Below, one piece after another: positions 1-64,000 of a stretch of DNA of 64,000 bases. How positions within the stretch are numbered: the stretch's first letter is position 1; each line of letters starts with the position of its first letter. A program made the position numbers and the translations under genes. The stretch is taken from NCBI GenBank assembly GCA_937124965.1, contig CAKZLB010000067.1, positions 62,001 through 126,000 of the forward strand, in the 5' to 3' direction. The DNA is from an uncultured Bacteroidota bacterium. Lineage in GTDB: Bacteria > Bacteroidota > Bacteroidia > NS11-12g > UBA9320. The notes under the pieces were generated by a model that was given only the letters and a program-made list of their open reading frames with translations, made no database searches and was not told the origin of the DNA.

Positions 1-1
1 A

Positions 2-3000
2 AAAAAGGCAGAAGAGAATCTTAAAAAAGCTCGGAAAGAGCTTAAAGATTTTATCGACGGTGAGTTTGAACGAGCAAGTTTCGACACTAAAATTAAAATC
101 ATTGGGGATGATGATGTAGTTGATCAGTGGAGGTCAGATGATGATGCAAAGACGAAAGTTATCACCCTTTCTTATAAGAATCGTGTACCTTTTATTAATG
201 ATAACATGTCGGTTGTTAAACCTGACAATGAAGAGTCTTCATCAGGTTGTTATCCTATTATTAAAACGGATGTAGGTGAGGCTCCTGATGTTACCAGTAT
301 AATTCCTGGCAACGAACCAAGAACATTGGCTCTGTTGTATGAAAATGGCAAACTACTGTATGATAAATGGCCTGTGATTCCAGACACAATAAAAGATATA
401 CTGGCAAAGGATGTTGTCATTACTGTAGCGGGATTGAAAGATGATGTTGACGAGTTATCGTATCAATGTATTTCTTCAGGCGAAACTGAGGACGAAAAGT
501 ATATTCGGTTGGGAGAGGATGTACCATCTAGCTCTTCGTCAGAATCATCTAGTCGCCCGACAACAGGGACTGATTCAAATACTGGTGAAACCAACACAGG
601 AAGTACTCAGGAGAGGGGTTCTGGAACGGAAACCTCGAGTGAAACGAATGGCACAAATGATGGTGGAGAGGAAACAGAAGATATTGAAGAGGAGGAAGAC
701 TTCTGTGTTTCCTTAGCTGGATTGACTGACCCGATAATTGATTTAGGACTTTTTACATTTAGCGCCAAGAATATTGCTGGACCAAATACAAAAAAGAATA
801 TTGGTGTTTTTCTGTGGGAACCAAGGGATGTCGCCAAAGATTTACCAGAAGAAAAACAGGATATCGAAGTGAAATATCTCGCTTCAGATATTTACAAGGA
901 TGAAGAAGTTGGTTTGCTAAAGAAAGAGTTAGTGAAAGCCGGAATAATGGTAGAAACAACAGATACTATACGAGGTGTACCTGGTGGAAAGTCAGCAATA
1001 TCTACACGTATTATTCGTGGGAATCATCGAGGATTAATTGGAGAAGAAATACGGTTAACCGCAACGTCACTTTACGGGAATGCAACGTCCTTTGGTTTTG
1101 ATGAAAACGGAACAACTACAAAGTCAGTAAGCACGTCCAATGGAGGATATTTAAAGGATGTTTACTTTTATTACGGGAAAAAATATGATGCCTTCACAAT
1201 AAACGTAGAATGGCTGAGAGGTGGCAATGTTGTCGAAAGTGCGACTATTTATGCAGAAACTCCCTTATTACATCACTTTAGATTATTAGCGTATCAGATT
1301 AACGAATCGTCATTAAACAAAGCACTGAAAATGGTGGACGGTGAGTCTGCAGCAACTGCAGGTGCTCTATCATCTATTGACACAAAAGATCAATCGAACT
1401 ACTTGTTTTACGGAACTCAAAACTATGATAAGTCATTTGCTAGTTTGATAGAACTTTCATTTAAGGCACAAGGCAAAGTGAAAATTGAGCCTGAGTCGAG
1501 TGAAACGTCAATTTTTGGTTTAGCTTGGACAGTATTAAAAGAAGCACCAAAGGATGCGCAGTTTGATGTAAAGTCAAAAACGCCTGAAACATATAAGGAG
1601 ATTTCAAAGGAGCACGAAGTATCTGGAAAAGTGGATACAGACAAAGTGAAATCGTTTAAAATTGGAAGTCCCATCAACCCTTTTATTATTACACTACAAA
1701 AAGAAATTAGTCCAGGTCAAACAATCCAAGGAAAGGCAAACATAGATATACAAGGCCTTTCGACAGATTTAGAGGTTTTAAATGTCCTAAAAGACATCGA
1801 GTTGATGGTTGAAGATGTAAAGGTTGAGAAACGCGGGGAGGAGCTTATTGCAACTGCTGGTAAAGTGACCTATACCAGTACAGAGGGGAAAAAATTTACA
1901 GCCTTAAGTAGTTTTGATTTTACACTTAAGACATTTGGGGTTACAGCTGGATCAGGAGGAATACTCATCGGAACCGTAAAGCATGAAAAGCTTAAAGAAG
2001 CTGTAAATTTTGAAGCAGAAATTGACCCATCGGGCAATTTTTTAGGCAAACTTTCAAATCTTCCAGAAATAGAGGTTAAAGAATTCGTCTTGGAAAAAGG
2101 AGCTAGTGTTGTTCTTGATATGCACAGTGATCGATCGAAAGATGTAATTCCTTACAAAGGGTCATTCTATGGCATCGTGATTCAGCAAGCTACCTTGAGA
2201 CTACCAAAGTCATTCAATAAAAAAGGCGTGGAGGAGGCAACTACCATAGCTGTTGAGGATTTTTATATTTCCAAAGAAGGTTTTGGTGGAACAATTGAAT
2301 CCAAAGGACAATTACTTTCTGCTGGATTCTCTGGATATGAATGCAGAATTAACAATATAAAAGTAGTGTTTGACCGAAGTGAATTGAAGGAAGGAAGCTT
2401 TGGAGGTAACCTTATTCTCCCATCACCGATGGAAGGAGAGGTAGGGATTGGGATAACTGCTGCCACAAACAAATTTGCCGGAGAACTAAGCACTGATAAA
2501 CCCATACAATTACCGCAGTTCAAAACAACATTCATCTTACGAAAAGCAGCGTTGTCGTATGATTTTGAAAAAGAACTTGGAACTCTTGAAATAGGTGCCC
2601 TGATTAATAGCGAAAAATTTGGTGATGTTAGTATCGATGGTTTTGTTTTAAAGTCCAACGGAGAGGTAAAGGCTGACTCTATTAAAGTTGAAAAGGATAT
2701 CGAAATAGGGGCTGGGTTTAAAATGAACCTTCGAAAGATTGGTTTTGCATTTAAAGATAGAACTAGTTATTCGATAAACTTTGACGGTAAAGTTGACTTA
2801 AAAGGAATTTTGGCAATTGATGCAAAAGCAAAAGTAAAACCTGGACCTAGTTTGACGTTTGATGAACTTAAAGTGGACTTTGATAAAGGGCCAATGAAGT
2901 TTGCCGGAAGCTTCACCTACCAAGAATCTGTATTTCAAGGTGATTTTGATGTAAACTTAAAGAAGTGCAATAAAGGTTTAAGTGGTTTTGTAATTGTTGG

Positions 3001-3895
3001 AAGTCAGAAAATATCCAATACGAGCTCGTTTACATATTGGTATGGTGAAATATCTTCATCCGTAGCGATTCCTATTGCGCAAACGGGTTTTAGCTTTTTG
3101 GAATTTGGAGGAGGTGTAGGGTACAATTATATTCCTCCATTAGGAAGTGCGCAAGGTAGCCCATTAAAGGATGATGGTTTCTCCCTGAAAGCGTTGGTTG
3201 GAATTGGAAATGTGCCAACAGGTGAATTGATTGCAGGTAGAATGGAAATGAGTTATATCGCTGGTCGAATTAGTTTATTCGGGAAAGCATGGGCATTAAC
3301 AAAAGAAGAATCGATGTATGGTGAAGGAAGAATAAACGTTGTGTTGAACGACAACCCCAAGGTTGACGGGTATATTGCCGCACTACTTGGACTTCCTGAT
3401 GCAAAAGGAAGCGTCTTTATTGCTCGAGGAAAGATGAATATTAGCTATCCACCAAATCAAGGTAGATATGTGTGGACAGAACAGGTAAATGCCTCGCTTT
3501 TAAAAACACTGAATGCAAAAGCTTCGTTGGTTATTTCTGAGAACGATGTTCATATGACTGGCACATTAACATATGATTTGGAGAAGACTGTTTCAATTGG
3601 GAGTGTCGCATCCTTGAGCGCAAATTTTGACTTAGATGCTGGTTTAGATTTACGATATGTTTACAAAACGAGTACAGGTACGGTTCGTCCAGCCTTAGCA
3701 GGTGTTTGGGACGTAAATGCAAAAGCTTTTAGTAAAACGTACGATATACTCTCAGGTGCTGTCACAATAAAAGATGCAGAACTGAAAATTACTCCTTCAC
3801 AGATCTCAATTACAGGGTTTGCAAGTGCAACTTATTCGTTGCCGTTGTATTCCGGTTCAAAAGAAATTCGAATTGATTATACCTCTGCCTTATGA
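2..3895 (+). CDS. Large beta-rich protein of unknown function, 5'-partial
   Basis: The reading frame is open from base 2 to the TGA at 3893-3895, so about 1,297 residues are visible and the true start lies left of the window; the ATG at 206 is internal, because the 68 codons before it are also coding-like and begin with a Lys/Glu-rich helical stretch. A low-complexity Ser/Thr/Glu linker (about 527-700, containing SSSSSESSS and an acidic run) separates an N-terminal part from some 1,000 residues of alternating hydrophobic/polar segments that read as amphipathic beta strands, with recurring Gly-Lys-Val-Asp-like turns. There is no T9SS sorting domain at the C terminus. It overlaps the next gene by 4 bp (ATGA), which implies translational coupling with the FN3 protein. 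I recognise no family; an extracellular or envelope structural protein is only an inference. Confidence 0.8.
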   Translation, partial: KKAEENLKKARKELKDFIDGEFERASFDTKIKIIGDDDVVDQWRSDDDAKTKVITLSYKNRVPFINDNMSVVKPDNEESSSGCYPIIKTDVGEAPDVTSIIPGNEPRTLALLYENGKLLYDKWPVIPDTIKDILAKDVVITVAGLKDDVDELSYQCISSGETEDEKYIRLGEDVPSSSSSESSSRPTTGTDSNTGETNTGSTQERGSGTETSSETNGTNDGGEETEDIEEEEDFCVSLAGLTDPIIDLGLFTFSAKNIAGPNTKKNIGVFLWEPRDVAKDLPEEKQDIEVKYLASDIYKDEEVGLLKKELVKAGIMVETTDTIRGVPGGKSAISTRIIRGNHRGLIGEEIRLTATSLYGNATSFGFDENGTTTKSVSTSNGGYLKDVYFYYGKKYDAFTINVEWLRGGNVVESATIYAETPLLHHFRLLAYQINESSLNKALKMVDGESAATAGALSSIDTKDQSNYLFYGTQNYDKSFASLIELSFKAQGKVKIEPESSETSIFGLAWTVLKEAPKDAQFDVKSKTPETYKEISKEHEVSGKVDTDKVKSFKIGSPINPFIITLQKEISPGQTIQGKANIDIQGLSTDLEVLNVLKDIELMVEDVKVEKRGEELIATAGKVTYTSTEGKKFTALSSFDFTLKTFGVTAGSGGILIGTVKHEKLKEAVNFEAEIDPSGNFLGKLSNLPEIEVKEFVLEKGASVVLDMHSDRSKDVIPYKGSFYGIVIQQATLRLPKSFNKKGVEEATTIAVEDFYISKEGFGGTIESKGQLLSAGFSGYECRINNIKVVFDRSELKEGSFGGNLILPSPMEGEVGIGITAATNKFAGELSTDKPIQLPQFKTTFILRKAALSYDFEKELGTLEIGALINSEKFGDVSIDGFVLKSNGEVKADSIKVEKDIEIGAGFKMNLRKIGFAFKDRTSYSINFDGKVDLKGILAIDAKAKVKPGPSLTFDELKVDFDKGPMKFAGSFTYQESVFQGDFDVNLKKCNKGLSGFVIVGSQKISNTSSFTYWYGEISSSVAIPIAQTGFSFLEFGGGVGYNYIPPLGSAQGSPLKDDGFSLKALVGIGNVPTGELIAGRMEMSYIAGRISLFGKAWALTKEESMYGEGRINVVLNDNPKVDGYIAALLGLPDAKGSVFIARGKMNISYPPNQGRYVWTEQVNASLLKTLNAKASLVISENDVHMTGTLTYDLEKTVSIGSVASLSANFDLDAGLDLRYVYKTSTGTVRPALAGVWDVNAKAFSKTYDILSGAVTIKDAELKITPSQISITGFASATYSLPLYSGSKEIRIDYTSAL

Positions 3896-5841
3896 TTCGA
3901 TTGATTGCACTGTACATTATTCTGACCCTTATGTCGCTTGTTGCACATAGCCAAGACGTCTATCATTATATTGATGGCAATGAAGTCCATTTGCGATGGA
4001 AAGGAAAGCCAGACTCAAAGGTTGAAGGTTATACAATTTACCAGAAGAAAGGTGATGGTTGGCAAAAAATTGCTGAGACGAAGCGCATAATTAAAAATAG
4101 AAAAATAAAGGAAGTGGTTGGGGCCTATTCTGCTTTATATCTTCAACTAGCAGGAGTAGAATCAGAAAATGGAGATTTTACTGAAGATGTTTATCAGAAA
4201 CTACTTAGCAATGCAGAGGCATATAACTTTTTTGGAGCAAATACCATATTGCATCCGAATATGGCCAAGGCTCTAGGTGAATATGCTCAGTTCGAAAAAA
4301 CCGACGGTAACATGGATTTGGAGATTCGAACCATAATCAATGGTGAAGAGTCGATGTTTAAAGCATATTTAATTGATGGGAAAGAGAAGGCTCAGCTGTC
4401 AGCATTATTGATGCCTGAAGCGAGAGCAGATGGCGATAAAGTGTTACTATCCTGGGTAGATTCAAAAAAACAAAATGCTTCTATTTTAGGAGTTAGAGTG
4501 TATCGATCTTTGAGTATTCTTGGTCCATTTGTACAAATCAACCCTTCTGGATTGGGGCAGTTTATAACATCAGAAAATCAAGAGAGTAATCAGAAATACG
4601 TAGATAATTACCTGAACCCAGGGACTTATTATTATTACATTACTCAGTTTAATATGTTCGGTTTTGAAAGTGAACCAAGCCCCATAAGGTCGGTCAAAAT
4701 ATCCGCAGCTCAATCAGTGTATTTTACTGATTTTAGAGCAGAAAAAAAGCTCGGAATGATTAAGCTAAAATGGGAGTCAAGTGTCGACAATACTCCTGTT
4801 CTTATTTACCGCCAAGTTCAAGGGGAATCCGTAAGTGACCTGTTGTATCCGCCTTCTAAGTCAATAGATTTTGTCGAAAACCAATATTTTGATCGAACTG
4901 CAAAACCAGGGGTGACGTATAATTATTATCTAATGTCAGGGTCAACTTCTAGTGATACTATCCGGTTTTCATTGGTAGATACACGTAAGCCATTACCACC
5001 GACTGAAGTTGATGGAACTGTCTCCAAGAATGGTTTAGTGCGTATAGAGTGGACGGCCTCAGAATCGGATAATATTCTCGGGTATGTGATTGAAAGATAT
5101 TCTGGTGATTCTGGAACTAACGCCTTTGCTTTGACATCAACCCCAATTAAAAATACGTTTTACGAAGATCAGCTTGACGTAAAATCGGAGTCTGCATATC
5201 GTTACGCAATTAAAGCGGTAAACCAAAACTATATAGAAAGTGATGCGACCGACTTAATACGCTTACGACGACCAGATGATATACCGCCTAAAATACCTGT
5301 GATTACATATATCAAGCTGACTGATAGTATTGTCAATTTGCGGTGGACACCCGCTCTGGAACAAGATTTTTATCACTATGTAGTGTACAAGAGTTCTACG
5401 GATGGCGAAATAGTTCGTTACAGAACCACAGTAGAGCAGGAGTGGAAAGACACAGTTCGTAGTTCAGGAACATTTAACTATGCAGTATCTGCCATGGATG
5501 CCGACAATAACGAAAGTGCAATTGGTGAAACATTCGGAATATCGTATACTCAAGAATTTGATTTGGATCCACCAACTGATGTAACTGTAATAGATACTTC
5601 AGGTGGGATTTTAGTTAAATGGCAACCAAGTCTTAGTCAATCAGTAGTTGGTTATATGATTGAACGTCAAATGGATGGAGACGAATTTCCGCAGTTAATA
5701 AAGGAAGTAAAAGATGGGGCAACTAGTTATATAGATACGCATTCTTCTCCCTCTAAAACTACTCGTTATTTTATTTACGCGCACGATAGCCGTTGGAATG
5801 TCAGTAAAGTTGTTGAAATCAAATATAAAGGGAAGAAGTAA
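3892..5841 (+). CDS. Secreted fibronectin type III repeat protein
   Basis: This 649-aa protein starts with a clear signal peptide (residues 1-20, hydrophobic core before AHSQ, no lipobox), so it should be exported. The rest divides into about six FN3-like domains at roughly 23-90, 174-270, 277-362, 367-456, 465-552 and 559-645, recognised by recurring V-x-L-x-W strands, GY-x-I-Y/ER strands and Y-x-Y-x-I/V-x-A strands. The region 90-170 between the first two domains is not FN3-like. No catalytic domain and no T9SS C-terminal domain is seen; it ends in a basic KGKK. The start overlaps the stop of the upstream giant gene, so both are made together and probably act together. The role is unknown; FN3 arrays are usually spacers or binding modules in surface proteins. 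Confidence 0.85.
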   Translation: MIRLIALYIILTLMSLVAHSQDVYHYIDGNEVHLRWKGKPDSKVEGYTIYQKKGDGWQKIAETKRIIKNRKIKEVVGAYSALYLQLAGVESENGDFTEDVYQKLLSNAEAYNFFGANTILHPNMAKALGEYAQFEKTDGNMDLEIRTIINGEESMFKAYLIDGKEKAQLSALLMPEARADGDKVLLSWVDSKKQNASILGVRVYRSLSILGPFVQINPSGLGQFITSENQESNQKYVDNYLNPGTYYYYITQFNMFGFESEPSPIRSVKISAAQSVYFTDFRAEKKLGMIKLKWESSVDNTPVLIYRQVQGESVSDLLYPPSKSIDFVENQYFDRTAKPGVTYNYYLMSGSTSSDTIRFSLVDTRKPLPPTEVDGTVSKNGLVRIEWTASESDNILGYVIERYSGDSGTNAFALTSTPIKNTFYEDQLDVKSESAYRYAIKAVNQNYIESDATDLIRLRRPDDIPPKIPVITYIKLTDSIVNLRWTPALEQDFYHYVVYKSSTDGEIVRYRTTVEQEWKDTVRSSGTFNYAVSAMDADNNESAIGETFGISYTQEFDLDPPTDVTVIDTSGGILVKWQPSLSQSVVGYMIERQMDGDEFPQLIKEVKDGATSYIDTHSSPSKTTRYFIYAHDSRWNVSKVVEIKYKGKK

Positions 5842-6022
5842 CCCAAAATATTTTCAGAAATGAATCAGACTTGTTGGCAATGTTTAATACTCTTTTGCCT
5901 AAAAATGGTTGTTAAACCTAAGGTTGTCACGTGTGTCTGCAAAGGTTTTGAGAAACTGGTTAGAAGTCGGAAGGTCTTAGGCAGAAGACTCACTGTTATC
6001 AATTGGCGTTTGGGCTGTAATT

Positions 6023-6046
6023 GGTTTCAAGGCATGCCTTGAAACC
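6023..6046. repeat. 24-bp perfect palindrome, GGCATGCC core
   Basis: The half-site GGTTTCAAGGCA is followed directly by its exact reverse complement, with no loop. It shares the core CAAGGCATGCCTTG with sites at 7099 and 7178, and the inner AAGGCATGCCTT with the site at 6581. It sits at the left edge of the foldback element (overlapping it by 5 bp), and resembles a REP (repetitive extragenic palindrome). Confidence 0.85.
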
Positions 6047-6480
6047 TGAGTTCGAGTCTTCTTTATAGGTTTAGAATTTCATAAAAGTCAATAGACAAGG
6101 CGGTTTTGTGAAGATTTAGCGGGTTGAACCCAAATTATGCATTAGTAAATCTATTACGAGAGAAAATCCCTGCAAAATCAAACGTTGCTCTGGCTTTTTC
6201 TCATTCACCATAGTGGTAACTATGCTAAAATCGACAAAAGCCTTGATTTTATTGGGCTTTTAACTCTCACTACGAAGAACTAATACACAATTCGGGTTTA
6301 ATCAATCAAATCCAACTAAGTCTATTGGGTTGATGGAACAACACATACTTATTTCATTAGGAAAAAGCGCTTCTCTTCCTAAAAATTATTTGAAATAGCC
6401 CGCTATTACTGCATAAATTTTAGTCGACAATCACTATTTCCTAGCGTTCTAAACCATAAATAATAATCGAACTCAGGTTT
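6042..6480. repeat. Foldback (MITE-like) element with inverted ends
   Basis: The ends are exact 14-bp inverted repeats: AAACCTGAGTTCGA at 6042-6055 and its reverse complement at 6467-6480, with further similarity inward (a TTTATAGGTTTAGAA-like block at both ends). The middle is a second, imperfect inverted repeat of about 80-bp arms (about 6122-6208 against 6225-6303; for example 19 of 24 positions match at the outer tip) closing on a perfect 6-bp hairpin CATAGT/ACTATG with loop GGTA at 6209-6224. There is no coding capacity. It could be a non-autonomous mobile element or a structured RNA; the former is favoured because its right end recurs next to a transposase-like gene at 63484. Confidence 0.6.
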
Positions 6481-6567
6481 GAAGTTTATTTGCAATTTGT
6501 GGAGATTCAAATTCTTCATTAAAGCCCCCAACGAGGTGAATTATTTGAAACCGCGTAAATGGTTGGA

Positions 6568-6605
6568 GCACTGAGGGTCAAAGGCATGCCTTTGACCCTC
6601 AGTGC
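6568..6605. repeat. 38-bp perfect palindrome, GGCATGCC core
   Basis: The 19-bp arm GCACTGAGGGTCAAAGGCA is followed directly by its exact reverse complement. It would form a loopless cruciform or a very stable RNA hairpin. It lies about 175 bp past the 3' end of the REP-associated transposase gene and shares the AAGGCATGCCTT core with three other sites within 1.2 kb. No run of T follows on either strand, so a simple terminator role is less likely than a REP. Confidence 0.88.
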
Positions 6606-6780
6606 CAATAAGATGCTGCGATGACTATCAGTCGACGATAATCCATTAATTCTGGGACATAGATTTACAATGGAAACACGGTAAGTCGTTTCATTATAAA
6701 AACACTTGTTTATTAACCTGCTCAGTCTTTTACTTAAAATCTTTACTAAGCTATAATATGTTCTTTCGTTCCTTTAGTGC

Positions 6781-7524
6781 TTAATGGGCCATATAATCCT
6801 TTAGCACAATATCACTAAAAAATTCATCATTCAACCAGGTTTTCGGATTGTTCTTTATGTAGGAGGAAATGCTGGAGAATGACCTAGGGTCTCGAATGAT
6901 AAGATCATAAAACCGGTTCTGCCAACCAAAATCCAGTTCCAACCGATTTGCATACTTTGTAACTGCCGATTTATAACCACCAACGATGGATGAAATCGAA
7001 TTTTTGCCTTGGTTCTGAAACCGCATTTGCCCGATTGTTTTTGACATTTCCGAACCTTTCGAAGAGGCTTGTAAGTCCCGCTCTGGTGGCTGAAAAAGCA
7101 AGGCATGCCTTGAACTCTCAATTTCTGATTCGTTTAATAGCTTTTCTGTTTGATCTTCGCCCGTCTTCCTGTCCAATATCAAGGCATGCCTTGATGCCTC
7201 ATCGGAACATGTTTCTTTAGCCCCTGCATCGTTTTGGGTTCCAACAGTCTCTCTATTGTTGATGGTTAATATTCCATGAACGTGATTTGGCATAACCACA
7301 AACTCGCCAATTTCAAAATTTTTAGAGTGGTTCTTTATTTCAAACCAAAACACATACGCAAGTATTCCAACCCGAGATAAGTGCATTTCCCCACCTATGA
7401 TCTCCCCAAAATATGGCAGCCTGTTTTTGGTGCAAATGGTAATGAGGTAAGAACCGTTCCAACGATAATCCCAGTGTTGCAATCGTTGGTACCCTTTGTA
7501 GTCGCGCATATAGCTTGTTGACAT
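6781..7524 (-). CDS. REP-associated tyrosine transposase (RAYT, Y1/IS200-like)
   Basis: The 247-aa protein belongs to the Y1_Tnp superfamily of single-strand HUH nucleases that act on hairpin DNA ends. Visible motifs are the N-terminal YLITICTKNR strand (26-35), the HUH motif in MPNHVHGI (His81 and His83), a KSAVTKYANR helix (185-194), the WQNRFYDLIIRD strand (201-212) and the candidate catalytic Tyr222 in SYIKNNP. All catalytic elements are therefore present. Between the HUH strand and the KSA helix there is an insertion of about 65 residues (about 91-160) containing two copies of the peptide SRHAL, each encoded by a GGCATGCC palindrome. Further palindromes lie downstream. Neighbours are unrelated, as is usual for RAYTs. 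It is probably a domesticated REP-processing enzyme rather than an active insertion sequence. Confidence 0.9.
   Translation of the reverse strand: MSTSYMRDYKGYQRLQHWDYRWNGSYLITICTKNRLPYFGEIIGGEMHLSRVGILAYVFWFEIKNHSKNFEIGEFVVMPNHVHGILTINNRETVGTQNDAGAKETCSDEASRHALILDRKTGEDQTEKLLNESEIESSRHALLFQPPERDLQASSKGSEMSKTIGQMRFQNQGKNSISSIVGGYKSAVTKYANRLELDFGWQNRFYDLIIRDPRSFSSISSYIKNNPKTWLNDEFFSDIVLKDYMAH
7099..7112. repeat. 14-bp palindrome inside the RAYT gene
   Basis: CAAGGCATGCCTTG, a perfect palindrome. On the minus strand it is read in frame as part of SSRHAL (residues 137-142 of the transposase). The core is the same as the intergenic palindromes at 6023 and 7178. Confidence 0.85.
7178..7195. repeat. 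18-bp palindrome inside the RAYT gene
   Basis: ATCAAGGCA followed by its exact reverse complement. On the minus strand it encodes the second SRHAL peptide (residues 111-115 of the transposase), in the same frame relative to the palindrome as the copy at 7099. Confidence 0.85.
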
Positions 7525-7744
7525 GGTTAAACTTGTTGATTCACGTTTTATAAATGGCCATGGTTATAAAATTGTGAGACAATGTTAGCGAGTAAAGAAT
7601 TTTGATTGCATATGGAGTCTCCGTACTGATATAGAAATCCATTGATCGACATTGTTAAAGGGGTAAGTCTATTGTCCGACTTGAAATGAATAGCACATAC
7701 AAGTGTATGCGCGTTTTATTCGTGCATGGATGTATTTTCGCAGG

Positions 7745-9490
7745 ATGAAAAATTGGGTCTACGGAATCATTTTAATCGCATCATTAGCTGGCTGTTCTTC
7801 AGCAGGTGATAAAACAGCACCAACACCACCGTTTTTGCTATCTGAAACGAAAAATGAAACTCCTACGTATGAAGAAGGAATTGCCTTTTGGACTGCTATG
7901 GCGGATTACTATGATGAAATTCAATTAATAACTTACGGCATGACGGATGCGGGTCTTCCGCTTCATTTGGTTGTGATTGACGGCGAACGTCCCAAACCTC
8001 TGGGTGCTTATAAAACAAGCATGAAGCAAACCTTGCTCATCTCAAATGCAATCCATGCTGGCGAACCAGATGGTGTGGACGCGTCCATGCTGTTGGCACA
8101 TCAACTTATGACAGATAACAGGGCTAAGGTGCTGCTTAATAATACCTCCGTTATGATTATTCCATTTTATAATATTGGAGGAGTTTTAAACAGAAACTCA
8201 ACGACTCGTGCAAATCAAAATGGTCCTAAAGAGTATGGTTTTAGAGGTAATGCACAGAATTTAGACCTAAACAGAGACTTCATTAAGTGTGATTCAAAAA
8301 ATGCAAAAAGCTTTGCAACACTTGTTAATGAGTTAGATCCTGATTTGTACATTGAGACCCACGTCAGCAACGGCGCCGACTATCCATATACCATCACCTA
8401 TATTTCTTCACAAGTCGACAAAATTGGAAAAGTGATAGGAGCTAAAATTGAAAATGAATGGACACCATTTATCACCACTAAAGTATCAGAGGCTGGCTTT
8501 AAGATTTTTCCATACGTCAATGTTCACGGAAGTTCTCCAGATGAAGGATTTGCAACCTTTTATGACTCGCCAAGGTATTCAACAGGCTTTTTAGCATTGC
8601 GAAATACTCCAGGATATATCACGGAAACACATATGTTAAAACCGTATCAAAAAAGAGTTGAGTCTACATATGAATTTTTGCTGGCAGGTGTTGAGTTGCT
8701 TACACAAAAGTCAATTCGGCAGTCTGTAGATGATGCACGTAAAGCGATGCGGGCTCAAACGGAATTTCCATTGGACTGGGAAGTTGATACCACAGATGTT
8801 ATGGCACATCATTTTAGTGGATATAGGGCAAAATATAAACCAAGTGATGTTTCAGGGGCTCCAAGGTTGTATTATGATCGCACCGAACCATATGACACTA
8901 AGATTTCCTATTACGGTAGCTTGAAACCAACATCGAGCGTAACTGCTCCTGCATATTATATCTTAAAGAGAGGCTTCGTGGAGGTTGAAGATCGGCTTAG
9001 GGCGAATGGAATAAAATTGATGGAAGTTGGGAAAGATACTATAATAGAATTGGAGGTGTACCACATTGATACGTTCAGTACTTCTCCAGTTCCCTATGAA
9101 AAGCACTATTCTCATACGAATACTAAGGTTAAAATGACTAAACAGAAAGTACGTGTAAGTGCACTGGATTTTAAGATTGAAATAGATAACAATTTTCGTC
9201 GCTTTTTGATCGAGGTACTTGAACCAACTGGTCCTGACTCATATTTTAACTGGAACTTCTTTGATGCGGTTTTGCAGCAAAAAGAATGGTATTCGTCGTA
9301 CGTATTCGAAGACGAGGCTGCGCAATTGCTCAAATCAGATTCAGATCTTCAGAAACGTTTTGAGGAGAAGAAATCAACCGATGAAAGGTTTGCAAAGAAT
9401 CCAAAAGCACAATTGTATTTTATATATAAAAATAGCAATCGGTACGAAAAAGAGCACCTGCGTTATCCAGTATTCCGCGGAATTAATTAA
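7745..9490 (+). CDS. M14-family metallocarboxypeptidase lipoprotein
   Basis: This is a zinc carboxypeptidase of the M14 fold. I place the start at 7745 rather than 7703 because it gives a proper lipoprotein signal (MKNWVYGIILIASLAGC, lipobox LAGC), so the mature protein should be lipid-anchored in the envelope. In this numbering the zinc ligands are His104 and Glu107 in NAIHAGE and His206 in ETHVSNGADY; the substrate-binding Asn-Arg pair is in LNRD (176-178) and the catalytic Glu is probably Glu294 in YITETHML. The remaining C-terminal 270 residues are beta-rich and not recognised. It converges with the M61 peptidase gene, their ends overlapping by 8 bp. The likely role is peptide degradation at the cell surface or periplasm. 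Confidence 0.88.
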   Translation: MKNWVYGIILIASLAGCSSAGDKTAPTPPFLLSETKNETPTYEEGIAFWTAMADYYDEIQLITYGMTDAGLPLHLVVIDGERPKPLGAYKTSMKQTLLISNAIHAGEPDGVDASMLLAHQLMTDNRAKVLLNNTSVMIIPFYNIGGVLNRNSTTRANQNGPKEYGFRGNAQNLDLNRDFIKCDSKNAKSFATLVNELDPDLYIETHVSNGADYPYTITYISSQVDKIGKVIGAKIENEWTPFITTKVSEAGFKIFPYVNVHGSSPDEGFATFYDSPRYSTGFLALRNTPGYITETHMLKPYQKRVESTYEFLLAGVELLTQKSIRQSVDDARKAMRAQTEFPLDWEVDTTDVMAHHFSGYRAKYKPSDVSGAPRLYYDRTEPYDTKISYYGSLKPTSSVTAPAYYILKRGFVEVEDRLRANGIKLMEVGKDTIIELEVYHIDTFSTSPVPYEKHYSHTNTKVKMTKQKVRVSALDFKIEIDNNFRRFLIEVLEPTGPDSYFNWNFFDAVLQQKEWYSSYVFEDEAAQLLKSDSDLQKRFEEKKSTDERFAKNPKAQLYFIYKNSNRYEKEHLRYPVFRGIN

Positions 9491-11249
9491 GCCAAATTTC
9501 TTTAAACTCTAATAGTTCTTCTGATGCATCTTCCAGTGGTACAATTGAGTAATTTACCTCAGTATTCTTTTTCGGAATAATGGTAGTTGTGTAAATTTTT
9601 CCAGAGCGCGCATAGATCAATTCTATCGGAGACCCTATTTCAAAGCCATTGATTTTTGAGTTGATTTCACCATCTACTCTCCACCCGTTAAGAGATATAA
9701 TTTCGTCGTTTACGCTCAAACCCGATTCCAATCCTGCGCCAGCAGGAGAAACATAAGCAACGATCGTTTTACCATTTTCAACTTTCGTTTTTATACCTAA
9801 ACTTGGCGATTTAGATGTTCTATCTTCTAACGATAATCCTTTTCCTCCAAGATATTGATAGTAAGGAAGTTTTCTGGTGCTGCGTGTGTAGATATTGAAG
9901 AAATCGTCCATTGGTTTACCACAAACATTCGAACACTCAATAACAAATTCTGAGTAGGTAAATCCTCGCTTCTTTTTGATGTAATATTTGTCATATAATT
10001 GACGCATTACATCATCCAATCGTTTTTCGTTATTGGTGTTGCCCATTATTTCCATATCGAGCATCCAAGCTACCAACATTCCTTTGTTGTAATACGATAT
10101 GGTAACATTATTACTATTTTCATTTCCCATATAGGCTTTTACCCAAGCTAGTTTGCTCGATTCGCACAGGTTCATGACATCTTTGCCTGGTTGATTTTCC
10201 AACCGGTTAATGTTTGCAGCCAACTCCTTTAAATAAGAATCTTCTGAATGTATCCCGGCACGCTTTAAGAATAAATCGTCGTAATATGAAGTAACACCCT
10301 CAGCAACCCAAAGCAATTCCGTGTAATTTTCCGTGTTGTAATCAAAAGGTCCAAGTTCAATAGGGCGTATTCTTTTTACATTCCATAGATGAAAATACTC
10401 GTGAGAAATTAGACCCAAAAAGGAACGGTATCTATTTTCGTCGGCATAGTTCCAACGCAACATTTGACTCGTTTGGCAATTTAAGTGCTCTAATCCTCCA
10501 CCGCCATTATCAACGTTTTGAATAAAGTGGATATACTGCTCACAGGGATGTTCATTATTAAACATTTTTACTTCTTCATCCGTAATCTTTTTGAAATCAG
10601 ATGTTACCTTATCTAAATCATAATTACCTTCACCAATCATCACTATTTTGTGTGGAACTCCAGCCGTTTCGTACGTGCTGATGTCAAAGTTTCCTAGAGC
10701 AACTGGGCTGTCGGCTAATAAATCATAATTCGCGCACATAAACCTTTTGTATTCAGGGATTTGTGGTAAAGCCATTTCAATATTTTTCCAGCTTTTAAGT
10801 GGATTAAAGAGTATGGTAATTGGTTCATCTTCTCGACCTTCAAAATACATAAAAGCACTTGGACCGTGAAGGAATGCCATGTGTTGATCCACATAACTGG
10901 TTCGAACTCCTAATTCAAAAGCATATAGTCGATAAGTGAAAGCAATTCTACTTTTTCCTTGAGAAACACATTCCCACGTATTTTTATCGATTCGTGTTGG
11001 TTTTATGCGCTGACCTTCTGATTCATACCACGTTTCGTCTACATGTTGTGAAAACTCTCGTACCTTATACGAGCCTGGTGTCCATACGGGCATTTTTACT
11101 CTCACTGCTTCATTTTCTCCCGCTTCAACACTCATGGTTATTTCTGCATAATGATCTGCAGGGTTGGGGAAGGATATTGAGTATTCTACCGAAGAATAAG
11201 TGTGACTAACGGACATAAGCAGCAAGCTGATAAATGAAATAATTCGCAT
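9483..11249 (-). CDS. M61-family aminopeptidase with PDZ domain
   Basis: The protein (588 aa from the ATG at 11249, preferred over the upstream ATG at 11285 because it begins directly with a signal peptide, MRIISFISLLLMSVSHTYS) has the M61 layout: an N-terminal beta domain, the NVDNGGGGLEH motif, the zinc site HEYFH in LISHEYFHLWN (about residues 283-287), a downstream Glu in WVAEGVTSYYDD as probable third ligand, and a C-terminal PDZ domain (about 490-560: GAGLESGLSVNDEIISLNG). M61 enzymes are glycyl aminopeptidases, and this one is probably periplasmic. It overlaps the convergent M14 gene by 8 bp. Two peptidases side by side suggests protein scavenging, but they are not in one operon. Confidence 0.9.
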   Translation of the reverse strand: MRIISFISLLLMSVSHTYSSVEYSISFPNPADHYAEITMSVEAGENEAVRVKMPVWTPGSYKVREFSQHVDETWYESEGQRIKPTRIDKNTWECVSQGKSRIAFTYRLYAFELGVRTSYVDQHMAFLHGPSAFMYFEGREDEPITILFNPLKSWKNIEMALPQIPEYKRFMCANYDLLADSPVALGNFDISTYETAGVPHKIVMIGEGNYDLDKVTSDFKKITDEEVKMFNNEHPCEQYIHFIQNVDNGGGGLEHLNCQTSQMLRWNYADENRYRSFLGLISHEYFHLWNVKRIRPIELGPFDYNTENYTELLWVAEGVTSYYDDLFLKRAGIHSEDSYLKELAANINRLENQPGKDVMNLCESSKLAWVKAYMGNENSNNVTISYYNKGMLVAWMLDMEIMGNTNNEKRLDDVMRQLYDKYYIKKKRGFTYSEFVIECSNVCGKPMDDFFNIYTRSTRKLPYYQYLGGKGLSLEDRTSKSPSLGIKTKVENGKTIVAYVSPAGAGLESGLSVNDEIISLNGWRVDGEINSKINGFEIGSPIELIYARSGKIYTTTIIPKKNTEVNYSIVPLEDASEELLEFKEIWLN

Positions 11250-11481
11250 AATTTTAAAACAGCGCAAATATGTATAAATATTCATAATATGATAGAACAG
11301 GAAGTCAAGGCAGGTAGTATTTAAATGAGGAGTCTATATGCGCATACAGCTTTTTGAGGGAAGAAAAGTGAAGCTGAACTCATCAGTGTAAGAATGTCTA
11401 GTACTTATGGCAACAGAATTTATAAGAATTAGGAGAATATAATCAATACATAATTGTTACTATATGTTTTCATGCATTTCT

Positions 11482-11489
11482 TATTTTTG
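11482..11489 (+). promoter_or_regulatory. -7 promoter box of pdhB
   Basis: TATTTTTG matches the Bacteroidota -7 consensus TANNTTTG exactly and is followed by CGCC, like the TTTGCACC of the ribosomal promoters. The pdhB ATG lies 17 nt further on. A TTG at 11454 is 25 nt away, wider than the usual 19-21 nt, so the -33 element is uncertain. Confidence 0.5.
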
Positions 11490-11506
11490 CGCCTCAATAT
11501 TCAAAT

Positions 11507-12487
11507 ATGAGAACCTTACAATTTAGAGAAGCACTTCGTGAAGCACTGACCGAGGAAATGCGGAGAGACGAAAAAGTCTTTTTGATGGGCGAAGAAGTTG
11601 CAGAATACAATGGCGCTTATAAAGTAAGCCAAGGTATGTTGGAAGAGTTTGGTGAAAAGCGTGTTATTGATACACCAATTGCTGAGTTAGGTTTTGCAGG
11701 AATCGCAGTTGGAGCAGCAATGAATGGGCTCCGACCAATCGTTGAGTTTATGACCTTCAACTTCTCGTTAGTTGCAATTGATCAAGTTATTAATAGTGCA
11801 GCTAAAATGAACTCCATGAGTGGAGGACAGTTTACCTGCCCAATGGTTTTTAGAGGTCCTACGGGTAGTGCGGGCCAGTTAGGTGCTCAGCACTCTCAGA
11901 ATTTTGAAAATTGGTACGCAAACACTCCAGGGTTAAAAGTTGTAGTTCCTTCAAATCCATACGACGCTAAAGGGTTGTTGAAAACATCGATTCGCGATAA
12001 TGATCCCGTAATATTTATGGAGAGCGAGCAGATGTATGGTTTGAAATGGGAAGTGCCAGAAGAAGAGTATTTATTGCCTTTGGGTAAAGCTCATGTTGTA
12101 AAAGAAGGTAGCGATGTAACAATTGTATCGTTTGGAAAAATGATGCGAGTATTAGAAGAAGCAGATAAAGCTTTAGAAGCAGACGGTGTTTCGGCTGAAA
12201 TTATAGATTTAAGAACGGTAAGACCTTTGGACGTTGAGACTATCATTGATAGTGTTAAAAAAACAAACCGTTTGGTAGTGTTAGAAGAAGCTTGGCCCTT
12301 GGCAAGTATTTCTTCAGAGATTTCTTACGCAGTTCAGAAACATGCTTTTGATTACTTAGACGCACCAGTTTCGAGAGTAACAAGTCGAGATACACCACTT
12401 CCATATGCACCTACCTTAGTAGACGCGTACTTGCCAAATGCTCATAGAGTAGTTGAGGCTGTGAAGTCGGTTATGTATGTTCGTTAA
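11507..12487 (+). CDS. pdhB: Pyruvate dehydrogenase E1 component, beta subunit
   Basis: This 326-aa protein is a full-length beta subunit of the 2-oxoacid dehydrogenase E1 enzyme (transketolase pyrimidine-binding domain about 1-180, transketolase C-terminal domain about 195-318). It binds thiamine diphosphate together with the alpha subunit and decarboxylates pyruvate in the pyruvate dehydrogenase complex. Typical segments are MGEEVAEYNGAYKVSQGM, DTPIAELGFAGIAVGAA, FRGPTGSAGQLGAQHSQ and LEEAWPLASISSEI. The start is the first ATG, preceded by a -7 box. No alpha subunit or E2 is adjacent, so the complex is encoded at separate sites, as is common in this phylum. A branched-chain oxoacid E1 beta is the alternative; the GAYKVSQG segment favours pyruvate. 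Confidence 0.93.
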   Translation: MRTLQFREALREALTEEMRRDEKVFLMGEEVAEYNGAYKVSQGMLEEFGEKRVIDTPIAELGFAGIAVGAAMNGLRPIVEFMTFNFSLVAIDQVINSAAKMNSMSGGQFTCPMVFRGPTGSAGQLGAQHSQNFENWYANTPGLKVVVPSNPYDAKGLLKTSIRDNDPVIFMESEQMYGLKWEVPEEEYLLPLGKAHVVKEGSDVTIVSFGKMMRVLEEADKALEADGVSAEIIDLRTVRPLDVETIIDSVKKTNRLVVLEEAWPLASISSEISYAVQKHAFDYLDAPVSRVTSRDTPLPYAPTLVDAYLPNAHRVVEAVKSVMYVR

Positions 12488-12574
12488 GTATTGTTTGCTC
12501 CCATTTCATTTTCTTTCTTTTATTAATTTCTTGACTGTTTCACAGTAACCAACGGAGAAGTGAATTGTATTTAT

Positions 12575-12582
12575 TAACTTTG
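12575..12582 (+). promoter_or_regulatory. -7 box directly before the DUF6089 gene
   Basis: TAACTTTG is an exact TANNTTTG. Only 5 nt separate it from the ATG at 12588, so the transcript would start at or next to the start codon. No TTG is seen 19-21 nt upstream. Confidence 0.45.
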
Positions 12583-12587
12583 GCTTG

Positions 12588-13529
12588 ATGGAAATTGAGA
12601 GGGTTACACGTTTTAAACATTCTTATACTCTAAAACTACTAATCATCTGTTGGATTTTTAGCACCTTCAACTATTCGACGTTTGCGCAGGGATTCTCAAA
12701 AACATTTGTTGAGTTGAAATATGCAGTAGGAGGGACGACATTTCTCGGCGACTTAGGAGGAACAATTGGCCGCGGTAAAAGAGGGGTGTTTGATTTAGAC
12801 ATTTCGTCTATGGGTGCTCATGCCGCTTTCGGAGTTAAAGTTAATTTTTCAAAACAAATATCGTGTCGTGTCGAAGCTAGTTACGGACAATTGTATGCAA
12901 ACGATGCCTATAGTGGTGATATAACTCGGAACCTAAGGAATTTACATTTTAAGTCAGACCTCTATGAGCTTACTCTGGTTGGGGTGTTTCCTGTTTATGA
13001 TTTTGCTAACTTGAGTAAAAAAAAGGGTAAAGGTATTTCTGAAGTTTATTGTTTTGCTGGATTCGGGGTGTTTCGCTACAACCCAATGGCCGAATACAAT
13101 GGTACGTGGTACGAACTTAGACCCTTGAGTACAGAAGGACAAGGTTTTGTAGCTGGTAGCGAGCCATACTCGCTGATTCAAGCAGTTATTCCAATGGGAA
13201 TTGGATTTAGCAAAAATATTGGAAAAAGGATATCAATTGGTTTTGAATTATCTTTCCGCAAATCATTCACTGATTATATTGATGATGTAAGTGATAAGTA
13301 TCCAGACCCAGAAGAACTTAGATTGAGAAAGGGTGATGTTGCAGTAGCACTCAGCAATCGGCATTTAGACAACGGAGGTCGAATTGGTAGTCAGCGAGGC
13401 AATCCAAACAATAACGATAATTACAGCTTTATTCAAATAACATTCAATCAATCATTCGGAAGGAAAAAAGCAAAAACGTTTAATTTGAAGAGTTTATTTC
13501 AGCGTGTTGATGTTTGTCCAGATTTTTGA
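12588..13529 (+). CDS. DUF6089-like outer-membrane beta-barrel protein
   Basis: The 313-aa protein starts with a signal peptide (hydrophobic stretch LKLLIICWIFSTFNYSTFAQ, cleavage expected after FAQ). The mature part begins with a FVELKYAVGGTTFLGDLGG segment typical of DUF6089 proteins and continues with alternating strands, including GFGVFRYNP and GIGFSKNIGKRISIGFELSFRKSFTDYIDDVS, as in small eight-stranded outer-membrane porin-like proteins. The Asp-rich DYIDDVSDKYPDPEEL loop is characteristic. The start is taken at the ATG 12588 rather than a TTG three bases earlier. It is a single-gene unit ahead of the ribosomal operon. The role is unknown; outer-membrane location is inferred from the family. 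Confidence 0.8.
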   Translation: MEIERVTRFKHSYTLKLLIICWIFSTFNYSTFAQGFSKTFVELKYAVGGTTFLGDLGGTIGRGKRGVFDLDISSMGAHAAFGVKVNFSKQISCRVEASYGQLYANDAYSGDITRNLRNLHFKSDLYELTLVGVFPVYDFANLSKKKGKGISEVYCFAGFGVFRYNPMAEYNGTWYELRPLSTEGQGFVAGSEPYSLIQAVIPMGIGFSKNIGKRISIGFELSFRKSFTDYIDDVSDKYPDPEELRLRKGDVAVALSNRHLDNGGRIGSQRGNPNNNDNYSFIQITFNQSFGRKKAKTFNLKSLFQRVDVCPDF

Positions 13530-13630
13530 AAGCATCAAAAGGGAGTCTCATAGAATATCCTTGAATAAATCAGCCAAAAACTAGACTTACTAATTTATCA
13601 AATTATCTTTAAAAATTTATTACACATCGC

Positions 13631-13660
13631 TTGATTATTAATATCAAAAACCTACCTTTG
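13631..13660 (+). promoter_or_regulatory. Promoter of the ribosomal superoperon
   Basis: TTG at 13631-13633, a 19-nt spacer and TACCTTTG at 13653-13660 form a canonical Bacteroidota -33/-7 promoter. CACTCC follows directly, giving the extended form TACCTTTGCACYCC also seen before pckA and yidC. The leader to the rpsL ATG (13693) would be about 25 nt, with no room for a long regulatory structure. Confidence 0.8.
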
Positions 13661-13692
13661 CACTCCTTTTAAAAATACGGACAGAGAATAAT

Positions 13693-14067
13693 ATGCCTAC
13701 AATACAGCAATTAGTTAGGAAAGGACGAACTTCAGGTACAGTAAAGAGTAAATCTCCTGCATTGAATTCGTGCCCTCAACGACGAGGCGTTTGTACACGT
13801 GTGTACACAACGACTCCTAAGAAGCCGAACTCGGCAATGAGAAAAGTAGCAAGAGTGCGACTTACCAACGGAAAAGAAGTGAATGCTTACATACCTGGTG
13901 AGGGTCACAACTTGCAAGAGCATAGTATTGTTTTAGTACGTGGAGGTAGAGTAAAAGATTTACCAGGTGTGCGATATCACATCGTTCGTGGAGCATTAGA
14001 TACTGCGGGTGTGGATGGAAGAACACAAAGAAGAAGTAAGTACGGAGCAAAAAGACCTAAGAAATAA
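13693..14067 (+). CDS. rpsL: 30S ribosomal protein S12
   Basis: First gene of the superoperon, 124 aa, collinear with E. coli S12. S12 lines the decoding centre of the small subunit. PKKPNSA (42-48) and [11 protein letters not shown] (86-96) are intact, with lysines at both classic streptomycin-contact positions (Lys43 and Lys88), so a streptomycin-sensitive allele is expected. Asp89 is the residue methylthiolated in some bacteria. The stop overlaps the rpsG start by one base (TAATG), so the two are translationally coupled. Confidence 0.99.
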
Positions 14068-14540
14068 TGAGAAAGTCGAGCGCTAAGAAACGGCCGTTGT
14101 TGCCAGATCCAAGATTTAATGATAAAACAGTTACTCGTTTTATCAATAACATGATGTGGGGTGGTAAAAAAGAATTGGCAAGAAAGATTTTTTACGATGC
14201 TATAGACATCGTTAACTCTAAGTCCGAAGAGGAAGAAGGAATCGAAGTGTTCAGAAGAGCACTGAATAACGTAATGCCTGCTGTAGAAGTAAAGGCTAGA
14301 AGAGTAGGTGGTTCTACTTTTCAAATTCCAATCGAAGTTCATCCTGAGCGAAAAATTGCTCTTGGCATGAAATGGATGATTAAATATGCTAGATCTCGTA
14401 ACGAGAAATCAATGGCTGAGAAATTGGCTGGAGAAGTTTTAGCAGCTTCAAAGAGTGAGGGTTCATCAGTAAAGAAAAAAGAGGATATGCACAAAATGGC
14501 AGAAGCCAATAAAGCATTCTCGCATTTTAGAGCAAGATAA
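14067..14540 (+). CDS. rpsG: 30S ribosomal protein S7
   Basis: 157 aa, close to the usual 156. S7 nucleates assembly of the 30S head and contacts E-site tRNA. Recognised by [15 protein letters not shown] at the N terminus, [17 protein letters not shown] and the [14 protein letters not shown] beta-hairpin segment. It overlaps rpsL by one base and is followed two bases later by fusA, the classical str-operon order. Confidence 0.99.
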
Positions 14541-14542
14541 TA

Positions 14543-16645
14543 ATGGCTAGAGATCTAACACTTACTAGAAACATCGGTATCGCTGCACACATTGATGCAG
14601 GTAAAACGACTACCACCGAGCGTGTACTATATTACGCTGGAGTTTCTCATAAAATTGGTGAAGTACACGATGGTGCTGCAACAATGGACTGGATGGAGCA
14701 AGAGCAGGAAAGAGGTATTACAATTACTTCTGCTGCAACAACTGTATTCTGGCCTTACAGAGGAAAAGAATATCACGTAAACATTATTGACACACCAGGT
14801 CACGTAGATTTTACTGTTGAGGTAAATAGATCTCTTCGTGTACTTGACGGGTTGGTATTTTTGTTTAGTGCGGTTGATGGTGTTGAGCCACAATCAGAAA
14901 CAAACTGGAGATTAGCGAACAACTACAATGTTGCTCGTATCGGTTTTGTTAATAAAATGGATCGCCAAGGTGCTGACTTCTTAAACGTGTGTAAGCAGGT
15001 TAAAGAAATGTTAGGTAGTACTGCTGTTCCATTACAATTGCCAATTGGTTCTGAAGATAAATTTACGGGTGTTGTTGATTTGATTAACAACCGTGGAATT
15101 GTTTGGAATGAAGAGGATCAAGGAATGACATTTAAAGAAGTGCCTATTCCTGCTGACATGTTAGACGAAGTTGCGGAATATAGAGAATACTTACTTGAAG
15201 CAATCGCCGATTACGACGATACCTTGATGGAGAAGTTCTTTGAAGATCCTAACTCAATTACGGAAAGAGAAATCTTAGATGCATTGAGAGGCGCTACTAT
15301 CGGGATGAAAATTGTTCCGATGATGTGTGGATCTGCGTTCAAGAATAAAGGGGTACAAGCAATGCTTGATATGGTAATGGAAATTCTTCCTTCACCAATG
15401 GATGTTGAGGCAATTGAAGGTGTTAATCCAAAAACGGAAGAGCCAACTTCAAGAAAACCAAGCGCAGATGAGCCATTTGCTTCATTGGCCTTCAAAATTG
15501 CAACGGATCCGTATGTAGGTCGTTTGTGTTTTGCTAGATCGTATTCTGGAATGCTTGAGTCTGGTTCGTATGTTTTGAACACGCGAACAAATAAGAAGGA
15601 ACGTATTTCGAGAATCTTCCAAATGCATGCAAATAAGCAAAACCAAATTGAAAGACTTCATGCTGGTGATATTGCTGCCTTAGTTGGATTTAAAGATATT
15701 AGAACTGGTGATACGTTGTGTGCTGAAAATGCACCAATCGTATTAGAATCAATGGATTTTCCAGACCCAGTAATCGGTGTTGCAATTGAGCCAAAAACTC
15801 AAGCGGACGTTGATAAGTTAGGAATGGCTTTAGCAAAATTAGCTGAAGAGGATCCTACGTTCCAGGTTAAAACTGACGACGAAACGGGACAAACTGTTAT
15901 TAGTGGTATGGGTGAGCTTCACCTTGAAATTATCATTGATCGTTTGAAACGCGAATTTAAGGTTGAAGCAAACCAAGGTGCGCCACAAGTATCATACAAG
16001 GAAACTATTACTGGTACTGTGACACACAGAGAAACGTACAAGAAACAAACTGGTGGTCGTGGTAAATTTGCGGATATCCAAATTGTTCTTGGACCAGTTG
16101 ATGAAGGAGAAAGTGGATTACAATTCATTAATAAAATTTCTGGTGGAGCGATTCCAAGAGAATTTATTCCTTCAGTAGAGAAAGGTTTCAAAGAAGCTAT
16201 GAAGAATGGTGTTCTTGCTGGATACGAAGTTGAAGACTTAAAAGTAGAATTATTTGACGGGTCGTTCCACGCGGTCGATTCAGATCAATTGTCTTTCGAG
16301 GTTGCTGCGAAATCTGCCTTTAGAGAGGCTTGTAAGAAAGCAAATCCTGTACTTCTTGAACCAATCATGAAAATGGAAGTTGTTACACCAGAAGAATACA
16401 TGGGAGATATCATGGGTGATTTGAACCGAAGAAGAGGTCAAATGGCTGGTGTTGATGAGAAAGCTGGATCACAAGTAATTAAATGTACTGTGCCATTGGC
16501 AAACATGTTCGGTTATGTTACTCAACTTAGAACTATGTCATCAGGTCGTGCTACATCGTCAATGGAGTTTGATCACTTTGCAGAAGTTCCGCGAGGACTT
16601 TCTGACGAAATATTAACAAAATTAAAAGGTACTGCAAATTCATAA
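14543..16645 (+). CDS. fusA: Elongation factor G
   Basis: The 700-aa GTPase drives ribosomal translocation. The G domain shows [12 protein letters not shown] (15-26), DTPGHVDF and [10 protein letters not shown], followed by domain II, the III/V RRM-like folds and the domain IV loop. Length and motifs fit canonical bacterial EF-G, not the shorter EF-G2/RF3 types. It sits directly between rpsG and rpsJ; in many bacteria tuf follows here, but in this genome the next gene is rpsJ, so EF-Tu must be encoded elsewhere. Confidence 0.99.
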
Positions 16646-16648
16646 GCA

Positions 16649-16957
16649 ATGGTAAGTCAGAAGATAAGAATAAAGCTTAAGTCGTACGATCACAACCTGA
16701 TTGACAAATCAGCAGAAAAGATTGTTCGATCTGTTAAAGTAACAGGAGCTGTTGTTAATGGTCCAATTCCATTGCCAACTGAAAAGAAAATTTACACGGT
16801 ATTGAAATCTCCACACGTAAACAAAAAAGCGCGTGAGCAGTTTCAGTTGTGTTCATACAAGAGATTGTTAGATATCTATAGTTCGACTTCAAAAACGGTT
16901 GATGCGTTGATGAAATTAGAACTTCCAAGTGGTGTTGACGTAGAAATTAAAGTTTAG
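16649..16957 (+). CDS. rpsJ: 30S ribosomal protein S10
   Basis: 102 aa, normal length. It contains the [15 protein letters not shown] terminus and the [12 protein letters not shown] loop that reaches into the 30S head and, in E. coli, also binds NusB in antitermination. It starts three bases after fusA, so the str and S10 clusters are fused into one transcription unit. Confidence 0.99.
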
Positions 16958-16959
16958 TA

Positions 16960-17589
16960 ATGTTAGGGATAATTGGTAAAAAAGTCGGAATGACTAGTAT
17001 TTTTTCTGAAGAAGGAAAAAGTATTCCATGTACGCTTATTCAAGCTGAACCTAATGTGGTTACTCAGCTTAGAACCATTGATAATGATGGTTACAGAGCG
17101 GTACAGTTGGCAGCAGGCGAACGGAAAGAAAAAAATACTTCAGCAGCTTTGAAGGGGCATTTTGCGAAAGCAAAAACAACTCCAAAGGCTTATGTTGCAG
17201 AATTTAAGAACTTTAGAGATGATACAGACGGTGATATTAAACTTGGAGACGAGGTCACTGTAGGTATTTTTCAGGAAGGTCAATTTGTGGACGTAATTGC
17301 AAAAAGTAAAGGAAAAGGATTTCAAGGTGTTGTAAAACGTCATGGTTTCGCCGGTGTTGGTGGAGCTACTCACGGTCAGCACAACAGACTTAGAGCGCCT
17401 GGTTCAATTGGTGCAGCTTCATACCCAGCAAGAGTATTCAAAGGAATGCGAATGGCAGGCAGAATGGGCGGCGATAGAACTAAAGTGACGAACTTGCAAA
17501 TTGTGAAGATAATGCCAGAGGATAATGTACTTGTTGTTAAAGGTGCTGTTCCTGGTCATAAAGGATGTTTTGTAATTGTTGAGAGATAA
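16960..17589 (+). CDS. rplC: 50S ribosomal protein L3
   Basis: 209 aa. L3 is an early assembly protein with a long loop reaching the peptidyl-transferase centre; that loop is represented by [23 protein letters not shown]-like sequence and includes the Gln that is methylated by PrmB in other bacteria. The stop overlaps the rplD start by one base. Confidence 0.99.
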
Positions 17590-18221
17590 TGAAACTGAAG
17601 GTAGTAAATAATCAAGGAGCGGAAACAGGTAAAGAAGTGAGCTTAGACAATGCCATTTTTGGTATTGAACCTAACGATCACGCAATTTATCTTGACGTAA
17701 AGCAGTACTTGGCAAATCAACGTCAAGGAACGCACAAGACTAAAGATAAGTCTGAAATTAAAGCGTCAACACGAAAGCTTAAGAAGCAAAAAGGTACTGG
17801 TACAGCTCGTGCTGGTTCTGCAAAGTCTGGTGTGATGATTGGCGGTGGTAGATTCCACGGTCCTCGTCCAAGAGACTATAGTTTCAAGTTGAACAGAAAA
17901 TTGAAAGATGTTGCTCGTCGTTCAGCATTGTCTCACAAAGCAAATGATAAAAATATTGTTGTTTTGGATTCAGTCGCTATGGACAAGCCTAGCACTAAAT
18001 CATATGTAGCGTTACTTAATGGTTTAAAGTTAGCAGATAATCGTTCGTTACTAGTAACGGCATCTGCGGATTCAAATGTTACTCTTTCAGCGAGAAATAT
18101 TCCTAATGCTGAGGTTATCACGTGTGATACACTAAATACTTACAGCATTTTGAAGGCAAAAAATATCATATTTACTGAAGAAGCAGTAAATAAACTTACT
18201 GAAAATTTGAAAGCGAATTAA
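17589..18221 (+). CDS. rplD: 50S ribosomal protein L4
   Basis: 210 aa. The extended loop (KQKGTGTARAGSAKSGVMI and GGGRFHGPRPRDYSFKLN) that lines the exit tunnel is intact. In E. coli L4 also autoregulates the S10 operon through a leader; no such leader is possible here because rpsJ is embedded behind fusA. Confidence 0.98.
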   Translation: MKLKVVNNQGAETGKEVSLDNAIFGIEPNDHAIYLDVKQYLANQRQGTHKTKDKSEIKASTRKLKKQKGTGTARAGSAKSGVMIGGGRFHGPRPRDYSFKLNRKLKDVARRSALSHKANDKNIVVLDSVAMDKPSTKSYVALLNGLKLADNRSLLVTASADSNVTLSARNIPNAEVITCDTLNTYSILKAKNIIFTEEAVNKLTENLKAN

Positions 18222-18222
18222 G

Positions 18223-18513
18223 ATGGGAGCTGTAGTAAAACCGTTAATAACTGAGAAGTCCAACATGTTGGCAGAAAAGGTTAATCAATATGCATTTATT
18301 GTAGACCTTCATGCTACCAAACCGGAAATCATTAAAGACGTAGAAGAAATGTATGGTGTAGAGGTAACTGGTATCAGCACCATGGTATATAGAGGAAAAC
18401 GTAAGTTTAGATTTACAAAGTCTGGTGCACAGAATGGAAAGAAATCAAACTTCAAAAAAGCGATAATTAGTATCAAAGATGGTCAAGAAATTGACTTCTT
18501 CGAAAGCGTATAG
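18223..18513 (+). CDS. rplW: 50S ribosomal protein L23
   Basis: 96 aa. It lies at the tunnel exit and is the docking site for trigger factor and SRP. Recognised by [15 protein letters not shown] at the N terminus and the [17 protein letters not shown] strand-turn. One base separates it from rplD. Confidence 0.98.
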
Positions 18514-18515
18514 AT

Positions 18516-19340
18516 ATGGCAGTAAAGAGATTAAATCCGATTACACCCGGTCAACGATTTAGAGTAGCTAACACATTTGTTGAGTTAACTGCTTCTAAAC
18601 CTGAGAAGAGTTTGCTTGCTCCGATGAAAAGATCGGGCGGTAGAAACAACCAAGGTAGAATGACTACTCGAAATATCGGTGGTGGTCACAAAAGAAGATA
18701 CCGTGTTATCGACTTTAAGCGAAACAAAGAAGGAAGAGCAGAAGTAATGACTGTTGAATACGATCCAAATAGGTCGGCGTTCATTTCCTTGATTAAGTTT
18801 GAAGACGGTGAAAAAAGATATATTCTAGCACCAGTAGGCATCGAAGTTGGACAGATTGTACAATCTGGAAAAGGTGTTTCTCCTGAGGTTGGGAATTGTT
18901 TACCATTGTCTGACATGCCGTTGGGTTCTATCATTCACAATATCGAATTGCAGCCTGGTAAAGGTGCTGAGATTTGTAGAAGCGCTGGAACAAATGCACA
19001 ATTGTTGGCAAGAGATGGTAAATATGCAATCATCAAAATGCCATCGGGCGAAACTCGAATGATATTGATGACATGTGTAGCGACAATTGGTACAGTGTCA
19101 AATCCAGATCATAGCTTAGTGCGTCTTGGTAAGGCAGGAAGAAATAGATGGTTAGGAAGAAGACCACGAGTTAGACCAGCTGCAATGAACCCAGTAGATC
19201 ACCCACAAGGTGGAGGGGAAGGTAGAAATAAAGGGGGACAAGCACGTTCTCGTAATGGAGTTTACTCTAAAGGTTTGAAAACAAGAGATGTTAACAAGCG
19301 TTCAAACAGATTGATAATTGAACGTAAAAAGAAAAAATAG
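18516..19340 (+). CDS. rplB: 50S ribosomal protein L2
   Basis: 274 aa, the standard length. L2 is needed for subunit joining and peptidyl-transferase assembly. His229 in AMNPVDHP is retained, but the second histidine of the common DHPHGGGEG signature is a Gln (DHPQGGGEG, Gln231). A basic tail [10 protein letters not shown] closes the protein. The 3' end is followed by only four bases before rpsS. Confidence 0.99.
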
Positions 19341-19344
19341 GTAA

Positions 19345-19605
19345 ATGGCAAGATCACTCAAAAAAGGACCATTTGTAGATTACAAACTAGAGCGTAAAAT
19401 TGATGCTCTTAGTGAATCTGGAAAGAAATCGGTTGTAAAGACTTGGTCAAGAAGATCAATGATTACTCCAGACTTTGTAGGACATACAATCGCTGTTCAC
19501 AACGGGAACAAGTTTATTCCTGTATATGTAACGGAAAACATGGTTGGTCACAAGCTAGGGGAATTTGCTCCTACCAGAACGTTTAAAGGACACACAAGTA
19601 GATAA
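19345..19605 (+). CDS. rpsS: 30S ribosomal protein S19
   Basis: 86 aa. S19 forms a complex with S13 in the 30S head near the A-site tRNA. The N terminus [12 protein letters not shown], the [22 protein letters not shown] core and the [12 protein letters not shown] end are all typical. Confidence 0.99.
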
Positions 19606-19607
19606 TA

Positions 19608-19985
19608 ATGGAAGCTTTAGCTAAATTAAATAACTGCCCAGTATCTCCAAGAAAGATGCGTTTGGTTGCTGATCAAATTAGAGGTAAAAAGGTTGAAGAT
19701 GCGTTGAACATTTTGAAGTTTAACCAACGACCTGTGTATGCAGAAAAAATGGAAAAACTTTTGCTTTCTGCGATGTCTAATTGGAGAAACACCAATGACG
19801 GTGATGGCAACGAAGAAGAGTGTGTTGTAAAAGAAGTTTTTGTAAACCAAGGACGTTCTTTAAAGCGTATCAAGCCTGCTCCTCAAGGTAGAGCGCACAG
19901 AATTAGAAAAAGATCTAACCACATCACAATTGTAGTTAGTGATAATAATGAGGTTTTAGTGGATACTAACGAAACGGAAGCATAA
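19608..19985 (+). CDS. rplV: 50S ribosomal protein L22
   Basis: 125 aa. L22 contributes a beta-hairpin to the exit tunnel ([20 protein letters not shown] region, about residues 85-104) where erythromycin-resistance changes occur in other species; the hairpin has normal length here. The N terminus [15 protein letters not shown] is diagnostic. The acidic C terminus VDTNETEA extends slightly beyond the E. coli protein. Confidence 0.98.
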
Positions 19986-19987
19986 CA

Positions 19988-20713
19988 ATGGGACAAAAAG
20001 TAAATCCAATAAGTCTTCGATTAGGAATTGTCAGAGGTTGGGAATCTAACTGGTACGGTGGGGATACATTCGCTGAGAAATTAGCTGAAGACGACAAAAT
20101 TAGAAGATATATTGCTGTTCGTATTCCACGAGGTGGTATCTCTAAAGTTCTTATCGAAAGAACACTTAAAAGAATCATAATTACCGTTCACACAGCTCGT
20201 CCAGGTATCGTGATTGGTAAAGGTGGTGCTGAAGTAGATAAGATTAAAGAAGAAATTAAAAAGCTTACTAAAAAAGACGTTCAGATAAACATTTTTGAAA
20301 TCAAACGTCCGGAGTTAGACGCTCGTTTAGTAGGATTGTCAATTGCACAGCAAGTAGAAGGTAGAATTTCTTACAAACGTGCAATTAAAATGGCAATTGC
20401 TAGTACCATGAGAATGGGATCGCAAGGTATAAAAGTGGTTATTTCTGGTCGATTAAACGGAGCGGAAATGGCACGTGCTGAGCAATACAAGCAAGGAAGA
20501 ATTCCATTGCATACGTTTAGAGCTGATATCGATTACGCATTGTCAGAAGCTCAAACAGTATATGGAAAAATAGGTATCAAAGTATGGATCTTTAAAGAAG
20601 AAGTATATGCTAAGAGAGACCTATCGATAAATATGGGAATGGGTGAAAATAAAAAGGGTGACCGTAAGAAAGGCGGAAATTCTGGCCCAAGAAGAAGAAA
20701 CAATAAGCGATAA
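19988..20713 (+). CDS. rpsC: 30S ribosomal protein S3
   Basis: 241 aa. It has an N-terminal KH domain with the GKGG loop ([15 protein letters not shown]) and a C-terminal domain with the [21 protein letters not shown] segment; it forms part of the mRNA entry helicase site. The C terminus carries a basic, Gly/Asn-rich tail. Fifteen bases with an unusual strong ribosome-binding site follow before rplP. Confidence 0.99.
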
Positions 20714-20714
20714 T

Positions 20715-20720
20715 AGGAGG
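20715..20720 (+). promoter_or_regulatory. Strong Shine-Dalgarno site before rplP
   Basis: AGGAGG lies 8 nt before the rplP ATG (20729). Most genes in this window have no such site; Bacteroidota rarely use it, and S1-dependent AT-rich leaders are the rule. It coincides with one of the longer gaps of the operon. Confidence 0.65.
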
Positions 20721-20728
20721 ATTAGAAA

Positions 20729-21148
20729 ATGTTATTACCTAAGCGTACAAAATTTCGTAAGAAGCAGAAAGGCCGTGTAAAAGGTCTAGCTACAAGAGGA
20801 CATAGAGTTGAATTCGGTGATTTTGGTCTTAAAGGATTGGAAGCACACTGGATCACTTCACGTCAAATAGAAGCAGCGCGTATCGCATTGAATAGATACA
20901 TGAAGAGAGAAGGGAAAGTGTGGATTCGTATTTTTCCTGACAAGCCAGTTACCAAAAAGCCTGCTGAAGTTCGGATGGGTAAAGGTAAGGGTTCTCCAGA
21001 ATATTGGGTAGCGGTTGTAAAACCTGGTACTATCTTATTTGAAGTAGAAGGTGTGCCTTTAGAGGTTGCACAAGAAGGGATGAGACTAGCTGCTCAAAAA
21101 CTTCCAATAAATACAAAGTTTGTGGTTAAACCTGATTATAGCGCATAA
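20729..21148 (+). CDS. rplP: 50S ribosomal protein L16
   Basis: 139 aa. L16 organises the A-site tRNA region of the large subunit. Recognised by [16 protein letters not shown], the conserved [16 protein letters not shown] helix (the Arg hydroxylated by RoxA in E. coli lies in the following region) and [19 protein letters not shown]. It overlaps rpmC by one base. Confidence 0.99.
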
Positions 21149-21354
21149 TGACTTACGAGGATATTAAACAAATGAATAACAAGGAGCTTCACGCAACATT
21201 GCGGGAAGAGCGTAAACAACTTCAAAAGTTGAAGTTTAATCATGCAGTTTCGCCAATCGAAAATCCAACTAAAATTACTGTTGGAAGAAAAACGGTTGCT
21301 CGACTTATGACAGAGATTAATTCTCGAAATAACGCTAATACTGAGGCTAAATAA
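21148..21354 (+). CDS. rpmC: 50S ribosomal protein L29
   Basis: 68 aa, a two-helix protein at the tunnel exit next to L23. The start overlaps the rplP stop (TAATG). The core ELHATLREERKQLQKLKFNHAVSP with a helical second half ARLMTEINSR is typical. Confidence 0.97.
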   Translation: MTYEDIKQMNNKELHATLREERKQLQKLKFNHAVSPIENPTKITVGRKTVARLMTEINSRNNANTEAK

Positions 21355-21366
21355 TCATTTCGAAAA

Positions 21367-21621
21367 ATGGAAAGAAATTCGAGAAAAGAAATAACTGGTG
21401 TTGTAGTTAGTAACGGTGCAGATAAAACAATTACTGTATCTGTTGAACGAAAAGTGAAACACCCGAAATACGGAAAGTTCGTAAAAGCTACGTCTAAATT
21501 TGCTGCTCACGATGAAAAGAATGAGTGCACTGTGAATGATATCGTAAGAATCATGGAAACACGGCCTTTGAGCAAAAGCAAACGTTGGAGATTAGTGGAA
21601 ATAGTAGAAAAGGCGAAGTAA
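21367..21621 (+). CDS. rpsQ: 30S ribosomal protein S17
   Basis: 84 aa, OB-fold primary rRNA-binding protein. Diagnostic segments are [27 protein letters not shown]-like residues at 11-37 and the C-terminal [19 protein letters not shown]. The preceding 12-nt gap has no clear Shine-Dalgarno site. Confidence 0.98.
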
Positions 21622-21622
21622 G

Positions 21623-21991
21623 ATGATACAACAAGAGTCAAGATTGAAGGTTGCGGATAATAGTGGTGCTAAAGAAGTGCTTTGTATCCGTGTATTAGGT
21701 GGAACAGGTAAGCGTTACGCTCGTGTAGGTGATAAAATCGTTGTAACGGTTAAATCGGCTATCCCATCTGGAAACATCAAAAAAGGTGCTGTTTCAAGAG
21801 CCGTTGTTGTTCGCACGAAAAAAGAACTTAGAAGAGCTGATGGTTCTTACATTAAGTTTGATGATAACTCATGTGTTTTGTTAAATCCACAAAACGAACC
21901 AAGAGCAACACGGATTTTTGGCCCTGTAGCTCGTGAGTTAAGAGATAAGCAATTTATGAAAATCGTGTCGTTGGCACCTGAAGTTTTATAA
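21623..21991 (+). CDS. rplN: 50S ribosomal protein L14
   Basis: 122 aa, exactly the usual length. The protein bridges to the 30S subunit and is the binding site for Rsf[20 protein letters not shown] and the C-terminal [24 protein letters not shown] are highly conserved. One base follows rpsQ. Confidence 0.99.
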
Positions 21992-21993
21992 GA

Positions 21994-22329
21994 ATGGAAA
22001 ATAAAAGAAATACCATACCTAAAAAAATGCATGTCAAAAAGGGTGATACTGTAAAAGTATTATCTGGAAGAGACCGTGCAAAAACAGGTGATGTAGTAGC
22101 GGTTTACCCAAAAGATAGAACAGCTATCGTAAAAGGTGTAAACATGGTAACCAAACATCGTAAACCTGATGCGGACAATCCAAATGGTTCAATCGTAAAG
22201 CTTGAGTCGCCAATCCGCATTGATAAGTTGATGCTTGTTGTTAATGGTGAAGCTACTCGAATCGGAAGAAAAAGAAACGATGCGGGTAAACTTCAACGAT
22301 ATTCAAAGAAAACTGGAGAATTTATTTAA
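21994..22329 (+). CDS. rplX: 50S ribosomal protein L24
   Basis: 111 aa. An early assembly initiator with a KOW domain ([21 protein letters not shown], about 14-34). A short N-terminal extension [11 protein letters not shown] precedes the domain, as is usual in this phylum. It is followed by a five-base gap and rplE. Confidence 0.97.
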
Positions 22330-22334
22330 TAGAA

Positions 22335-22889
22335 ATGTACAGTCCAAGTTTAAAAGTTAAGTATAACGAATCGATCATTCCTGCTTTGAAAGAAAAGTTT
22401 GGATGGACGAATGTAATGCAGGTTCCAAAGCTTCAAAAGATTTGCTTAAACCAAGGTGTAGGCCGTGGTGTAGCTGATAAGAAGTTAGTAGATAATGCTG
22501 TACAAGAAATGACAATTATCGCTGGTCAACAAGCGGTACCTACTATCTCAAGAAAAGCAATCTCTAACTTTAAGTTACGAGAAGATATGCCTATCGGGTG
22601 TAAGGTAACATTGCGTGGAGACAAAATGTACGAGTTTTTAGAAAGACTTGTTGCAATATCTTTACCTCGTGTTCGTGACTTCCAGGGTGTAAGCGATAAA
22701 GGTTTCGACGGAAGAGGAAACTATACAATGGGTATTACTGAACAGATTATCTTTCCAGAAATTGATATCGATAAAGTAAATACGATTAATGGGATGGACA
22801 TCACCTTCGTTACAAGCGCAGGCAATGATGTTGAATGCCTAGAGTTGTTAAAAGAATTAGGAATCCCATTTAAAAACCAAGACAAGTAA
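22335..22889 (+). CDS. rplE: 50S ribosomal protein L5
   Basis: 184 aa. L5 binds 5S rRNA and contacts P-site tRNA. Typical segments are [53 protein letters not shown] and [13 protein letters not shown]. Confidence 0.99.
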
Positions 22890-22890
22890 G

Positions 22891-23160
22891 ATGGCTAAAG
22901 AATCAATGAAGGCAAGACAACGCAAGCGTGAAAAAATGGTTGCGAGATATGCCGAAAAAAGAGAGAAATTAAAGGCAGCTGGTGATTATGATGCACTTCA
23001 GAAGTTACCAAGAAATGCTTCTCCTGTTCGTTTAAGAAACAGATGTAGCATTACTGGTAAACCAAGAGGTTACATCAGAGACTTCGGTTTGTGCAGAAAT
23101 ATGTTCAGACAAATGGCTAGTGATGGAAAAATCCCTGGCGTAACTAAGGCTAGCTGGTAA
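22891..23160 (+). CDS. rpsN: 30S ribosomal protein S14 (zinc-free type)
   Basis: 89 aa. This is the longer zinc-independent form: the C-terminal [21 protein letters not shown] has Cys residues at two positions but lacks the paired CxxC...CxxC knuckles of the short zinc-binding S14. The end [11 protein letters not shown] is diagnostic. Confidence 0.98.
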
Positions 23161-23175
23161 TAAAGAAGGATAATT

Positions 23176-23574
23176 ATGAATACTGATCCAATAGCAGATT
23201 ACTTGACGCGTGTACGTAATGCCATTAAGGCAAACCACCGGATTGTAGAAATCCCAGCGTCGAACTTAAAAAAGGATATCACTAAGGTACTTTTTGATAA
23301 AGGTTACATTTTGAATTACAAATTCGAAGATGAAGGACCTCAAGGAGTAATTAAAGTGGCATTAAAGTATCACCCATTGACGAAAATACCAGCAATACGC
23401 GAACTGAAAAGAGTGAGCAAGCCAGGTTTGAGACAATACCGTGATTCAAAAAATCTTCCTAAAGTTATTAATGGTTTAGGTATCGCCATTATGTCAACTT
23501 CAAAGGGAGTAATGACAGATAAAGAGGCAAGAAAAGAGAACGTAGGTGGCGAAGTGCTTTGCTACGTATCATAA
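23176..23574 (+). CDS. rpsH: 30S ribosomal protein S8
   Basis: 132 aa. S8 organises the central domain of 16S rRNA and in E. coli represses the spc operon. [19 protein letters not shown] at the start and [18 protein letters not shown] near the end are standard. A partial Shine-Dalgarno-like GAAGGA lies about 6 nt upstream of the ATG. Confidence 0.98.
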
Positions 23575-23586
23575 AGATAAAAGACG

Positions 23587-24138
23587 ATGTCAAGAATAGG
23601 AAATAACCCGATTTCGATTCCAAGCGGTGTTGAAATTAAATTCGATAACAACGTAGTTTCAGTAAAAGGACCAAAAGGTGAACTCAATCAAAATATTGAT
23701 AAAGCTATTGGAATTGAAATTGAAGACAACACGTTAGTCGTTTCAAGATCAACAGAACAGAAGCAGCACAAAGCGTTTCACGGTTTATACCGATCTTTAA
23801 TCAGTAATATGATTCAAGGTGTAACTGAAGGTTTTAAAACACAGCAAGAATTGGTTGGTGTTGGTTACAAGGCTGAGGTTAATGGACAGATTTTAGAGTT
23901 AAACCTTGGGTTTTCTCACAATATCTATCTTGAAGTACCTAAAGAAGTGAAAGTAACTGCAGAAACGGTAAAAGGAAAAAATCCTATTGTTACCATGGAA
24001 AGCCACGACAAGCAATTGATTGGTCAGGTAGCAGCAAAAATTAGATCGATGAGAAAACCAGAACCGTTTAAAGGTAAAGGTATTCGATTTGTAGGAGAAG
24101 AAATTAGAAGAAAAGCTGGTAAATCAGCATCTAAATAG
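23587..24138 (+). CDS. rplF: 50S ribosomal protein L6
   Basis: 183 aa, two tandem L6 folds. Recognised by MSRIGNNPISIPSGVEI, the GFKTQQELVGVGYKAEV middle and the C-terminal SMRKPEPFKGKGIRFVGEEIRRKAGK signature (residues about 155-180), which binds near the sarcin-ricin loop and the L7/L12 stalk. Confidence 0.98.
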   Translation: MSRIGNNPISIPSGVEIKFDNNVVSVKGPKGELNQNIDKAIGIEIEDNTLVVSRSTEQKQHKAFHGLYRSLISNMIQGVTEGFKTQQELVGVGYKAEVNGQILELNLGFSHNIYLEVPKEVKVTAETVKGKNPIVTMESHDKQLIGQVAAKIRSMRKPEPFKGKGIRFVGEEIRRKAGKSASK

Positions 24139-24149
24139 TAGTAGATAAC

Positions 24150-24500
24150 ATGTCAACACTAAAGATTAAAAAGAGGTTAAAGGTTAAAAGAAGAATCCGA
24201 AAAAAGGTTTTCGGAACTGCTTCTAAGCCTAGATTGTCTGTATTCCGAAGCAATAAGCAGATATACGGACAGTTGATTGATGACGAAAGTCAACGAACTA
24301 TCTTAGCGTTCTCTTCGCTTAAAGCGGGAGAATTAAGTGGTAACAAAGTAGAACAAGCGTTCGAAGTTGGAAAGCAATTAGCAGCTCAAGCAGCAAGCAA
24401 TGGAGTTAGCGAAGTAGTTTTTGACCGTAATGGCTACATCTACCACGGAAGAATTAAAAGCTTCGGTGACGGTGCTCGAGAAGGAGGATTAAAATTTTAA
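24150..24500 (+). CDS. rplR: 50S ribosomal protein L18
   Basis: 116 aa; binds 5S rRNA with L5 and L25. Basic N terminus, then KPRLSVFRSNKQIYGQLIDD and the C-terminal FDRNGYIYHGRIKSFGDGAREGGLKF, all canonical. Confidence 0.98.
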   Translation: MSTLKIKKRLKVKRRIRKKVFGTASKPRLSVFRSNKQIYGQLIDDESQRTILAFSSLKAGELSGNKVEQAFEVGKQLAAQAASNGVSEVVFDRNGYIYHGRIKSFGDGAREGGLKF

Positions 24501-24506
24501 GAAACT

Positions 24507-25025
24507 ATGGCAACGCAAACATTAAAAAGAATAAAAACCACTGACTTAGAACTTAAAGATACCGTAGTAGGTATTCAGCGAGTTGCTAAAGTAACGAAGG
24601 GTGGTAGAACGTTTAGCTTTACTGCTATTGTAGTAGTAGGAGACGGAAACGGAATCGTAGGCCATGGTTTAGGAAAAGCGGGTGAAGTAATTGACGCTAT
24701 CCAAAAAGGTATTGAAGATGCGAAAAAGAACTTAATCAAAGTTCCAGTTATCAACGGTACTGTACCTCATGAGCAATATGGAAAGTATAGTGGTGGTAAG
24801 GTTTTCATTAAGCCTGCATCTCACGGTACTGGTGTTATTGCTGGTGGTGCAATGCGTGCAGTGTTAGAATCTGCTGGTGTTCACGATGTATTAGCAAAAT
24901 CGAAAGGATCTTCTAACCCACACAACGTGGTTAAAGCGACTATCGATGCTTTGTCTAAGTTGAGAGACCCATATACTGTTGCAGAACAGAGAGGTGTTTC
25001 TTTAAGAAAAGTGTTTAACGGTTAA
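24507..25025 (+). CDS. rpsE: 30S ribosomal protein S5
   Basis: 172 aa. The double-stranded RNA-binding N-terminal domain ([22 protein letters not shown]) contains the loop where spectinomycin-resistance changes occur elsewhere; GGRTFSF is the normal form. The C-terminal half has [22 protein letters not shown] and ends in LRKVFNG. Confidence 0.98.
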
Positions 25026-25036
25026 TAAGTAAAACA

Positions 25037-25213
25037 ATGGGAAAGATTAAAGTAACGAAAGTTAGAAGCACCATTAAGAGACCTGAAGACCAAAAGCGTA
25101 CAATGGAAGCGCTAGGTCTACGGAAAATCAACCAATCAAATGAGATTGAAGATTCTCCGTCGGTTCGTGGAATGATAAGAAAAGTGAGTCACTTGATAAA
25201 AGTAGAAGAATAA
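25037..25213 (+). CDS. rpmD: 50S ribosomal protein L30
   Basis: A short gene of 58 codons between rpsE and rplO. The translation begins MGKIKVTKVRSTIKRPEDQK and continues with a LGLRKINQSNEIEDSPSVRGMI core, then VSHLIKVEE, the standard L30 fold with the KV-x-x-T/S-x-I-x-R-x-x-x-Q/K signature. Its place is exactly that of rpmD in the spc operon. Confidence 0.97.
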   Translation: MGKIKVTKVRSTIKRPEDQKRTMEALGLRKINQSNEIEDSPSVRGMIRKVSHLIKVEE

Positions 25214-25214
25214 G

Positions 25215-25661
25215 ATGGATTTAAGTAGCTTAAAACCGGCTGAAGGCTCGGTTAAAACAAGAAAACGTATCGGTCGAGGTCAAGGATCTGGAAGAGGTGG
25301 AACTTCTACAAAAGGTCATAAAGGAGCTCAATCACGTACAGGTTACAGCAGAAAAGCTGGTTTCGAGGGTGGACAAATGCCTATCCAACGAAGATTACCT
25401 AAACGTGGTTTCAAAAACAGAAACCGAGTTGAGTATACTGCATTGAACTTAAGTAAGATTCAAGAGTTGGTAGAAAAATACAACTTTACTGAGATTACTC
25501 CTGAAATATTACATGGAGCTAAATTAATTGGTAAGACTGAGAGAATTAAAGTATTGGCCCGTGGCGAAATCAAATCGGGATTAACTGTTAAAGCTCACGC
25601 TTTTTCTTCAAAAGCTCAAGAAGCAATTGAAAAAGCTGGCGGAAACGTTGAAACCCTTTAG
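25215..25661 (+). CDS. rplO: 50S ribosomal protein L15
   Basis: 148 aa, late assembly protein. The Gly/Arg-rich N-terminal part GRGQGSGRGGTSTKGHKGAQSR and the GFEGGQMPIQRRLPKRGF motif are typical; the C-terminal half KVLARGEIKSGLTVKAHAFSSKAQEAIEKAGG is the globular domain. Secreted-protein translocase SecY follows after 5 bases. Confidence 0.98.
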   Translation: MDLSSLKPAEGSVKTRKRIGRGQGSGRGGTSTKGHKGAQSRTGYSRKAGFEGGQMPIQRRLPKRGFKNRNRVEYTALNLSKIQELVEKYNFTEITPEILHGAKLIGKTERIKVLARGEIKSGLTVKAHAFSSKAQEAIEKAGGNVETL

Positions 25662-25666
25662 AATCA

Positions 25667-27022
25667 ATGAAGAAGTTAATAGAAACTATAAAGAATATTT
25701 TCAGCATTGAAGAGCTGAGGTCACGTATATTAAATACGTTGCTGTTGTTGGCAGTTTTTAGAGTAGGTACGTTTATTCGTCTTCCTGGTATTGATAAAGT
25801 CTTATTAGACGAGATCAACAAAGGAAATCCTGCTTCAGGTTTAATGGGACTGATTGATACATTCGCTGGTGGTGCGTTCGAAAGAGCGTCCATTTTTGCG
25901 TTAGGTATTATGCCGTACATTTCTGCGTCGATTGTGATTCAGTTATTAACGGTTGCTGTTCCTACGTTCCAAAAAATGTCAAAAGAAGGGGAGGATGGAC
26001 GTCAACGAATGAATCAAATCACACGTTGGTTAACTATCGCCATTACTGCTGTTCAAGCTATTAGTTTCATTATTAGCTTTCAATCTGATCAAAACAAAAG
26101 TGCTGCTATCCTAATGGATAACCAGTTGATGTTTATGATTACTTCAGTTATCGTTTTGGTAGCTGGTACAATGTTTACTATGTGGATTGGAGAAAGAATT
26201 ACAGATCGTGGATTAGGAAATGGTATTTCGTTAATCATCATGGTTGGTATTATTTCTAAATTACCGCACTCGTTGTTAGCAGAGTTTGCACACAAAATGA
26301 GCAACAATGGTGGTCCAATCATCTTTATATTGGAAATCGTCTTCTGGCTACTAGTCATACTTTCTGTGATACTCTTAGTACAAGGAACACGTAGAATTCC
26401 GGTACAATATGCAAAACGAATTGTTGGAAACCGTCAATTTGGTGGAGTAAGACAATATTTACCACTAAAGGTTAATGCTGCTGGTGTAATGCCAATCATC
26501 TTTGCGCAAGCACTTATGTTTATTCCTAGTAGTGTTGCTGGGTTCTTCCAAGACAGTGATGGGTTGAGAAACTTCTTCTCCGGCTTCGTAGACTTCACAT
26601 CGTTTACATACAATTTTGTTTTCTTTTTGATGATTGTATTGTTCACGTATTTTTATACAGCAATCACAGTTAATCCAAATCAAATTGCAGATGACTTGAA
26701 ACGAAATGGTGGATTTATTCCAGGTGTAAAACCGGGTAGAGCTACTGCAAATTTTGTTGATGCTATTATGTCAAGAATTACATTACCTGGAGCAATCTTC
26801 TTGGGTTTTGTATCGATCTTTCCAGCATTCGCAATCATCTTTGGAGTAAACAATCAATTTGCTCAATTCTATGGTGGAACATCACTACTGATTATGGTTG
26901 GTGTTGTCTTAGATACATTGCAACAAGTGGAGTCACATCTATTGATGCGACACTATGATGGATTGATGAAAACAGGAAGAATTAAAGGAAGATCATCCAC
27001 TGGAGGAGCAATAGCAGGTTAG
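25667..27022 (+). CDS. secY: Protein translocase subunit SecY
   Basis: 451-aa inner-membrane channel of the Sec system. About ten hydrophobic segments are visible; signature stretches include VFRVGTFIRLPGID near the N terminus, the GIMPYISASIVIQLL motif of the second helix, TDRGLGNGISLIIMVGI, and the cytosolic loop FIPGVKPGRAT. It ends the spc part of the superoperon. In contrast to many bacteria neither adk nor map follows; a new promoter and infA come next. Confidence 0.98.
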   Translation: MKKLIETIKNIFSIEELRSRILNTLLLLAVFRVGTFIRLPGIDKVLLDEINKGNPASGLMGLIDTFAGGAFERASIFALGIMPYISASIVIQLLTVAVPTFQKMSKEGEDGRQRMNQITRWLTIAITAVQAISFIISFQSDQNKSAAILMDNQLMFMITSVIVLVAGTMFTMWIGERITDRGLGNGISLIIMVGIISKLPHSLLAEFAHKMSNNGGPIIFILEIVFWLLVILSVILLVQGTRRIPVQYAKRIVGNRQFGGVRQYLPLKVNAAGVMPIIFAQALMFIPSSVAGFFQDSDGLRNFFSGFVDFTSFTYNFVFFLMIVLFTYFYTAITVNPNQIADDLKRNGGFIPGVKPGRATANFVDAIMSRITLPGAIFLGFVSIFPAFAIIFGVNNQFAQFYGGTSLLIMVGVVLDTLQQVESHLLMRHYDGLMKTGRIKGRSSTGGAIAG

Positions 27023-27023
27023 A

Positions 27024-27055
27024 TTTGAATATCAAAATATTATTTGCTACTTTTG
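27024..27055 (+). promoter_or_regulatory. Internal promoter before infA
   Basis: TTTG at 27024-27027, a 20-nt spacer and TACTTTTG at 27048-27055 make a near-perfect Bacteroidota promoter, followed by CACCCC as at other strong promoters in this window. It begins two bases after the secY stop codon, with infA 17 nt downstream of the box, so the infA-rplQ segment can be transcribed separately. Confidence 0.75.
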
Positions 27056-27072
27056 CACCCCTTAAATAATAG

Positions 27073-27291
27073 ATGGCGAAACAAGAACCTATAAAACAAG
27101 ACGGAGTAATAACGGAAGCGTTATCCAATGCTCGGTTTAGAGTTGAATTAGAAAATGGTCACGAAATATTGGCTACGATTTCTGGAAAAATGAGAATGCA
27201 CTACATTCGAATTCTACCTGGAGACAAAGTACAAGTGGAGATGACCCCATATGACTTAACAAGAGGACGTATTACGTACCGATATAAATAA
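27073..27291 (+). CDS. infA: Translation initiation factor IF-1
   Basis: 72 aa, a single OB-fold that occupies the A site during initiation. [46 protein letters not shown] and [17 protein letters not shown]-like segments are nearly invariant (here [16 protein letters not shown]). First gene after the internal promoter. Confidence 0.98.
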
Positions 27292-27296
27292 AAGAT

Positions 27297-27413
27297 ATGA
27301 AAGTTACAGCTGCTGTAAAAAAGCGAAGTGTTGATTGTAAAATCGTTAAACGTAATGGGAAGGTTTACGTAATCAACAAGAAGAACCCTAAATTTAAACA
27401 AAGACAAGGTTAA
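27297..27413 (+). CDS. rpmJ: 50S ribosomal protein L36 (zinc-free type)
   Basis: A short gene of 38 codons. The translation starts [20 protein letters not shown] and ends [12 protein letters not shown], the standard L36 ends. Only one Cys (Cys14) remains of the usual three-Cys/one-His zinc ribbon, so this is the zinc-free form, in line with the zinc-free S14 and S4 of this operon. Confidence 0.97.
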
Positions 27414-27423
27414 TAATTAAGAA

Positions 27424-27798
27424 ATGGCAAGGATTTCAGGTGTTGATTTACCTAAACAAAAAAGAGGCGTTATCGGATTAACATATATCTACGGTATCGG
27501 CCTAACAACTGCTCAAAACATCCTTGATAAGGGTGAAATCTCTTGGGATAAGAAGGTTGACGAGTGGGACGATAATGATATCGCTTCAATACGTGCTACT
27601 ATTTCTGAGATGACCGTAGAAGGGGAGTTAAGATCTCAAACTCAAATGAACATCAAACGTATGATGGACATAGGTTGTTACAGAGGTTTAAGACATAGAA
27701 AAGGATTGCCATTAAGAGGGCAAAGAACAAAAAACAACAGTCGTACTCGTAAGGGTAAGAGAAAAACTGTTGCAGGTAAGAAAAAGGCTGTCAAGTAA
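27424..27798 (+). CDS. rpsM: 30S ribosomal protein S13
   Basis: 124 aa. It sits at the top of the 30S head and bridges to the 50S subunit. [60 protein letters not shown]-type sequence (residues about 79-113) and a basic tail are as expected. Confidence 0.98.
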
Positions 27799-27811
27799 TA
27801 AATAGTTAATC

Positions 27812-28201
27812 ATGGCAACGGGAAAAAAGGTAGCTAAGAAAAGAAAAGTTAATGTTGAGCCTACAGGGCAAGTACACATTAAAGCAAGTTTTAATAACTT
27901 ACTTATTTCTATCACAAACAATCAAGGACAAGTAATTTCTTGGTCGAGTGCTGGAAAAATGGGCTTCAGAGGTTCGAAAAAGAATACTCCATATGCTGGT
28001 CAAACAGCATGTATGGATTGTGCTAAAATTGCTGCAGATGCAGGTTTAAGAAAGGTTGATGTTTTCGTAAAAGGTCCAGGTTCTGGAAGAGAGTCTGCGA
28101 TTCGTACGTTACAGTCTGCTGGTATTGAAGTAACGTCAATAACTGACGTAACTCCATTACCACACAATGGATGTCGTCCACCGAAAAGAAGAAGAGTTTA
28201 A
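27812..28201 (+). CDS. rpsK: 30S ribosomal protein S11
   Basis: 129 aa; platform protein near the E-site mRNA. The N-terminal tail is basic; [38 protein letters not shown] and [19 protein letters not shown] are diagnostic. Confidence 0.99.
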
Positions 28202-28222
28202 TACAGTTAGTAAGAAAGATAC

Positions 28223-28825
28223 ATGGCAAGATATACAGGTCCTAAGTCTAAGATCGCTCGGAAATTCAAAGAACCGATTTTTGGCCCAGATAAAGCACTG
28301 GAGAGAAAAAATTACCCTCCTGGGCAGCATGGAAATGCAAGAAGACGTGGAAAAAAGTCTGAATATGCGGTTCAGTTGGCTGAAAAGCAAAAAGCGAAGT
28401 ACACTTACGGTGTATTAGAAAAGCAATTCGCAAACTTGTTTGATAAAGCTGCTCGTAAAAAAGGTATTACAGGTGAAAACTTGTTAAAATTCCTAGAAGG
28501 ACGACTTGATAATACTGTTTACCGTTTAGGTATAGCTAAAACAAGAAGTGGCGCACGTCAATTGGTGTCTCACAAGCACTTAATGGTGAATGGTGTTGTT
28601 ACAAACATTCCATCATGCTTATTAAAGCCTGGCGATGTTGTTTCTATCAGAGAAAAGTCTAAGTCTATTGAGTTTATTACAAATTCATTAGCAACAAGAA
28701 AAGACTTCTCTTGGTTGCAATGGGATGAATCAAACTTCAGTGGTACGTTCTTAAACTACCCTGAACGATCTGAAATTCCAGAAAACATCAAGGAGCAGTT
28801 AATCGTCGAATTATATTCTAAGTAA
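28223..28825 (+). CDS. rpsD: 30S ribosomal protein S4
   Basis: 200 aa. [21 protein letters not shown] at the N terminus lacks the zinc-binding cysteines of C-plus S4 forms. The S4 RNA-binding domain lies at about 90-155 ([35 protein letters not shown]). S4 initiates 30S assembly and in E. coli represses the alpha operon; whether it does so here is unknown. Confidence 0.98.
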
Positions 28826-28844
28826 TCCTAATTAAAAAGAAGAA

Positions 28845-29837
28845 ATGGCAATATTAGATTTTCAAAAGCCTGATAAGGTAATCATGCACAAAGAAACAGA
28901 CAACTATGGTCTGTTTGAATTTTCTCCTTTAGAAAAGGGATACGGCGTTACTGTTGGTAATGCAATGAGAAGAATCTTGTTGTCTTCATTGGAAGGTTAT
29001 GCGATTACATCAATTAAAATTCCAAGTGTTGATCATGAATTCTCAACGATCAAAGGTGTTTCTCAAGATGTAACTGAAATTATCTTAAACCTTAAGCAGG
29101 TTCGATTTAAAAAAGTTACAGAAGGACACGAAGTGGAAAAAATCTACATCTCTCTGAAAGGAAAAGATGTTTTTACAGCAGGTGACATTTCAAGATACAC
29201 GAATTCTTTCGAGATTCTTAATCCTGATATGGTTATCTGTGATATGGAGCCTTTTGTTAATTTAGAAATTGAATTAACAGTGGATAAAGGTAGAGGTTAT
29301 GTTCCTTCGGAAGAAAACCTTCCAGCGGACGCACCAATCGGTCTTGTACCAATTGACTCGATTTTTACTCCAATCAAAAACGTTAAGTTTAGAGTTGAAG
29401 ATTTTAGAGTAGAACAACGTACTGATTACGAAAAATTAATCTTTGAAGTGTCTACAGATGGTTCTATTCATCCTGAAGATGCACTTAAAGAGGCTGCTAA
29501 AATTATGATTCAACACCTAGTGTTGTTCTCTGATGAAAGCATTCTTCTTGATAGCCAAGTGAAAACGAAAACTGCTGAAGTTGATGAAAACACACTTCAC
29601 ATGAGAAAAATACTTAAAACTTCTCTAGCGGATTTAGATCTTTCAGTTCGTGCTTATAACTGTTTGAAAGCTGCAGAAATCAGAACTCTTGGAGAATTGG
29701 TTAGCTATCACATTGAAGATTTATTGAAATTCAGAAACTTTGGTAAAAAATCTCTTACAGAATTAGAAGAGTTTGTACGTGAAAAAGGGTTGAATTTTGG
29801 AATGGATGTCGCTAAATACAACTTAGACGACGAATAA
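28845..29837 (+). CDS. rpoA: RNA polymerase subunit alpha
   Basis: 330 aa. The N-terminal dimerisation domain (about 1-235, containing [22 protein letters not shown]) assembles beta and beta-prime, a linker follows, and the C-terminal domain (about 255-325, with [23 protein letters not shown] and [17 protein letters not shown]) contacts activators and UP-element DNA. Placement between rpsD and rplQ is the standard alpha-operon order. Confidence 0.99.
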
Positions 29838-29856
29838 TATTTGATTTTAGAAGGAA

Positions 29857-30363
29857 ATGAGACACGGAAAGAAATTTAATCATTTAGGTCGTAAGAAAGG
29901 CCATAGAGAAGCGATGTTGTCAAACATGGCAAGCTCGTTGATTTTACATAAACGAATCTTTACAACCACGGCTAAGGCTAAGGCATTAAGAATTTATGTA
30001 GAACCTTTGATCACTAAATCAAAGGAAGATTCAACACACTCACGTCGTGTGGTATTTAGTTACTTACAAGATAAAGAATCAGTAAGAGAACTATTTAGCA
30101 CGGTTGCTGAAAAAGTAATGGACAGACCAGGTGGATATACACGAATTCTGAAAACACATAACCGTTTAGGTGATAACGCAGAAATGTGTATGATGGAACT
30201 AGTTGACTTCAACGAATCTATGCTTGAGCAAAAAGCATCGAAATCGTCAGGAGCAACTAAATCGAAAAGAACAAGACGTAGTAAGAAAGCAGCAGCTCCT
30301 GCAGCAGAAGCTACGAAAACTGAAGAATCTGTTTCTACAGATGAAGCAGAAACAAAAGAATAA
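29857..30363 (+). CDS. rplQ: 50S ribosomal protein L17 with C-terminal extension
   Basis: 168 aa. Residues 1-118 are the conserved L17 fold ([21 protein letters not shown] at the start, [28 protein letters not shown] near the end). The last 45-50 residues are a low-complexity Lys/Ala/Ser/Thr/Glu tail ([17 protein letters not shown]) absent from the E. coli protein and common in Bacteroidota. It is the last gene of the superoperon and is followed by a terminator. Confidence 0.97.
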
Positions 30364-30383
30364 GATTCAACTGTATGAATCAC

Positions 30384-30411
30384 AAAGGGCACTTTTAAGT
30401 GCCCTTTTTTT
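30384..30411 (+). terminator. Rho-independent terminator of the ribosomal superoperon
   Basis: AAAGGGCACTT at 30384-30394 pairs with AAGTGCCCTTT at 30397-30407 across TT (11 bp drawn out, in practice a slightly larger loop), and a run of T continues to 30411. It is 20 bp after the rplQ stop. Confidence 0.9.
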
Positions 30412-30475
30412 ATGTCCTGTAGTACCTTAATTGTCTTAAGATTTAAGATATTTGCACACAGTAAATTTTATCAAA

Positions 30476-31600
30476 ATGAAGCGAGAATCATTAAGCACTC
30501 TAGATCCACAAGTTGATTTTTTACCGTTAAATGGAACGGATCATATCGAATTTTTTGTAGGTAACGCTAAACAGTCGGCATACTACTATCAAATGGCTTG
30601 GGGCTATGAGTTGATCGCATATGCTGGACCAGAAACTGGTGTTCGCGACAAAGCATCATATGTATTGAAACAAGGCAAGATTGTTTTAATACTTACTACT
30701 GCTATGGAATCTGATTCAGAAATAGCGGAACACGTTAAATTACATGGTGATGGTGTGAAGTACTTATCGCTATGGGTAGATGACGCTACAAAAAGCTACG
30801 AAGAAACCATAAAAAGAGGAGCAAAGTCATTTATGGAACCTACTCGTTTCGAAGACGAAAATGGATATGTAATTATTTCAGCAATTCACACGTATGGTGA
30901 AACGATTCACAAATTTGTTGAAAGATCCAACTACAATGGACCGTTTTTACCTGGTTATGAAACGCCAAGTCACAAAATTGAAACTACACCAGTTGGATTA
31001 AAACATATAGATCACTGTGTTGGTAACGTTGAGCTTGGTAGAATGAACGAATGGGTGAAGTTCTATGAAGACGTTCTTGGTTTTAAATTACTATTAACGT
31101 TTGATGATGAAGATATTTCTACTGAATACAGTGCTTTGATGTCTAAGGTTGTTAGTAATGGAAACGGATACGTTAAGTTTCCAATCAATGAACCAGCTGA
31201 TGGGAAAAAGAAATCTCAAATTGAGGAGTATTTGGATTTTTATAAAGGTGCTGGAGTGCAACATATCGCAGTAGCAACTGATAACATTCTTCATACAATT
31301 GGCGAATTACGAAAAAGAGGAATAGAATTTTTATATGTACCTGACACGTATTACGACGATTTGTTAGAAAGAGTTGGAGAGATAAAAGAAGATTTAGAAG
31401 AGTTAAAGAAATACAACATCCTTGTAGACCGCGATGATGAGGGGTATTTGCTACAAATATTTACAAAACCTGTAGAAGACAGACCTACATTGTTTTTTGA
31501 AATAATTCAACGTCGTGGCGCTCAGTCTTTTGGTAAAGGTAACTTTAAAGCATTGTTCGAATCAATTGAGAGAGAACAAGAAAGAAGAGGAAATCTATAA
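30476..31600 (+). CDS. hpd: 4-Hydroxyphenylpyruvate dioxygenase
   Basis: 374 aa from the ATG at 30476 (a TTG 24 bases earlier is not needed). The enzyme converts 4-hydroxyphenylpyruvate to homogentisate in tyrosine breakdown. It has two vicinal-oxygen-chelate domains; the N-terminal one has GTDHIEFFVGNAKQSAYYY and the C-terminal one carries the iron ligands His180 (LKHIDHCVGN), His263 (GVQHIAVAT) and Glu342 (LFFEIIQRRG). A C-terminal helix segment FGKGNFKALFESIE closes the active site. A TATTTGCAC-containing sequence at about 30447-30457 may be its -7 box but deviates from consensus. The neighbours are not tyrosine genes; the next gene is six bases downstream. Confidence 0.96.
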   Translation: MKRESLSTLDPQVDFLPLNGTDHIEFFVGNAKQSAYYYQMAWGYELIAYAGPETGVRDKASYVLKQGKIVLILTTAMESDSEIAEHVKLHGDGVKYLSLWVDDATKSYEETIKRGAKSFMEPTRFEDENGYVIISAIHTYGETIHKFVERSNYNGPFLPGYETPSHKIETTPVGLKHIDHCVGNVELGRMNEWVKFYEDVLGFKLLLTFDDEDISTEYSALMSKVVSNGNGYVKFPINEPADGKKKSQIEEYLDFYKGAGVQHIAVATDNILHTIGELRKRGIEFLYVPDTYYDDLLERVGEIKEDLEELKKYNILVDRDDEGYLLQIFTKPVEDRPTLFFEIIQRRGAQSFGKGNFKALFESIEREQERRGNL

Positions 31601-31605
31601 TTCGG

Positions 31606-32055
31606 ATGCCTCGGTTTCTATTAATATTACTAACATTCACATTATTTACGGCAGAGAAATGTAAAAACGAATCGTCGTCAGTTGTCGAAATTCAGTTTAC
31701 TAAAACGAATTCGTATTGCGGAGGTGCTGCACCATCTGATTTAATGTTGAAAAATATTGCTACTCCGCATCCTTTTAATGGTACAATGTTATATCTATAT
31801 GATAAAAATATAATGTGTATTGATAGCTTTTATGCAAAGGACGACTCTACCTATAAAACGGCAGTGCCAATTGGTGAATATACCATCCGTCTGGTTCCTG
31901 AAATGAAGTTAATTGATGGAGACAAAGAAAGTACTAAGAACTGTGTGATTGAGTACAAGCAACGAGTTCTGAAAACAATCTCAATTGCTAGTGATACAGC
32001 AATTCTGGTTAATTTGCATTTTGATTGTAACCCGTGTTATCCTCCACCGCCTTGA
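31606..32055 (+). CDS. Small secreted protein, CGGA/CNPC-PPP family (unrecognised)
   Basis: 149 aa with an N-terminal hydrophobic export signal (FLLILLTFTLFTA) followed by a Cys in AEKC that does not fit a standard lipobox. The mature part has SYCGGA near the start, a probable beta-sandwich core (VPIGEYTIRLVPE), and ends in HFDCNPCYPPPP. The same arrangement (CGGA, then CNPC plus a Pro-rich end) recurs in the protein encoded head-on at 32056-32622. No known family is recognised. It follows hpd by 5 nt and could be cotranscribed with it, but the functional link is unclear. Four invariant Cys suggest disulfides or metal binding. Confidence 0.75.
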   Translation: MPRFLLILLTFTLFTAEKCKNESSSVVEIQFTKTNSYCGGAAPSDLMLKNIATPHPFNGTMLYLYDKNIMCIDSFYAKDDSTYKTAVPIGEYTIRLVPEMKLIDGDKESTKNCVIEYKQRVLKTISIASDTAILVNLHFDCNPCYPPPP

Positions 32056-32622
32056 TTAGGGTCTTGGTGGTTCACAAGGATTACATTCTTTGTTTATCGG
32101 AAGCATATACGCCTTCTTTCCGCCAACAACTTTAAAAGGCATTGCACTCATTCTTTTCCATCGAATTTCACAATCTTTTTTCTGCATTTCTGGTGACATT
32201 TGGTCTCCTGCTGGAGGATTAGGATTGTCGCCAGCTTCCATTTTAGGTTTTGTTTCCTTGTCATCTTTTGTTTCCTCCTCTACAGGTGGAGGGACCAACG
32301 AATAAAATGAAACTACATATAAGCCTGAATCCAAATTAAGTTTGGCTATACCTCCCTTGTCTAAATTAACTTTCACTTCGTTTTCAAAGGTTTCTGGGTT
32401 CACCATTGTCGATATATAAATGACACCATTTGAAAAAGGTTTCAGTTTTGTTAATTCTTCGAACTCCGTTTCACTTAACTCCGCTCCACCACAATGTTGC
32501 TCCGCAACTTCAATTGCTATTTGTATTGTGTTGTCGTCTTCAACAAGTGCAGCACTTTTACTTTTACAAGCAGAAGCAAAGATCATTGTGAGTCCTAATA
32601 GTATTACAATATTTGTTTTCAT
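32056..32622 (-). CDS. Lipoprotein of the same CGGA/CNPC-PPxP family
   Basis: 188 aa. The signal ends in FASAC, a good lipobox, so the mature protein starts at Cys19 and is membrane-anchored. It shares with the convergent 31606 protein an EQHCGGA segment and the C-terminal NKECNPCEPPRP, and a similar length between them, apart from a Pro/Glu/Lys-rich insertion (about 110-145). The two genes meet tail to tail with no base between the stop codons. It starts inside the lpxB stop (ATGA overlap), so it is the last gene of the surE operon. The function is unknown. Confidence 0.78.
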   Translation of the reverse strand: MKTNIVILLGLTMIFASACKSKSAALVEDDNTIQIAIEVAEQHCGGAELSETEFEELTKLKPFSNGVIYISTMVNPETFENEVKVNLDKGGIAKLNLDSGLYVVSFYSLVPPPVEEETKDDKETKPKMEAGDNPNPPAGDQMSPEMQKKDCEIRWKRMSAMPFKVVGGKKAYMLPINKECNPCEPPRP

Positions 32623-33698
32623 TTTTGTTCTGTTATTGATTTTGCTACTTCGTGTGCAGCAGAATTGTTTCCTAAAATTGTTTTTAATTCTTGGTAATTG
32701 GAGGTCATCATTTTCGAAGTTTTAGTATCCAACAAACGATTAACCTCTGATTCCAAAGTTACGATATTATAGTCATCTTGAATGAGTTCTTTTATCACAA
32801 GTTTGTCCATAATGAGGTTGACAGGAGAGATATATTTTAAACGAACAAGTCGTTTTCCAATTGCATACGATATTGAGTTTGCAACATAAACAACAACTTG
32901 TGGCGTATTTAACAATGCAGTTTCAAGATTTGCTGTACCACTTGTAACTATAGCGGCCTGAGACTCTGCGACAATATCATATGTGCTTTTATCTGAAAAT
33001 CGGACATTATGAGGAAACGTAAACGTACCATATGCTTCTCTATCATGAGCGGCTAAGACAAAGGAAAGATCTTTTCGGGTCTTGGCAAACTCTAACATTC
33101 GCGGAGTAATTCGTTCAATTTCTTGCTTTCGACTACCAGGTAAAAGAGCGATTTGTTTTTCTATCCGTGTTGTGTCTTTTCGATTACTCAAATATTCTTG
33201 TATTTGATGTTGTACAGGGTTTCCAACATAAGAAGCGTTTATCCCATGGCCCTTAAAGTATTCTTCTTCAAACGGGAAAATGCAATATCCTTTGTCGACA
33301 TACTTTTTGATTTTTAAAACACGTTTTTCGTTCCAAGCCCATGTTTTTGGAAGAATATAAAAATGTGTCGGAATGCTTAATTCATGACAAAATTTTGCAA
33401 TTTTCAGATTGAACCCGCCATAATCAATAAGTACAACACGATCTGGTTTGTTATCTAAAATAGATTGCTTCACAATAGTGAATAGTTTCTTGATTTTTCG
33501 CAGATTAAACAAAACTTCAACGAAACCCATAAAACTGTATTCTTTGTACGAAACAATGAGCTTCGTACCTGCAGACTTCATTTTATCTCCGCCCATTCCA
33601 ACAATTTGAGCGTCTTTATCTAGACCTCTAATTTCGGAAACTACATCTGCACCGTGTAAATCTCCAGATGCTTCGCCTGCAATTAAAAAGTACTTCAC
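32619..33698 (-). CDS. lpxB: Lipid-A-disaccharide synthase
   Basis: 359 aa, GT19 family. It joins UDP-2,3-diacylglucosamine and lipid X to give the disaccharide core of lipid A at the inner face of the cytoplasmic membrane. Conserved segments are MKYFLIAGEASGDLHGA, VGMGGDKM, LIDYGGFNLKIAKF, YILPKTWAWNEKRV, PFEEEYFKGHGINASYVGNPV and LLPGSRKQEI. Presence of lpxB shows a lipopolysaccharide-type outer membrane. It overlaps both neighbours by 4 bp (ATGA) within the surE-lpxB operon. Confidence 0.96.
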   Translation of the reverse strand: MKYFLIAGEASGDLHGADVVSEIRGLDKDAQIVGMGGDKMKSAGTKLIVSYKEYSFMGFVEVLFNLRKIKKLFTIVKQSILDNKPDRVVLIDYGGFNLKIAKFCHELSIPTHFYILPKTWAWNEKRVLKIKKYVDKGYCIFPFEEEYFKGHGINASYVGNPVQHQIQEYLSNRKDTTRIEKQIALLPGSRKQEIERITPRMLEFAKTRKDLSFVLAAHDREAYGTFTFPHNVRFSDKSTYDIVAESQAAIVTSGTANLETALLNTPQVVVYVANSISYAIGKRLVRLKYISPVNLIMDKLVIKELIQDDYNIVTLESEVNRLLDTKTSKMMTSNYQELKTILGNNSAAHEVAKSITEQK

Positions 33699-33982
33699 AG
33701 AAAATGAATCCAGATAATTATAAAACCATAGATGAAGGTAGCGGCTATTAATCCACGAAGGAATTTAATCTTTGGGCTTTTTCCGTATGGAATAAAAAAG
33801 ATCATATTAACCACTAAACTAAGTCGTACGAAAGGGCTTAGAAACTTTAGATTCAAGGATAAGTTATCTGTGTTTCCAAAATCAATGTTAGCACCGCTTC
33901 CAAAATATAAAATGCTCATTGCTACTAATGGAGCGACTATTCCAACAATAAAACCCCAGTAGACTTTATTAATTTTATTCAT
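33695..33982 (-). CDS. Small integral membrane protein, surE-lpxB operon
   Basis: 95 aa with three hydrophobic segments (about 9-27, 47-66 and 73-94). No motif is recognised. Its start overlaps the surE end by 8 bp and its end overlaps lpxB by 4 bp, so it is translated together with them. A conserved small membrane protein between surE and lpxB occurs in this phylum; a role in envelope or lipid A synthesis is only suggested by position. Confidence 0.8.
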   Translation of the reverse strand: MNKINKVYWGFIVGIVAPLVAMSILYFGSGANIDFGNTDNLSLNLKFLSPFVRLSLVVNMIFFIPYGKSPKIKFLRGLIAATFIYGFIIIWIHFL

Positions 33983-34751
33983 TCAGATTCCAACTATTTA
34001 GATTTCCAATGACGTGATGCGCTGTAAGATCGAATTGAACGGGAACAACAGAAGCATAACCATGTTTTAATGCCCACTCGTCGGTGTCTTCTCCGTTATC
34101 CATGTTTACAAATTCGCCGGTTAGCCAAAAGTACTTTCTTCCATAAGGGTCTTCTCGCTCATCAAATTTTTCTACCCATTTAGCCTTTGCTTGTCTACAT
34201 ATTTTTATGCCTTTTAATTCTGACAAAGGAACTTTGGGAATGTTGACGTTTAATAAGCAGTCAGAAGGTAGCTTCTTGTCCAATACTTTTGCAGCAACTT
34301 TAGAGACAACTTCTGCGGCAGTAGTAAAGTCTGCGTCAAGGCTATAGTCTAATAGTGAAAATCCAATGGCTTGTAAACCGTCTATAGCTCCTTCCATAGC
34401 TGCTGACATTGTTCCAGAATAGATAACATTTACCGACGAATTAGATCCATGATTTATACCAGAAACTAATAAGTCAGGCTTTCTGTCTAAAACTTTATCC
34501 AAAGCAAGTTTAACACAATCAGCAGGTGTCCCAGAACATTGATATGCTAATACGTCTGGCCCAAAGTAATCACTTTCGTCAAGTCGCAAGGACTCATTTA
34601 TTGTAATTGCGTGTCCCATACCAGATTGTGGACTATCAGGAGCGACAACCACAACAGTACCCAACTTTTTCATACAGTCAACTAAGACACGAATCCCAGG
34701 AGCAGTTATTCCATCATCGTTGCTAATTAATATAAGCGGCTTGTTATTCAT
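33975..34751 (-). CDS. surE: 5'/3'-nucleotidase SurE
   Basis: 258 aa. SurE is a metal-dependent phosphatase acting on nucleoside monophosphates and short polyphosphate, linked to stationary-phase survival. The metal-binding Asp pair is in LISNDDGITAPGI (Asp12-Asp13), the Ser in APDSPQSGMGHA, and the Asn in SGINHGSN; CSGTPADCVKLAL is also diagnostic. First gene of the surE/membrane protein/lpxB/lipoprotein operon, divergent from recN. Confidence 0.96.
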   Translation of the reverse strand: MNNKPLILISNDDGITAPGIRVLVDCMKKLGTVVVVAPDSPQSGMGHAITINESLRLDESDYFGPDVLAYQCSGTPADCVKLALDKVLDRKPDLLVSGINHGSNSSVNVIYSGTMSAAMEGAIDGLQAIGFSLLDYSLDADFTTAAEVVSKVAAKVLDKKLPSDCLLNVNIPKVPLSELKGIKICRQAKAKWVEKFDEREDPYGRKYFWLTGEFVNMDNGEDTDEWALKHGYASVVPVQFDLTAHHVIGNLNSWNLNE

Positions 34752-34836
34752 CTAAGCGAAATTAAGTGGTTGTGTGGATGGAACAAAACTTAATTCACAT
34801 TTTGAAAAAACATATTCTAAAACCTGCTTAGCAATG

Positions 34837-34844
34837 TATTTTTG
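34837..34844 (+). promoter_or_regulatory. -7 box directly before recN
   Basis: TATTTTTG, an exact TANNTTTG, ends 3 nt before the recN ATG at 34848, so the transcript would be leaderless. No TTG is found 19-21 nt upstream. Confidence 0.4.
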
Positions 34845-34847
34845 TGT

Positions 34848-36497
34848 ATGCTTAAAGAGCTTCGAGTTGACAATTTTGTTCTGATTAAATCGCTTCAGTT
34901 TAAACCGGAATCTGGCCTGAATATTATTACAGGAGAAACGGGTGCTGGTAAATCCATCCTTATTGGTGCACTAGGTTTGATTCTTGGAGAACGTGCTGAC
35001 ATGAAAGCGGTTCTTGAGTCGGAGTCGAAATGTATTATTGAAGGTGTTTTTGATGTAACAAAGCTTGCAATAAAACCACTGTTCGAGAAGTATGATCTGG
35101 ATTATAGCCCTGAAACTATTCTAAGAAGGGAAATTTTACCTTCAGGAAAGTCACGGGCGTTTGTAAATGATACACCGGTTAGTTTAAATGTAATGAAACT
35201 AATTGGCGAAGAGTTAGTTGATATTCATTCTCAGCATCAAACACTGCATTTAGGAAATCAAAACTTTCTTTTTAATTGGCTCGATACTGTGACTAATTCA
35301 ACACAACTTGCCACGTCATATTCGGAAGCTTATACAATGTATCGACAAGAGCTAAGTCGCTTAGAAAACCTTCAAGAGACAGTTTCCAAACAACAAGCAG
35401 AGCAAGATTACTTTCAGTTTTTATATAACGAATTGGAAGAAATTGATCTCGACTATTTGACCAAAACAGATATTGAGGCAGAGCATGAACTTTTGCAAAA
35501 TGCGGATGAAATTGGTGAAACGTTAGCCCAATCTATCCATAGTTTGGAAGGCGACGAAGAATCTATTGTCAACAAACTAAACCAAATCTTGCATCAGGTT
35601 CAGAAACTGAAGGCTGGTGATGAGTTTTTAGGAATCGTTAATCGACTGAAAGGTGTGTCGATAGACTTGGATGAAATATCCACAGAAATTTCAAATTTTG
35701 CAACAAATGTTCAACCTGATCCTCAGCGTTTAGAAGAGGTTAATGAGTTAATGGCAAAGCTTCATGCGCTTCAAACCAAACATCGCGTTTCATCGATAGA
35801 AGAATTATCTACGATAAAGGCAGATTTAGCTGAGAAATTATCGCTAAACGTCGACAATGAGCTTGAACTTGAAAAACTCCAAAAGTCAATTCAGCTACAC
35901 TTAGAGTCTTCAACTGAATTGGCAAAAGAGCTTCATGAAAGCCGGAAGGTGACCATTTCAAACATTGAAGTAAAAGCTAATAATGATTTGGATTACCTTG
36001 GATTACCAAACGCACAACTAAAGCTTGACTTAACAACTACCTCGAACCTTACTCTGCATGGCTTGTCTGAGTTTCAGCTATTGTTTTCATCCAATAAGGG
36101 TAGTTCTTTAAGACCTGCGCACAAGGTAGCTTCAGGTGGAGAGTTGTCGAGACTAATGTTAATCATGAAATCCTATCTCGCGGCAAATAAGAGCTTGCCC
36201 ACTATAATTTTTGACGAAATTGACACAGGAGTATCAGGTGAAATTGCATTGAAAATGGGTGATATGATGCACACTTTGTCTAGTAACATGCAAGTGATTT
36301 CGATCACACATTTACCACAAATAGCATCCAAGGGCAATGCACACTTTTACGTGTATAAGAAGGTGGAAGATGCTCAAACTAATACTTACATTAAACCATT
36401 AGACCCAAATGAGCGCGTTGAAAAAATTGCTCAAATGCTTGGTGGTGATATTGTGACAGAAGCAGCAATGGCAAATGCTAGGGAACTTTTGAAATAA
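34848..36497 (+). CDS. recN: DNA repair protein RecN
   Basis: 549 aa, an SMC-like ATPase for double-strand break repair. The start is set at the ATG 34848; the TTG two codons earlier lies within the -7 box. Walker A is GETGAGKS (29-36), followed by ALGLILGERAD. The middle is coiled coil (about 150-350, heptad-like Leu/Glu/Gln). The C-terminal head has the signature VASGGELSRLMLIM and Walker B IIFDEIDTGVSG, then SITHLPQIAS. The gene stands alone, divergent from surE. Confidence 0.96.
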   Translation: MLKELRVDNFVLIKSLQFKPESGLNIITGETGAGKSILIGALGLILGERADMKAVLESESKCIIEGVFDVTKLAIKPLFEKYDLDYSPETILRREILPSGKSRAFVNDTPVSLNVMKLIGEELVDIHSQHQTLHLGNQNFLFNWLDTVTNSTQLATSYSEAYTMYRQELSRLENLQETVSKQQAEQDYFQFLYNELEEIDLDYLTKTDIEAEHELLQNADEIGETLAQSIHSLEGDEESIVNKLNQILHQVQKLKAGDEFLGIVNRLKGVSIDLDEISTEISNFATNVQPDPQRLEEVNELMAKLHALQTKHRVSSIEELSTIKADLAEKLSLNVDNELELEKLQKSIQLHLESSTELAKELHESRKVTISNIEVKANNDLDYLGLPNAQLKLDLTTTSNLTLHGLSEFQLLFSSNKGSSLRPAHKVASGGELSRLMLIMKSYLAANKSLPTIIFDEIDTGVSGEIALKMGDMMHTLSSNMQVISITHLPQIASKGNAHFYVYKKVEDAQTNTYIKPLDPNERVEKIAQMLGGDIVTEAAMANARELLK

Positions 36498-36601
36498 AAC
36501 CCGTTAGATTTCGGATTGATGATTCAAGGTTTTGGATTTCAGATTTGACATCGACAAACAAACTTAGAATTCTGACTAAGATTTCGATTTGGGTAATTCT
36601 G

Positions 36602-36636
36602 ACTTCAGACTTCAAACTTCAGACTTCCAACTTCGT
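36602..36636. repeat. Five tandem 7-bp units (ACTTCNN)
   Basis: ACTTC recurs every 7 bases at 36602, 36609, 36616, 36623 and 36630, with variable dinucleotides between (AG, AA, AG, CA, GT). The upstream 60 bases hold looser units such as GGATTTC and AGATTTG. It fills the gap between the convergent recN and permease genes and its end reaches the permease stop region. Confidence 0.6.
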
Positions 36637-36637
36637 T

Positions 36638-38860
36638 CTACGAGATTTCTTTCTCGTTCTGGCTATTTACAAAAAGCACATTTCCAACATTATCATATCC
36701 TCTAAAAAAGTCAACGCCTGTTTTCTTTAAGAGATCACTTCTAAAACCAACAATCGTTAAGTCAGCATCTTTTGAGTTCTGGTTGATAATTTGTTTCGTT
36801 GTAACATCTTCTTGAATAGGAATGATACGAATATTATTTGCGGAAATAGGCAGTCTACCCGTCTTGATCATTTCTTTTAACTTAATACGTTCAGTGCCAA
36901 TTTCTCCTTCAGGGTGAATAGCAAAAAGCTTAATTATACCATCATTCCAATCAGGATGACCTAGTATGATATACGCCATGTAAATCATTAAATTGGCATT
37001 TTGATAGTCGTTACTTGTTATCCAAATATGGATTTCGTTTGTAAAACCAAACTTCTTTTCACTTGAACATAAAATACATGTGTCATATCCAACAGCTTTT
37101 ACCAATCCGATATTATCTAAAATTTCCTCCATCGAATCTTCACGAGTCTTGTAGAATTCGAACAACACCATATTGTTCTCTTTTCCAGAAACACCAGGCA
37201 ATTGCAGCGTTTGTGAAATACTCGATTTGTAAGTAGGATTAATAATTGTGTCGACAAATACACTACTTTTACTCACTTGGGTAAGTCGAATTAGTCGTTT
37301 TAAACATTCTTTAGCTTGGTCGGAGGTCTCTTTGCTTAAATAACCATCAATATGATGAATGTACATGCCAAAACCTTTCCGGTGAGATATCCACCGAAGC
37401 AAATCAAATTCATCATGTCGGCTAAATGAGTCTTTGCTAATCGCGACAACTGATGGTCGCCATTCGTCCATATTCTCTTCTTGTTTAGATTTTTGCAAAA
37501 AGACATGAAGGTTTCGACTTATCTGAAAAATTACACCACTAAAAATATTACTCATATCACTTTTGTGATTTTGAGAGCGAGTCAAAATGTAATATGTGAA
37601 ACCCATTAACCCTATTGAAAGAACTGCGTAAACGGTATTGATTTTAAACATCAATATAACACACAAAACTGCTCCGATTAGGCTTATGTACCATTTTGAT
37701 TTAAAGGATGGACGATATCCTGGATTGGACGCAAAGTTTTCAAGTAATGAGATTAAACAAATCGCTCCATAAGTTACCATGAAAAACATCGAGATAACTT
37801 CAGCAACAGCGTTAATATCTCCTAATAAAACAAAAAAGAAGGCGATTCCACAGGTTAGCATTGATGCATTAACTGGCTCGTCATTATTTGCTTTAAGCTT
37901 GCCAAACACCCGATTGAAACGCGGAATAGGAATAATCTTATCCGCTGCAATGGCGCTTAATGTTCGTGGCGCAACCATTACACTTCCTAAAGCACTTGAG
38001 ATAGTTGCTGCTGCCAACCCAATCGGAATTATTGGTCCCCAAATAGCAATGTTCGACATCACTAATTGATCATTAAGTAAGGCATCTCTCGATGCAGAAC
38101 CTGCTAGCTTCACTGCAATTAAGACGTAAATAAGCATACCAATAACTGTCGCGAACAAGGTTCCACGAGGAATTGATTTTTTTGGGTCTTTTAAATCGCC
38201 AGACAAGCCAACACCAGCAGTCATTCCAGTAAATGCAGGGAAAACAATTGCGAAAACCACAAAGAAGTCTTCATTTATATCTCCGCTTCCGTCTAATAAA
38301 AAGTCTGAATTTGTTAGACCAGTTCCTGCAAAGAACATGATCAGAGAAACTGCTAAAATACCAACTACCACGTAGAGCATCCACATACCTGTTTTAGCAC
38401 CTTTGGTATACATTAAGGCAGCAAGGAGCCCAACGCTAATTAAACCTAAAAGCCGTTTACTATATGCAATGTCAATCCCAGTTGAGTCTTGCAATGTCCT
38501 GAGCACTGGCTCAAACGCTTCCGAAAACGCTATGACGTAAAATGCTACACTGATTGCTTGCGATAAATATAGAGCAAGGCCAATGGAAGCCCCAATAGTT
38601 AAACCAAAAGATCTTGATATAATATAATATTCACCTCCACCTTCAACTTTTTGATTCGTAGCTATTTCAGCAAGTGACATAGCTGTAGGAATTGTAACCA
38701 TATGTCCGATAATCACTATAGTGATGGTGCCAATGAAGCCAACTGCTCCAACGGCAAAACCAAACCTAAGAAACATTACCGCTCCTAATATGGTAGATAT
38801 CGCGGTTAGAAATACAGGTGCAGTGCCGAACTTGCCTTTCGAATGCAGTAATTCTGCCAT
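36638..38860 (-). CDS. Na-K-Cl cotransporter-like permease (SLC12/APC superfamily)
   Basis: 740 aa from the ATG at 38860 (the ATG at 38914 would add 18 hydrophobic residues that look out of place before MAELLHSKGKFG). About twelve transmembrane segments fill the first 430 residues, beginning with TAISTILGAVMFLRFGFAVG, the G-x-x-x-F-LRFG start of cation-chloride cotransporters; VEGGGEYYIISRS and VFPAFTGMTAGVGLSGDLKDPKKSIP are diagnostic. A cytosolic C-terminal domain of about 280 residues follows, resembling the SLC12 tail. It probably moves cations with chloride or amino acids across the inner membrane; the substrate cannot be read from sequence. Confidence 0.88.
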   Translation of the reverse strand: MAELLHSKGKFGTAPVFLTAISTILGAVMFLRFGFAVGAVGFIGTITIVIIGHMVTIPTAMSLAEIATNQKVEGGGEYYIISRSFGLTIGASIGLALYLSQAISVAFYVIAFSEAFEPVLRTLQDSTGIDIAYSKRLLGLISVGLLAALMYTKGAKTGMWMLYVVVGILAVSLIMFFAGTGLTNSDFLLDGSGDINEDFFVVFAIVFPAFTGMTAGVGLSGDLKDPKKSIPRGTLFATVIGMLIYVLIAVKLAGSASRDALLNDQLVMSNIAIWGPIIPIGLAAATISSALGSVMVAPRTLSAIAADKIIPIPRFNRVFGKLKANNDEPVNASMLTCGIAFFFVLLGDINAVAEVISMFFMVTYGAICLISLLENFASNPGYRPSFKSKWYISLIGAVLCVILMFKINTVYAVLSIGLMGFTYYILTRSQNHKSDMSNIFSGVIFQISRNLHVFLQKSKQEENMDEWRPSVVAISKDSFSRHDEFDLLRWISHRKGFGMYIHHIDGYLSKETSDQAKECLKRLIRLTQVSKSSVFVDTIINPTYKSSISQTLQLPGVSGKENNMVLFEFYKTREDSMEEILDNIGLVKAVGYDTCILCSSEKKFGFTNEIHIWITSNDYQNANLMIYMAYIILGHPDWNDGIIKLFAIHPEGEIGTERIKLKEMIKTGRLPISANNIRIIPIQEDVTTKQIINQNSKDADLTIVGFRSDLLKKTGVDFFRGYDNVGNVLFVNSQNEKEIS

Positions 38861-38945
38861 AGAGATTCTTTTATTCAATACTAGATAAAAAACTGCTGAG
38901 ATGCACACAAGCATATTAAATCTTGTTCACGAAGCATAAACATGA

Positions 38946-38974
38946 TTGAAACATGGATGTATTTAATATATTTG
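38946..38974 (+). promoter_or_regulatory. Promoter of the 38979 membrane-protein operon
   Basis: TTG at 38946-38948, an 18-nt spacer and TATATTTG at 38967-38974. The ATG follows after only 4 nt, so transcription would start at or beside the start codon. Confidence 0.55.
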
Positions 38975-38978
38975 GAAT

Positions 38979-39872
38979 ATGAATAGAATAGAACAATTCA
39001 AAAATGACCTAGGAAATGGTGTGTGGCAGCACGCTAAGGATCTTTTTAAACCAGTTACAATTGTAACTATTGCGAGCTTCATTTTATCGCTGCTTTTCGT
39101 TTTTGTTGTGTTAGGTAGCTTTTTAAGTAGCGAGCTGATGGACATCCTTCGTGAACCTGCGAATGTTTTTGATTTTGAGGCACTTCAAGATAGAAATCAA
39201 GAAATTGCCGAATCGCTAATTGGCAATGGTGGCATTGGTAAAATGATAAGCTTATTCACCTTGATGATGATTGTGTTCTTACTTGTTTCTTCATGGATAA
39301 TAAATTTTATGTTGATTATAAGTCAGCAAATTATTGAAGGAACTGGTGCAGATATTGGCAAAGCTTTTAACGGTGCGTTTAATAAAAACGTGCTTAAAAT
39401 AATTGCAATTTACTTTCTGGTGTTTGCAATTTACATAGGTTCGGTTCTGCTCCTCGTTCTGCTAGCCACAGCAACCTCTCCTGTACTTATGTTTATAGGA
39501 CTTTTGTTTGTTGCAGCTTTTTTATTGCGCTTTTCAGCTGCTTATGGTGCCATAGTGCATGGTGAAATGACAGTTAGCGAAAGCATTTCATTTAGCTTGA
39601 AAAATATAACGTGGGGGCGAGGGTTTAAACTACTTTTGGTCTTTATTGTTGTTGGAATACTCAGCGTGTTAATATTTCTGTTAATTGCTGGCTTAGTGTC
39701 ATTTATAGGCACCGCTGGAGTTGTCGTTAACTACGTTTTCCAAATCGTATTTAATGTTTTATTCTATAGCTTGTTCATTGCAGGAATGTCGGCTGCTTTT
39801 TACAGATATGTGGATGTTGAGTACGAGTCGTCTGTAGATACATCAGATCACTTATTAGATATAGAAGGTTAA
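38979..39872 (+). CDS. Six-helix integral membrane protein, unknown function
   Basis: 297 aa. Six hydrophobic segments are visible at about 26-48, 90-115, 138-165, 166-190, 216-245 and 250-275, with an amphipathic N terminus and an acidic C terminus (DTSDHLLDIEG). The layout, with a NITWGRGFKLLL break before helix five, resembles the glycerophosphodiesterase-associated membrane domain proteins, but I cannot assign a family. It is followed without a gap by two thioesterase genes and probably heads their operon; a lipid-related role is possible but unproven. Confidence 0.8.
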   Translation: MNRIEQFKNDLGNGVWQHAKDLFKPVTIVTIASFILSLLFVFVVLGSFLSSELMDILREPANVFDFEALQDRNQEIAESLIGNGGIGKMISLFTLMMIVFLLVSSWIINFMLIISQQIIEGTGADIGKAFNGAFNKNVLKIIAIYFLVFAIYIGSVLLLVLLATATSPVLMFIGLLFVAAFLLRFSAAYGAIVHGEMTVSESISFSLKNITWGRGFKLLLVFIVVGILSVLIFLLIAGLVSFIGTAGVVVNYVFQIVFNVLFYSLFIAGMSAAFYRYVDVEYESSVDTSDHLLDIEG

Positions 39873-40265
39873 TTGGCTCATATACATTCCATTATTGTCC
39901 GTGGTTTTCATTGTGATGCCTACGGTCATGTAAACAATGCACGATATTTAGAGTTTTTGGAAGAAAGTCGCTGGGCGGCTTTGGAAACTCATAACCTAAT
40001 TGAACGAGTAAACGAATTGGGTTTACAATTTTTTGTTGTGAACATAAACATCAGTTTTAAAAAGGCGTTACTCCCCAATGATTCTATTCATATTGAAACA
40101 AAACTGGGTGAGGTGAAACGTAAAACAATTTCGTTTATTCAAACTATTTCTAAAGGTGAAGATGTCGCAGCTGCAGCTGAAGTTACGTTTGTGTTGTTTG
40201 ATGAGGCAAATAAAAAAGCTGCAACGATAGAAGAATCTCATGTAACAATGTTTAAGTCTTTTTAA
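39873..40265 (+). CDS. Hot-dog acyl-CoA thioesterase (4HBT/YbgC type)
   Basis: 130 aa starting with TTG directly after the upstream stop codon; no ATG is available before the last residues, and TTG places the family N terminus correctly. The catalytic motif DAYGHVNNARYLEFLEESR (Asp14, with the Gly-His-Val-Asn-Asn stretch) is intact and followed by NISFKKALLPNDSIHIET. Such enzymes hydrolyse acyl-CoA or acyl-ACP thioesters in the cytosol. A second, diverged copy lies next to it; the pair may form a heteromeric hot-dog enzyme. Confidence 0.88.
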   Translation: MAHIHSIIVRGFHCDAYGHVNNARYLEFLEESRWAALETHNLIERVNELGLQFFVVNINISFKKALLPNDSIHIETKLGEVKRKTISFIQTISKGEDVAAAAEVTFVLFDEANKKAATIEESHVTMFKSF

Positions 40266-40266
40266 G

Positions 40267-40689
40267 ATGGGACGAATACGAATAATTGAACCCCAAACTT
40301 ATATTCATACTTGTCAACTCACGGTTAGAGTTGGAGATCTTAATTATGGAAACCATTTAGCAAATGATAAGATTTTAGCTTATGTACAAGAAAGCAGAAT
40401 ACTATTTCTTCGAAGTCATGGCAAAAGTGAAATAGATTTCTTTGGTACAAGCCTAATACAGGGAGATGCAGCTGTGTCCTATTTGAGTGAAGGCTTTCTG
40501 GGTAATGAAATATCGATTAAACTTGGTGTATTAGATGTATCAAACTCAAGCTTTGATTTTGTCTATAGTTTGTATAACGAAACTACTCAAAAGCCTTTGG
40601 CGTTGGTTAAAACAAGAATGGTGTGTTTTGATTACGAAACACGAAAAGTGAATCCTGTACCGCCTTCTTTTCTAGATTTACTTAACTAG
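40267..40689 (+). CDS. Hot-dog thioesterase-like protein (second copy)
   Basis: 140 aa. The motif here is GDLNYGNHLANDKILAYVQESR (Asp24, Gly28, His30, Asn33), the variant seen in a thioesterase-like subgroup, so activity is probable but the spacing differs from its neighbour. It starts one base after the previous stop and its end overlaps the convergent thioredoxin-like gene by 8 bp. Confidence 0.85.
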   Translation: MGRIRIIEPQTYIHTCQLTVRVGDLNYGNHLANDKILAYVQESRILFLRSHGKSEIDFFGTSLIQGDAAVSYLSEGFLGNEISIKLGVLDVSNSSFDFVYSLYNETTQKPLALVKTRMVCFDYETRKVNPVPPSFLDLLN

Positions 40690-41134
40690 ATTTTTTCGCT
40701 TGTTTAGCGTAGCCAATAAACTTGTCAGAACTTGTTGCTCCCATTGTTTTTTTAACTAAGCTTCCGTCGGGCTTGATATATAAGAATGTTGGATAACCAG
40801 TAACGTTGTATTTTTTTCCTAAAAACAATCCTTCGCCTGTTTCCATATCAACTTTCAAATTTATATAGTGAGCATTGTAATAGTCACCAACGGCCTTTTC
40901 TTTAAACACAGTTTTTGACATTAATTTACAAGGGCCACACCATGTGGTATATGCATCAATAAAAATCAACTTGTTTTCTTTCTTGGCTAAAGCCTTGGCA
41001 GCTTTAAAGTCAATGTGAGAGAATGATATTCCATCTTCCTGTGTTCGCTGGGTATCTGACTTTAAAGTAATAAACGAAATAGCAACAATTAAGAAGGTTA
41101 AAAGGCTGATGTTTTTAAGATTGAAATTTTTCAT
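40682..41134 (-). CDS. Exported thioredoxin-like protein
   Basis: 150 aa from the ATG at 41134, chosen over 41194 because it gives a direct signal anchor (NISLLTFLIVAISFITL). The thioredoxin fold carries the redox motif CGPCKLM in DAYTTWCGPCKLMS and the cis-Pro loop TGYPTFLYIKPDG. It is expected in the periplasm as a thiol oxidoreductase, in the style of DUF255/thioredoxin_7 proteins. The C-terminal end overlaps the thioesterase gene by 8 bp. Confidence 0.88.
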   Translation of the reverse strand: MKNFNLKNISLLTFLIVAISFITLKSDTQRTQEDGISFSHIDFKAAKALAKKENKLIFIDAYTTWCGPCKLMSKTVFKEKAVGDYYNAHYINLKVDMETGEGLFLGKKYNVTGYPTFLYIKPDGSLVKKTMGATSSDKFIGYAKQAKKSS

Positions 41135-41250
41135 TAGTGCAAATGTATTTTTAAAACGTTGTAAGTGTGAAATAAGTACACTAACAGTAGTCAAAATATG
41201 TACCGAATACCTGACGAATTATTCTTGTCAATACGTATACTTGTGCTTTA

Positions 41251-42657
41251 ATGTTTATGAAAAATATAATTTTAATTTTCACCCTTACGTTTATAACCAG
41301 TTTTGGTAGCGTGGCACAAGTTGATGAAACTGCAATATCTGATTCAGCGTTTATTAGACAAATTTTTGATCAAGCGTTGGTGAACGGTGAAAGTTATAAG
41401 AATCTTGAGTATTTGTGTAAAGTGATTGGGAATAGACTAAGTGGTTCCCAAGAAGCTGTTCAAGCCGTAACTTGGGGAAAGAAAACGTTGGAAAAACTTC
41501 CGCTTGATCGTGTTTATCTTCAACCAATCGAGGTGCCATATTGGGTTCGAGGTGATGTAGAATGGGCTGCCATTAGTGAAGAGATGGATGTTGATTTTTC
41601 GATTAAAACACTTGGAGGTTCCGTTGGTACCGATGGACCAATGCAGGGTGATTTAGTTGAAGTTCAAAGTCTTGAAGATGTTGAAAAATTAGGAGAAGAA
41701 GGCATTAAAGGGAAAATAGTGTTTTACAATCGTCCGATGGATCCAAAACCAATTAGCACTTTTGAAAGTTATGGCGGATGTGTTGATCAACGTTATGCTG
41801 GTGCAGCAACTGCGGCAAAGTATGGTGCGATCGCTGTTTTGGTTCGAAGCATGACATTGCTCGAAAATGACCGTCATGCGCATACAGGAAGTATGGGGTA
41901 TAAGGAAGGAATTAGAAAGATTCCAGCGGCTGCTGTTAGTACACAAGATGCGAATATGCTGCATCAATATTTAGAAAGTAATGGGACAGCAAAAATTACC
42001 CTAAACATAAATGCGCATACGAATGAAAACGTTATGTCCAATAATGTAATTGGGGAGATTCGTGGATCACTATACCCAGAAAAGGTTATTGTGATTGGTG
42101 GTCACTTGGATAGTTGGGATGTTGGTCAAGGTGCTCATGATGACGGCGCTGGAATTGTGCATAGCATGGAAGTGCTTAGAATTCTTAAGGCATTAAATTA
42201 TCGACCGAATTACACGATTCGGGTTGTATTGTTTATGAACGAAGAAAACGGAAACATGGGAGGGAAGGGCTATGCTAAAAAGGCAAAGCAAATGAACGAA
42301 AATCATGTTGTAGCAATAGAAAGTGATAGAGGTGGGTTTAGTCCAAGAGGGTTTACAATAAAAGCCGATTCAGCTGAAACAGTTTTTGTTCAGTCATTTA
42401 AAACATTGCTCGATGGATATGGCCTTCATTACTTTGAACCTGGTTACGCTGGAGTTGATATCGGTCCTTTAAATACACCTGAAAATAAAGTTAACCCAAA
42501 GTTGATTTCATTGGGGTTGGTGCCAGATTCTCAACGATACTTTGATTATCACCACAGCGAAACGGATGTATTTGATGCGGTTAACAAGAGGGAATTAGAA
42601 CTTGGCTGTGCTGCAATTACTTCAATGGTATTTTTACTTGATAAATATTTGAGATAA
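41251..42657 (+). CDS. M28-family metallopeptidase with PA domain
   Basis: 468 aa. It has a signal peptide (MKNIILIFTLTFITSFGSVAQ; the ATG at 41257 is an equally good start). A protease-associated domain is inserted at about 125-255. The two-zinc site is visible as GGHLDSWD (His, Asp), HDDGAG (bridging Asp), FMNEENGNMG (catalytic Glu and next Glu), ESDRGG (Asp) and YHHSETD (His). The closest well-known relatives are carboxypeptidase Q and aminopeptidase Y. It acts outside the cytoplasm on peptides, like the M14 and M61 enzymes nearby. Confidence 0.93.
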   Translation: MFMKNIILIFTLTFITSFGSVAQVDETAISDSAFIRQIFDQALVNGESYKNLEYLCKVIGNRLSGSQEAVQAVTWGKKTLEKLPLDRVYLQPIEVPYWVRGDVEWAAISEEMDVDFSIKTLGGSVGTDGPMQGDLVEVQSLEDVEKLGEEGIKGKIVFYNRPMDPKPISTFESYGGCVDQRYAGAATAAKYGAIAVLVRSMTLLENDRHAHTGSMGYKEGIRKIPAAAVSTQDANMLHQYLESNGTAKITLNINAHTNENVMSNNVIGEIRGSLYPEKVIVIGGHLDSWDVGQGAHDDGAGIVHSMEVLRILKALNYRPNYTIRVVLFMNEENGNMGGKGYAKKAKQMNENHVVAIESDRGGFSPRGFTIKADSAETVFVQSFKTLLDGYGLHYFEPGYAGVDIGPLNTPENKVNPKLISLGLVPDSQRYFDYHHSETDVFDAVNKRELELGCAAITSMVFLLDKYLR

Positions 42658-42660
42658 GCT

Positions 42661-43164
42661 TTGATTGGTGATTTAGTTAAAATTCGAAGAGTAACTGAGT
42701 CAGATAGTAAGGCTATAACTGAAATATATAATCATTATGTGGCGACAAGTCTCGTAACGTTTGAAGAGACTCAACTCACTGAGTCGGCGATGTCAGAGCG
42801 CATTCGGTTAATATCTTCAAAATACCCTTATTTAGTTACAGAATATAAAAACGAAGTTGTTGCGTATGCGTATGCCAATGAATGGAAATCTAGAAGTGCA
42901 TATCGTTTTACTGTCGAAACGTCGATATATGTAAAAAATGGCTTTGAAGGCAGAGGTATCGGTTTTGGATTGTATACCGAGTTATTGAAAGAGACACAGC
43001 GAGCTGGATTTAAGCACTTAATTGGCGGAATTACAATGCCAAATGATTCTAGCATTCGATTGCATGAATCGTTGGGTTATGAAAAAGTTGGAGTGTTTCA
43101 CAACGTTGGTTTCAAGTTTAATCAGTGGGCAGATGTTGGGTATTGGGAAAAACGTTTTGATTAA
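42661..43164 (+). CDS. GNAT acetyltransferase, phosphinothricin-acetyltransferase-like
   Basis: 167 aa beginning with TTG three bases after the M28 stop; no in-frame ATG precedes the conserved IRRVTESDSKAITEIYNHYV start. The acetyl-CoA loop is GFEGRGIGFGLYTELL, and GGITMPNDSSIRLHESLGYEKVGVFHNVGFKFNQW is the signature of the PAT/MnaT subfamily, which acetylates methionine derivatives, other amino acids or phosphinothricin. The substrate is unknown. The next gene starts at the base after its stop. Confidence 0.88.
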   Translation: MIGDLVKIRRVTESDSKAITEIYNHYVATSLVTFEETQLTESAMSERIRLISSKYPYLVTEYKNEVVAYAYANEWKSRSAYRFTVETSIYVKNGFEGRGIGFGLYTELLKETQRAGFKHLIGGITMPNDSSIRLHESLGYEKVGVFHNVGFKFNQWADVGYWEKRFD

Positions 43165-44532
43165 ATGTTAAACTTGACTCGGCATCTTATTTTCTCGTTA
43201 ATAGTAGTTGGGTTTGGGTGTGTGAAGGAAGTGGCGGAGATACCCACTGATGACCGATTAGACGTGGACTGCACATTTACAAATGATTCGATTCAATTTA
43301 TTGACCGTGTACTTCTAGACTATCCCGTTGAACGAAAAGATGAGCTGGTATTTACCCTAAACTTTGACGTTGGAATATCTGAGCAAGAAGGGTATACAAT
43401 CACGACATTTCGATCGGGTGATCCTTATTTATCTGACCAAACACAGGTTCGATTTAAGTCCGGTAATAAGTCAAAATGGTTTGAGCATTATTCTCAAAAT
43501 ACCATGTTAAACCCTATCACACAATATTCTTCTGAGAATTGTGACCGTAAGCAATTGTTATTGGCGGGCCTCTGGGATTGTGCCCTTTATGAAATTGGTA
43601 AAGACACTTTACTTTATGTGGGAAGTTTAAAATACCCAGATGGATTTAGCAGTTTCGACTTTATGCACCCGGTGAAAAGTATGGATATACAGCATAGGGC
43701 AAATGATTTTCTGTTTAGCTACGAAACCGAAGACACTATAATTAAATATAGTGTCGAATTATTTCAAGATTCAACAAAGTATGATGACTTTGTTTCTGAT
43801 TATTTACCTGAGATTATACATGAACCTGGCATTCTAAATAGCGCTGTTGAAGCACTAAACCAACCAATAACCAAATACCCAATTTATCGGTTAAATACCT
43901 ACACGAATGATAGTCAGGTAGATACCGCAATTGGTTTAATCGACTGGGATTCTAGAACGTTTAACCTCCAATATGCTTCATATGATTTTCAATTGCATTC
44001 GGATTCCATTTATTTTATGAATGACACCTTGCATTTTGAATGGAGTTATGGATGGAGAGAACATACAAATTGTGTATTTATTGAAGACTACCACGGTCAA
44101 TTTGTTTTTGACACGCTTTATAATGAAGCAATGTGTACTCGTTTAGATGTTAATGTTGTAAATGGTCAATCTTGTGAGTGCGATGGGGTTATTTATAGTT
44201 ACGATTTATCCGATCAACCACTCTCGTTGCGACGGTTTATTGAGACATACAATGCAGACACTTACATAACTCATAATCGCGGACGAATATTTGAACCTAA
44301 AGAAATGTATAATATCTGTAGTGATTCTAATGAATTCTGTTCTATGTGGTTGCCAAAGTATTCTGACTTACAGTCGACCCTGAAATATTTTCCGGTATCA
44401 GAAGAAAACAAAGCAGTATATGTATCGATAGCTGACTATTTCCTAAATAATAGATTCGAGAGCTTGAAGTCAAATTATGTTTTACGAGAGAAAATAATTA
44501 AGGAACACGTAAGAGAATTCGAGTTGAAATAA
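43165..44532 (+). CDS. Lipoprotein of unknown function (full copy of a duplicated gene)
   Basis: 455 aa. The signal ends in VVGFGC, so a lipid-anchored protein is likely. No domain is recognised; the sequence is rich in Asp, Tyr and Ser and probably beta-structured, with CECDG at about 350. A second, 5'-truncated copy lies at 51783-52619; the two share a 157-bp tract with no mismatch (44153-44309) in otherwise diverged sequence. It starts at the base following the GNAT stop codon and ends before a frameshifted membrane-protein gene. Confidence 0.78.
   Translation: MLNLTRHLIFSLIVVGFGCVKEVAEIPTDDRLDVDCTFTNDSIQFIDRVLLDYPVERKDELVFTLNFDVGISEQEGYTITTFRSGDPYLSDQTQVRFKSGNKSKWFEHYSQNTMLNPITQYSSENCDRKQLLLAGLWDCALYEIGKDTLLYVGSLKYPDGFSSFDFMHPVKSMDIQHRANDFLFSYETEDTIIKYSVELFQDSTKYDDFVSDYLPEIIHEPGILNSAVEALNQPITKYPIYRLNTYTNDSQVDTAIGLIDWDSRTFNLQYASYDFQLHSDSIYFMNDTLHFEWSYGWREHTNCVFIEDYHGQFVFDTLYNEAMCTRLDVNVVNGQSCECDGVIYSYDLSDQPLSLRRFIETYNADTYITHNRGRIFEPKEMYNICSDSNEFCSMWLPKYSDLQSTLKYFPVSEENKAVYVSIADYFLNNRFESLKSNYVLREKIIKEHVREFELK
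44153..44309 (+). repeat. 157-bp tract identical to 52237-52393
   Basis: No mismatch over 157 bp between the two lipoprotein gene copies 8 kb apart. From about 43910 the match is still high with scattered differences; beyond 44310 and before 43910 identity falls sharply. Confidence 0.88.
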
Positions 44533-44558
44533 TACATTACCAAACATAAACCAGATTA

Positions 44559-45036
44559 ATGCTCAAGAGTTATTCAGCCAAAATGAAAGCCCAGTTAGCT
44601 GGTAGTTTTGGCATGCTAGTGGTTGTCTTTATTCCTCTTCTATGGTGTTGACGATTTGATTTTAAGAATTACTCCTGGCGTAAAAACATGCACTGGTCTC
44701 ATTTTAAATCAAGCAAAGTCGGACTTAATTTTTTCCAGTGGAGATCCAGCGTCATCAGAAGATTATACTTCACCAATAAAAGTTGTTTATCGATTTGAAA
44801 GAGATGGAAAAAGTCAAATTGATAGCTGCTACGTTGAAAGGGCATTAAAAAATGACAGGGTATCTATATTATATAATTATAAAATAAATGGAAGTGTGCG
44901 ATCGATAATTAAAGACCATGGGTACTCGTCGCCATTTTTAGCTTATAATTATCTTAGTATCTTATTTATGCTTATTATGATTTTTACAATTTATGAGTTT
45001 TCTGAACGAGTAGTTTGGAAAAAGAATCGATATTAG
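44559..45036 (+). pseudogene. Frameshifted two-TM membrane-protein gene
   Basis: An ATG at 44559 opens a frame reading MLKSYSAKMKAQLAG and then a membrane helix (FGMLVVVFIPLLW) that stops at 44649-44651. The next frame is closed by TAG at 44617-44619 but then open to 45036, with VVYRFERDGKSQIDSCYVERAL, a beta-like middle and a second membrane helix (YLSILFMLIMIFTIYEF). Joining the two frames between 44620 and 44648, by ignoring one base, gives a protein with a helix at each end, an arrangement like DUF3592 proteins. This is either a pseudogene, a sequencing error or, less likely, programmed frameshifting. Confidence 0.65.
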
Positions 45037-45110
45037 TAGCATAGTCTTGGGAGTTTTATCTTATCGGAAAGAATTTGTGATTTATATAACGAGTTGTTAA
45101 CAATGCATTT

Positions 45111-47897
45111 TTACATCTTCATAACTCGCTGAACATAAGTTTGTTCTCCGTCCATTTCAAGAATCAAAAAGTACATGCCATTTTTTAGTGATTCAAGATT
45201 TATTTGCGAAGGCAATTCGATAGTTCCGAATTTTACAATTTGACCAATTTGATTACTGAGTCTATATTTTACGGGTAAGTTAACGTCTAAATTGGATAAA
45301 ATCTTCAAAAAGTTATTTGTTGGATTTGGTTGAATTGAAATGTTATTATGTAGAACGAAATATGGAACACCTGCATTTTCGATAAGATTACATTGAGATG
45401 TATCAATACAATACTTAGCACTAATTTCAACAGCATACATTCCTTTTCTTTTTGCAACAAATTGTTGAAACGTGTCACCGTCTAATCTTTCAAAATTTTC
45501 GGGATTACAACGCAACCATTGGTAATTTGAGTTATTTGCCGCTGCCGTTAATGTATCACTAGAAACATATACTGCGGTATCGATTTCTATGATTTCTACA
45601 TTAAATATATGAATTGTGTCACATGGACCTAAAGATGCAATAGTGTCATAATATTCGCCACTTATTTTCCAAAACTCTTCTCCGTTTGGCGACCATATTG
45701 GAAAACAAGACTCAATAGTTTTATTTACTCTTGGATATTTATCCAATGCCACCACGTAAGTTATTATCGAATCACATCCAATATTATTTACAAGTGTATC
45801 TTTATGATGCCCCTCTGTTGAATAGGTTTTCCCAGTTGATGTAGTAAATACATCACAACCTGAGACGTTTAGGAATTTTATTGAATTGGAAGCAATCGTA
45901 AGATTAACTTCAATAATTGAATCGCAACCTGTTGAAGAAATAAGTGTATCAATATAAACACCGGAGGAATTCCATCTCTTAGACCCACCTGGGAGCTGAT
46001 AATCGTTACAACTTATTATGTTAATTGAGGTGTCAGATTGTCCAATAGTTAAGTGATAAGTCAAAATGGAATCGCATTGGGATACAGGGTTAACCAAAGT
46101 ATCAAAATATACACCAGACGTTTTCCATACCTGATTACCACTTGGAGACCTCAACGGGTTGCAGGAAAATAAGTAATGAGAGTTTACGGGATTAGGGTGT
46201 ATGTATAGTGATATTTCAATAATAGAATCTTTCCCGCAGTAGCTGGCTTTAGTTAGCGTATCCATGTAGGTTCCCGAAGTTGTCCAAGTATACTTGCCAC
46301 TTGGAGACCGATATGCATAACAAGTTGAAATAGTAAGTTTTCCTGTTGTATCAATAGGTCCATAAAAATCTATGTGACAGATAGTTCCTCCGCAATCGAA
46401 TCTGATTGTATCAATGTACTTTCCTGTTTTTGTGAACGTATACTTCTTGCTAGGTGATATAAATGAATCACAAGTAACCACAGAATAAAAGGAGTCTTTG
46501 TAGCATTGCTGATAGGACAAAATATAAGGTTCAATATTCGTAGATTTATAAATAAACCATGCCGAGCTAGTTGAGTCTAGCCCATAGTTGGTTGAATCTT
46601 GAAAAGTGCCACACATATAAATGTTGTAAAATTCATCAATTGAGATATCAAAAGCCGAGCTGTGCTTTATTGCACCGACAGTTTTTGCCCAAATTAATTC
46701 TCCCTTTGAGTTCACTTTTATCAAATATCCTGCTTGTTGAAATCCATTGGATTTAATTTCATAAACTTTTGGACTTGGATCACAATCGAGTGACCCTCTA
46801 AAATCACCGCTTAAATAAATATTATCTTTATCGTCAATAGTTGCTGACCTGGAACTTAATGAAGTGTTTTTTTTCCAGATTTTAGTGAACTTTAGATTTA
46901 AGTTAGAATCTAATTTATGGAGATAACCAATTTCATCTGTAGAGTAAGCGTGCAGGTATAGTTCATTTTTATTTCCTACTAACAGGTCTAAACAATAGTT
47001 CCATTTGCTTCCATTTAGCTGTTGAATGTTCGTGATTTTGCCGTTACGTTTAATTTTAAGCATAAAGATGTCTGACAAATCTTTGGCTATTAACGTCGTA
47101 TCTGTTCCATTGACATTAAACTCTGCTTTACTTTGGAAAGTTCCACATAAAACAAGATTGTTTCTTTTATCAACTGTAATTATGTATGGAGTTACACTGT
47201 ATATGCTAATTGGTTTAGCCATAACTAATTTAAATGAGCTGTCGTAGGTTGCGATGAAAGGAGTGCTTGCAGCGAAAGGGATACTTAGTATATATGTGGA
47301 CGTGTCAAAGTCTATGTCTAATCCAGACGTAAATTGTCCTGTTATTATTAAGTTATCGGAAGAATCAACACAAATTGAATGTAGACTATTTGTACCAATA
47401 GGTGTGCCTGTGTGTTTTGCAAAAAGCAGCTTCCCGTTAGAAGAGTATTTTGCAATAAATATATTTTTACGTGCTTTTGATTTAAAGCGATGTGTTATCG
47501 TATCTATGGTGAAATTAACCGAATCTGAGTAGGTGCCTGCAACATATACACTTCCATTACTTGTTGTTGCTATTGAATAACTATCTAAATACCCTTCAAT
47601 TCTTGTTGCCCATTTAAATTCACCTTGGTCATTAGTTTTGGATAAGAAATGATTTCTAATTTGACTACCCGTAAATATGGTTGGATTACTGTTTGGCGTA
47701 AAGTCTAAAGTGTCAGAATACCTTCCAAAAGTAAAAACATTAGAATTCCTGTCAAGCGCTATCTTTAGAGCAAATTCGCTAGAATTTCCCTTGTAATACT
47801 TTCCCCAACGACTACCTCCATATTGAGCGGATGTAATAAAATTTATCATGGTAAAAATTACAAGTATCAGAAATCTGAGGTGGTGTTGGTTAATCAA
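45111..47897 (-). CDS. T9SS-secreted surface protein: propeller-like region plus CDSI repeats
   Basis: 928 aa. The best start is a TTG at 47895-47897, as no in-frame ATG gives the signal peptide (RFLILVIFTMINFITSAQ). Residues about 25-450 contain seven propeller-like repeats of the NxxYxxGTFxxSxxF type (for example NIYMCGTFQDSTNY), as in SBBP proteins. Then come six repeats of about 50 residues with a Cys, SPSGxxxW, SGxYxDTL and CDSI. A Trp/Cys segment and a T9SS type A sorting domain follow (SIQPNPTNNFLKI ... GMYFLILEMDGEQTYVQRVMKM, read in parts). It is probably anchored on the cell surface. The CDSI repeats are shared with the neighbouring 48189 gene, upstream in the same direction, after a 291-bp gap with nothing recognisable. 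Confidence 0.87.
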   Translation of the reverse strand: MINQHHLRFLILVIFTMINFITSAQYGGSRWGKYYKGNSSEFALKIALDRNSNVFTFGRYSDTLDFTPNSNPTIFTGSQIRNHFLSKTNDQGEFKWATRIEGYLDSYSIATTSNGSVYVAGTYSDSVNFTIDTITHRFKSKARKNIFIAKYSSNGKLLFAKHTGTPIGTNSLHSICVDSSDNLIITGQFTSGLDIDFDTSTYILSIPFAASTPFIATYDSSFKLVMAKPISIYSVTPYIITVDKRNNLVLCGTFQSKAEFNVNGTDTTLIAKDLSDIFMLKIKRNGKITNIQQLNGSKWNYCLDLLVGNKNELYLHAYSTDEIGYLHKLDSNLNLKFTKIWKKNTSLSSRSATIDDKDNIYLSGDFRGSLDCDPSPKVYEIKSNGFQQAGYLIKVNSKGELIWAKTVGAIKHSSAFDISIDEFYNIYMCGTFQDSTNYGLDSTSSAWFIYKSTNIEPYILSYQQCYKDSFYSVVTCDSFISPSKKYTFTKTGKYIDTIRFDCGGTICHIDFYGPIDTTGKLTISTCYAYRSPSGKYTWTTSGTYMDTLTKASYCGKDSIIEISLYIHPNPVNSHYLFSCNPLRSPSGNQVWKTSGVYFDTLVNPVSQCDSILTYHLTIGQSDTSINIISCNDYQLPGGSKRWNSSGVYIDTLISSTGCDSIIEVNLTIASNSIKFLNVSGCDVFTTSTGKTYSTEGHHKDTLVNNIGCDSIITYVVALDKYPRVNKTIESCFPIWSPNGEEFWKISGEYYDTIASLGPCDTIHIFNVEIIEIDTAVYVSSDTLTAAANNSNYQWLRCNPENFERLDGDTFQQFVAKRKGMYAVEISAKYCIDTSQCNLIENAGVPYFVLHNNISIQPNPTNNFLKILSNLDVNLPVKYRLSNQIGQIVKFGTIELPSQINLESLKNGMYFLILEMDGEQTYVQRVMKM

Positions 47898-48188
47898 AAT
47901 GGTTTTATTTAGTCAGTCATTAGTACATCATGCATAGCTATTTGAATATTAATAGCCGCTTAAAACAATTACTGAAAAAAGTAATTGGTTGTGTAAAGGT
48001 ATATTTTTTTCAAGCTTTTCTCACTCGATTATAAGGAAGAGTTCCTCGCTCAAATGCTTGTTTGATCATCAAGGGTTAAAGGAAGTTAGATTTATCCAAT
48101 AAGGTTCTGTGAATTTGGTGTTTAACAATTGGAATTCGTTATATAATAAAATTAAATCTAATCTTCATTGGGCTTTGAGTGTTAAGGC

Positions 48189-51100
48189 TCAAGGGTCTTT
48201 CTTTATTATTTTTTTTCGGTAAGTAAACGAATCATTGTTAATGTAAAGGATGTAAATACCAGAAGGGAAGGTTGACATATCTATTGTCATTCTACCATTT
48301 TCTATTGATTTATATAACATCCGTGTGCCTGTAATATTCGTAACCTCTACAAAGCCTTCATCGATTATGGTTGATAAATTATCAATATAATAGACTGAAC
48401 TAGTAGGATTTGGATAACCAACAATTTGATTTACTAAAAATTGGCTAGATCCAAGAGTTATTGTGACATCCAAATGCAAGATTGAATCACAACCTACTGA
48501 GTTTGGAATTGTATCTAGATATGAGCCAGAGACTGTATATGATTTGCCACTTGGAGACGTGGCAGTTTTTGACGATGTAATTTTCAGACTATCGGTTGAT
48601 GATTTATTTATTGTTACAGTATATTGAAGCAATGAATCACATCCAGAATTAGATACGAAAGAGTCAATATAAACTCCGGAATTATAATATATAGAACCAG
48701 TTGGAGATAAAAATGTATCACATGACGAAACCACATTTTTCTTTAAATGTGATCGATTTATTTGAACATCTTGTTGGACTATCGAGTCACAACCACTATT
48801 ATTTCGGAGCATACTATAATATATGTCAGATGATTTAATGACGCTCCCGTCAATCAACTTAAATGAATCACAGGCCTCAATATTTAAGAAGACGCTGTCT
48901 GACTTATTAATGGTAACTGACCAATGAATAACTGAGTCACAACCTAGCGCGTTAGTCAGTGTATCCATGTAATCTCCTGAGGTTTTCCAAATTAATTTCT
49001 TATTCGATGAAATCACACTGTCACATGCTATTATAGTATCGGAATAGCTGCTTTCATTTAATATAGTTAGTTTAACGTAAAGGAATGAGTCACATCCATT
49101 ATAATTGATTAGAGTATCTGAATAATAACCAGATTGGTACCATTTATGTCTTTCACTTGGGCTTTCGTAATGACCGCAGGAGTTAATTGATACGGTATCA
49201 TAACTGGATTGGCAAAAAGTATCAATTGTCCATAGTTCAGAGCCAGTTTTTTCTGAAAATCCATTAATTAAAACGTGACCATTAATGACACCTATGACGT
49301 TTCCTCCTTCAAATGAATTACCTTGTCTAATATCGTTAATTTTCTTGGTTCCTTTTACAGTGCCGTCTGACTTGTAAATTGCGTTACGTTTTAGGTCTTC
49401 ATCATTAATTGAGAAATATAAATAATCATCTCGAAAAATATCACTTACAAAACCGTCTTTCTTTCCTGGCGAAAAATCCTTAAAAAGTACTGTGCCTGAA
49501 TCTGTTCCATCCGATACCCAGCATTCATAACCATAATCTGGGTGAAACGCTCTGAAATATAGTAACCCTTTAAAATCAGTAAATAATACAGGTACCGAAG
49601 AGTCTGCTCCAGGATTAATATCCTTTACCATTACTGTTGATGAGTCGGTGCCATTTGTTTTCCAAAGTTCTAGCCCATGGGTTCCGTCGGTAGCTTGAAA
49701 ATACAAGGTAGAGTCAAGTGCAAAAGAGTTTGGTTCATACAGTATAGAGCCGGTTATTCCGGGATTAATATCTTTCACTCGACTGGTACCACTGGATGTT
49801 CCGTCTGTCTTCCACAATTCCGTTCCAGCAATAGTGTCATAGGCATAGAAGTATATAAAGTTGCCACATTTAGTAAAATAGCTGAGATAAGAACCAATCG
49901 GACCAGGCCTAATATCTTTTATCATCTTTGTTCCCGTGTCCGTACCATCAGAAACCCAAAGTTCAGCCCCATTAATTCCATCATCTGCTCCGAATACAAT
50001 TTTATCATTAATTGCTGTAACATTCTGGGGATTTGAGCCTCTGTTTCCGCTGCCAAATGATATTGTGTTTATATCTTTTAAAAGGTGAGTTCCTGTGTCC
50101 GTACCATCGGTTAACCATAATTCTGGTCCAATTTTAGTAGTTGCCGTAACTACTAACTTAGTTTTATACTGCAAAATAGGAAGTGCGCGTGAATGACTTT
50201 TACCTGGATAAAAGTCTAGTACCATTTTTGTTCCTGATTCTGTTCCGTCAGTTTTCCACAGTTCCGCTCCATACATCTCTGTGTTAGCCGAAAAGTACAC
50301 CTCGTTTTTGTATATGGGGTTAAATATTGGTCCTCCTGAATAATGACCGGATTCTACACCTTTATAAATGTCTTTGACAATTTTGGTACCAGATGAAGTT
50401 CCATCGGTTCTGTATAGTTCCGTTCCATTCGCCCCATTATCGGCACTGAAAAGTAACAAGTTGTTGTAGGATACTGCTTTAGAAATAGAAGAGCCTTGGT
50501 TTGCTACATGAATGTCTCTTACCATTAGAGTCCCTGAAGTAGTTCCATCACTTTTCCATAATTCCGATCCATGCACTCCGTCATTAGCTATAAAAAATAC
50601 TGTGTCGTTAAAGGAAACAAATCGTCTTGGGTAACTACCACGATCTCCTGGGTATATGTCCTTAACCAATTTAGTTCCTAAGGTAGTTCCGTCAGATTTC
50701 CATAGTTCCTGATTACCATCTTTCCCACACGTGAAAAATACTTGATTACCACATGAAGTAATATAATATGCTCCACTAGTTATTCCTAAGGGAGCAAATT
50801 GACGAATCTCGGAGGTACCATTAAACGTGCCGTCGGATTTCCAAATTCCGTAACCAGATGTGACAGATTTAGCTGTAAAGTATAATTGTCCTTGATGCGC
50901 TGTAAGGTGTGCTGGGAAGGATGAATTGGTTCCCCACTTTAGATCTCTCAACAAGGAGGTTCCTTTAGTAGTGCCATCACTGCGCCATAGTTCAACTCCA
51001 TTTGTAGAATCAGAACCTGCAAAAAATAAGTACTTTCCAGCCGTCGTTAGATACGTTTTATGATTCGTACCAGTTAGTTTTATGTTATTAATGAACAGCT

Positions 51101-51749
51101 TAGTGCCGTTGGTCGTTCCATCACTTTTCCATAAGTCCTGATTGCCTAAAGTGTCACTCGCAACAAAGTATAAAGTGTCATTGAAAATTATAAATTCTGA
51201 CGGATCAGAAGACTTTGCCCCATCAATAATATCTTTAACCAAATAAGTTCCAGTGTCCGTACCATCACTACGCCAAATTTCTCTTCCATGTTTGTAATCA
51301 AATGCCGAGAAATATAAAAGTTTTCCGGTGAAATATAAATAAAGAGGTCTAGAATAATCAGTGCCAGGTAGGATATCTTTTACCATTCTTGCACCACTGT
51401 CTTTGCCATTAGTAAACCATAACTCATTTCCGTGCGTAGAATCATAACCAGAAAAGAATATGCCATTTTTTCCATTCTTTATTTCACCGACTATGGAAGA
51501 TTGTTTCCCTACATTTATGTCTTCAACCAACGTTGTTCCTGAACTAGTTCCATCAGACTTCCACAACTCACTTCCATATTCTGTGTTAAGTGCAGCCATG
51601 TATATTTTTCCATCAAATGAATCAAGTGCATATATTGAATGTTTAGTAGGATCTGGACTTTTGTTAATGTCTTTAACAAGTCGAGGGTGTTGTGCAATTG
51701 CTCCAAAAAAATGTATAACACACAACAACGCTGTTAAAACTTTAGCCAT
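48189..51749 (-). CDS. T9SS-secreted surface protein: ELWxxDGTxxGT repeats plus CDSI repeats
   Basis: 1,186 aa. After a signal peptide (MAKVLTALLCVIHFFGAIAQ) come sixteen ELWxxDGTxxGT-type repeats about 45-50 residues apart (ELWKSDGTSSGT, EIWRSDGTDTGT, ELWVSDGTDTGT and others), ending in a partial ELWTIDTF at about 850. This repeat is known from large Bacteroidota surface proteins and probably forms propeller-like blades. Next are five CDSI repeats (Cys, SPSGxxY, SGxYxDT, GCDSI) like those of the 45111 protein. The last 80 residues are a T9SS type A sorting domain (VGYPNPTSSVYYIDNLS at its start, FPSGIYILYINN near the end). A -7 box 4 nt before the ATG suggests a leaderless transcript. Confidence 0.9.
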   Translation of the reverse strand: MAKVLTALLCVIHFFGAIAQHPRLVKDINKSPDPTKHSIYALDSFDGKIYMAALNTEYGSELWKSDGTSSGTTLVEDINVGKQSSIVGEIKNGKNGIFFSGYDSTHGNELWFTNGKDSGARMVKDILPGTDYSRPLYLYFTGKLLYFSAFDYKHGREIWRSDGTDTGTYLVKDIIDGAKSSDPSEFIIFNDTLYFVASDTLGNQDLWKSDGTTNGTKLFINNIKLTGTNHKTYLTTAGKYLFFAGSDSTNGVELWRSDGTTKGTSLLRDLKWGTNSSFPAHLTAHQGQLYFTAKSVTSGYGIWKSDGTFNGTSEIRQFAPLGITSGAYYITSCGNQVFFTCGKDGNQELWKSDGTTLGTKLVKDIYPGDRGSYPRRFVSFNDTVFFIANDGVHGSELWKSDGTTSGTLMVRDIHVANQGSSISKAVSYNNLLLFSADNGANGTELYRTDGTSSGTKIVKDIYKGVESGHYSGGPIFNPIYKNEVYFSANTEMYGAELWKTDGTESGTKMVLDFYPGKSHSRALPILQYKTKLVVTATTKIGPELWLTDGTDTGTHLLKDINTISFGSGNRGSNPQNVTAINDKIVFGADDGINGAELWVSDGTDTGTKMIKDIRPGPIGSYLSYFTKCGNFIYFYAYDTIAGTELWKTDGTSSGTSRVKDINPGITGSILYEPNSFALDSTLYFQATDGTHGLELWKTNGTDSSTVMVKDINPGADSSVPVLFTDFKGLLYFRAFHPDYGYECWVSDGTDSGTVLFKDFSPGKKDGFVSDIFRDDYLYFSINDEDLKRNAIYKSDGTVKGTKKINDIRQGNSFEGGNVIGVINGHVLINGFSEKTGSELWTIDTFCQSSYDTVSINSCGHYESPSERHKWYQSGYYSDTLINYNGCDSFLYVKLTILNESSYSDTIIACDSVISSNKKLIWKTSGDYMDTLTNALGCDSVIHWSVTINKSDSVFLNIEACDSFKLIDGSVIKSSDIYYSMLRNNSGCDSIVQQDVQINRSHLKKNVVSSCDTFLSPTGSIYYNSGVYIDSFVSNSGCDSLLQYTVTINKSSTDSLKITSSKTATSPSGKSYTVSGSYLDTIPNSVGCDSILHLDVTITLGSSQFLVNQIVGYPNPTSSVYYIDNLSTIIDEGFVEVTNITGTRMLYKSIENGRMTIDMSTFPSGIYILYINNDSFTYRKKIIKKDP

Positions 51750-51753
51750 ATGG

Positions 51754-51761
51754 CAAAGTTA
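51754..51761 (-). promoter_or_regulatory. -7 box directly before the ELWxxDGT gene
   Basis: On the minus strand TAACTTTG is followed by CCAT and then the ATG (51749), 4 nt after the box. No TTG is found at the -33 distance. Confidence 0.45.
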
Positions 51762-51782
51762 TTAGTTCTTTGTTTTAAATTA

Positions 51783-52619
51783 CACTCACCCTGAAAAGTA
51801 TGGACATTTTATTCCACTTTTTAAATATCAAACAAGTCGTTGTTTTATCAAGATTCAACAAAATTTGATGATTTTAGTCCGGACTATGAACCCGAATATT
51901 TTCATGAGCCTGAAGTCCTAAATGGAATTCTTACGACTATAGTTCAGTCAATAAAACAATACCCAATTTATCGATTAAACACTTACCTGAATGACAGTCA
52001 GGTAGATACCGCAATTGGTTTAATCGATTGGGATTCCAGAACGTTTAACCTCCAATATGCTTCATATGATTTTCAGATGCATTCGGATTCCATTTATTTT
52101 ATGAATGACACTTTGCATTTTGAATGGAGTTATGGATGGAGAGAACATGCAAATTGTGTATTTATTGAAGACTATCATGGTCAATTTGTTTTTGACACGC
52201 TTTATAATGAAGCAATGTGTACTCGTTTAGATGTCGATGTTGTAAATGGTCAATCTTGTGAGTGCGATGGGGTTATTTATAGTTACGATTTATCCGATCA
52301 ACCACTCTCGTTGCGACGGTTTATTGAGACATACAATGCAGACACTTACATAACTCATAATCGCGGACGAATATTTGAACCTAAAGAAATGTACGACATC
52401 TGCAATGATTCGAATCACTTTTGTGGTCGGTGGACACCTAATTATTCTGATTTGACGTCAACACTATCAAGTCATCCGATAACGGAAAATAATAAAGATT
52501 ACTATCAAGGAGTTGCTGATTATTTTGATGCCAATATTAAACAGAGTTTGAAATCGAATTACATTAATAGAAGAGATATGCTTCAACGAGCGTTAAATGC
52601 CTTTGACTCAAAAAAATAA
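51783..52619 (+). pseudogene. 5'-truncated duplicate of the 43165 lipoprotein gene
   Basis: Similarity to the full copy starts at about 51783 (CTGAAAAGTATGGACAT, against GTGAAAAGTATGGATAT near 43672), shows a deletion, then runs to the C terminus. The frame is open from a TTG at 51840 to 52619 (259 codons) but TAA at 51822-51824 closes it upstream, and the first half of the protein with its signal and lipobox is missing. Its 5' end abuts the promoter of the oppositely oriented ELWxxDGT gene. The C-terminal 60 residues differ from the full copy, so the fragment is not simply a recent copy. Expression as a cytoplasmic protein cannot be excluded but is unlikely. Confidence 0.75.
52237..52393 (+). 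repeat. 157-bp tract identical to 44153-44309
   Basis: Second member of the identical pair, within the truncated lipoprotein copy. Confidence 0.88.
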
Positions 52620-52623
52620 TCAT

Positions 52624-52653
52624 AAAAAAACCCAGCCGAATCGACTGGGTTTT
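52624..52653 (-). terminator. Terminator of the HU gene
   Basis: On the minus strand AAAACCCAG and CTGGGTTTT (9 bp, positions 52627-52635 and 52645-52653) form a stem, with a small inner CG/CG pairing, followed by seven T. It lies 18 bp after the HU stop codon; it may also act for the pseudogene on the plus strand, though the T run there is weaker. Confidence 0.85.
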
Positions 52654-52671
52654 AATTTCGTTAAACCAATC

Positions 52672-52944
52672 TTAGTTAACTTTTGCAGATAACTCAGATC
52701 CAGCTTTAAACTTAACAACGTTTTTAGCTGCAATTTGAATTTCTTTTCCTGTTTGTGGGTTTCTTCCTGTTCTTGCAGCTCTGTTAGATACTGAGAATGT
52801 TCCGAATCCTACTAAGATTACTTTGTCTCCGCTTTTTAACGCTCCAGAAGAAGCATCTAAAAATGAATTTAAGGCAGTTTGTGCTTGCGCTTTAGTAATG
52901 CCAGCATCGCCAGCCATTTGAGAGATTAACTCTGACTTGTTCAT
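52672..52944 (-). CDS. hup: DNA-binding protein HU
   Basis: 90 aa, the usual HU length. The N-terminal helices MNKSELISQMAGDAGITKAQ and the GFGTFSVSNRAARTGRNPQTGKEIQI beta arm that wraps into the minor groove are canonical. It compacts and bends chromosomal DNA. A monocistronic gene with its own terminator; the sequence is closer to HU than to IHF subunits. Confidence 0.96.
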   Translation of the reverse strand: MNKSELISQMAGDAGITKAQAQTALNSFLDASSGALKSGDKVILVGFGTFSVSNRAARTGRNPQTGKEIQIAAKNVVKFKAGSELSAKVN

Positions 52945-53050
52945 GATTTAAAATCTTTAAGTGAAAATTTAATATATCAATATTTATAAAATATCTAATC
53001 GGCTGAAACGTGCATAAACACTGATGTTTCCCCCAACTCGATGAGCAATG

Positions 53051-53602
53051 TTAGTTATTTTCAACTATATCAATCAAGGAAACACCCCTGTTTGTGAATA
53101 ATTCTATACGATTTGTTAATAACTGCGGGTTTTGAAACGCCTCAACACCAGTGATGATGTGGGTTTGCTCGTAATTTGACCGTCTTAACTGGAGAACGGT
53201 TTTAATATTTGACACAATTTCCTGCTCCGTTTGACCAGCGAATAATGGACGTTTCTCAGGTTCTCGTTTTATATTTTCAACGATTTCGGTCAATGGCCTT
53301 TTCAAATAGATGGTAACGCCATGTTTTTTTATAAAGTGTAAATTTTCTAAATCCATTAATAGTCCACCTCCAACTGAGAGCACTATGGAATTATTTTTCT
53401 GACAGACCTTTTTTAATGTTGTTGTTTCTAACTGTCTGAAATGAGCCTCACCTTTCTCTTTGAATATTTGTGAAACATTAATTCCTTCCATATTTTCAAT
53501 TTCTTCGTCTAAATCAATATGGGCACACTTTAGTATTTGCGATAACTTTTTTCCATAGTGTGTTTTTCCTACACCTGGCAAGCCAACTAAAAATATTCGC
53601 AT
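53051..53602 (-). CDS. aroK: Shikimate kinase
   Basis: 183 aa. It phosphorylates shikimate in aromatic amino acid synthesis. Walker A is GLPGVGKTHYGKKL (8-21), DLDEEIE (about 32-38) contacts shikimate and magnesium, FRQLE and SVGGGLL are the second shikimate-binding segments, and the lid REPEKRPLF is present. The start overlaps the permease stop by one base (TAATG), so it is the last gene of the DUF1599-BT_3928-permease-aroK operon. Confidence 0.94.
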   Translation of the reverse strand: MRIFLVGLPGVGKTHYGKKLSQILKCAHIDLDEEIENMEGINVSQIFKEKGEAHFRQLETTTLKKVCQKNNSIVLSVGGGLLMDLENLHFIKKHGVTIYLKRPLTEIVENIKREPEKRPLFAGQTEQEIVSNIKTVLQLRRSNYEQTHIITGVEAFQNPQLLTNRIELFTNRGVSLIDIVENN

Positions 53603-54651
53603 TAGTCTAAACTTATTCTTGGGTCCAACAATGAGTATAGGATATCAACTAGAACATTAATAAATACGAAAAGACTGGCGATAAAAACGATGCTTCCCAT
53701 TATCACAGGAAGGTCGCTTGTTTCAAGTGCATGAATGGTCAAGCTTCCCAAACCATTCCAACTAAAAATGAATTCCACAAAAAACGCTCCAGCCAATAAG
53801 GAAGCAAACCATCCTGAAATGGAGGTAATCACTGGATTAATCGCACTTTTTAAGGCATGTTTAAAGAAGACTTTTGATTTGCTTAATCCTTTGGCTTTCG
53901 CCGTTCGGATGTAATCTTTGCTCAATGAATCCAACATAGAGTTTCTTGTCAGTTGAGTAATTATTGCAAGCGGACGAATTCCAAGAGCCAGAGCAGGTAA
54001 TATCAAGTTGTGAAGCGCTAATTTCTTTCCTTCAAAGGCGTCAATTTCATATAAGCTTCCAACTACATTAAGTCCAGTATATTTTCCAAGAACATGGCCA
54101 AATAACCAACTAAAAATGATAGCAGAGAAAAAAGATGGAACGCTAATGCCTAGTGTGCTTATAAAAAGCAATGATTGATCGATCCAACTACCTTGTTTTA
54201 TGCTTGAGATAACACCAAATAGAATTCCAAGAATACTTGCAAAAATCATTGATGCTATAGCCAAAACGAAAGTGCTTAAAAATGCATTGAACAAAATCGC
54301 TGATGTTGATTCACCAGTTTGAAAGCTTCTTCGTAAATAAGGAAATTTTAAAACCCATGAAACAGAGCCAATAGTTAAGATCTTTGTGCGGTTGATATCT
54401 GGAATATCTTCGGTAGGATAAGCCGATAAAACACTAAGGTCATTAATAAACGAAACATATTGTAGTCCAACCGGTTGGTCTAGTTTTAAATCTTTTTTGA
54501 TTGACTCTAACGTTGATTTGTCAGTCCGGTCAGTAACAAGAATCTCTTCAGGATTTGGGAATGAAAAACTAAACAACCAAAAAACAACAGTTGCCACACT
54601 CAATAAAATTAGAATGGCATAAAGAAGTTTTTTTACAAGAAACCGGATCAT
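53602..54651 (-). CDS. ABC transporter permease, OppB/DppB type
   Basis: 349 aa, an inner-membrane permease subunit for peptide or nickel-type importers. It has the N-terminal helix and TLESIKKDLKLDQPVGLQYV segment typical of OppB proteins, six hydrophobic segments, and the EAA loop that docks the ATPase in YIRTAKAKGLSKSKVFFKHALKSAI-type sequence. No OppC, ATPase or binding protein is adjacent, so the partners are encoded elsewhere. It is coupled by overlaps to BT_3928-like and aroK genes. Confidence 0.9.
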   Translation of the reverse strand: MIRFLVKKLLYAILILLSVATVVFWLFSFSFPNPEEILVTDRTDKSTLESIKKDLKLDQPVGLQYVSFINDLSVLSAYPTEDIPDINRTKILTIGSVSWVLKFPYLRRSFQTGESTSAILFNAFLSTFVLAIASMIFASILGILFGVISSIKQGSWIDQSLLFISTLGISVPSFFSAIIFSWLFGHVLGKYTGLNVVGSLYEIDAFEGKKLALHNLILPALALGIRPLAIITQLTRNSMLDSLSKDYIRTAKAKGLSKSKVFFKHALKSAINPVITSISGWFASLLAGAFFVEFIFSWNGLGSLTIHALETSDLPVIMGSIVFIASLFVFINVLVDILYSLLDPRISLD

Positions 54652-56192
54652 TCCAATTTCTTAACGATTTTTTTATACTTCGGAAGTCTTGTACTAGGCC
54701 ATACTTTTTCAACAACAGATGTGTCGGTTATGAGTAATAAGCCAGGGTTAGAGCGAATAATCGATTTTAAGTTGGTGTTGTCGCCATAGTAAAAATCAAA
54801 TTCAGAAATTTGGTTGTCGTGTCTAAACTTCTCAACCTCTTCTTTTGAACTAGCAGTTAGAGCCCAAAATTCACGACCATCTTCTTTCCATTGCTTCGCA
54901 ATTTCATTAATTTGTTTCATGGCTTTCGGATTTGCTTTTGTTACATCATGCATCACCACCAATAATTTATCTTTTTCCTTCCAGAAATCTTCTATGTAAT
55001 TGCTGTTTTGGTCTTTGTCGTAAAACGCAAAATCATGAATCGGTGGAACATATGCATCCTCAATAACCTTCTCGCTGATAATTTTGTCGTATGCGTATTT
55101 TGAGTAATCAATTTTCGGTTCAAACGTATTTTTGTCACTGTCGTACAGAACTTCAACAATTTCGCCACTGCCATCTTTTGCTTTATATGCATAGGTTGTT
55201 TGAACATGAGCTGAGGCTCTTTCTCCCTCAGGGACCTTCATGCCAGCTCTGATATCTGTACCTTCAGAATAATGAAGAAAGTCCACAACTGGTAAATAGT
55301 GTTTGCAATACAAACTAAATCCAACTAATAGTAAGGTTACAACTGTAAGTACTTTCACACCAAACGAATTCGAAAAAATTGGTTTGATATGTTTACGACC
55401 AATGTAAAGTAACAAAATGAATACGCCGATTACTACGTTTTTATAAAACGACTCTTCAGGGTTCATTGGTAGCGCATCACCAAAACAACCGCAATCGGTC
55501 ACTTTATTGTATATCCATGAGTACAATGTCAGGAATGCAAAGAATACCGTGATTAAAATGAGCATCCAGATGGTAAAGTTTCTTTGCCAACCAATTAAAA
55601 TAGCAAAACCTAAAATTGCCTCTAACCAACTAACAAATATTGCCATGAATAATGCATATTCTTTAAGCCAGTTGAAAAGGTTCACCGCCCATGTATCCTT
55701 TTTGATAAAGGATTCGACTTTACCTTCTACTGCGGTCGTTTCAATTGCGGGAAGAGTTATGTCAATGTTTTTGTCGATGACATTAGTTTCACCAATATTA
55801 CTGATAATTGAGAGTGGCTGTGCATCCCAATTGCTGTCCTTTCGTTCGATAGTGTTGGTAAAGACTACGTTTCCATTGAGAATAACATCTACTTTACTTT
55901 TATAGGTTGTGTCGCTTTCAGCAGATATAACTTGACTCCATTTATCTTGGGTGATGGTAAAATTAATTTGCTTATCTGATTTAGATAAATGTGTTGTAAT
56001 TTTTTCGGAGGCTTCAAAAAACTCGATTTGAGAAATAACAGAGTCTTGTTCAGGCGAAACATCATCAGCGAATACGGTGAAATATTCATCTAGCTTGTAG
56101 GAAAACCCAGTTGGGTCATTGAGTTTAATTAGCCCCGATAAAATGAAAAGGAGTCCTATTAAAACACGACTAAAATTTACAAAGTATTTCAT
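54648..56192 (-). CDS. BT_3928-like membrane protein: DoxX-like plus thioredoxin-like
   Basis: 514 aa. The N-terminal helix (VNFSRVLIGLLFILSGLIKLNDP) is DoxX/MauE-like, followed by a soluble insert, then a second four-helix part with DCGCFGDALPM between helices, and a C-terminal domain (about 380-514) with a thioredoxin-like pattern (LLVVMHDVTKANPKAMKQIN, then FYYGDNTNLKSIIRSNPGLLLI) but no CxxC. The MauE-type part with CGCFGD suggests a redox-partner membrane protein. It overlaps DUF1599 and the permease by 4 bp each. The function is unknown. Confidence 0.87.
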   Translation of the reverse strand: MKYFVNFSRVLIGLLFILSGLIKLNDPTGFSYKLDEYFTVFADDVSPEQDSVISQIEFFEASEKITTHLSKSDKQINFTITQDKWSQVISAESDTTYKSKVDVILNGNVVFTNTIERKDSNWDAQPLSIISNIGETNVIDKNIDITLPAIETTAVEGKVESFIKKDTWAVNLFNWLKEYALFMAIFVSWLEAILGFAILIGWQRNFTIWMLILITVFFAFLTLYSWIYNKVTDCGCFGDALPMNPEESFYKNVVIGVFILLLYIGRKHIKPIFSNSFGVKVLTVVTLLLVGFSLYCKHYLPVVDFLHYSEGTDIRAGMKVPEGERASAHVQTTYAYKAKDGSGEIVEVLYDSDKNTFEPKIDYSKYAYDKIISEKVIEDAYVPPIHDFAFYDKDQNSNYIEDFWKEKDKLLVVMHDVTKANPKAMKQINEIAKQWKEDGREFWALTASSKEEVEKFRHDNQISEFDFYYGDNTNLKSIIRSNPGLLLITDTSVVEKVWPSTRLPKYKKIVKKLE

Positions 56193-56734
56193 GCGGCTTC
56201 TTCCTTACGTATCAGAGCAAATATAGCATAGTTCATCATATCTTGGAAGTTAGCATCTAGACCTTCGGAGATTATGGTTTTACCATCATTGTCTTCAATT
56301 TGACGAATACGAAGTAACTTCATTAAGATTAAATCGGTATACGTACTAACCCTCATTTCTCGCCACGCCTCTCCATAATCTTGATTTTTCTTAAGCATTA
56401 AATCTTTGGTTTCTGTAGTTATTAGGTTGTACCAATCAAAAACTTGTTTAGTGTCGAGTTCGTCTTCAACCGATGGGTTGAACTTGAGTTGAATTAAAGC
56501 CATTACGCAGTAATTAAAAATTCCAATGTATTCGTTGTCAAGACTTTCACCTACAATATTTTCATTAGATTCTTCAATGCTTCGAATACGTTTTGCCTTA
56601 ATGAAGATTTGATCTGTGAGAGACATTGGTCTTAATATTCTCCAAGCGGTTCCATAATCCAACGTTTTATTTTCGAAGATGGTTTTACACTTTGAAAGTG
56701 CGCTATCGTACTGCTGGGAGGTTTTATTACTCAA
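56189..56734 (-). CDS. DUF1599 protein (tandem duplicate)
   Basis: 181 aa, made of two copies of about 80 residues each with the pattern K-N/T-LDYG-x-AWR...RP/VS-x-x-D-x-I-x-x-K-x-x-RI-x-x-IE, then a helix ending in MNYxxxALI (first FENKTLDYGTAWRILRP, second KKNQDYGEAWREMRV). It is a conserved protein of unknown function in Bacteroidota, often next to BT_3928-like genes and folP, as here (folP is divergent, 43 bp away). A TATTTTTG box on the minus strand at 56749-56756 may be its promoter. Confidence 0.9.
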   Translation of the reverse strand: MSNKTSQQYDSALSKCKTIFENKTLDYGTAWRILRPMSLTDQIFIKAKRIRSIEESNENIVGESLDNEYIGIFNYCVMALIQLKFNPSVEDELDTKQVFDWYNLITTETKDLMLKKNQDYGEAWREMRVSTYTDLILMKLLRIRQIEDNDGKTIISEGLDANFQDMMNYAIFALIRKEEAA

Positions 56735-56776
56735 TGCTTTCTTTTTTGCAAAAATATACGCCTAATTTGTAAAGCT

Positions 56777-57628
56777 ATGCAAACATCAAAAGATACTATA
56801 AACATTAAGGGCACACTTTTAAACCTAAGCGCTCCTATGGTTATGGGGATTTTAAACGTTACAAATGATTCGTTTTACGATGGTGGAAGGTTTGCTGATG
56901 TTGATGCTGCTGTTGATCAGGCGACAAAAATGCTTCATTCTGGAGCGAAAATTATTGATGTCGGTGGTGCAAGTTCACGGCCAGGTGCTGATACTATATC
57001 GGAAGAAGAAGAAGTTGGGCGAGTTGTTCCAGTCATAGAAGCATTAAAGAAGAAGATTAGTGATGTTATTATTTCAATCGACACAAATAAATCTGTTGTT
57101 GCCGAAAAAGCCGTCAGAGCTGGTGCAGACATAGTGAACGATATTAGTTCGGGAGATGATGATGTAAACATGTTGAACACCGTTGGAGCATTAGGTGTTC
57201 CATATATGGCAATGCATAAACAAGGTAACCCAAAAACGATGCAGAAAAACCCAACCTACGATAATGTAACGTTAGAGGTTGTACAATATTTCCAGCATAA
57301 AATACCTAAGTTTAACAAGGCAGGAATAAAAGATATAATTATCGATCCAGGTTTTGGTTTTGGGAAAACGGTAGAACATAATTATGAGCTATTAAGAAAT
57401 TTAGCATTGATAAAAGATTTGATTGGATTGCCAATACTCGTTGGTGTAAGTCGAAAATCAATGATTAATAAGGCACTCAATATTTCAGCTAATGACGCTT
57501 TGAACGGTACAACTGTTTTAAATAGTTGGGCATTACAGAATGGTGCGTCAATTATAAGAGTACATGACGTGGCTGAGGCGAGTGAAATTATAACTTTGTA
57601 CAAGCACTATATTGGAACAAATAGATAA
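56777..57628 (+). CDS. folP: Dihydropteroate synthase
   Basis: 283 aa, TIM-barrel enzyme of folate synthesis and the sulfonamide target. Typical motifs are VMGILNVTNDSFYDGGRF (pterin and pABA loop), DVGGASSRPGADTISEEEE, ISIDTNKSVVAEKAV, VNDISSGDDD, MHKQGNPKTMQ, IIDPGFGFGKTVEHN and GVSRKSMI, ending with IIRVHDVAEA. The motif loops are intact, so no resistance-type insertion is seen. It is divergent from the DUF1599 operon and its stop abuts the next gene. Confidence 0.96.
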   Translation: MQTSKDTINIKGTLLNLSAPMVMGILNVTNDSFYDGGRFADVDAAVDQATKMLHSGAKIIDVGGASSRPGADTISEEEEVGRVVPVIEALKKKISDVIISIDTNKSVVAEKAVRAGADIVNDISSGDDDVNMLNTVGALGVPYMAMHKQGNPKTMQKNPTYDNVTLEVVQYFQHKIPKFNKAGIKDIIIDPGFGFGKTVEHNYELLRNLALIKDLIGLPILVGVSRKSMINKALNISANDALNGTTVLNSWALQNGASIIRVHDVAEASEIITLYKHYIGTNR

Positions 57629-57988
57629 ATGAGTAAAAAAAAGAAATTGAAAGGTTTTGAAAGTTTAGGAGGTATGGTTTTTAGTACCGATCCAGATTAC
57701 AAGCCAGAGGAAGAATATGTTGAGGATGAGTCTTCTATTGATCCGAGTAAACAAAAGCTCTATGTTTCGTATGACAAAAAACATAGAAAAGGTAAGGTGG
57801 TAACATTGGTAGAAGGATTTGAAGGAGCTTTGGATGAACTTGAAACACTTGGGAAGCATCTGAAATCAAAGTGTGGAACAGGAGGGTCAGTTAAAGAAGG
57901 TGAAATTATAATTCAAGGTAATTTTGTTCAAAAAGTGATTGAATTGTTGGAAAAAGAGGGATATAAAGTGAAGAAAAAAGGCGGCTAA
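57629..57988 (+). CDS. SUI1-family (YciH/eIF1-like) translation factor
   Basis: 119 aa. The basic N terminus (MSKKKKLKGFESLGGMVFSTDP) is followed by the SUI1 fold with KVVTLVEGFEGALDELETLGKHLKSKCGTGGSVKEGEIIIQGNF, the strongest signature of the family. Bacterial YciH homologues are thought to discriminate initiation complexes, but their role is not well established. It starts at the base following the folP stop, so it is cotranscribed with it. Confidence 0.9.
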   Translation: MSKKKKLKGFESLGGMVFSTDPDYKPEEEYVEDESSIDPSKQKLYVSYDKKHRKGKVVTLVEGFEGALDELETLGKHLKSKCGTGGSVKEGEIIIQGNFVQKVIELLEKEGYKVKKKGG

Positions 57989-58012
57989 AATTTTCTAATG
58001 ACATTAGAAGAT

Positions 58013-58020
58013 TACCTTTG
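58013..58020 (+). promoter_or_regulatory. -7 box of pckA
   Basis: TACCTTTG followed by CACCC, the extended form shared with rpsL and yidC. The ATG is 38 nt downstream. The -33 side is AT-rich without a clear TTG. Confidence 0.6.
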
Positions 58021-58058
58021 CACCCTCAAAAATTGAAACACAATAAAAAAGAGGTTTT

Positions 58059-59651
58059 ATGAAAAATCATCCAATTATTGATAGAATTATCAATAATTCA
58101 TCTGAGGCGTTTATTAATTTAACTCCTGATGAATTAATCGAACATGCCTTACAAAACAATGAAGGCAAACTAACCGACACCGGAGCACTAGCTGCTGATA
58201 CGGGAGAGTTTACAGGTCGATCGCCAAAAGACAAATTTATTGTTGAAGACGACATTACTCGAGACACTGTATGGTGGGGTAACATCAATCAAAAGTTTGA
58301 CTCTGGAAAATTTGATGCTTTATTAGAAAAGGTAATTAACCATTACAATAGCAAAAGAATTTATGTTAGAGATTCATACGCATGTGCTGATCCAGCCTAC
58401 CGAATGAATATAGGAGTAGTGACAGAATCTGCATATCAAAATTTGTTTGCAAATAATTTATTTCTTCGTCCAACAGCTGAAGAAGCTGAAAATCAAACTC
58501 CAGATTGGTTAGTTATTGCAGCTCCAAGTTTTATGGCTGATGCAGCAGTTGATGGGACACGTCAACACAATTTTTCTATAGTAAACTTTACCAAGAAAAT
58601 TATTTTAATTGGTGGTAGCGGGTATACAGGTGAATTGAAAAAAGGTATTTTCTCTGTTCTAAATTACACTCTTCCTGAGTACGATAAAGTTTTATCGATG
58701 CATTGCTCAGCAAACATTGGAGAAAAAGGTGATACATCTATTTTCTTTGGATTGTCAGGAACTGGAAAAACAACGTTGTCTGCTGATCCAAACCGACGAT
58801 TAATTGGGGATGATGAGCACGGTTGGGCAGAGAACTCTGTTTTTAACTTTGAAGGTGGATGTTATGCTAAATGCATTGACCTAACTCAAGAAAAAGAACC
58901 TCAAATCTGGAATGCAATTAAGCGTGGAGCGTTGGTAGAAAACGTTCGCTTTTTTGAAGGAACAAACAAGGTAAACTACGAAGACGTTTCAGTAACTCAA
59001 AACACGAGAGTTGCATACCCGATCAATCACATTGATAACATCGCAGTTCCATCAATAGGTGGTGAGCCCAAAAACATATTCTTTTTAACAGCTGATGCCT
59101 TCGGAGTTTTACCTCCAATTTCTAAGCTTACTCCTGGTCAGGCTGGGTATCACTTTATTAGTGGTTACACTGCAAAAGTAGCGGGAACAGAGGCAGGTGT
59201 TGTAGATCCTGAAGCTACATTTAGTGCTTGTTTTGGTGCTGCATTTTTACCATTACATCCAGCTAAATATGCGTCGATGTTAGGAGATAAAATGAAAGCA
59301 TCTAACGTAAACGTATGGTTAATCAACACGGGTTGGAGTGGTGGACCGTTCGGCATCGGAAGTCGAATGAGTTTAAAATATACTCGAGCGATGATTACAG
59401 CTGCACTTGAAGGGAAGTTGGATTCTGTTGAATACACTAACCATCCAGTTTTTGGATTAGCGATGCCAGTTGAATGTCCGAATGTGCCAACTAATGTTTT
59501 AAATCCAAGAAATACTTGGGAAGACACAGCGGCATACGACGAGAAAGCAAATCATTTAGCAGGATTGTTTAATAAAAATTTCGAACAATTTAAAGAAGGT
59601 TCTAACGACGAGATAATCTCAGCAGGACCGAAAGCGACCTCTTCTATTTAA
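58059..59651 (+). CDS. pckA: Phosphoenolpyruvate carboxykinase (ATP)
   Basis: 530 aa. It converts oxaloacetate and ATP to phosphoenolpyruvate and CO2 in gluconeogenesis, or runs in reverse in some anaerobes. The P-loop is GLSGTGKTTLSADPNR (231-246), followed by IGDDEHGWAE with the metal-binding Asp, and the substrate segment is FTGRSPKDKFIVED. MHCSANIGEKGDTSIFFGLS precedes the P-loop. It is a single-gene unit with its own promoter and terminator. Confidence 0.97.
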   Translation: MKNHPIIDRIINNSSEAFINLTPDELIEHALQNNEGKLTDTGALAADTGEFTGRSPKDKFIVEDDITRDTVWWGNINQKFDSGKFDALLEKVINHYNSKRIYVRDSYACADPAYRMNIGVVTESAYQNLFANNLFLRPTAEEAENQTPDWLVIAAPSFMADAAVDGTRQHNFSIVNFTKKIILIGGSGYTGELKKGIFSVLNYTLPEYDKVLSMHCSANIGEKGDTSIFFGLSGTGKTTLSADPNRRLIGDDEHGWAENSVFNFEGGCYAKCIDLTQEKEPQIWNAIKRGALVENVRFFEGTNKVNYEDVSVTQNTRVAYPINHIDNIAVPSIGGEPKNIFFLTADAFGVLPPISKLTPGQAGYHFISGYTAKVAGTEAGVVDPEATFSACFGAAFLPLHPAKYASMLGDKMKASNVNVWLINTGWSGGPFGIGSRMSLKYTRAMITAALEGKLDSVEYTNHPVFGLAMPVECPNVPTNVLNPRNTWEDTAAYDEKANHLAGLFNKNFEQFKEGSNDEIISAGPKATSSI

Positions 59652-59672
59652 AGGAGCGTTTCAATAATATTG

Positions 59673-59704
59673 AAAGCTGGATTAGTTTAATCCAGCTTTT
59701 TTTT
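59673..59704 (+). terminator. Terminator of pckA
   Basis: AAAGCTGGATTA at 59673-59684 pairs with TAATCCAGCTTT at 59688-59699 (12 bp, loop GTT), followed by five further T to 59704. Confidence 0.92.
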
Positions 59705-59822
59705 GTTAAAAATTTTTAAAACAAGAATGACCGAATATTGCATTATATCTACGTTTAATAGATAAAAAGTGAGGTTCTATTGGCTTTTCTGTAAATGAAG
59801 TGTCAAGGCAATTTGAAATTCA

Positions 59823-59830
59823 TACCTTTG
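59823..59830 (+). promoter_or_regulatory. -7 box of yidC
   Basis: TACCTTTG followed by CACCCC, the extended form. The yidC ATG is 20 nt downstream. No TTG is seen at 19-21 nt upstream. Confidence 0.6.
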
Positions 59831-59850
59831 CACCCCGAAAAAATAGGTGA

Positions 59851-61704
59851 ATGGATAAGAATTCGATCATTGGATACGTGCTCATTTTTGTAATTTTTGC
59901 AGGTTGGTTGCTGTATAATTCCAATCAACAAGAATTATTAAAGCAAGAGCAAGCAATTGAGCAAGCCAAACAAGATTCAATAGCAGAGGTTAAGCGACTA
60001 GATTCTCTAGAGTACGCTAAAAATCATCCCAAGGCAGTAGAGAACAATATAGTTGGTGAAGCGATAGAAACATCGACTTCTGACACTCAAGCAGTACAGG
60101 CTGCACCGGTAATTGAAGAAACTCCTGAAGAGTTTTACCAACTTGAAAATGATAAGCTTGTAGTGCAATTCTCGTCTAAAGGAGGTATTGTAAATAAAGT
60201 CAACGTCAAACAATATAAACGTTCGGATTCCACTGATTTGATCCTTTTTGAGTCGGGGAAAAACGAGTTTTCGTATACGTTAAATTTGAAAGATCGAATT
60301 GTCCGAACGAATGAACTAGACTTTAAAGTTCAGTCGCAATCCGATAATCAGCTAATCCTTGTTTATACCTTTCCCGAAGGTGGATCAATAGAGCAAGATT
60401 ACACGTTAACAGAAGAGGGTTATTTAATTGATTACGATTTTAGAATGGTTGGTATGCAAAATACCATGGCACGGAAAGCGAATTCATACGACCTTAATTG
60501 GGCGCTAGAACTGCCACTACAAGAAAGAACACTGGAAAATGAACGACGAGTTTCTACGGTTTATTACAAGTACAAAAGTGAAGAAGACATAGACTATCTA
60601 TCAGAAACTAGTGAAGATGATGAGGATGATTTGCAAGGTGGTGTGCACTGGATTGGTTTTAAACAACAGTTCTTCATGTCTACCTTGATTTTTCCAGAAG
60701 GTCTTGAAGAATCTGGAACAAGTATTTCTGTTGAAAAGCCTGAGACCGCGGAATATGTAGCCAACATGGTTGCAGACATGTCAGTGCCATATAGCTTTGG
60801 TGAGGTAGACGTGCACTCTATGCAATTCTACTTTGGCCCGAATCACTATAAGACGTTAAAAAATCTTGATATCGAACTAGAGAAAACGATTCAATTAGGT
60901 CATTGGACGTTTAGCTGGGTAAACAAGCTTATTGTTATTCCAATTTTTAATTGGTTAAGTAAATTCATTTCTAGCTACGGTATCATCATACTGTTGCTCA
61001 CCTTGTTTATTAAATTGGTTCTTATCCTTCCAATGTATAAGAGTTACTTGTCTACCGCTAAAATGAAGCTTTTAAAACCAGAGCTTGAAGAGATTAAAGA
61101 AAAAGCAGGCGGCGATATGACCAAAGTACAGCAAGAGCAAATGAAGCTCTACAAAAAAGTTGGAGTAAGTCCCTTTGGTGGTTGTTTGCCTCAGTTAGTA
61201 CAGTTGCCAATATTAATTGCACTTTTTAGATTCTTCCCAAGTAGCATTGAACTTCGACAAAAAAGCTTCTTGTGGGCCGAAGATTTAAGTACCTATGATG
61301 ATTGGTTAAAGTTTGGTTTTGATATACCTCTTTTAGGTGACCATTTAAGTTTATTTACCGTTTTAATGGCAGCTTCGTCGTTATTATACACGATCTATAA
61401 TCAGCAAAGTCAGGCTAGTATGAATAACCAAATGAAGTACATCATGTATTTGATGCCGGTTATGTTATTATTCTGGTTTAATAGCTACGCTGCAGGATTA
61501 AGTTATTACTATTTCTTAGCAAACATGATCACATTCGGACAGAATGTAATCTTCAGTAAATTCATTGTTGATGAAGACAAAATCAGAAAAGAGATGGAGG
61601 CAAACAAGAAAAAGAAAGTAACTGTAAAGCAGTCTCGTTTCCAAAAGAAACTTGAGGAAATGGCTAAGAAAAAAGGGGTTGACCCAAAGAAATTAAGACG
61701 TTAG
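59851..61704 (+). CDS. yidC: Membrane protein insertase YidC
   Basis: 617 aa. The first helix (SIIGYVLIFVIFAGWLLY) anchors a large periplasmic domain (about 40-350, with an acidic Glu/Asp-rich stretch at about 245-265), as in Gram-negative YidC. The insertase core begins at about 355 with WTFSWVNKLIVIPIFNWLSKF, then five membrane segments and the cytosolic PELEEIKEKAGGDMTKVQQEQMKLYKKVGVSPFGG hairpin. It inserts inner-membrane proteins alone or with SecYEG and has a basic C terminus. The end overlaps the convergent glycosyltransferase by 4 bp. Confidence 0.97.
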   Translation: MDKNSIIGYVLIFVIFAGWLLYNSNQQELLKQEQAIEQAKQDSIAEVKRLDSLEYAKNHPKAVENNIVGEAIETSTSDTQAVQAAPVIEETPEEFYQLENDKLVVQFSSKGGIVNKVNVKQYKRSDSTDLILFESGKNEFSYTLNLKDRIVRTNELDFKVQSQSDNQLILVYTFPEGGSIEQDYTLTEEGYLIDYDFRMVGMQNTMARKANSYDLNWALELPLQERTLENERRVSTVYYKYKSEEDIDYLSETSEDDEDDLQGGVHWIGFKQQFFMSTLIFPEGLEESGTSISVEKPETAEYVANMVADMSVPYSFGEVDVHSMQFYFGPNHYKTLKNLDIELEKTIQLGHWTFSWVNKLIVIPIFNWLSKFISSYGIIILLLTLFIKLVLILPMYKSYLSTAKMKLLKPELEEIKEKAGGDMTKVQQEQMKLYKKVGVSPFGGCLPQLVQLPILIALFRFFPSSIELRQKSFLWAEDLSTYDDWLKFGFDIPLLGDHLSLFTVLMAASSLLYTIYNQQSQASMNNQMKYIMYLMPVMLLFWFNSYAAGLSYYYFLANMITFGQNVIFSKFIVDEDKIRKEMEANKKKKVTVKQSRFQKKLEEMAKKKGVDPKKLRR

Positions 61705-62849
61705 AATTCCTTTTCTAAACTTCGATATTTTTCTAACCAATCAGTGTTGCTAACGGATAGTTTTTTGTCAAACATAAGTTTCCAAAGCAAGCTTGCAGCG
61801 GTGTTAATCGGAATGTTAGTATGTGACTTATCCCGTAAATAGTGAACTAATTTTAGCATTCTAAATCCATTAAGCCAGCGGAAGATTGATGTTCGAAATT
61901 GCAAATCAGTTTTTGACTGTTTTTGAAATTGAAGTACAACCCTTTCGAATTTTTCTCGAATAAGAAATGACTGGATGTCGGATGAAACGCTTGATAAACT
62001 AATAATTGAATCACATGTCAGTTCTTGAACCCAATTTACAAGTTCAGCAATTTCAACATAGATAGCAGGAGAGTACGTATAGTACGTTTTGCAAACTGTA
62101 GATTTTACTTTCTCAACAGCATGCCCTGTGCCAAATGGGACTCTATCGGAACTGCGTCCAGATGGATAAACAGCACAAGTATTTATTTCACCAACAGAGC
62201 GATATGGAATTATTTTATGCAGAAAATAAAAGTCTTCGCCTGCTTTCCGTTGATTCATCCCACCAAAGCTTACGTATGTTTTGGCTGTTACAGCCATCGA
62301 TGAACCAATAGTTTGATACGCATACGGATAGTTCGCATATCTCAACCCTTGAAAATGGTACCTCAAGAATAACTCATAAGGTATTATCGCACCATCTTCG
62401 TGGCTAAAGCGATGCTCATAGTAAATCGTTGCGACCTCAAACTGTTTTGATTTAAATTCTTTCTCTATCTCAGTGAGGTAATTTTGAGAACAATTGCAAT
62501 CCGCATCGTAACAGATTATTATCGCATCACGATTGTCAGTCATCAGGTCAATGCAGTAATCCATTCCAACTTTCCGAGCATTACCAACACCTGCAATTTT
62601 TTGTGGGACTTTTTCAATCCATAAAACGATCAGTTCCAACCAAACGGGACTCTTTGTTTTCCATTGTTCCAAATCTTGTTTCGACTGTAGATTTTGGTGT
62701 AATATTTCATCAGAATCACCTTCGCCAGAATTAATTACCACGACGACATGAACCTTGTTTTCAGGTGGAAGACAGTTTGCAATGCTGTTTATCGATGCTG
62801 TAACATCAGGTTCATTGAAACATGGAATTACTAAATATAGATTCGACAT
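61701..62849 (-). CDS. Glycosyltransferase family 2 protein
   Basis: 382 aa. A GT-A fold with LYLVIPCFNEP at the N terminus, a short nucleotide-binding DADC (the DxD metal motif in IIICYDADCNCSQ), and GGMNQRKAGEDFYFLHKIIPYR with the Glu-Asp catalytic pair typical of GT2 enzymes. No transmembrane helix is evident, so it is a cytosolic or peripheral enzyme that transfers a sugar to an unidentified acceptor. Alone, with no other polysaccharide genes around. A near-consensus TACTTTCG precedes the start by about 6 nt. Confidence 0.88.
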   Translation of the reverse strand: MSNLYLVIPCFNEPDVTASINSIANCLPPENKVHVVVVINSGEGDSDEILHQNLQSKQDLEQWKTKSPVWLELIVLWIEKVPQKIAGVGNARKVGMDYCIDLMTDNRDAIIICYDADCNCSQNYLTEIEKEFKSKQFEVATIYYEHRFSHEDGAIIPYELFLRYHFQGLRYANYPYAYQTIGSSMAVTAKTYVSFGGMNQRKAGEDFYFLHKIIPYRSVGEINTCAVYPSGRSSDRVPFGTGHAVEKVKSTVCKTYYTYSPAIYVEIAELVNWVQELTCDSIISLSSVSSDIQSFLIREKFERVVLQFQKQSKTDLQFRTSIFRWLNGFRMLKLVHYLRDKSHTNIPINTAASLLWKLMFDKKLSVSNTDWLEKYRSLEKEF

Positions 62850-62906
62850 TGAAAGCGAAAGTACTTTTTTAAATGAACAATATAAGGTAATGGGAGAGTG
62901 GAGAAG

Positions 62907-62925
62907 GCGGGATTTGAAATCCCGC
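62907..62925. repeat. 19-bp hairpin, left end
   Basis: GCGGGATTT and its exact complement AAATCCCGC with a single G between them. A smaller palindrome GATTTGAAATC follows at 62940-62950, itself enclosed by TTGGTTT and AAACCAA (62931-62937, 62959-62965). Confidence 0.88.
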
Positions 62926-62968
62926 TAAAATTGGTTTTAGATTTGAAATCGTACTAATAAACCAAATT

Positions 62969-63487
62969 ATGTTTCAATACAATCAACCAATTTATAGATT
63001 AACTATTAAACTTGTAGATGATGTTGACTTATTTACTAACTCCATTTATCAAGAGGCCTTGCTAAATGCATTAGTTTATTGTCAAAACCACAAAGGACTA
63101 AAGGTTTGTGCTTGGGTCATTCTATCGAACAGGATTGAATTAATAGCTACCACATCTGACAAACCAACAATAAGTGATATTTTGAGGGATTTAAAAAAGT
63201 TCACTTCAAAACAGTTTGTTAATTTACTTATTAACTCAAATGATCCACGGAAAGATTGGCTGTTGTATAGGTTTAAGTTCAATGCAGTGTATACCAAAAA
63301 TAAAGACTTTAAAGTATGGACGAATGGGAATTCAAAACGACAAATTGAAGTAAGTGAACTTGCGTTTCAAAAGAATGAGGTGCATTTATTACCAGTCAAA
63401 AAATCAATAGTAGTAAAGGCGTATCACTACATATTTAGTTCAGCGTTCACTGGAAATTCAAAACTAATCCGTCCAGACACAACATAA
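62969..63487 (+). CDS. REP-transposase homologue lacking the HUH histidines
   Basis: 172 aa, close to full length for the short Y1_Tnp subgroup. It keeps the framework: a first strand QPIYRLTIKLVDDVDLFT, a helix YQEALLNALVYCQNHKGLKVCAWVI, the ISDILRDLKKFTSKQFV helix and a FKVWTNGNSKRQIE strand corresponding to the WQ..NHP strand. However, the HUH position (usually x-S-H-I-H-L) reads LSNRIELIA, so both His are replaced, and no NNP-x-x Tyr motif follows; that region reads FQKNEVHLLPVKKSIV. Nuclease activity is therefore not expected. The frame has no internal stops, so it is either a domesticated DNA-binding protein or a young decaying copy. Confidence 0.7.
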   Translation: MFQYNQPIYRLTIKLVDDVDLFTNSIYQEALLNALVYCQNHKGLKVCAWVILSNRIELIATTSDKPTISDILRDLKKFTSKQFVNLLINSNDPRKDWLLYRFKFNAVYTKNKDFKVWTNGNSKRQIEVSELAFQKNEVHLLPVKKSIVVKAYHYIFSSAFTGNSKLIRPDTT

Positions 63488-63503
63488 TAATCGAACTCAG
63501 GTT
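63484..63503. repeat. 20-bp repeat shared with the foldback element end
   Basis: ATAATAATCGAACTCAGGTT is identical to 6460-6479, the right end of the foldback element 57 kb away. It starts one base before the stop codon of the transposase-like gene. Confidence 0.88.
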
Positions 63504-63530
63504 AAGAATTAAAAATTCTAAAACATTAAA

Positions 63531-63549
63531 ACAGGATTACAAATCCTGT
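63531..63549. repeat. 19-bp hairpin, right end
   Basis: ACAGGATT and AATCCTGT around ACA. On the minus strand it is followed by TTTTAATGTTTTA and lies just after the pdxH stop, so it could double as its terminator. Confidence 0.85.
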
Positions 63550-63551
63550 CC

Positions 63552-64000
63552 TCAAGGATAAAGTCGTTTACGATTCCAGCTTCCTGATTCATTATCAAAA
63601 CATATTCTATCATGTAATCGACTTGTTCGACCTTGCCAAAATTCGAAGTGCATAGGTTTTACTTGATAGCCACCCCAATGAGCTGGGCGCTCGATTGGAT
63701 GGAATTTGTAGTAATTTTTTAACTCCTCCATGCGCAATTCTAATTGCGATCGATCTTCTAATATGCTGCTTTGTGTTGAAGCGATTGCTCCAATTTGACT
63801 TTCTATCGGGCGACTTTTAAAATAGTCATCAGATTGTTGTTCAGGCACTTTTGTTGCAATTCCGTTTATCCGTACTTGTCGTTGATGTTGCTGCCAAAAG
63901 AAAAGCAGAGATACGTGTGGATTGTCTTGAATCGCTTGACCTTTTCGACTATTATAGTTTGTATAAAATACAAATTGTTCATCGACCAATTCTTTTAACA
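63552..64000 (-). CDS. pdxH: Pyridoxamine 5'-phosphate oxidase, 5'-partial
   Basis: The frame is open to the right edge (LLKELVDEQFVFYTNYNSRKG at the visible start), so the gene begins outside the window and about 149 codons are visible. The FMN-binding fold is complete at this end: FYTNYNSRKGQAIQDNPHVSLLFFW, QVRINGIATKVPEQQSDDYF, SRPIESQIGAIAS and the C-terminal WNRKRLYP. It oxidises pyridoxine or pyridoxamine phosphate to pyridoxal phosphate. The TTG at 63989 is internal, not a start. Confidence 0.92.
   Translation of the reverse strand, partial: LKELVDEQFVFYTNYNSRKGQAIQDNPHVSLLFFWQQHQRQVRINGIATKVPEQQSDDYFKSRPIESQIGAIASTQSSILEDRSQLELRMEELKNYYKFHPIERPAHWGGYQVKPMHFEFWQGRTSRLHDRICFDNESGSWNRKRLYP

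Follow-up and report, generated by a model that had tools for sequence, protein, structure and literature searches.

The locus analysed here, from an uncultured Bacteroidota bacterium, raises the question of why a transposase gene carries palindromes of its own family inside its reading frame. The window, that is, the whole stretch of DNA under study, spans 64,000 nucleotides and encodes a RAYT (REP-associated tyrosine transposase). The basic phenomenon is already published. In TnpA_REP subclass 2.4, which corresponds to RAYT group 4, Quentin et al. 2018 (PMC6006769) found REPs in frame in tnpA_REP, between the HUH motif and the catalytic Y, in a subclass characterized by double-foot REPs and a highly variable insertion domain. 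They judged the internal REPs to be tolerated, as these lie in a peripheral extension. REPs inside genes had also been known before (PMC3733652; PMC2817692). What is added here are counts against shuffled sequences and neighbouring genes, the symmetric turnover of palindromes whose site stays fixed, the match of internal palindromes to their own flanks, and the finding that an internal copy can be private to its locus or the only copy.

The RAYT gene of the window and its palindromes

The following features of the window are relevant to this question.

6781..7524, minus strand: RAYT gene, 247 aa, with motifs NHVH, WQ and YIKNNP
7051..7218, minus strand: predicted-disordered linker, residues 103-158, from HUH strand to KSA helix, housing both internal palindromes (from AlphaFold2 pLDDT and variability in the alignment)
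7178..7195, unstranded: internal palindrome 1, ATCAAGGCATGCCTTGAT, 18 bp, perfect, translated A-SRHAL-I, in the linker of ORF 6781-7524
7099..7112, unstranded: internal palindrome 2, CAAGGCATGCCTTG, 14 bp, perfect, translated SRHAL, with one-sided decay of the outer arm
6568..6605, unstranded: flanking palindrome 3' of the RAYT gene, 38 bp, perfect, sharing a 12-bp core with the internal copies
6023..6046, unstranded: flanking palindrome 3' of the RAYT gene, 24 bp, perfect, sharing the same 12-bp core
6451..6484, unstranded: relic of the 6023-6046 element in inverted orientation, comprising one half of it plus its flank, with 82% complementarity across 34 nt

The protein is an otherwise standard RAYT, as the sequence-only reading had stated. 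Its match to the Y1_Tnp family is weak but specific, and the NCBIfam model for REP-associated tyrosine transposases gives 1.6e-12, which is under the model's own cut-off. E. coli TnpA_REP (4er8) is the sole hit by sequence in the PDB and also the top structural match for the AlphaFold2 model. In this model, the catalytic core lies mostly above pLDDT 90, and the stretch separating the HUH strand from the KSA helix falls below 50 at residues 103-148 and 150-158. The earlier estimate of a 65-residue insertion was about right, with an HUH-to-Tyr distance of 143 residues in the window RAYT versus a median of 100 in relatives with an internal palindrome. The protein signature of subclass 2.4 / group 4 (NH[IFV]H, WQ, YIxNNP) is present as NHVH, WQ and YIKNNP, and the variable HUH-Tyr insertion holds two in-frame palindromes. 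Judged by this motif signature, the window protein matches RAYT subclass 2.4 / group 4, the tree built here comprising the collected relatives only. A separate observation concerns residue 208, a Leu at the position of H101 of E. coli TnpA_REP, which contacts the GTAG guide. The window RAYT is alone in this among the RAYTs compared, and its palindromes have TGAG in place of GTAG; with n = 1 (the window RAYT, with Leu and no GTAG), a link between the foot sequence and this residue could not be shown.

Both internal palindromes are read in frame as SRHAL, as first described, and they are spaced by 81 nt, or 27 codons. Their shared motif GGCATGCC occurs 4 times in the window versus 0.32 expected, a number reached in 0 of 100 shuffles. 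The two copies show no visible sign of a recent tandem duplication, as stretches of 110 and 70 bp, compared at offset 81, are just 0.41-0.47 identical. The flanking palindromes at 6568-6605 and 6023-6046, absent from the earlier reading, belong to the same family as the internal pair, and the description of the latter as REP-like is borne out. The RAYT gene is therefore adjoined by palindromes of one family, as in a REPtron. On the gene-sense strand, TGAG lies 15 to 12 nt ahead of the centre in both internal copies and in the 38-bp flanking copy, and in relatives GTAG or GTGG is placed one base nearer the centre. At the hairpin base, three of the four window elements have this TGAG and none has the GT[AG]G foot; in the internal copies, the matching 3' half of the TGAG foot has been lost.

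The 12-mer AAGGCATGCCTT has 5 copies in 4.09 Mb (reversed control pattern, 0), and four of them lie at the RAYT locus; the fifth, like 18 further genomic sites of GGCATGCC, is ordinary sequence with arms of merely 4-7 nt. The family is therefore private to the RAYT locus. The GTAGRGAC double-foot palindrome does not occur in the window genome, and a genome-wide REP pool was sought there and not found, so that the dispersed copies of a canonical REP are missing. The genome thus offers no pool of dispersed REPs from which the RAYT gene, itself present in a single copy, could have been invaded. This speaks against the part of the sequence-only reading in which REPs had inserted repeatedly from a genomic population. 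In relatives of the same genus and of the same family, the shared block begins near 7,730 and extends rightwards, leaving out the RAYT side. Since only one flank is held in common, no empty site can be read from this comparison and the element boundaries are not set.

Internal palindromes across related RAYT genes

RAYT loci were gathered from about 500 Bacteroidota genomes, giving 123 distinct ORFs. A gene was counted as positive if it held an inverted repeat with perfect arms of at least 9 bp, palindromes with a mismatch close to the centre not being counted. In the null model, synonymous codons were shuffled within each gene, keeping the protein and the codon set. An internal palindrome was found in 89 of the 123 genes versus a shuffle mean of 3.4 (maximum 7), a share of 72% that may be somewhat inflated because the collection profile was built from mostly palindrome-carrying sequences. 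With arms of at least 12 bp, the count was 58/123 versus a mean of 0.1 (maximum 1). Among neighbouring ORFs of at least 150 aa, a palindrome was present in 6 of 303 (0.055/kb). Chance palindromes are excluded by the shuffles, and their probability is practically nil. No supporting evidence for chance was found, and besides the survey figures, the counts in the window and its genome against shuffles and the reversed control stand against it. By these comparisons, carrying an internal palindrome is nearly the norm in this RAYT subclass and no accident of the window gene.

The placement of these elements is also specific, since 100 of 107 internal palindromes lie between HUH and Tyr. Palindrome density reaches 5.25/kb in the linker and 1.47/kb within 150 bp of the gene; over the 700-bp flanks, it is 0.40/kb upstream and 0.63/kb downstream. 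The most frequent palindrome is loopless and 28 bp long, GTAGAGAC-core-GTCTCTAC, with arm pairing of 74-78% as far as base 14 (the GTAG foot) and a drop to 37% at base 15. More than one insertion site exists, since in four genes, L023 (G087), L117, L149 and L163, the internal palindrome is N-terminal of the HUH motif rather than in the linker. L020 and L024 carry eroded versions of the L023 palindrome. In L160, at least 9 palindromes from two interleaved families form a dense array in the 700 bp after the RAYT gene, from about 65 bp past the stop, and the array continues beyond.

About a quarter of the related RAYT genes have no detectable internal palindrome. Since some of these genes belong to intact lineages that have flanking palindromes (L016/L017 and L028/L029/L035), the internal palindrome is not strictly needed.

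Copies elsewhere in the genomes of the relatives are few, with 0-32 double-foot copies per genome across 56 genomes. The RAYT gene itself holds the one full double-foot copy found in each of G098, G405, G237 and G125, where "only copy" refers to exact pattern matches in assemblies that are sometimes incomplete; in G171, all three copies are at the RAYT locus. Such cases again do not fit insertion from a genomic pool. Dispersed copies, mostly from genomes with several of them, lie outside ORFs in 35 of 40 cases. As merely 5 of the 40 fall within an ORF of at least 120 codons, and 2 of those 5 ORFs are RAYT-like, palindromes are generally uncommon within genes but frequent in those for RAYTs. 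One of the rare REPs read in frame in an unrelated gene was seen in L202 (G358:C9:91160-92760, centre near 800), where a GTAGAGACAAGGCATGCCTTGTCTCTAC palindrome is translated as VETRHALSLH in a 390-codon non-RAYT ORF. G083, the sole genome of the first set in which the GACANNGCATGCNNTGTC palindrome family is dispersed, has three such palindromes at 117-119 bp spacing (G083:C75:10253-10506) on a contig without a listed RAYT match.

Turnover of palindrome, peptide and frame

Together, the 89 palindrome-carrying genes have 52 distinct inner half-arms and 84 distinct peptides. Mapped onto a tree that leaves out the linker, the core shows 67 or more changes; this tree was made quickly from related sequences and has many weak forks. 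Near relatives show symmetric changes of both arms at the homologous site, as in L130 TCGCCGCGGCGA versus L181 TTGCCGCGGCAA and in L097 GCAATGCATTGC versus L099 GCGATGCATCGC. A whole swap is seen at the homologous linker site of L176, which holds the 36-bp perfect palindrome TCCTGTGGCATTATGCAATTGCATAATGCCACAGGA, versus the GTAGGGACGTTG type of L161. Where a gene also has flanking palindromes, its internal half-arms agree with theirs at 0.79, whereas shuffled partners score 0.44 and reach no more than 0.52 in 1000 shuffles. The internal palindrome therefore follows the palindrome family of its gene. Across the compared sequences, palindromy, location and usually frame are shown to persist while the sequence of the palindrome and the peptide turn over.

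These results bear on the possibility that selection acts on SRHAL as a protein motif, with the palindrome arising as a by-product of the codons. HAL-type peptides do recur in the nearest relatives, as this explanation would have it. However, the peptide follows the palindrome core through its many versions, and synonymous shuffles, which leave the protein intact, destroy the palindromes. A conserved SRHAL, which the sequence-only reading had named as the outcome that would speak against it, was looked for, and the opposite was found, the peptide changing with the palindrome. A selected SRHAL peptide, being extremely improbable, is excluded, as it is the palindrome that is conserved. The best reading of this pattern is that the internal palindrome would be kept as a DNA structure and not as a peptide.

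A role at the RNA level was also considered, in which the internal palindrome acts as a transcription attenuator or terminator limiting RAYT expression. In the window gene, the sense strand continues after the second internal palindrome (7112-7099 on the minus strand) with a terminator-like CTTTTT, and RNA hairpins fold stably in a relative. Across the family, at least 5 T in the next 8 nt follow 0 of 106 internal palindromes. This role looks unlikely, with a small residual probability, and is rejected on the family data.

The frame of the elements is biased. The 86 linker palindromes with arms of at least 10 bp are read as GTA-GAG in 73 cases, as AGA in 13 and as TAG in 0, a bias only partly explained by the avoidance of stops. 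On the tree there are about 10 origins of the minority phase, near the value from shuffled labels, so position and phase are reset at times by new insertion. Where a gene holds multiple internal copies, their spacing is a multiple of 3, with L166 as the one exception.

Retention or tolerance of the internal palindrome

The explanation that we favour, at slightly better than an even chance, is that the SRHAL segments are two internal copies of the RAYT's own REP-type palindrome, located in a disordered linker and retained as a cis-linked substrate. The palindrome is cognate in the sense that it is of the same family as the gene's own flanking palindromes, and it is a predicted substrate of the enzyme. 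RAYT action or hairpin-templated copying may create an internal copy where translation tolerates an insertion, and hairpin-templated correction is another possible supplier. Retention would then keep the recognition hairpin inseparable from the enzyme gene, so that the internal copy would serve as a resident substrate, carried along wherever the gene goes and able to remain as a genome's sole or final copy. Putatively, the RAYT may also bind the internal palindrome in ssDNA or mRNA, with autoregulation as a possible result.

The main alternative is neutral self-insertion, in essence the published reading (Quentin et al. 2018) and that of the earlier note. In this view, RAYTs would drop REPs within or close to their own gene, with survival limited to insertions that keep the frame and fall in the floppy linker. 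This explains frame and site, and the description of a tolerated site is borne out by the in-frame position of the copies in a permissive linker that is predicted to be disordered. In addition, REPs also cluster near the gene, phase and site have been reset several times on the tree, the unrelated ORF of L202 holds an in-frame copy, and the published structural model puts the insertion away from the active site (PMC6006769). On the other hand, palindromes are denser inside the gene than in its own flanks, where insertions should be better tolerated; they persist in genomes that have no other copies; and the window genome lacks a dispersed pool. Neutral self-insertion is held at clearly less than an even chance.

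Between retention by selection and mere tolerance, we lean to retention, which is somewhat ahead. Against retention, palindromy could persist through copying or hairpin-templated correction without selection. Moreover, compared with the perfect flanking palindromes, the internal copies of the window gene are shorter and have partly decayed, and none of the window elements shows the family's typical GTAG foot. The case for function is nevertheless stronger than the published one.

The window locus resembles TnpA_REP subclass 2.4 (PMC6006769) in its NH[IFV]H / WQ / YIxNNP motifs, its variable HUH-Y insertion, its REPs both flanking and inside the gene with the frame kept, and its occurrence in Bacteroidetes. 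It differs in the TGAG foot of its elements, in place of GT[AG]G, and in a palindrome family limited to one locus. GTAG-tagged REPs and REPtrons (Di Nocera et al. 2013, PMC3733652; Nunvar et al. 2010, PMC2817692) are likewise short palindromes adjoining a RAYT and probably processed by it. Unlike those REPs, which are dispersed in tens to thousands of copies, the window family has no dispersed copy, is loopless and has no GTAG. The HUH Y1 transposase fold and, as predicted for the window RAYT, hairpin substrates are shared with IS200/IS605 transposons, but there is no evidence of the window unit moving as a whole, and it has one genomic copy. To our knowledge, no cognate transposase of the Rickettsia palindromic elements (RPEs) has been described. 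RPEs are similar in being palindromic DNA translated in frame in proteins; they strike many unrelated genes (PMC3733652), whereas the window palindromes sit in the gene of their cognate enzyme.

Earlier work (PMC3116915) asked how RAYTs are maintained as single-copy genes while staying matched to their REPs. We tentatively suggest, at rather less than even confidence, that in group-4 RAYT genes the internal REP is under selection as a functional component, namely a cis-linked master copy that may also be autoregulatory, so that enzyme and substrate would co-evolve and transfer as one unit even without dispersed REPs. If group-4 RAYTs indeed keep their recognition hairpin palindromic within their own ORF even as its sequence changes, the matching of enzyme and substrate would be hard-wired in one gene, and this would explain the co-transfer and co-evolution of RAYTs and REPs.
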